From the IMG/VR virus record IMGVR_UViG_3300025120_012795, positions 1-21,185 of that record: a stretch of DNA of 21,185 bases; one strand, 5' to 3'. How positions within the stretch are numbered: position 1 is the first letter of the stretch; each line of letters starts with the position of its first letter. This DNA comes from a virus. Made by a program: the position numbers and the translations under genes. Of the stretch, positions 1 through 21,185 are shown piece by piece. Below the pieces are notes generated by a model. That model did no database searches. It worked only from the letters and a program-made list of their open reading frames with translations, and was not told where the DNA came from.

Positions 1-170
1 TGATCACCTGTACCTCTCATTATAGGTACACCTCTTTTTGTCCCAACTGTGGAACAATTGACACATACTTTATACCCATATTGAGTTAATCTTAACTCGG
101 GCATATCATTTTTACATTTAATACATGGAATCATTTTCACAGTACGGGGGGTTTTAATAGTCTGTCGCAT
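1..170 (-). CDS. C4 zinc-ribbon protein, DksA/TraR-like zinc finger (C-terminus cut off)
   Basis: The first 56 residues of a small protein that continues beyond the left edge. It starts with ATG at 170 and reads MRQTIKTPRTVKMIPC. Two CxxC pairs (C16/C19 and C36/C39) flank a segment with MPELRL and YGYKVCVNC, a spacing and context reminiscent of the DksA/TraR zinc finger. A probable ribosome site (AAAAAGG, around 181-187) lies 10 bases before the start. It is the last gene on this strand, separated from the sugar operon by a 60-base gap that could carry its own promoter. Zinc binding is well supported by the cysteines. A role in RNA polymerase modulation or nucleic-acid binding is only a family-level guess, because the C-terminal half is missing. 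Confidence 0.8.
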   Translation of the reverse strand, partial: MRQTIKTPRTVKMIPCIKCKNDMPELRLTQYGYKVCVNCSTVGTKRGVPIMRGTGD

Positions 171-230
171 AAATATATAACCTTTTTAAATTAGGTGTAA
201 ATATACGAACTATTTATGCGGTATCCTAGT
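171..230 (-). promoter_or_regulatory. Intergenic leader with candidate T4-type late promoter and RBS
   Basis: One of only three gaps longer than 3 bases in the window. On the minus strand it contains CATAAATA at 211-218, matching 7 of 8 positions of the T4 late -10 element TATAAATA, about 40 bases before the zinc-ribbon start. It also contains AAAAAGG at 181-187, placed as a Shine-Dalgarno. A short match is expected by chance in DNA this AT-rich; the position is what makes it worth noting. No convincing terminator hairpin with a U-tract was seen after the preceding gene. Confidence 0.35.
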
Positions 231-1562
231 TTATTTAAATAAATATTCACTAGTATCAAATAAATATTGTTTATTATCTAAATGATTTTGATTAAAGTCT
301 AATAAATTATTGACTGTTATTTTAAAACTACCTATTTTATATGTACCCTTATAATTATTAGGGTTTGAATTTTTTAAATTATCTAATATAGCATTTGAAT
401 TTGAAATAAAATCTATATTTTCCTTATTATCTCTTTCTTTGGATAAAGTATACATATCAGTTTCTATAATAACATCTAAATCAGGGTTCCAATTAAGTCC
501 TACTGAGATTTTATCTTCAGCATCTTTGCCCATAAATGTTAATCGTAATTTATCCCAATCTTGTTGAGTATATTTCCATCTTTGATTTGTATAATAATGA
601 CTATCATAATTAACTAAATTAACTAAAGCATCTTTAACAGGTTCTTCATTTAATAAGATATTATCAAAATAAGGTTCTATTCCTGCTAATAAACCTAGAT
701 CAGGGGCAGCATTAATATCTACAAATAAATGAGTTTGATATTTAGACTTATATTCATGCCCAAAATAACCCCATTTTCTAATAAATCTTTTTAATTCTTC
801 ACCATCAGCTCTACCTTGCCAACCATTAGTTATTTCTACTTGTTTATCATCATTTTTATACCATCCTTTACCTCTAGATGAAACACAAGTATAATGGTAA
901 ACACTAGCATTCCATGTCTCTAAAGCATCTAACCCACAAGCAGCTAAGCGAATTATAAAATCCGAATCTTCTCTTGAGCATCTAAATCGAGTATCAAAAC
1001 CTCCTAATTTATTAAAATATGTTTCTTTGTATAAACCAAAGGGTGCAAAATGTCCATATATTAATGGTCTATTTTCTTTAGTTAAGTTTTTAGCAAATTC
1101 CATAAATTCATCATATTGGAATTCATCCGGAGTTAAACCAAAACTTTTAGTTATTTTTTCAGGGGAAGCTGGGTGGATAGGAGGTTCTATTCTAGCCATT
1201 GTAATTACTCTATTAGTATTCCCATCTAATGCTTCTAAAAAATATTTATCAAACTCAGGACTAACAACCATATCAGATTGTAAATAACAAACAACATCAT
1301 TTGATGCATTTCCAAATAATATTGAAATATTTTTTTGATATCCTATTCTATGCCCCGTGTTATTTTTATGAATTTTAATATTAGATTTATCTTTTCTATA
1401 TTCTAATAATTTTTCATATGTTTTTTGATTATCAGAATCAATTAATACTAATACCTCATGTTTACTAAACTGAGTATTTGCTACTAAACTATCTAATAGA
1501 CCAATAACATAATCTTTTTCATTGTTGGCTGTTGTTATACAAAAACTAATTGGTTGCATCAT
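231..1562 (-). CDS. GT2-family glycosyltransferase with long C-terminal extension
   Basis: A 443-residue GT-A fold glycosyltransferase, last gene of the sugar operon. The N-terminus (ISFCITTANNEKDY) is a typical GT2 nucleotide-binding start. QSDM at 95-98 sits where GT2 enzymes carry the DXD metal motif, and KLGGFDTRF followed by REDSD (197-201) is the usual acceptor/catalytic-base region, with HYT near 223. The GT2 core ends at about residue 230; the remaining 210 residues match nothing I recognise and may bind the acceptor. Two ATG codons are adjacent at 1562 and 1559 and either could be used. The start overlaps the upstream SDR by 17 bases, implying translational coupling. Position next to the branched-sugar candidate genes suggests it may transfer their product. 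Donor and acceptor are unknown. Confidence 0.88.
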   Translation of the reverse strand: MMQPISFCITTANNEKDYVIGLLDSLVANTQFSKHEVLVLIDSDNQKTYEKLLEYRKDKSNIKIHKNNTGHRIGYQKNISILFGNASNDVVCYLQSDMVVSPEFDKYFLEALDGNTNRVITMARIEPPIHPASPEKITKSFGLTPDEFQYDEFMEFAKNLTKENRPLIYGHFAPFGLYKETYFNKLGGFDTRFRCSREDSDFIIRLAACGLDALETWNASVYHYTCVSSRGKGWYKNDDKQVEITNGWQGRADGEELKRFIRKWGYFGHEYKSKYQTHLFVDINAAPDLGLLAGIEPYFDNILLNEEPVKDALVNLVNYDSHYYTNQRWKYTQQDWDKLRLTFMGKDAEDKISVGLNWNPDLDVIIETDMYTLSKERDNKENIDFISNSNAILDNLKNSNPNNYKGTYKIGSFKITVNNLLDFNQNHLDNKQYLFDTSEYLFK

Positions 1563-2331
1563 ATACTTTATTTATTCCTTGTTTTAATCCTATTAAATCT
1601 AAATTATAATCCTTAAAATTTCCTGTGTAAGGTTTACCTAATTTTTTATTTTCTATTTTAACTTCACAGTGATGGTTATTTCTTGTATTAATATAATCAG
1701 CAATTTCTTTTAGAGTATAACTTTCTCTATAACAAGCATCTATTACTTTAATACTTGGGTTTAATATAATATATTTTATTATAACAACCAAATCATCCAT
1801 ATAAATAAAATCAAATAATTTATTTTGGTGAATAGTCATTGGCTTTCTATTCTTATAATTATTTAAACACGTTTTAATAAATCTAGTACCCCATTCATTT
1901 TCATCAAATACTCCAAATATTCTAATATTATTTAATTTAGAATGAGAATCAATTATATCAGCAATAATAGATTTACTTAATCCATAAGGATCAGATGGCC
2001 AATTTAATTCAGCTCCAGAACCAAGACTAATTAGTTGTCCAAATTTATTAACATTAGCCATTAAATTATAAAACATTTTTATATTATTAGCTAATACATC
2101 ATTATCATCTTCTTTTAATCTACTTCCTCCACAAATAGCTGTGTGGATTATAACATCAAAATAACCATATTTAGATAAAAAATTAGTTGTTTCTTCTCTA
2201 TTAGTTAAATCAAAATCCTCTCTACCAACACCTATATAAAAATTAGGGTAAGTAAAGTCAAATAGTGAATCTAGTTTAGATAATAAACTACTTCCTACAT
2301 ATCCATTTTTACCAGTAATTAATATTCTCAT
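1546..2331 (-). CDS. NAD(P)-dependent sugar epimerase/dehydratase/reductase (extended SDR)
   Basis: A 261-residue extended SDR. The Rossmann glycine motif is GKNGYVG at 7-13. The active-site tyrosine and lysine are in YGLSK (Y116, K120), with S105 in SLGSGAE as the likely third residue. DFDLTN near 39-44 resembles the RmlD/Fcl-type start of the second strand region. At 261 residues it is shorter than most sugar-nucleotide epimerases (about 300-340), closer to RmlD-type reductases. The start codon immediately follows the stop of the aldolase (TAAATG). By position it could be the ketone reductase that finishes a branched sugar after the ThDP enzyme, the role YerF plays after YerE in yersiniose formation. 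That assignment is inference; SDR membership is clear. Confidence 0.85.
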   Translation of the reverse strand: MRILITGKNGYVGSSLLSKLDSLFDFTYPNFYIGVGREDFDLTNREETTNFLSKYGYFDVIIHTAICGGSRLKEDDNDVLANNIKMFYNLMANVNKFGQLISLGSGAELNWPSDPYGLSKSIIADIIDSHSKLNNIRIFGVFDENEWGTRFIKTCLNNYKNRKPMTIHQNKLFDFIYMDDLVVIIKYIILNPSIKVIDACYRESYTLKEIADYINTRNNHHCEVKIENKKLGKPYTGNFKDYNLDLIGLKQGINKVYDATN

Positions 2332-3330
2332 TTATTTTTTAAGTTGTTGTGCTACCTCTAATATTAGATCTTCTTGTCCTGCTACTAATTTTCTATTACC
2401 TAATTCAAATATAAGTGAAGAATATTCAATACCATTTAATTTAGAAGCTTTAATAATTGGTCTTTCAAAACCAGAAAATAATTTATTCAAACCAGTTAAC
2501 ACATTTACTGGGTTAGTAGTTGGGATTATAGGTACTAAATAATCCATTACTTTATCAGCTTCAATAATAACTTGTTTAAAATCTATCCCCATATTAAAAT
2601 TGGATTTTTCTAATACAGGTAATAATACTTCTAAGGGAGCATTACCAGCTCCAGCACCAAATCCCCTAATACAAGCATCTATATACTTAGCGCCATTTTG
2701 AGCTGCTACCAATGAGTTAGATACGGCACACCCTAAGTTATTATGAGCATGAAAACCAATATCAATACTTAAATTTTCAGTTAAAGCTTTAATTCGTTCT
2801 TCAACATCAGAGGGTAAATAAGTACCTGTTGAATCCATTATAATAACAGATTCAGCACCATATTGTTCCATAATTTTAGCATTTTCAACTAATGTTTTAG
2901 TATCAGTTAAAGCAGTCATCATTAATACTCCTAAAGCTGTTACATCTTTATTTTGTAAATATTCTAAATGTGATTTACTTAAAGTTGCTTCAGTACAATG
3001 GGTAGCAATTCTAACTACATTTACACCCATATCAATTGCTGGTTGGATATCTTTATCTACAGTAGCAATACCAGGTATAACATGGACTCCTAGTTTACTA
3101 TTGTTTAAATATTTTTTAGCCGTTTTAATTATTTCTTTATCAGTGTGAGTAGCTTTACCTATTAATAAAGATGAAGCACCTAACCCATTCCCATGTCCTA
3201 CTTCAACAATTGGTATGTTTACTTTTTCTGCAAATTCACAATATTCTTTAATACTTTTTAAGCTAATAGTATGTTTTACACTATGATTTCCATCTCTGAG
3301 AGAAGAATCTGTTATAATAATATTATTCAT
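2332..3330 (-). CDS. mhpE: 4-hydroxy-2-oxovalerate aldolase (MhpE/DmpG/BphI type)
   Basis: A class II, divalent-metal pyruvate aldolase that reversibly joins pyruvate and an aldehyde to give 4-hydroxy-2-oxo acids. The N-terminal SLRDGNH holds the family's catalytic arginine, metal-binding aspartate and catalytic histidine (R12, D13, H16). The other metal ligands are in GFHAHNN (H194, H196). GAGAGNAPLE at 225-234 closes the TIM barrel, and residues from about 265 form the C-terminal communication domain that in DmpG/BphI contacts the dehydrogenase. Its 332 residues are near the usual 340. The gene overlaps the acetaldehyde dehydrogenase by 8 bases (ATGAATAA), as expected for a channelling pair. 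No catabolic genes lie nearby, so the synthetic direction (acetaldehyde plus pyruvate) is more likely here. Confidence 0.93.
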   Translation of the reverse strand: MNNIIITDSSLRDGNHSVKHTISLKSIKEYCEFAEKVNIPIVEVGHGNGLGASSLLIGKATHTDKEIIKTAKKYLNNSKLGVHVIPGIATVDKDIQPAIDMGVNVVRIATHCTEATLSKSHLEYLQNKDVTALGVLMMTALTDTKTLVENAKIMEQYGAESVIIMDSTGTYLPSDVEERIKALTENLSIDIGFHAHNNLGCAVSNSLVAAQNGAKYIDACIRGFGAGAGNAPLEVLLPVLEKSNFNMGIDFKQVIIEADKVMDYLVPIIPTTNPVNVLTGLNKLFSGFERPIIKASKLNGIEYSSLIFELGNRKLVAGQEDLILEVAQQLKK

Positions 3331-4177
3331 CTTTTAAATGTTTTGTTATTTCAATTGCTGCACAATTAATTATATCTAAATTACCAGCATATTCAGGTAA
3401 GTAATCTCCTGATCCTTTTACTTTAATACTTAGTACTAAAATATCATCATTAATAACAGGAGGCATTACTAATTCATAATATGGGATATAAGTTTGTAGT
3501 TTTTTTATCGTTTTATATATATCTTCAACTAGAGGTGAAAAATTAAAATTATCTGCTTTTACAAACATAGTTGTTTGCATATCAACTTGGGGTTCAGCTG
3601 GATTTAGGTTTAATATTACCTTACATTCTTTACAATTTGTAAATTCTTTAATCGCTCTTTCTGTGGTGTTAATATAATTATCAACATTAATTCTAGTAGC
3701 CATTCCCGCACTATCAGAAGCAATTTGTGATACAACTTCAATATAATCTAAATTAGAACAATGTTTTGAAATTACATTTAATAAAGGTGTTGATGCTTGA
3801 CCACCACAAGTAATCATATTAACATTTCCATTATCCTGTATGATTTTAGGATTAATATTAGGTACACATAAATCTCCTACTTTAGCAGGTGTTAAATCTA
3901 TTACTTTAATCCCTTGTTTAGCAAATATTTTAGCATGTTCTTTAGCATCTTTAGCACTAGTACAATCATAAACTACATCACAACATTTAGGGTTATCAAT
4001 AAAATATTGAATGCCTTTATCACTTACAGTAATATTTAGTCCTTGGGCTAACTTAATACCATTAGATTCCATCCTTCTACCTACAAATATTACAGGTGTA
4101 ACAAAATCCGTTTTTCTTAATTTTAATAGTAAATCGGTTCCGATATTACCAGTTCCAATTATTCCTGCTTTTATCAT
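3323..4177 (-). CDS. mhpF: Acylating acetaldehyde dehydrogenase (MhpF/DmpF/BphJ type)
   Basis: Interconverts acetyl-CoA plus NADH with acetaldehyde, CoA and NAD+. The Rossmann motif is GIIGTGNIG near the N-terminus, FVGRR follows the second strand, and the catalytic cysteine is C124 in MITCGGQAS, the family's signature. QIASDSAGMATR and later NPAEPQVDM match the substrate-domain region of the family. At 284 residues it is somewhat shorter than the usual 300-315. It overlaps the ThDP gene by 4 bases upstream (ATGA) and the aldolase by 8 bases downstream. In bacteria this enzyme and the aldolase form a complex that channels acetaldehyde. In this sugar operon it would most simply supply acetaldehyde from acetyl-CoA for the aldolase. 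Confidence 0.93.
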   Translation of the reverse strand: MIKAGIIGTGNIGTDLLLKLRKTDFVTPVIFVGRRMESNGIKLAQGLNITVSDKGIQYFIDNPKCCDVVYDCTSAKDAKEHAKIFAKQGIKVIDLTPAKVGDLCVPNINPKIIQDNGNVNMITCGGQASTPLLNVISKHCSNLDYIEVVSQIASDSAGMATRINVDNYINTTERAIKEFTNCKECKVILNLNPAEPQVDMQTTMFVKADNFNFSPLVEDIYKTIKKLQTYIPYYELVMPPVINDDILVLSIKVKGSGDYLPEYAGNLDIINCAAIEITKHLKDE

Positions 4178-5964
4178 CTTTTAATTTGTTTTGATTTTTT
4201 ACTTATATCTACTATCATCTCATTTTTTAATTCTGTAAATGGTACTAAGGGGGACATTTCTTCTATTGGTGGTGCTAATATATTCCCATCTTCCATTGGT
4301 ACACCTTTTACTTTAGGTAAAAATCCTTGATTTGGATCCATAAATACTTCTAATATAGCTGGTCCATTATGATTTAAAAATTTAGATAATTTAATATCCG
4401 TATTATTCCATTCTTGTAATTTAAAATATTCATAACCTAAAGCAGGAAATAATTTACTAAAATTAGGTAAACCAATACCCGTATTTTTATCTACACTAAC
4501 ATATTTACCGTTAAATAACATTTTTTGTGTATGTTTTATCATTAGATAACCATCATTGTTAAATATAACGACCTTAACGTTTAATCCATTTTCTATAACA
4601 GTATGTAATTCTTGTAAATTCATCATTATACCACCATCACAATTAAGACATAATACATCTTTATTAGGACAAGCCGCTGCAGCACCAACTGCTCCTGCTA
4701 TCCCATAACCCATTTCACCTAAACCCAAAGAAGTAAACATTTTTTGGTCTGATTTAAGTTTGATTGCCTGATGTCCACTTAATAGTGCAGTTCCCATATC
4801 AGTAACTACAATATGATCATCTTTTAAATGATTAGATAATTTATCCATAAATTGATATGAATTAATATAATTATCTTTATGATTATGTTCTTTATCTATC
4901 CAAGGATATCTTTGTTTTTTATCATTACAATAATCTAACCAAGTTTTATTTATAGGATTAATATTTTTAATATTATCTAATAATTGGTCTAAAATAATAC
5001 TAACATTTTCTCTTATATGCACATCAATATGTTCTTTTGGGGCTTGTAATTCATCAATGTCCACACATATTATTTTACCATTACGTACGAATTCATCCCA
5101 GTCATATCCCGTTTGTGGTAAAGCTAATCTACTTCCTAATACAATTAATAAATCACAATTTTGAACTATATAATTAGCTTCCCTTTGACCATATAAACCA
5201 AACCTTCCAAAAAAATTAATATTATCATTTTCTATTAAATCAATCCCAGACCAAGTTAAAGTTGTTGGAAGGTTAGTTGTATTAATAAATTTGTTAAATT
5301 TATCCTTTGAATCCGATAATCTAATTCCATTCCCCCCTAAAACTAATGGGCGTTTTGATTCATTAATAATATTAATTAAAAATTTAGAATAATCTATAAA
5401 ACTAATTGGGTCTTTTATTTCTATATTCCAATCTCTTTTATTTACCATTTTAGATTGGATATTAAATGGAATATCTAACCATGTAGGTCCTTTTCTATTA
5501 TCTAAAGAAATCTTAGTACATTTTTCTAATTCGTCTTGAATATTATTTTCATCCATTAAACAGTGAGAATATTTAGTAACATCTTCTACCATTTTGGTTA
5601 TATTAAACCCTTGTGTACCATACATTCTTAATTTAGAATGTTCTTCAATATGATAAGAAGATTCATTACCTGAAATTATAATACCAGGTATTGAATCCGC
5701 CCAATTACTTACTACACCTGTTACTGCATTAGTTGCTCCTGCTCCTGCTGTTACTATTGCAGCAGATATTTTTCCTGATGCTCTAAAATAGGCTCCAACA
5801 GCCATAACAGCAGCTTGCTCATGGTGTGTATTAATAATTTTAGTATACCCTAATGTATTAATAGAATCAAATATATGAGAATTTGCAGAACCTATAATAC
5901 CAAATACGGTTTTTATTTTTTGTTCTTTTAAAAACTCTGCTATTAAATCACTTACTTTTACCAT
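4174..5964 (-). CDS. Thiamine-diphosphate enzyme, acetolactate-synthase-like (possible YerE-type sugar carboligase)
   Basis: A 596-residue ThDP enzyme with the three-domain layout of acetolactate synthase and relatives. The cofactor-activating glutamate is E49 in HHEQAA, followed by VTAGAGATN (71-79). The central domain contains PLVLGGNGI near 206. The ThDP/Mg motif runs from CDGG (442-445) to NNDGY (469-473). ALS-type enzymes decarboxylate a 2-oxo acid and transfer the acyl carbanion to a carbonyl; YerE does this onto a 4-keto-3,6-dideoxy sugar nucleotide. The neighbours (4,6-dehydratase upstream, acetaldehyde dehydrogenase and 2-oxo-acid aldolase downstream, two 3-dehydratases in the same operon) make a sugar carboligase more likely than branched-chain amino-acid synthesis, and no ALS small subunit is present. 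Substrate specificity cannot be read from sequence; a plain 2-oxo-acid decarboxylase is the main alternative. Confidence 0.85.
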   Translation of the reverse strand: MVKVSDLIAEFLKEQKIKTVFGIIGSANSHIFDSINTLGYTKIINTHHEQAAVMAVGAYFRASGKISAAIVTAGAGATNAVTGVVSNWADSIPGIIISGNESSYHIEEHSKLRMYGTQGFNITKMVEDVTKYSHCLMDENNIQDELEKCTKISLDNRKGPTWLDIPFNIQSKMVNKRDWNIEIKDPISFIDYSKFLINIINESKRPLVLGGNGIRLSDSKDKFNKFINTTNLPTTLTWSGIDLIENDNINFFGRFGLYGQREANYIVQNCDLLIVLGSRLALPQTGYDWDEFVRNGKIICVDIDELQAPKEHIDVHIRENVSIILDQLLDNIKNINPINKTWLDYCNDKKQRYPWIDKEHNHKDNYINSYQFMDKLSNHLKDDHIVVTDMGTALLSGHQAIKLKSDQKMFTSLGLGEMGYGIAGAVGAAAACPNKDVLCLNCDGGIMMNLQELHTVIENGLNVKVVIFNNDGYLMIKHTQKMLFNGKYVSVDKNTGIGLPNFSKLFPALGYEYFKLQEWNNTDIKLSKFLNHNGPAILEVFMDPNQGFLPKVKGVPMEDGNILAPPIEEMSPLVPFTELKNEMIVDISKKSKQIKR

Positions 5965-6944
5965 ATAAAATTATTTTTATAATATTCAATTATTCCAGGT
6001 AATTCTTTATTAAAATCCATTTTGGGTTTCCACCCTAAACTTCTTAGCTTATTATCATTTAAAGCATATCTAACATCTTGTCCTATTCTTGAATACGAAA
6101 AATCTAAAAATTGATTTTTATCTTCATCATAATATGGAAAAGTTGTTTGTAATTCTTTATCTTCACCCTGATATAATGTAATAATTTTATCTACAGTATC
6201 CCAATTACTTTGTTCAAATCCCCCACAGATATTATATATTTCATTTTTAACCTTACTATCAATAATAGTTAATACAGCATTAGCAGTATCTTGAGCATGT
6301 AACCAATTACGAATTGGATCTCCATTATTATGTAAAGGTATTTTTTTACCTAAACCTAGATATTTAACAGATTTAGGTATTAATTTTTCGGTATATTGTC
6401 CTACCCCATAATTATTTGTTGGTCTTAATATAACATAAGGTATATTATATGTTCGACCCCAAGCTGTAATTAACTGATCCGCTGCTGCTTTGGTTGCTGA
6501 GTAGGGATTTGAGGGTTTTAAAATATCTGTTTCAATATGTTCTCCTTCTGTAATATCACCATAAACTTCATCTGTAGAAAAATGTAATAATATAGGTAAT
6601 TTATCTGTTTCTGCTCTATAGTTTCTAATTAATTCTAATAAATTATGTACCCCATTAATATTTGAATGAACGAAATTTTCACTTTTAACTATTGAATTAC
6701 CTACATGAGTTTCAGCTGCTGTGTTTATAATATAATCACATTCATAAAGAAACTCTATATCATTTATGTCAGTTTCTTCAAAAATAAAATTAGGATATCC
6801 TAAAAATTCATCTAATAAATTTGGGTTTGAAGCATAAGTCATTACATCAATTCCTCTTACATGCCATCCCTTTTTTAAACATTCTCTTGTTACATAAGAT
6901 CCTATAAATCCTAAACAACCTGTTACATAAACTACTTTATTCAT
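5958..6944 (-). CDS. rmlB: dTDP-glucose 4,6-dehydratase-type enzyme (RmlB family)
   Basis: A 328-residue extended SDR that converts a hexose nucleotide to the 4-keto-6-deoxy form. The NAD motif is TGCLGFIG at 8-15. The dehydratase triad region STDEVYG supplies T124, D125 and E126, and YSATK supplies Y148 and K152. NNYGVGQYTEKLIPK, GDPIRNWL and IGQDVRYAL match the order of conserved blocks in RmlB, supporting a 4,6-dehydratase rather than a plain epimerase. The nucleotide (dTDP, CDP or UDP) is not certain. It lies between the GT11 gene (1 base gap upstream) and the ThDP gene (7-base overlap downstream), so it may produce the 4-keto acceptor for that enzyme. No RmlA-type nucleotidyltransferase was found in the window. 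Confidence 0.88.
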   Translation of the reverse strand: MNKVVYVTGCLGFIGSYVTRECLKKGWHVRGIDVMTYASNPNLLDEFLGYPNFIFEETDINDIEFLYECDYIINTAAETHVGNSIVKSENFVHSNINGVHNLLELIRNYRAETDKLPILLHFSTDEVYGDITEGEHIETDILKPSNPYSATKAAADQLITAWGRTYNIPYVILRPTNNYGVGQYTEKLIPKSVKYLGLGKKIPLHNNGDPIRNWLHAQDTANAVLTIIDSKVKNEIYNICGGFEQSNWDTVDKIITLYQGEDKELQTTFPYYDEDKNQFLDFSYSRIGQDVRYALNDNKLRSLGWKPKMDFNKELPGIIEYYKNNFIW

Positions 6945-6945
6945 A

Positions 6946-7803
6946 TTAATTATCTATATTTATCCAATTAGAAGGATAATACTTACCATTAATCCAAGAT
7001 GATGGATGTGAAGGTTCTACGTAGTTAGTAGGACATATTATCTTTTTATTTTTATTTTTACTTAAAAAAGCACCCCACCAAGAATAAGAACTATTAGATA
7101 TAATATGATTGTCGCATAAACTTAATAATGCTAAATCTTCTTTTTCGGATGTTGTAAAACTTTGTGCGTCAACTCCTTTAGGTTCTACAAACCATACATT
7201 ATCACCATCTAATACTAATTTAGAATATTCAATATCATTTGAAAATACTAAAAAATTAAAATTAGTAGCAGGCATAAATTGGGATGTTATAGCTTTTAGA
7301 AAATATTCCTGTTTAAGTTCACAAAATGAATGTTGAGGTAATAAATAATCACCTCTTCTCATATGGATACTAACAGTAGGTTTTTTACCTAATTTAGATT
7401 GAATTTTATTAAATTCTTGTTGGGCTATATTTTGTATCTCATCATTATATTTCCAATTTTCAATCTCATCTTTAATATCATTATACCAATAAGTGTATAA
7501 ATCAAATCTACCATTTAAATTATAATTCGATGAGTCTAAACTAAATAGGGTTTCATCATAAGTGGTAGTATGGAAATTAATATTTTTTAACTTAAAATCT
7601 TTAAAAAATTCATCAGGTTTTATAAGTATAGGGATATTTAAAAGTTCAAATACTTTTATTCCAAACCCACGTTTGATCATGGATTCAGAAAATACTATTT
7701 GTTTATTATTTGCCCCAGCAACAGCAGTTAAACTAGCATAGGACTGAAGTTGAGACCCCATTCCACCTGATTCACCTAAGTTTGAAAATGTTATATAACT
7801 CAT
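6946..7803 (-). CDS. GT11-family alpha-1,2-fucosyl (or colitosyl) transferase
   Basis: A 285-residue GT-B enzyme of family GT11, which transfers L-fucose, or related GDP-sugars, usually to the 2-OH of galactose. The N-terminal GGMGSQLQSYAS (13-24) corresponds to the family's GGLGNQ region. HMRRGDY at 147-153 is the diagnostic GDP-sugar binding motif, and ISNSSYSWWGAF (235-246) is the second family signature. It overlaps Gmd by 4 bases, so donor-sugar enzymes and transferase are co-translated. Because ColD and a ColC/Fcl homologue sit just upstream, the donor may be GDP-colitose instead of GDP-fucose; E. coli O55, which has colitose, also uses a GT11 enzyme. The length matches the bacterial family (about 290). 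Confidence 0.9.
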   Translation of the reverse strand: MSYITFSNLGESGGMGSQLQSYASLTAVAGANNKQIVFSESMIKRGFGIKVFELLNIPILIKPDEFFKDFKLKNINFHTTTYDETLFSLDSSNYNLNGRFDLYTYWYNDIKDEIENWKYNDEIQNIAQQEFNKIQSKLGKKPTVSIHMRRGDYLLPQHSFCELKQEYFLKAITSQFMPATNFNFLVFSNDIEYSKLVLDGDNVWFVEPKGVDAQSFTTSEKEDLALLSLCDNHIISNSSYSWWGAFLSKNKNKKIICPTNYVEPSHPSSWINGKYYPSNWINIDN

Positions 7804-8771
7804 TTTAATTCTTTTAACCAGTATTCAATCATATCGTTCATTAAAGATACAAAATTATGTTTAGGTTTCCAACCTAAACCCCTTAGTAAAGTTGAATCTC
7901 CTTTTAGGTCATGTAATTCTTCTGCTCTATAATATTTAGGATCTACTTTAACATAGTCTTTATAATTTAAATCTAATTTATTAAAAACATATTCACATAA
8001 ATCTCTAACACTATGTGATACCCCAGTAGCACAAACATAATCATTTGGTTTATCTTGTTGTAATATTAACCACATAGCTTCAACAAAGTCTTTTGCATGG
8101 CCCCAATCTCTAGTTGCTTCTAAATTCCCTAATGCTAGTTCATTTTTTAAACCATACTTAATTTGTACTGCCGCTTTTACTACTTTATTAGTTACAAAAT
8201 TAGTACCTCGTCTTGGGGATTCATGATTAAATAATATCCCATTTGATATAAACATATCATAAGAATTTCTATAATTTCTACATATATTATACGAGAATAC
8301 TTTGGCACAGCCATAAGGCGATACAGGGTGTAAAGGTGTTGTTTCCCTTTGGTATCCATCGTTATCTATTGAATTACCAAACATTTCAGAAGATGAAGCT
8401 TGATATATTTTAGCATTAGGTTTTGTTAATTTTACGGCTTCTAATAGTTTAAGTGTACCAATTCCTGTTGTTTGTGCCGTATAAATAGGTTGATCGAAAC
8501 TAATTCTAACGTGGGATTGAGCAGCTAAATTATAAATTTCATCAGGTTGACATAACTGTATTACTCTAATAAGTGAAGATAAATCATTTAAATCAGCATA
8601 TTCTAATTTCAACCTAGAAAATAACTCATCAGGTATTCTAGATGTTTGATTTTCAGCAACAGAATTTCTTTTTACTGTACCCCAAACTGAGTATCCTTTT
8701 TTATCTAAAAATTCAGCTAAGTAAGAACCATCTTGACCATTTATACCTGTAATTAATGCTGTTTTATTCAT
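7800..8771 (-). CDS. gmd: GDP-mannose 4,6-dehydratase
   Basis: Converts GDP-D-mannose to GDP-4-keto-6-deoxy-D-mannose, the branch point to fucose, colitose, perosamine and rhamnose. ALITGINGQDGSYLAEFL is the characteristic Gmd N-terminus. NLAAQSHV (81-88), SSSEMFG (126-132) with the catalytic Ser-Glu pair, YGCAK (Y153, K157) and NHESPRRG follow in the expected order, and RDWGHAKDFVEAMW is the family's late motif. At 323 residues it is shorter than E. coli Gmd (373), nearer to viral and compact versions. It starts within the end of the ColD gene through an ATGAATAA junction. GDP-mannose must come from the host or from elsewhere in the genome. Confidence 0.96.
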   Translation of the reverse strand: MNKTALITGINGQDGSYLAEFLDKKGYSVWGTVKRNSVAENQTSRIPDELFSRLKLEYADLNDLSSLIRVIQLCQPDEIYNLAAQSHVRISFDQPIYTAQTTGIGTLKLLEAVKLTKPNAKIYQASSSEMFGNSIDNDGYQRETTPLHPVSPYGCAKVFSYNICRNYRNSYDMFISNGILFNHESPRRGTNFVTNKVVKAAVQIKYGLKNELALGNLEATRDWGHAKDFVEAMWLILQQDKPNDYVCATGVSHSVRDLCEYVFNKLDLNYKDYVKVDPKYYRAEELHDLKGDSTLLRGLGWKPKHNFVSLMNDMIEYWLKELK

Positions 8772-9918
8772 ACTTATTAATTATTGTTGTAATTTGATTA
8801 ATTTCATCTTCAGTTAAATCCTGATGGTTTGGTATGTAAAATCCTATTTTGTTTACTAACTCACAATTAGGTAATAAAGGTATTTCATTTTCATTATACC
8901 ACATAGGTTTGCTAGCCATATTACCAGCAATTAAGGGTCTAACTTCAATATTATTATCTTGTAATTCTTGGGCTATTTTATCTCTATTTATATTTAATAT
9001 AGGAATAGCAAAACTGGAAACAAAATCATTTTCATTTTCTTTTAATTTTAGAATATTATTCTTTATTTTACGTCTATAATGATGGAAATTAACTCTACGT
9101 TTATAAGAATATTCATCTAATTTATCTATAGCTCTTAAACCAATAAAAGCTTGCAAATCAGTTGATCTAACATTTAATCCAGGTACATAAAAATTATATA
9201 ATGAATCAAAATCATTACTATTAAATTCTTTTCTTAATTTAGTTTGAGCATCCTTAGGTAAATCTCTATCCCAACCATGACTTCTCATCATTAAAAGTAA
9301 ATGATATAATTCTTCATCGTCAGTATTTATAAATCCTCCCTCTATAGTAGATAAATGATGACCAAAATACATTGAATAAAATGAAGCTAAACCAAAACTA
9401 CCTAAATATTTATTTTGATTTTTTGATCCCATACTTTCACAAACGTCTTCAAGTAAAATTACATTATATTGTTCACATAATAAAACTATTTCTTCCATAT
9501 TTGGAACTAATCCAAGTGGTGATACTAATATAAAGGTTGATGGGTCATGTTCCTGGAATAGTTTTTCTAAATGATCTAAATCACAAGATAAATCTTCTAA
9601 ATTACAATCACACATATAAGTTTCATAACCTAATAACATAGGAGAACTTACATCAGTAGACCAACTTAATCCAGGTACTATTATTTTATTATTTCTTGTT
9701 TTATTATGATATTTTAAAGCTGCTAAAGTTAATAGTATTGAAGAAGAGCCTGAATTAACAAATATAGAATATTTGGTTCCTATTTTGTTAGCCCATTTTT
9801 GTTCTAATTCTAAGGTTAAAGGACCTTTGGTTAATCTAGGAATTTCATCCTGGGATAACCATTCTATTAGGGCATTAATATCATTCTTATCTATTGTATC
9901 ACTAACTAATTTTATCAT
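8764..9918 (-). CDS. colD: GDP-4-keto-6-deoxy-D-mannose 3-dehydratase (ColD-like)
   Basis: A 384-residue member of the DegT/DnrJ/EryC1 PLP family, close to the 388 of E. coli ColD. The PLP phosphate and ring contacts are seen in FVNSGSSS (53-60) and LLEDVCES (155-162, D158 for the pyridine nitrogen). Where aminotransferases have the Schiff-base lysine, this protein has YFGHH (H187, H188) followed by LSTIEGG. ColD is known for using a histidine (His188 in E. coli) here and for removing the C3 hydroxyl instead of adding an amine. The neighbours fit: Gmd, which makes its substrate, is directly downstream (8-base overlap), and a Fcl/ColC-type enzyme that could act on the product is directly upstream (17-base overlap). 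Confidence 0.9.
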   Translation of the reverse strand: MIKLVSDTIDKNDINALIEWLSQDEIPRLTKGPLTLELEQKWANKIGTKYSIFVNSGSSSILLTLAALKYHNKTRNNKIIVPGLSWSTDVSSPMLLGYETYMCDCNLEDLSCDLDHLEKLFQEHDPSTFILVSPLGLVPNMEEIVLLCEQYNVILLEDVCESMGSKNQNKYLGSFGLASFYSMYFGHHLSTIEGGFINTDDEELYHLLLMMRSHGWDRDLPKDAQTKLRKEFNSNDFDSLYNFYVPGLNVRSTDLQAFIGLRAIDKLDEYSYKRRVNFHHYRRKIKNNILKLKENENDFVSSFAIPILNINRDKIAQELQDNNIEVRPLIAGNMASKPMWYNENEIPLLPNCELVNKIGFYIPNHQDLTEDEINQITTIINKYE

Positions 9919-10792
9919 AAACTTGTTTTAATCCTTCTTTTAAACCTGTAAATGTAAAATCAGGAAATATTTTTAATAATTTTTTATTACTAACATCTTT
10001 TCTAAATTGACCATCTAAATCTGGTCTATCATATATAATTTCATAATCATTTTCTGTAACTTCTAGGGCAATTCTAGCCATTTCATCAATGGAATAATTG
10101 AAATCAGGTGCTACATTAAAATTTTCAGTTATATCATTATCAATAACTAATCTAATTATATTAGCTAAATCACTAGCATACATAAATTGTCTTAAAGGTT
10201 TACCTGTACCCAATAAGTTTAACTTATTATTTTTAGTATTTTTAATTTTATTTAACAAAGCCGTAATAAAATGCATTTTACTTTCATCATGTAGATTGTC
10301 ATAATCACCATATAAATTACAAGGAATTAAATAATTATACTTAGTACCAAATTGTTTATTATAAGCATCAATTTGAACTGCTAAACAACGTTTAGCATAA
10401 CCATAACTAAAATTTGATGGTGGTGGTGGGCCTATAAATAAATCTTCTTCAGTCATTGGGTAATTTTCAACAACACTAGGGTAAATACAAGTACTTAAAA
10501 TACCAATAAATCTTTTGACATCATGATCTTTACATACTTTAACTATATTAGTATTAATTAAAATATTATCATCAAAGTAATCTGCAGGATATTTAATGTT
10601 ATCTTGAATACCACCAACACGAGCAGCTAAATGTACAACAGTATCGGGTTTATATAAAGAAATTAACTCTTTAACTTGGTTAATATTAGTTAAATCACAG
10701 TCCTTACTACTTAAATAAAAGGCATTAGGTAATTTTTCTTGTAAATGTTTACCTACTAAACCCGTTCCACCTGTTACTAAAATTTTACTCAT
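9902..10792 (-). CDS. fcl: GDP-L-fucose synthase family (GMER/Fcl), possibly GDP-colitose synthase (ColC)
   Basis: A 296-residue bifunctional epimerase/reductase of the Fcl type. Counted from the chosen start, it has LVTGGTGLVG near the N-terminus, HLAARVGG (54-61), STCIYP with the conserved cysteine C102, YGYAK (Y130, K134), NLYGDYDN, and GTGKPLRQFMYASD, a near-perfect Fcl signature. An upstream ATG at 10825 would add 11 residues before the Rossmann strand and overlap the previous gene by 41 bases. The ATG at 10792 gives an 8-base ATGAGTAA overlap like other junctions here, so I prefer it. Fcl makes GDP-fucose from Gmd product; its relative ColC makes GDP-colitose from ColD product. The ColD neighbour favours ColC, but sequence alone does not decide. 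Confidence 0.9.
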   Translation of the reverse strand: MSKILVTGGTGLVGKHLQEKLPNAFYLSSKDCDLTNINQVKELISLYKPDTVVHLAARVGGIQDNIKYPADYFDDNILINTNIVKVCKDHDVKRFIGILSTCIYPSVVENYPMTEEDLFIGPPPPSNFSYGYAKRCLAVQIDAYNKQFGTKYNYLIPCNLYGDYDNLHDESKMHFITALLNKIKNTKNNKLNLLGTGKPLRQFMYASDLANIIRLVIDNDITENFNVAPDFNYSIDEMARIALEVTENDYEIIYDRPDLDGQFRKDVSNKKLLKIFPDFTFTGLKEGLKQVYDKIS

Positions 10793-11930
10793 ATTTAAAA
10801 AATTTTTTAATTTTATCACAAACATAATCTACATCATCTAAATCCATACCATGATGCGCACCTAATAAAAATCCATCTTTCATTACTGTGTCTGCATTTT
10901 CAAAATCCTGTAAGTATTCTCTATAAACTGGATGTCTAGTGACATTACCAGCAAATGTAACCCTAGTTTGGATATTATTTTCTTCTAAAAATGTTAATAA
11001 TTCTAATCTACGTTCTGTTTGTAATGGTATTGCTAACCAGTTGGGTTTAATGCTATCGTCTGGGAGTATTATTTCTTTAACATCCTTAAGATTTTCTAAA
11101 TAACGTTCAACGTTATCTCTACGTTTTTGTTTAAATGTTTGAAAACGATCTAATTGTACCAACCCAAATGCAGCACTCATTTCACTACATTTCATATTAT
11201 AACCTAAAACACCATATAAAAATTTATAATCATATGGTAAACCATCTACATTATGAGCAAAACGTTCATCCATATTTTCACTATTGTCTCCAATACGACC
11301 CCAATCTCTATATTGTAATGCTCTTTTAACATGTTTTTCATCATTAAACATCACCATTCCGCCCATTCCACCAGCTGTAATAACATGGGAAGCATAAAAA
11401 CTAGTAGTTGATACATCTGATTCTTCAGTATAAGATACAGTATCTGCTGAATCTTCTATAACGAATATATCTTCTCTACCCATTGCTTCTAAACCTTCTT
11501 TTAATGATTTCCAATCTGGTTTATTCCCTATTAAGTTAGGAACCATAATTGCTTTAGTATCATCAGTAATAGCATCCAAAATAGTTTGAATATCGGGTAC
11601 ATAAGATGTTAAATTAGAATCTATAAAAATGGGGATATATCCTAATTGTATAATAGGAGCTAAAGTAGTAGAAAAAGTTAAAGCAGGGGTAATTATTTTA
11701 CTTCCTTTAGGTAAGTTCAAAGCAGCTAAAGCTAATAAACAAGCTGATGAACCAGAATTAACAAATACTCCAAACTTTTTACCAAATTCTTTAGCAATTT
11801 TTTCCTCAAATTCAACAGAACGAGGACCAAATCCAGCTAACCAACCATCTCTAAGACACTGTTCAACTGCTTTAATTTCTTCTTCACCATAAGCTTCTAA
11901 TCTATTAGGTGCGTACCATACTTTTTTCAT
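10785..11930 (-). CDS. rfbH: RfbH/DdhC-like PLP sugar 3-dehydratase lacking the Fe-S cysteines
   Basis: A 381-residue DegT-family protein. FVNSGSSACLL (56-66) and VIEDSADT (157-164, D160) bind PLP. The active site reads SFYASHVITAGG, with H182 in the lysine position, as in the CDP-4-keto-6-deoxyglucose 3-dehydratases (E1, RfbH/DdhC), which carry SFYPAHHIT. Later blocks also follow that family: YRDWGR, LPYDYK, LGYNMKCSEMSAAFGL, TRVTFAGN and a C-terminal MKDGFLLGAHHG. Known E1 enzymes are about 437 residues and have a cluster of cysteines for [2Fe-2S] just after RDWGR; here that stretch (212-224) has no cysteine and is shortened. It may therefore work without an E3 reductase, like ColD. No lysine means an ordinary aminotransferase is unlikely. 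It overlaps GT9 upstream by 4 bases. Confidence 0.85.
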   Translation of the reverse strand: MKKVWYAPNRLEAYGEEEIKAVEQCLRDGWLAGFGPRSVEFEEKIAKEFGKKFGVFVNSGSSACLLALAALNLPKGSKIITPALTFSTTLAPIIQLGYIPIFIDSNLTSYVPDIQTILDAITDDTKAIMVPNLIGNKPDWKSLKEGLEAMGREDIFVIEDSADTVSYTEESDVSTTSFYASHVITAGGMGGMVMFNDEKHVKRALQYRDWGRIGDNSENMDERFAHNVDGLPYDYKFLYGVLGYNMKCSEMSAAFGLVQLDRFQTFKQKRRDNVERYLENLKDVKEIILPDDSIKPNWLAIPLQTERRLELLTFLEENNIQTRVTFAGNVTRHPVYREYLQDFENADTVMKDGFLLGAHHGMDLDDVDYVCDKIKKFFKYE

Positions 11931-12862
11931 AATGTTTCTATTATTTTATTATACACTTTTTTATAATTAGGGTGACATTCAAATGTTGGTTTATTAGCTA
12001 AACAATTAACTTGTGGGGGCACACCCATAATATCACCCCATTCTTTTATATTATATTTCATGTTACTAGAACAAAATTCGGCACATGAACCTAATACATA
12101 CTCATAATTATATGATTGAGATCCATTTCTCCATGGTGCTCTTAATTTAGGATGTATTGAACTTCCTAACTGTAATATACGAACATCTGTTGTCCCAGCC
12201 AAATGTAAAATACCAGAATCCATAGTAACTACCATTAATGCTTCATTTTTCATCATCCACCTTAGTTCAGCAGGGTCATTATTAGGATCATTAAGTAAAT
12301 TTTTACCTAATTTTATATTAATATCCATTACAGGTTTTTCAGTATTGTAAAAACCAACTTCACTTGAATCTCTCCCAATTGCAACTACAGGTATACCTTT
12401 ATCATTTAGGGAATCAATTAATCCTTGCCATTGTTTTTGATCCCATGTTCTAGTTGCCCAAGTATGAGTTGGGTGGATCATTACATATTTTCCTAAATTT
12501 AAAGGTCTGGGTTTTTCGATGTATATATCAATTTCCATTTCATCAGGGGATAAAGAAAATCCTAAAGATGATGCATGAAATTGTCTAAAATCATAATTTG
12601 AATATCTAAATTCTGTTTTTTGCCCATTTAAATTGTAGTTTTTTCCAACTAAAGGACTAAATGTAGTATACACTTTATATCCTTCAGTAGATGTATCTAA
12701 AGGTAATGCTTCTTTAACTAATGGATGGTTTTCAAATAAAAATGGTTTTGAAGTAAAAATAGTTAAAGTTGATTCATATGCTTCACATAGTTTTCTAAGT
12801 GTAGGTATAGCTGCTAGAGTATCACCTAGTGCCGGAGTATCTATTTTTAATGCTATTTCCAT
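11927..12862 (-). CDS. GT9-family glycosyltransferase (ADP-heptose:LPS heptosyltransferase-like)
   Basis: A 311-residue GT-B enzyme. The N-terminal PALGDTLAAIPTLRKL (with G13, D14) is the GT9 acceptor-side signature, and the C-terminal VVTMDSGILHLAG (211-223) followed by ILQLGSS is the donor-binding signature, with D215 and H220. HPTHTWATRTWDQKQW near 130-145 corresponds to the interdomain motif of heptosyltransferases. A cysteine-rich C-terminal stretch (GSCAEFCSS and a further pair) is less usual for the family. GT9 proteins in cell-surface clusters transfer heptose or other sugars onto core oligosaccharide; the sugar here is unknown. It shares one base with the GT2 gene upstream (TAATG). 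Confidence 0.87.
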   Translation of the reverse strand: MEIALKIDTPALGDTLAAIPTLRKLCEAYESTLTIFTSKPFLFENHPLVKEALPLDTSTEGYKVYTTFSPLVGKNYNLNGQKTEFRYSNYDFRQFHASSLGFSLSPDEMEIDIYIEKPRPLNLGKYVMIHPTHTWATRTWDQKQWQGLIDSLNDKGIPVVAIGRDSSEVGFYNTEKPVMDINIKLGKNLLNDPNNDPAELRWMMKNEALMVVTMDSGILHLAGTTDVRILQLGSSIHPKLRAPWRNGSQSYNYEYVLGSCAEFCSSNMKYNIKEWGDIMGVPPQVNCLANKPTFECHPNYKKVYNKIIETL

Positions 12863-13485
12863 TATAATGTATTATAATATGAATTTTGTTTTTCTTGTCT
12901 TTTAATATCTTTAGGATGATATATTGCAAAATCTTCCATAGAAGGTAAAGTAGCATATGTTTTATGACCTTCTAAAACTTCATGTACCTTATTTTTCCAT
13001 TTTATTTCAGGTTTATTTTTCCAAATACGCCATTGATAATCAGGCCAATTAACCCATCCTTTATTATCTACTTTCCAACCCCATTTTTGGATATGTTCAT
13101 CTGTTAAATCTGTAACAGTATTAACTCTAGGAACTAAATACACCTCATTATCTGGGTTGGATCCTACTATTCGAGGCAGATTTTTAATTAATAATCTATT
13201 TGGAACTTCATCAGCATCAATTTGGAATATATAATCACCACTACAATAAGAATTAAGTAAATTTTTCCAATCAGCAAAATGGTTATTAAAATCTCCAGAA
13301 TACCACATAAATTGATTATTAACAGAATGGGATCTTAAAAATTCCTCAACCCCTTTATCGCCATTTTTAGAGTCATATAAAATAACTATTTCATCTTCGT
13401 CTCTTTTGTGATCAAGAAGAAATAAAACTAATTTTTGTATTTCTACAAATTCATTACAAACTGTTATTGCATAACTTATTTTCAT
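12862..13485 (-). CDS. Short GT2-family glycosyltransferase (WaaE-like)
   Basis: A compact 207-residue GT2 enzyme. It begins KISYAITVCNE, the standard GT2 opening, and has the metal-binding QIDADEVP (D90, D92). The later RIWKNKPEIKWKNKVHEVLEG matches the acceptor-side region of WaaE/SunS-type GT2 proteins. The usual C-terminal membrane or extension segment of larger GT2 enzymes is absent, and no hydrophobic helix is visible, so it should be soluble. It overlaps the SDR gene upstream by 4 bases and the GT9 gene downstream by one base. The donor is unknown; beta-glucosyl transfer to a heptose is the role of WaaE and is only an analogy here. Confidence 0.87.
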   Translation of the reverse strand: MKISYAITVCNEFVEIQKLVLFLLDHKRDEDEIVILYDSKNGDKGVEEFLRSHSVNNQFMWYSGDFNNHFADWKNLLNSYCSGDYIFQIDADEVPNRLLIKNLPRIVGSNPDNEVYLVPRVNTVTDLTDEHIQKWGWKVDNKGWVNWPDYQWRIWKNKPEIKWKNKVHEVLEGHKTYATLPSMEDFAIYHPKDIKRQEKQNSYYNTL

Positions 13486-14327
13486 AAACTAAATATATAA
13501 TCCTTTAATTGATCAGATGGTTTCCAACCTAACATATCTAAACTATCATCATTCTCACGTAAAGTGGTTTTATAATTACCTGGTTGATCTGGAATAGTTA
13601 TAAATTTACAACCAAATTTTTCTTTAAACATTAAATAAACATCATTGATAGAATAATTTATCCCCGTACCTAGTTCCCAAGCATCTTTGTGTTTTTGATC
13701 TTTCATTCCAATTCTAAAAAGACCTTCAACTATATCACCTACATAAGTAAAATCTCTTCGTTGTTCACCATCTCCTACTATCGTTATAGGTTTATTATTT
13801 TTAACTTGATCTCTCCAAATACCTATTACAGCTGCCCAAGTACCATCTACTATTTCATGTTCACCATAAACATTGTAAAATCTAGCTATTTCTATATTTA
13901 AACCATAAGTTCTACGATACATTTTTATAGTTTCTTCTCCTAAAAATTTACTTGTGGCATAAGGTGAAGTATGTGGATCACACCATCTAGAAGATGAACC
14001 AGCATAAACTAATTTAGCACCAGTTAATCTAGCAAACTCACAAACTCTTTGAGTACCTACTGTATTTACTCTAAATGTTTCTTGTGGGTTGTTAAAAGAT
14101 TCTTGTATTCTAGCCAATGCAGCTAGGTGATAAATTAAATCAAAATCTTTATCCATAGTATTAATATTAGTAATATCATTACGATGGTAAGCACACCCTA
14201 TTTGTTCATTAGACTTTAATCCTGTTTCATAATTATCTAATGAGTGGACATCATGACCTTCTTTAATTAATTTTTTAATTAAATTTGTACCAATAAACCC
14301 AACTCCTCCTGTTACTAGTATTTTCAT
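13482..14327 (-). CDS. NAD-dependent sugar-nucleotide epimerase/dehydratase (GalE-like SDR)
   Basis: A 281-residue extended SDR. GGVGFIG (7-13) binds NAD, HLAALARIQES (67-77) and NTVGTQRV follow in the GalE order, AGSSSRW supplies the catalytic serine region (111-113), and SPYATSK gives Y123 and K127. NVYGEHE, GDGEQRRDFTYVGD and a final GWKPSD are typical of UDP-glucose 4-epimerase and UDP-glucuronate decarboxylase relatives. It is shorter than GalE (about 330), the shortening being mostly in the C-terminal substrate domain. No substrate can be assigned. It lies one base after the stop of a phage protein of unknown function and overlaps the short GT2 by 4 bases. Confidence 0.88.
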   Translation of the reverse strand: MKILVTGGVGFIGTNLIKKLIKEGHDVHSLDNYETGLKSNEQIGCAYHRNDITNINTMDKDFDLIYHLAALARIQESFNNPQETFRVNTVGTQRVCEFARLTGAKLVYAGSSSRWCDPHTSPYATSKFLGEETIKMYRRTYGLNIEIARFYNVYGEHEIVDGTWAAVIGIWRDQVKNNKPITIVGDGEQRRDFTYVGDIVEGLFRIGMKDQKHKDAWELGTGINYSINDVYLMFKEKFGCKFITIPDQPGNYKTTLRENDDSLDMLGWKPSDQLKDYIFSL

Positions 14328-14328
14328 A

Positions 14329-14772
14329 TTATTCAGGTAATAATCCTATATAAGATAAAGCATCTATATAGTCACGTTCTTTAAATTGTTCCATGTTTTC
14401 CATGTTCATTTTATACTTTTGCCCTTCTACTTTAGCTTCCTCTGTATCTTCTAATTTTATAGCTTTAACAGCAGCCCACTTCCAATCTTTAGCGTTAGTA
14501 CCATTTGCAAATATCATCCCCTTATCTTCTATATTAATAGTATTAGGAACCCAAATATAATTGGTTTTTGGGTCTTCCCAAGCTAAATCTTTATATAATT
14601 CGGGAAGAGTAGATATTTGTTCATTATAAAAATCACTATTTAAGGTCATTAATGAATTAGTCCAAAACCCACAAGATAAACTTAAATAATTTGTAATTTT
14701 ATCATTTATTTCTGTTTTATAACATAAATCACCTCCTGATTTGGGGCAATCTATTATAGTATCATGATTCAT
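14329..14772 (-). CDS. Conserved-looking phage protein of unknown function
   Basis: A 147-residue acidic protein with no catalytic motif I recognise. Features seen are a Cys pair in DCPKSGGDLCY (C9, C17), SLSCGFWTNSL near 32-42, a tryptophan-rich centre (LAWEDPKTNYIWVPN and NAKDWKWAAVKA), and a charged C-terminal half ending ERDYIDALSYIGLLPE. No signal peptide or membrane helix is visible. I have an impression of similar proteins in T4-like marine phages, but cannot verify it. It is spaced by one base from its neighbours on each side, so it is an integral member of the sugar operon even though it does not look like a sugar enzyme. It could be a virion component or a partner of the glycosyltransferases; I do not assign a function. 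Confidence 0.75.
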   Translation of the reverse strand: MNHDTIIDCPKSGGDLCYKTEINDKITNYLSLSCGFWTNSLMTLNSDFYNEQISTLPELYKDLAWEDPKTNYIWVPNTINIEDKGMIFANGTNAKDWKWAAVKAIKLEDTEEAKVEGQKYKMNMENMEQFKERDYIDALSYIGLLPE

Positions 14773-14773
14773 A

Positions 14774-16051
14774 TTAATCTATTTTAGTTAATTGTGATAA
14801 ATTAAGTTTAACTTGCTGTGCTATTTCAGGAACATTATTTTCTAAAATATTAGCAATTACATTTTTCATATTATCATAACTAAAATTATTTTTAGCATGA
14901 TATTTTTGTTTTTTACCTAAAACATGATATTTTTTATACTTTTTATAAACTTCTTTCATAGAAGATATGGCGTGTTGTGTACTTACTTGAAACCATTGTG
15001 ATTCTGGGATTAGCCAATTATTAGCAGCACTAGCATGCACATTTTCTAAGTTTCCAGGTAGTAAAGTTACATATTGAGGGTTTAAAAAATCGGTATGACC
15101 ACTCCAATTAGAAGCAATAATTGGTTTTCCTGTTATTGAAAATTCTAGTAAAGGTCTTCCAAATCCCTCTCCTTTTGTAAAGGATATTAAAGATTTAACT
15201 TTAGGATGGTTATATAATTCATTTATTTCTGAATCATTAAATTCTCCTGATAGTAAATATATATTAGGTAAATTATTACCTCCTACCATTTCTTTAATAG
15301 ATTTAATTCTATCTAAAATCTCATCCCTACTTATATAAGAAGCAACACCTACAGAAGATTTTAGAATTAATGCAGGTTTTTCTCTTTTATTTTTAAATGC
15401 TTCATAAAAGTATTTAACAGTTAATCCTAAATTTTTTCTATCATGACCTAATGCTCCTTGCATCCAATGTCCAACAGATAAAAAGCAAAATTGCTCTTTA
15501 ATATTTTTTAAGTCTATGGTTTTAATTTCTTTTACAGATATATCTTTATAAACATCTAAATTAATTCCTTCAAATACTACTTCAATTGGTTTAGTTAATT
15601 TTACATTACCTACTACTTGATTTGTTCTTTGATCCTTTTTTTCAAAAGACATTTTACGAAAAGTATCTTGTGCAAATTTAGATGATACTAAATTTAGATC
15701 CATTCTATTTAATCCCTCAACCCATTCTGCTTTACAAGCTGTTGATTCTATCCCAGCAGTTAATCCTATATTATATTTTCCTACAGGTTGGAATTCATTT
15801 GGTATTGATACTTGCATCCAAATGTCTGGTTTTGTTTGTTGCCAATCCCTTTGAGCAAAATGTTCATATAAAAATGCCCATTCAGGGTGGTCTTTACAAA
15901 ACCCCCAAGATGTTTCTCCCCATTTTTGAGATAATAATTCAACCTTATACTTATCTAATTCAATTAGTGCTTTAACAAAATCTCTTGATCTAGCTCCATA
16001 TCCTGAGTATGTGTCAAAAGGACATGATATTACAAATCTTGGTTTACTCAT
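14774..16051 (-). CDS. GT4-like glycosyltransferase, GT-B fold
   Basis: A 425-residue retaining GT-B glycosyltransferase. The N-terminal domain begins FVISCPFDTYSGYGARSRDF, the glycine-containing acceptor-side loop of GT4 enzymes. The C-terminal donor domain carries the EX7E motif as E295 and E303 in GEGFGRPLLEFS, followed by GKPIIASNWSGHTDFL. The middle LSVGHWMQGALGHDRKNL (191-208) is where GT4 proteins bind the donor phosphates. It shares one base with the larger GT4 gene upstream, and the pair may add consecutive sugars. No transmembrane segment is visible. The donor and acceptor are unknown. Confidence 0.88.
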   Translation of the reverse strand: MSKPRFVISCPFDTYSGYGARSRDFVKALIELDKYKVELLSQKWGETSWGFCKDHPEWAFLYEHFAQRDWQQTKPDIWMQVSIPNEFQPVGKYNIGLTAGIESTACKAEWVEGLNRMDLNLVSSKFAQDTFRKMSFEKKDQRTNQVVGNVKLTKPIEVVFEGINLDVYKDISVKEIKTIDLKNIKEQFCFLSVGHWMQGALGHDRKNLGLTVKYFYEAFKNKREKPALILKSSVGVASYISRDEILDRIKSIKEMVGGNNLPNIYLLSGEFNDSEINELYNHPKVKSLISFTKGEGFGRPLLEFSITGKPIIASNWSGHTDFLNPQYVTLLPGNLENVHASAANNWLIPESQWFQVSTQHAISSMKEVYKKYKKYHVLGKKQKYHAKNNFSYDNMKNVIANILENNVPEIAQQVKLNLSQLTKID

Positions 16052-17490
16052 TAATATATAATTTTATGGTTTAATACTTTTCCTTTATATTCATTTGCAT
16101 TAATAACTTCATACTTTTCTCTTGGTTTCCAAGTTTCAAATAATTCATCAAATGCCTCTATTACTCTTTTTCCTTGTTTTTCACCTGTAAATCCAGCTTC
16201 ATCACTCATAGCCCATTTTCTACCAGATAATCCTCTTTTTTCTCTCTCCTCAGGAGATAAATTATATACTTCTTTAATTCTATCTGTTACATCTTCCCAA
16301 GCACATCTATCATCATAAATGTAAGGAGTTGGAGGTGAGCCTTGAATTGATCTTGAAGTGGGGTAAACTGGGAAGGCCCATTCACCATGCTTCTTATAAG
16401 TTCCTCTATGATTAGAAGGCACATTTTCATCAGGTTCAAACCATTTTCCCTCATTATCAACAAATCTCATTTGATCTTGCATTCCACCAGTTACATTAGA
16501 TATAATAGGTGTTCCTGATAATATGGCTTCTGTTAATGTTAATCCCCATCCTTCATTTGATGTTATTAAAATTTGACAATCTGCTATATTATATAAATAA
16601 TTTAATTGTGTTGTATCTAATCGACTATCAATTATTTGAACATTATTTGGGTAATCTTGAGAAAAGAAATATTCTTTTACTTTCCCTAAATGTGTCCCAG
16701 CATCCGTTACTAATTCTGTTTTCATTAATAATAGACACTTATCAGCTTTTTCTTTAGGTAAACTATCTAAAAATGCTCTAAATGCTAACATTGTATCTGG
16801 AATTTGTTTTCTTCTAATATTTCTAGAATTAAAAAATAAAACAAAATCATATTCTTTATTTTTAAAAAGTTCTTTTTTAAATTTTGTAAATTCTGGGTTG
16901 TCCTTTTTTAGTGGTTTATAAATATCACTATTTAGACCATGAGGAACATATTTAAATATTCTTGGTTTATTTACATTTTTTAATACTATTTTATTAATAT
17001 TAACTGTTTGTTTAGATATACCCATTAGTAAATCACAAGCTTCGTAATAAGGTTGATTATATTGGGGAGCTGGATAGTCATCCCAAATATTTAAATAAGC
17101 TATAGGAATTGTTTTTCTAATTTCTTGTTCTAAATTCCAGATATGCATAAAATACCTTGGGTCTGTAATTAACATTATAGCATCAGGTCTTTCTACATTA
17201 ATAATTTCTCTAATAATTCTGCTATCACCATAACCATCAACAGGATATAAAAAGACAGCCGCATCTACTACACCAGTTACATTTGCAGTATCTTTTGATA
17301 TATCTAATCTTTTACCGGCTTCTGGGTGTTTAATTGAGCCCGCTATATTAACCCAATTAAAATGTTGACAAGTTTGTAAAATAATTTCCTTTGCTACAGT
17401 TGCAACTCCTGAGTGTACTCTAATATCATCACATATTAGAAGTATTTTTTTTCTTTTATCCTTAGGGATATACTTAAAGTCTTTATTCAT
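16051..17490 (-). CDS. GT4-family glycosyltransferase, GT-B fold
   Basis: A 479-residue enzyme that opens the sugar part of the operon. KKILLICDDIRVHSGVATVA near residues 14-33 is the GT4 N-terminal Rossmann strand and glycine loop. YVPHGLNSDIYKP (181-193) is the linker before the donor domain. FFNSRNIRRKQIP and the EX7E motif (E313, E321 in NEGWGLTLTEAILSGTP) form the donor site, followed by SNVTGGMQDQMRF. The C-terminal 130 residues contain an aromatic, proline-rich stretch (HGEWAFPVYPTSRS) not typical of short GT4 proteins. It starts inside the end of the ribbon-helix-helix gene by an ATGAATAA junction. Donor and acceptor are unknown. Confidence 0.9.
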   Translation of the reverse strand: MNKDFKYIPKDKRKKILLICDDIRVHSGVATVAKEIILQTCQHFNWVNIAGSIKHPEAGKRLDISKDTANVTGVVDAAVFLYPVDGYGDSRIIREIINVERPDAIMLITDPRYFMHIWNLEQEIRKTIPIAYLNIWDDYPAPQYNQPYYEACDLLMGISKQTVNINKIVLKNVNKPRIFKYVPHGLNSDIYKPLKKDNPEFTKFKKELFKNKEYDFVLFFNSRNIRRKQIPDTMLAFRAFLDSLPKEKADKCLLLMKTELVTDAGTHLGKVKEYFFSQDYPNNVQIIDSRLDTTQLNYLYNIADCQILITSNEGWGLTLTEAILSGTPIISNVTGGMQDQMRFVDNEGKWFEPDENVPSNHRGTYKKHGEWAFPVYPTSRSIQGSPPTPYIYDDRCAWEDVTDRIKEVYNLSPEEREKRGLSGRKWAMSDEAGFTGEKQGKRVIEAFDELFETWKPREKYEVINANEYKGKVLNHKIIY

Positions 17491-17683
17491 TTTCTTCTAT
17501 TTCGAGATTAATTTGATTAGTAATTTGTTTACGGAAATTCTCATCTGTAAGATACAAAAACAAACTACGGTCGGCAAGTTTTTGAAAGGAAAATTTACGC
17601 TTTACACATTCAATTTTAAAATTCTCGAATAAATCGCTTTTGACTTTAACACTAGTTAGTGTCATTGGTTTTTTTGTTGACAT
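17483..17683 (-). CDS. Small ribbon-helix-helix-like protein, possible regulator
   Basis: A 66-residue basic protein, first gene after the 41-base gap that separates the sugar operon from the nuclease gene. The pattern fits a ribbon-helix-helix (Arc/MetJ) fold: a short strand TLTSVKVK (8-15), then helix DLFENFKIECVKRK (17-30), a turn at FS, and helix QKLADRSLFLYL (34-45). The C-terminal tail is acidic (EIEENE). RHH proteins bind DNA as dimers and often repress their own operon. Being at the head of a 17-kb operon makes autoregulation attractive, but no operator repeat was identified and the function is an inference. AT-rich sequence with AAAG precedes the ATG by a few bases. Confidence 0.72.
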   Translation of the reverse strand: MSTKKPMTLTSVKVKSDLFENFKIECVKRKFSFQKLADRSLFLYLTDENFRKQITNQINLEIEENE

Positions 17684-17724
17684 AATCTTTATTTATTAAA
17701 ACGTTTATTATACATATATAAGTA
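17684..17724 (-). promoter_or_regulatory. Intergenic gap before the sugar operon; possible promoter
   Basis: A 41-base, almost pure A/T gap, in contrast to the gapless operon that follows. On the minus strand it contains TATAAT at 17707-17712, about 23 bases before the ATG of the small RHH-like gene, with no good -35 hexamer 16-18 bases further upstream. It also has AATAAATA at 17690-17697 (7 of 8 to the T4 late element), but that is too close to the start codon to leave a leader. A phage middle-type or modified host promoter is possible. The location is the main evidence. Confidence 0.3.
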
Positions 17725-18699
17725 TTACTCAAAATGTGCTTTTGCTCCACATAGTTCTTTATCTTCTCCATAAGGACAAAATGTACAGTTCCATTTAGAA
17801 GGTGATTTTAAGTAATCTATTTCTTTAATTTTTCCACTTGAACTAAAACACTCTGTTATAAAATCTTTTACAGCATTAATAGCTCTATTTATTTTTATTT
17901 TACCACTAGGTGGTACAAATTGTTGTACTCTGTATGCTTGGTGTGGTGACATTATTTTATCATCATCCCAATCTAATACTTTCCTTTTTACAATTAAAAA
18001 TTCAATTTCAATTTTATCTAAAGGTATTCCATACTGCTCAGAAAAGAATTTTTTATATAATATTAATTGAAAATGTTTATCTTCATTCTTTTTATCATAA
18101 GAATTCCATCCCTTAGTACTTGTTTTTATATCGATTATCTTGAATGTCTCTGTTTCTTCATGATATGTAACAACATCAAGATACCCCATGTATAATACGT
18201 TATTTAACATTTTATTTGGTGCAATAACGATTGGTATCTCACAACCTACTAAATATGTACCTTTTTTACTAAAATATCTACTACGTTTTTTCTTAAACCA
18301 TTCTAATATAGCTACTCCATCTTCAAAAAACTCTCTCATTTCCTCAGCTGATGAGAAGTGTTCATTTTTATTAGACTTATATTGAGATTGATACTCAGAT
18401 ATAAATTTATCTTGGAAATATTCTTCCATATCTATTTCTCTATCGGCAGCTGCTGCTGATTTTTCATACATAACATCTAAATAATGTTGCATTACTTCAT
18501 GTATAGCAGTCCCAAATACCGTATGAATTGAAGAATTAAACCTTTTAATTTTATCCTTATATTGTAATTTCCATCTATAAGCACAACTCCTAAAGATAGA
18601 CATTTGAGAATATGATATATTCTTTTGATAAGCAAAATTAATTGGTTTAGGTGGATTATTTCTAATCTCCTTTATAATTTTTGGAAGTTTTTTAGCCAA
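17725..18699 (-). CDS. PD-(D/E)XK nuclease with Cas4/AddB-like iron-sulfur cysteines
   Basis: A 324-residue exonuclease-type protein. The N-terminal SYSQMSIFRSCAYRW is typical of RecB/Cas4-like nucleases. Active-site residues are H67 (TAIHEVM), E154 (GCEIPI), D175 (GYLDVV), D190-I-K192 (IIDIKTS) and Q211/Y215 (QLILYKK). One cysteine at C39 and three near the end (C305, C308, C317 in NCTFCPYGEDKELC) form the 1+3 arrangement that binds [4Fe-4S] in Cas4 and AddB. The reading frame starts with TTG at 18699, one base after the DUF1599 stop; the first ATG, at residue 33, would cut the conserved N-terminal block, so TTG is preferred. Likely roles are processing DNA ends in replication or recombination. 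No CRISPR or Cas1 was found. Confidence 0.87.
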   Translation of the reverse strand: MAKKLPKIIKEIRNNPPKPINFAYQKNISYSQMSIFRSCAYRWKLQYKDKIKRFNSSIHTVFGTAIHEVMQHYLDVMYEKSAAAADREIDMEEYFQDKFISEYQSQYKSNKNEHFSSAEEMREFFEDGVAILEWFKKKRSRYFSKKGTYLVGCEIPIVIAPNKMLNNVLYMGYLDVVTYHEETETFKIIDIKTSTKGWNSYDKKNEDKHFQLILYKKFFSEQYGIPLDKIEIEFLIVKRKVLDWDDDKIMSPHQAYRVQQFVPPSGKIKINRAINAVKDFITECFSSSGKIKEIDYLKSPSKWNCTFCPYGEDKELCGAKAHFE

Positions 18700-18700
18700 A

Positions 18701-19117
18701 CTATTTTTTCCATTTATCGCGACCTACTAAAAGACCGATTATTCCATAATTGGCAATATCTATAAATGTATCCTGCATACCTTCACCTTCAACAAATGAT
18801 CTACCATTAATTAATAAGTTTTTTAAACGTGATATTTTATCAGTTAATCTAATACATAGCCCAGTTAGTGAGAATTGTTTGTCATCGCTGTTATTAACGA
18901 TATCTCCGCCTAAAGCAATGTTATTTAACCCATAATCCATATGTTTACGAGCAAACATTTCATACATTTCTTTTTGTATTTTTTTAAATTCCTTAGATAA
19001 TTCAGGGTACTCTTTTTCGAATACTTGTACACCTAATTTTGTTGATACACCTCTTTTGGCATTCATAATTTCTCTATCGCTCATAATTTCGTGGTATTTA
19101 GTTACTGAACTACCCAT
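18701..19117 (-). CDS. DUF1599 (nucleotide modification associated domain 1)-like protein
   Basis: A 138-residue, mostly helical protein. The central run MFARKHMDYGLNNIALGGD (54-72) and LTGLCIRLTDKISRLKNLL (84-102) followed by DTFIDIANYGIIGLL (116-130) match the conserved blocks I associate with DUF1599, common in phages and predicted by others to be linked to nucleotide or DNA base modification. The charged positions E/D/K between helices resemble all-alpha nucleotide pyrophosphatases, but no full MazG motif is present. It overlaps the 74-residue gene upstream by 8 bases (ATGGGTAG) and is one base from the nuclease. The biochemical activity is unknown. Confidence 0.75.
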   Translation of the reverse strand: MGSSVTKYHEIMSDREIMNAKRGVSTKLGVQVFEKEYPELSKEFKKIQKEMYEMFARKHMDYGLNNIALGGDIVNNSDDKQFSLTGLCIRLTDKISRLKNLLINGRSFVEGEGMQDTFIDIANYGIIGLLVGRDKWKK

Positions 19118-19334
19118 TGATTTGTTGTTCTAAGGAAAAATATTTATCTATTGCTGCTAATCTATCATCAGCATCAACTAACATAACAAGAGCTTCCTCA
19201 GCATTTTTGTAAAAGTCTCCTGTTGAATGGTCTCCGATTCCGACAGCTCTATCACCTAATAATTCAAGTGATAATAAGGCTTTTGCTTTGTCTGCCATTG
19301 CAGACGTACGTAACATATCTATTAATTTATTCAT
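19110..19334 (-). CDS. Small conserved-looking phage protein, unknown function
   Basis: A 74-residue, predominantly helical protein. It opens MNKLIDMLRTSAMADKAKAL and includes the distinctive VGIGDHSTGDFYKNAEEAL (31-49) and VDADDRLAAIDKYF (53-66). No catalytic motif, signal peptide or membrane segment is seen. It follows a 40-base gap (19335-19374) and overlaps the DUF1599-like gene by 8 bases, so the two are probably co-translated. I have a weak impression of related short proteins in other T4-like phages. There is no clear Shine-Dalgarno before its ATG. Confidence 0.7.
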   Translation of the reverse strand: MNKLIDMLRTSAMADKAKALLSLELLGDRAVGIGDHSTGDFYKNAEEALVMLVDADDRLAAIDKYFSLEQQING

Positions 19335-19374
19335 TTTGAAAATGGTTTTATATTATGATGTTAATATAATTAAT
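19335..19374 (-). other. Intergenic gap, 40 bases
   Basis: A very AT-rich gap between the GT8-like gene and the 74-residue gene. On the minus strand it contains CATAATATAAAA (19345-19356), which could serve as a -10 region, but no -35, no late element with all 8 matches and no terminator hairpin was seen. Nothing is supported beyond it being one of the few spacers long enough to carry a promoter. Confidence 0.25.
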
Positions 19375-20286
19375 TTAATTTAAATTTCCTAATTTTTTTA
19401 TCATTTTTTCCATAATTTCTGGTCTTTTTTCTCCATGATAGAATAATAATCTATCTTTACTACCTGGGACTTTGAACCAATTATCATGTAAATAATTACT
19501 ACCTAAATCTTGATCTACACCATCAAAATTAATTTTCTCTACCTCATCTATCGTATCTTTATCATTTAAAACATTAACATAGATAAGAGGTAAACCCTCA
19601 TAAATATGTTTATCCCAAAGAAGAGGATTTAAAGTACCTTCTTCATGATATGGACAATAATAAGTAGGGTTTTCTAAAATAATGGGGTTAATACACATTT
19701 CATACCATTCTTTAAGAAAGGGGATATGTGATTGATTAACTACAAAATACCCAGTATTCCTATATCTTTTATCTAATCTTCTATATTGGTCAATTTTAAA
19801 TATTTCACATATAGGGTGTTCTAAAGTAGTACTTAAATTATCTCTATCCCAAGCTCCACCTCTACCATTAAAATGTAAATAATCAAAAGGACCTTCAGCA
19901 AACATTGGATATTTAGATTCATAATTAAAAATATTATCAACGTATTTAGTTGCTATAGAATCACAATCTATATAAGCAATAGTTTTAGCGTATCTTTTTA
20001 AAGCATCCTGGGCTATTAAAGGTTTTTGGATTAATAGGTTATATAAAGAACTATCGTTTCTATTTATATAATAATTCCCATTTTCTTCATTAAGATAATC
20101 TATCTCAGTAGTAGCATCATTTTTCCAAGGGAAAGTTATAACCCTATCAAGAGGGATTTGTTTTGTAGAGTTTATTACATACACAATAATAAGATGATTA
20201 CTATATTTTTGAATAGATTTAGCACACATTGTTGCTACATCAATATAATTTTCATTACAATGTAGAATATATGCTTTATTTACCAT
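19375..20286 (-). CDS. GT8-like glycosyltransferase, GT-A fold
   Basis: A 303-residue putative glycosyltransferase. The N-terminus (NKAYILHCNENYIDVATMCAKSI) is like GT8 and related nucleotide-diphospho-sugar transferases. AYIDCDSI contains the metal-binding DXD (D107, D109), preceded by KP..AQDALKRY. YRNTGYFVVN (176-185) and EEGTLNPLLW match later GT8 positions, and FYHGEKRPE near the C-terminus resembles the GT8 HxxGxxKPW ending. It is not in the main sugar cluster; it directly follows gp62, overlapping it by 11 bases, where T4 has regA. It may act on a different acceptor from the main operon. No signal peptide or membrane helix is visible. Confidence 0.8.
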   Translation of the reverse strand: MVNKAYILHCNENYIDVATMCAKSIQKYSNHLIIVYVINSTKQIPLDRVITFPWKNDATTEIDYLNEENGNYYINRNDSSLYNLLIQKPLIAQDALKRYAKTIAYIDCDSIATKYVDNIFNYESKYPMFAEGPFDYLHFNGRGGAWDRDNLSTTLEHPICEIFKIDQYRRLDKRYRNTGYFVVNQSHIPFLKEWYEMCINPIILENPTYYCPYHEEGTLNPLLWDKHIYEGLPLIYVNVLNDKDTIDEVEKINFDGVDQDLGSNYLHDNWFKVPGSKDRLLFYHGEKRPEIMEKMIKKLGNLN

Positions 20287-20692
20287 TTATTTTTTTTAAC
20301 TCTTTTTTATCAACTCCCCTAATACTTAATATATTTTCAACTTCTATTTTAGATAAAATATCAAGATACTCTTTAGATTCTTTACTTGAACATTCAAAAT
20401 AATCTTTAATATGATCTACTAAATCTTTATTGGGCTGTTTAATTTTAGATTTAATATATTTATTCCATTTACTATTTTTTGGAATAAATTCTTTATAAAT
20501 AGAATATATTTTCTTTTTATCAGTAGGTAGTATTTCTTGGATATCATTAACTATTTCAATATGGTTACGATCCATAGATAAAAACCTATGAATCATATAA
20601 CTATTCCAAACCTCCCAATCTTTGTCATTAAATGACTCAACGGGGGGTTTGGTAGTATTAATTGCCTTTAACCAATCAAAAATATTCTTCAA
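20276..20692 (-). CDS. 62: Sliding-clamp loader small subunit (T4 gp62-like)
   Basis: A 138-residue protein resembling marine T4-like gp62, the non-ATPase subunit that joins four gp44 subunits to load the gp45 clamp. NIFDWLKAINTTK at the start, WEVWNSYMIHRFLSMDRNHIEIVN (27-50), KKKIYSIYKEFIPKNSKW and LVDHIKDYFECSSKESKEYLDIL follow the order I know for that family. It is shorter than T4 gp62 (187). The frame opens with TTG at 20692, two bases after the stop of the 81-residue gene; the first ATG is at residue 32, inside the conserved block, so TTG is the likely start. Low TTG efficiency could keep gp62 scarce relative to gp44. The adjacent gp44 end supports the call. Confidence 0.8.
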   Translation of the reverse strand: MKNIFDWLKAINTTKPPVESFNDKDWEVWNSYMIHRFLSMDRNHIEIVNDIQEILPTDKKKIYSIYKEFIPKNSKWNKYIKSKIKQPNKDLVDHIKDYFECSSKESKEYLDILSKIEVENILSIRGVDKKELKKINGK

Positions 20693-20694
20693 AT

Positions 20695-20940
20695 TTAATC
20701 CATTAATTCGTCAGCTAATTCTTCTCTAAGTTCTTTAGGAACTGATGATTTAAGAATTTTTTTAGTTGTGGGGTCATAAAAAACTGGGATAGGTAATAGA
20801 GCATCTTCATCTGTGCCCATTACAAATTTAGATACAGTTCTTAATAATACTCCTTGTTGAAAAATAATTCCACCATCAAAATTTTTGATAGCAGTCGTAT
20901 TTTTTAAATCAATTGGTGGTTGTTGTACTGGTTGTTGCAT
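20695..20940 (-). CDS. Small protein between clamp-loader genes, unknown function
   Basis: An 81-residue protein with a Gln/Pro-rich start (MQQPVQQPPID), a core GGIIFQQGVLLRTVSKFVMG (28-47), then DEDALLPIPVFYDPTTKKI and an acidic helix ending ELREELADELMD. From memory, similar proteins in marine T4-like phages carry CxxC pairs on either side of the core; here those positions seem to be FDGG and YDPTT, without cysteine, so a zinc-ribbon fold may have lost its metal. That comparison is unverified. It starts two bases after the gp44 stop and ends two bases before the gp62 start, in a position not occupied in T4 itself. Confidence 0.75.
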   Translation of the reverse strand: MQQPVQQPPIDLKNTTAIKNFDGGIIFQQGVLLRTVSKFVMGTDEDALLPIPVFYDPTTKKILKSSVPKELREELADELMD

Positions 20941-20942
20941 AA

Positions 20943-21185
20943 TTATTTATATTTTATTAAAGTTTGAATTAATGACATTATATTTATTTCCTTGTCAATA
21001 CGGAAATTTGCTTTATATTGGTGTTCGTTTATCGTTAGTACTGCTGTACCTTCTTTATCTTTATAATATTCAGATGAACGATCATAAAGTGCTCTAAATA
21101 ATTCATCAAAATCATCTGTATTAGCATCTGCTATTATTTGGCGTATAGTATTAAATGATGATACTTTATTGCCTTTAGATAATTC
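20943..21185 (-). CDS. 44: Sliding-clamp loader ATPase subunit (T4 gp44-like), C-terminal end
   Basis: The last 80 residues of a protein whose start lies beyond the right edge. It reads ELSKGNKVSSFNTIRQIIAD at the edge, then DFDELFRALYDRSSEYY, and ends EHQYKANFRIDKEINIMSLIQTL. The pattern FNTIRQIIAD..DFDELFRALYD, Tyr-rich helix, then EHQYKANFRIDKEIN fits the helical collar domain of gp44/RFC-type clamp loaders in marine T4-like phages. The AAA+ ATPase region is not in the window, so the call rests on this domain and on gp62 following closely. T4 gp44 is 319 residues, so about three quarters is missing here. Confidence 0.75.
   Translation of the reverse strand, partial: ELSKGNKVSSFNTIRQIIADANTDDFDELFRALYDRSSEYYKDKEGTAVLTINEHQYKANFRIDKEINIMSLIQTLIKYK

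Follow-up and report, generated by a model that had tools for sequence, protein, structure and literature searches.

A virus-borne gene cassette that probably makes an erwiniose-type branched sugar nucleotide

Gene content of the cassette

The DNA analyzed here (the window, a 21 kb viral fragment) carries a gene for a ThDP-dependent carboligase followed by genes for an acylating acetaldehyde dehydrogenase (AcDH), a 4-hydroxy-2-oxovalerate (HOA) aldolase, and a short SDR (Table 1). The ThDP and AcDH open reading frames overlap by 4 bp and those for AcDH and the HOA aldolase by 8 bp, and at the two ends of the cassette the RmlB-type gene overlaps the ThDP gene by 7 bp and the SDR gene overlaps the GT2 gene by 17 bp. 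A preliminary description of the window had placed four consecutive, overlapping genes at positions 1546 to 5964; all four are there, except that the HOA aldolase and SDR genes abut rather than overlap. The existence of all four cassette genes is confirmed; they are intact and tightly coupled.

Table 1. Genes of the cassette and of the surrounding sugar-nucleotide operon
Feature	Position	Strand	Family or motif
GT2 glycosyltransferase after cassette	231..1562	-	Glycos_transf_2, 48 bits
Short NAD-dependent epimerase/dehydratase-type SDR, 261 aa	1546..2331	-	Epimerase-type SDR, YGLSK
HOA aldolase, DmpG-like, 332 aa	2332..3330	-	TIGR03217, DmpG communication domain
AcDH, DmpF-like, 284 aa	3323..4177	-	AcetDehyd-dimer, TIGR03215
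YerE/JanthE-like ThDP carboligase, 596 aa	4174..5964	-	TPP_enzyme N/M/C
RmlB-type NDP-glucose 4,6-dehydratase, candidate acceptor source	5958..6944	-	TIGR01181 288 bits, STDEVYG
GMD	7800..8771
ColD-like enzyme	8764..9918		200 bits to ColD
Fcl-like gene	9902..10825
RfbH/E1-type PLP 3-dehydratase variant, Fe-S-free	10785..11930	-	ASHVIT, 0/4 E1 cysteines

The enzyme families named in the preliminary description agree with the profile matches and the intact motifs. AcDH scored above the cut-off of TIGR03215 (314 versus 282 bits), retains the catalytic Cys motif ITCGGQ, and matched the PDB sequences 7z3s (232 bits) and 1nvm_B. The HOA aldolase likewise scored above the cut-off of TIGR03217 (328 versus 286 bits), has intact metal-site motifs (LRDGNH and FHAHNN), and matched 8ih7 and 1nvm_A. 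The window thus has both subunits of a DmpFG-type aldolase-dehydrogenase complex (1nvm, 8ih7, 4lrs), with the motifs and the DmpG communication domain. However, DmpFG functions in aromatic degradation, whereas the pair in the window is proposed to run synthetically for sugar building. The YxxxK motif of the SDR is intact, but the protein had no match among PDB sequences and is without a characterised relative. Homologues of the SDR gene after the cassette, and of the GT2 gene downstream of it, are found in many viral loci. A role like that of YerF, as a branch-ketone reductase, is proposed for the SDR by analogy, and the GT2 protein may be the enzyme that transfers the branched sugar.

Identity of the ThDP enzyme

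The closest PDB match of the ThDP protein, in both sequence and fold, was JanthE of Janthinobacterium sp. HH01 (8rph; 43% identity; TM, 0.93), a YerE-like enzyme for which the structures 8rpi and 8rpj are also available. The sequence match to 8rph scored 550 bits, compared to 249 bits for the best acetolactate synthase (ALS). In a tree in which JanthE was the only characterised YerE-like reference, the protein grouped with JanthE-type YerE-like enzymes and bacterial O-antigen homologues (SH-aLRT, 99*/98*). The ALS references fell outside this group, so that the affiliation with true ALS named beforehand as counting against the proposed pathway was not observed. The phage proteins formed a clade of their own, and the nearest bacterial sequences came from two loci (L091 and L122) that both have AcDH and HOA aldolase genes nearby. 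The CDG motif of JanthE is present at residues 442 to 444 of the window enzyme. Five of six JanthE active-site residues (Y268, P293, Y297, H494, and K567) are identical, but V121 is replaced by T. Judged from these comparisons, the enzyme is JanthE-type and YerE-like, not an acetolactate synthase, and is predicted to carry out carboligation to a ketone acceptor. ALS was also considered as a family assignment and rejected, with scores below the cut-offs (best ALS model, 333 bits versus 738; TIGR00118, 323 versus 538).

Genes for the acceptor sugar

The preliminary description had missed the likely acceptor genes, which are the RmlB-type 4,6-dehydratase gene directly upstream of the ThDP gene and a gene for a His-type 3-dehydratase. 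The score of the RmlB-type protein against TIGR01181 is below the dTDP-glucose dehydratase cut-off of 365, and the CDP-glucose dehydratase model gave only 65; the protein is proposed to be the source of a 4-keto-6-deoxy acceptor. In the 3-dehydratase variant the position of the PLP-lysine is His (ASHVIT, which matches PAHHIT of 3bcx in the alignment; in the 3bb8 chain, K stands at the first His). All four E1 Fe-S cysteines are absent, and the RfbH/E1 family score is 261 bits versus a cut-off of 423. This protein is proposed to function in 3-deoxygenation of the acceptor. Neither RfbF nor RfbG, which together with RfbH constitute the CDP-glucose route, was found among the window open reading frames. 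Because their place is taken by a dehydratase of the RmlB type and the E1-like protein that lacks the Fe-S cysteines, the cassette is assigned to the erwiniose-type systems for its proposed chemistry rather than for a CDP route.

Gene order in phage and bacterial loci

A search of phage and bacterial loci for the gene set, as the preliminary description had suggested, found it in both. The viral sample consisted of 76 phage-type contigs, retrieved by ThDP queries only, that had a related ThDP gene and enough flanking sequence. The ThDP, AcDH, and aldolase genes were contiguous in 57 of these 76 loci, several of which are near-identical contigs and thus not all independent, and the recurrence of this order excludes a chance origin of the gene set. 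An RmlB-type dehydratase gene lay immediately upstream of the ThDP gene in 51 of the 76. Conservation of synteny, like the gene identities, the intact motifs, and the JanthE-type grouping, is a computational observation. Several relatives are contigs of 128 to 327 kb that carry a T4 capsid gene; the carrier of the cassette is a T4-like phage. Queries of isolated phages with the aldolase gave low-identity matches only, the best (34%) to a record labelled Salmonella enterica, and identities in the listed phage and plasmid records did not exceed 31% for the ThDP protein.

Among 65 bacterial loci found by the ThDP sequence alone, 60 had AcDH and HOA aldolase genes near the ThDP gene. In the two bacterial loci with scored neighbours (L062 and L091), genes for glucose-1-phosphate cytidylyltransferase, CDP-glucose 4,6-dehydratase, and RfbH, which are 4-keto-3,6-dideoxy sugar genes, adjoin the set. 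A sample of 369 Gammaproteobacteria genomes yielded two more CDG loci with AcDH and HOA aldolase, as well as other LPS-type ThDP proteins.

Proposed pathway and alternatives

ErwE of Pectobacterium atrosepticum is reported to form erwiniose and to favour 4-hydroxy-2-oxo acids, the pentanoate among them, rather than pyruvate (PMC12247030); it joins a hydroxy-functionalised 2-oxo acid to a 4-keto-3,6-dideoxy sugar nucleotide, giving a ten-carbon product. Similar chemistry is proposed for the window, in which the genes for making 4-hydroxy-2-oxopentanoate lie next to those for a YerE-like enzyme and for 4-keto deoxysugars, the arrangement expected of an erwiniose-type system. The likeness to ErwE is one of description, and the erwiniose system is a bacterial, CDP-linked one for exopolysaccharide or O-antigen, whereas the window is phage borne. 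Since JanthE accepts 4-hydroxy-2-oxovalerate (PMC12188165) and ErwE prefers 4-hydroxy-2-oxo acids, the four-carbon branch of the preliminary description is the best-supported reading.

AcDH would convert acetyl-CoA to acetaldehyde, which the aldolase would condense with pyruvate to 4-hydroxy-2-oxopentanoate, the two enzymes probably forming a DmpFG-like channelling complex. The ThDP enzyme would decarboxylate this acid and join the resulting 3-hydroxybutanoyl carbanion to a 4-keto-(3,6-di)deoxyhexose nucleotide at C4. This acceptor would come from the RmlB-type dehydratase, probably together with the E1-like dehydratase. Reduction of the branch ketone by the SDR would give a ten-carbon 4-C-(1,3-dihydroxybutyl) sugar. 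The cassette-linked glycosyltransferase may then add this sugar to a glycan of the phage, with virion proteins as the most likely carriers. Every reaction in the phage is in this way an inference, as are the nucleotide carrier, the exact sugar, loss of the 3-hydroxyl, reduction by the SDR, and the target of glycosylation. The cassette probably makes an erwiniose-type branched sugar nucleotide.

It is conceivable, but unlikely, that the branch is added at C4 as proposed while the acceptor keeps its 3-hydroxyl, the RmlB product being used directly and the E1-like protein serving another sugar. RmlB adjoins the ThDP gene and is conserved there, the E1-like gene of the window is about 5 kb upstream, and the C4-branched sugars reported so far include forms that lack the 3-hydroxyl as well as forms that have it, the one of Rhodopseudomonas palustris being 3-oxygenated. 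However, E1, RmlB, and ThDP genes are contiguous in two other loci (L160 and L167), an E1-like gene is directly upstream of the ThDP gene in L142 to L150, and RfbH was present in both bacterial loci checked. There is less reason to expect an acceptor derived from GMD and the ColD-like enzyme (GDP-4-keto-3,6-dideoxymannose) instead of an RmlB-derived sugar. Their genes share the operon in the window, but the Fcl-like gene completes a standard GDP-colitose-type set, and the pair is absent from most ThDP loci, in which RmlB is nearly constant.

The donor could also differ. JanthE accepts pyruvate as well (PMC12247030), which would give a two-carbon, yersiniose-type branch and leave AcDH and the aldolase to serve something else. 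This seems quite improbable, because the pair abuts the ThDP gene in most of the viral loci, where its product has no other evident user, and ErwE is reported not to use pyruvate. Least credible, and very improbable, is auxiliary metabolism of the kind proposed for prasinoviruses, with an ALS and aldehyde-scavenging enzymes boosting host amino-acid or carbon metabolism. That reading has a place in the prasinovirus literature, and ALS models do give sub-cut-off matches; yet tree and fold place the ThDP protein with JanthE, the ALS regulatory subunit is absent from the window, and the genes are situated amid sugar-nucleotide enzymes and glycosyltransferases.

Donor modules and distribution of the cassette

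All JanthE-type ThDP enzymes encoded beside an AcDH/HOA aldolase pair had the CDG motif. Six phage enzymes with GDG and one with ADG had no such pair, and an HpcH/HpaI-type aldolase gene came next; the GDG cases suggest swapping of donor cassettes. Across the tree, the association of CDG with the donor comes down to just three independent changes (sign test, P = 0.25), and CDG was found without the pair in L142 to L150, L087, and L119. Furthermore, a review, whose PpYerE may be the P. protegens structure 5ahk, describes CDG as unusual for JanthE, so ErwE, a user of 4-hydroxy-2-oxo acids, may be GDG, which would make CDG a weaker marker of the donor.

Related genes were detected in five putative algal-virus contigs (L020, L022, L023, L044, and L151); a search for longer algal-virus contigs found none. 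Genes for AcDH, an oxovalerate aldolase, and an "acetolactate synthase" were reported earlier in Micromonas virus MpV-1 and have been attributed to amino-acid or aldehyde metabolism. These enzyme names match those of the window, a likeness of reported names and not of sequence, and a sugar pathway fits the algal-virus genes better. The cassette is widespread among environmental phages, and algal viruses apparently share it. The preliminary description needs correction in these respects: bacteria were already known to carry out this chemistry, as the erwiniose pathway; environmental phage contigs commonly have the gene set; and two of the enzymes had been reported in MpV-1. The pathway is known, and the carrier and the variant are new.

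It is possible, as a tentative proposal, that branched-sugar cassettes form a common pool on which T4-like phages and large DNA viruses of algae draw. The 2-oxo-acid donor module, either AcDH with HOA aldolase or a set with an HpcH/HpaI aldolase, would be exchanged along with changes in the ThDP active site, and virus-made C10-class sugars would vary like bacterial serotypes. The cassette family supplies many new ThDP carboligases, with differing predicted donors, for tertiary alcohols.

Probable branched-sugar cassette of a T4-like phage

The four-gene set that the preliminary description had read as a candidate phage pathway for a four-carbon-branched sugar was recovered in full, intact and closely packed, within a longer run of sugar genes. 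Family models identified the products as a ThDP enzyme with three domains, an acylating acetaldehyde dehydrogenase (AcDH), a 4-hydroxy-2-oxovalerate (HOA) aldolase that includes the DmpG communication domain, and an SDR; AcDH and the aldolase scored above curated family-model cut-offs, and the catalytic motifs of the cassette enzymes were intact. The source record is a T4-like phage fragment, with clamp-loader proteins and a phage exonuclease encoded at its right end; the exonuclease has its nearest counterparts in Flavobacterium phage immuto (43%) and in Microcystis phage Mel-JY01. The T4 major capsid protein Gp23 was encoded in 9 of 13 larger contigs bearing a related ThDP gene. The immuto glycan island resembles the window in layout (exonuclease, two glycosyltransferases, small protein, GT2, variable sugar genes, glycosyltransferase), and ThDP, AcDH and aldolase genes were not among its annotations. 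A small conserved protein of the window, beside the glycosyltransferases, has relatives with zinc-ribbon-like Cys pairs, and these pairs are partly lost in the window copy. The small-protein pair of phage locus L169 possibly represents virion proteins, candidate targets for the glycan.

Features of the window and of retrieved loci with a related ThDP gene (L-numbers)
Feature	Location	Strand	Remark
ThDP enzyme, AcDH, HOA aldolase and SDR	window 1546-5964	minus	
GMD, ColD-like His-type dehydratase and Fcl-like reductase	window 7800-10825	minus	adjoining
E1/RfbH-like dehydratase	window 10785-11930	minus	catalytic His kept, all four Fe-S cysteines absent
Small conserved protein	window 14329-14772	minus	adjoins glycosyltransferases
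Small conserved protein	L144:4136-4591		adjoins glycosyltransferases
Small conserved protein	L028:977-1429		adjoins glycosyltransferases
HpcH/HpaI-type aldolase pair and 4Fe-4S protein	L028:9764-12375		replaces AcDH-HOA beside GDG-type ThDP
Two near-identical small proteins (217-218 aa)	L169:4166-5665		upstream of ThDP cassette

ThDP enzyme and its proposed donor

The proposed chemistry depends on the ThDP enzyme not being an acetolactate synthase (ALS), and in a 126-protein tree ALS references fell outside the group containing the YerE-like enzyme JanthE. The top solved relative by sequence was JanthE (8rph, 550 bits; next entry, 249), which matched the predicted structure (pLDDT 85.7) with a TM of 0.93 and 43% identity, and ALS structures ranked after it (22-29%). 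Both enzymes have the CDG motif and share five of six listed active-site residues. The window protein belongs to a clade of 50 viral proteins and one Flavobacteriaceae MAG protein (support, 99) inside the JanthE-containing group; the support values are SH-aLRT, obtained with a quick search, and some long branches were flagged. Because a second viral group (L152, L154, L157, L159, L161) nests among proteobacterial sequences, viruses probably captured the gene at least twice.

One way to draw erwiniose is as a 3,6-dideoxyhexose whose C4 carries a 1,3-dihydroxybutyl group, which would be exactly the branch expected from a 4-hydroxy-2-oxopentanoate donor. JanthE accepts 4-hydroxy-2-oxovalerate (PMC12188165), and ErwE, whose product is erwiniose, prefers longer functionalised donors including 4-hydroxy-2-oxopentanoate (PMC12247030). 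AcDH and aldolase were both nearby in 60 of 65 bacterial loci retrieved by ThDP alone with enough flank; the two with neighbours scored (L062, L091) also had cytidylyltransferase, CDP-glucose 4,6-dehydratase and RfbH.

In viral and bacterial loci that have AcDH as well as aldolase, every full JanthE-type protein had CDG; the bacterial scan used a motif pattern for CDG and GDG, such that other spellings may be under-sampled. The exceptions in such loci were second, ALS-like genes in L091, L095 and L101; in these Pseudomonas loci that gene, which groups with 5ahk, lies between RfbH and the JanthE-type enzyme. GDG occurred in phage loci L028, L039, L046, L160, L167 and L169, and ADG in L158. In all seven the gene after ThDP had a closely similar start, identified in L028 as an HpcH/HpaI aldolase, which bacterial GDG locus L137 also has. 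Gene starts resembling the L028 aldolase region lay near ThDP in the other five GDG phage loci, and L158 had one similar aldolase-like gene. In L142-L150 a CDG enzyme lies between an E1-like gene and SDR, with AcDH, aldolase and RmlB not found in the locus. CDG changed three times on the tree, each time with the AcDH-aldolase pair absent (P = 0.25), an association that is only suggestive of donor-cassette swapping.

Candidate acceptor genes and putative algal viruses

An RmlB-type gene lay directly upstream of ThDP in 51 of 76 viral loci, several near-identical, and L160 and L167 had the contiguous order RfbH-RmlB-ThDP. Since the E1/RfbH-like protein of the window keeps the catalytic His and lacks the Fe-S cysteines, it may act as ColD does, independently of an E3 reductase; the ORFs listed for the window included no such reductase. 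The same cysteine-less form occurs in L142-L150, L172, L023, L151 and L102; besides phages, its carriers are putative algal viruses and a single betaproteobacterial MAG. The separate genes for GMD, the ColD-like enzyme (FGHHLST motif; ColD score, 200 bits) and the Fcl-like reductase resemble a GDP-L-colitose pathway set; a GT11 fucosyltransferase-like gene adjoins them.

Five short, putatively prasinovirus-like IMG/VR contigs (L020, L022, L023, L044, L151), on which no capsid gene was found, carried ThDP and, on the opposite strand, aldolase; four had AcDH. Three had an E1-like gene, whose product was 59-64% identical to that of the window and fell within the phage clade (support, 100). L023 additionally encoded a protein with a RING finger and gave a weak dUTPase match. 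AcDH and oxovalerate aldolase in MpV-1 have been called unique among viruses and explained as aldehyde and amino-acid metabolism, and, according to a 2026 paper, a ThDP enzyme of Ostreococcus viruses lies inside a carbohydrate-gene region.

The window likely encodes a branched-sugar pathway of a type already known from bacteria, in a new carrier and with altered acceptor genes. Because flippase, polymerase and ligase genes were absent from the listed ORFs, we tentatively favor glycosylation of phage components in the cytosol over LPS assembly.
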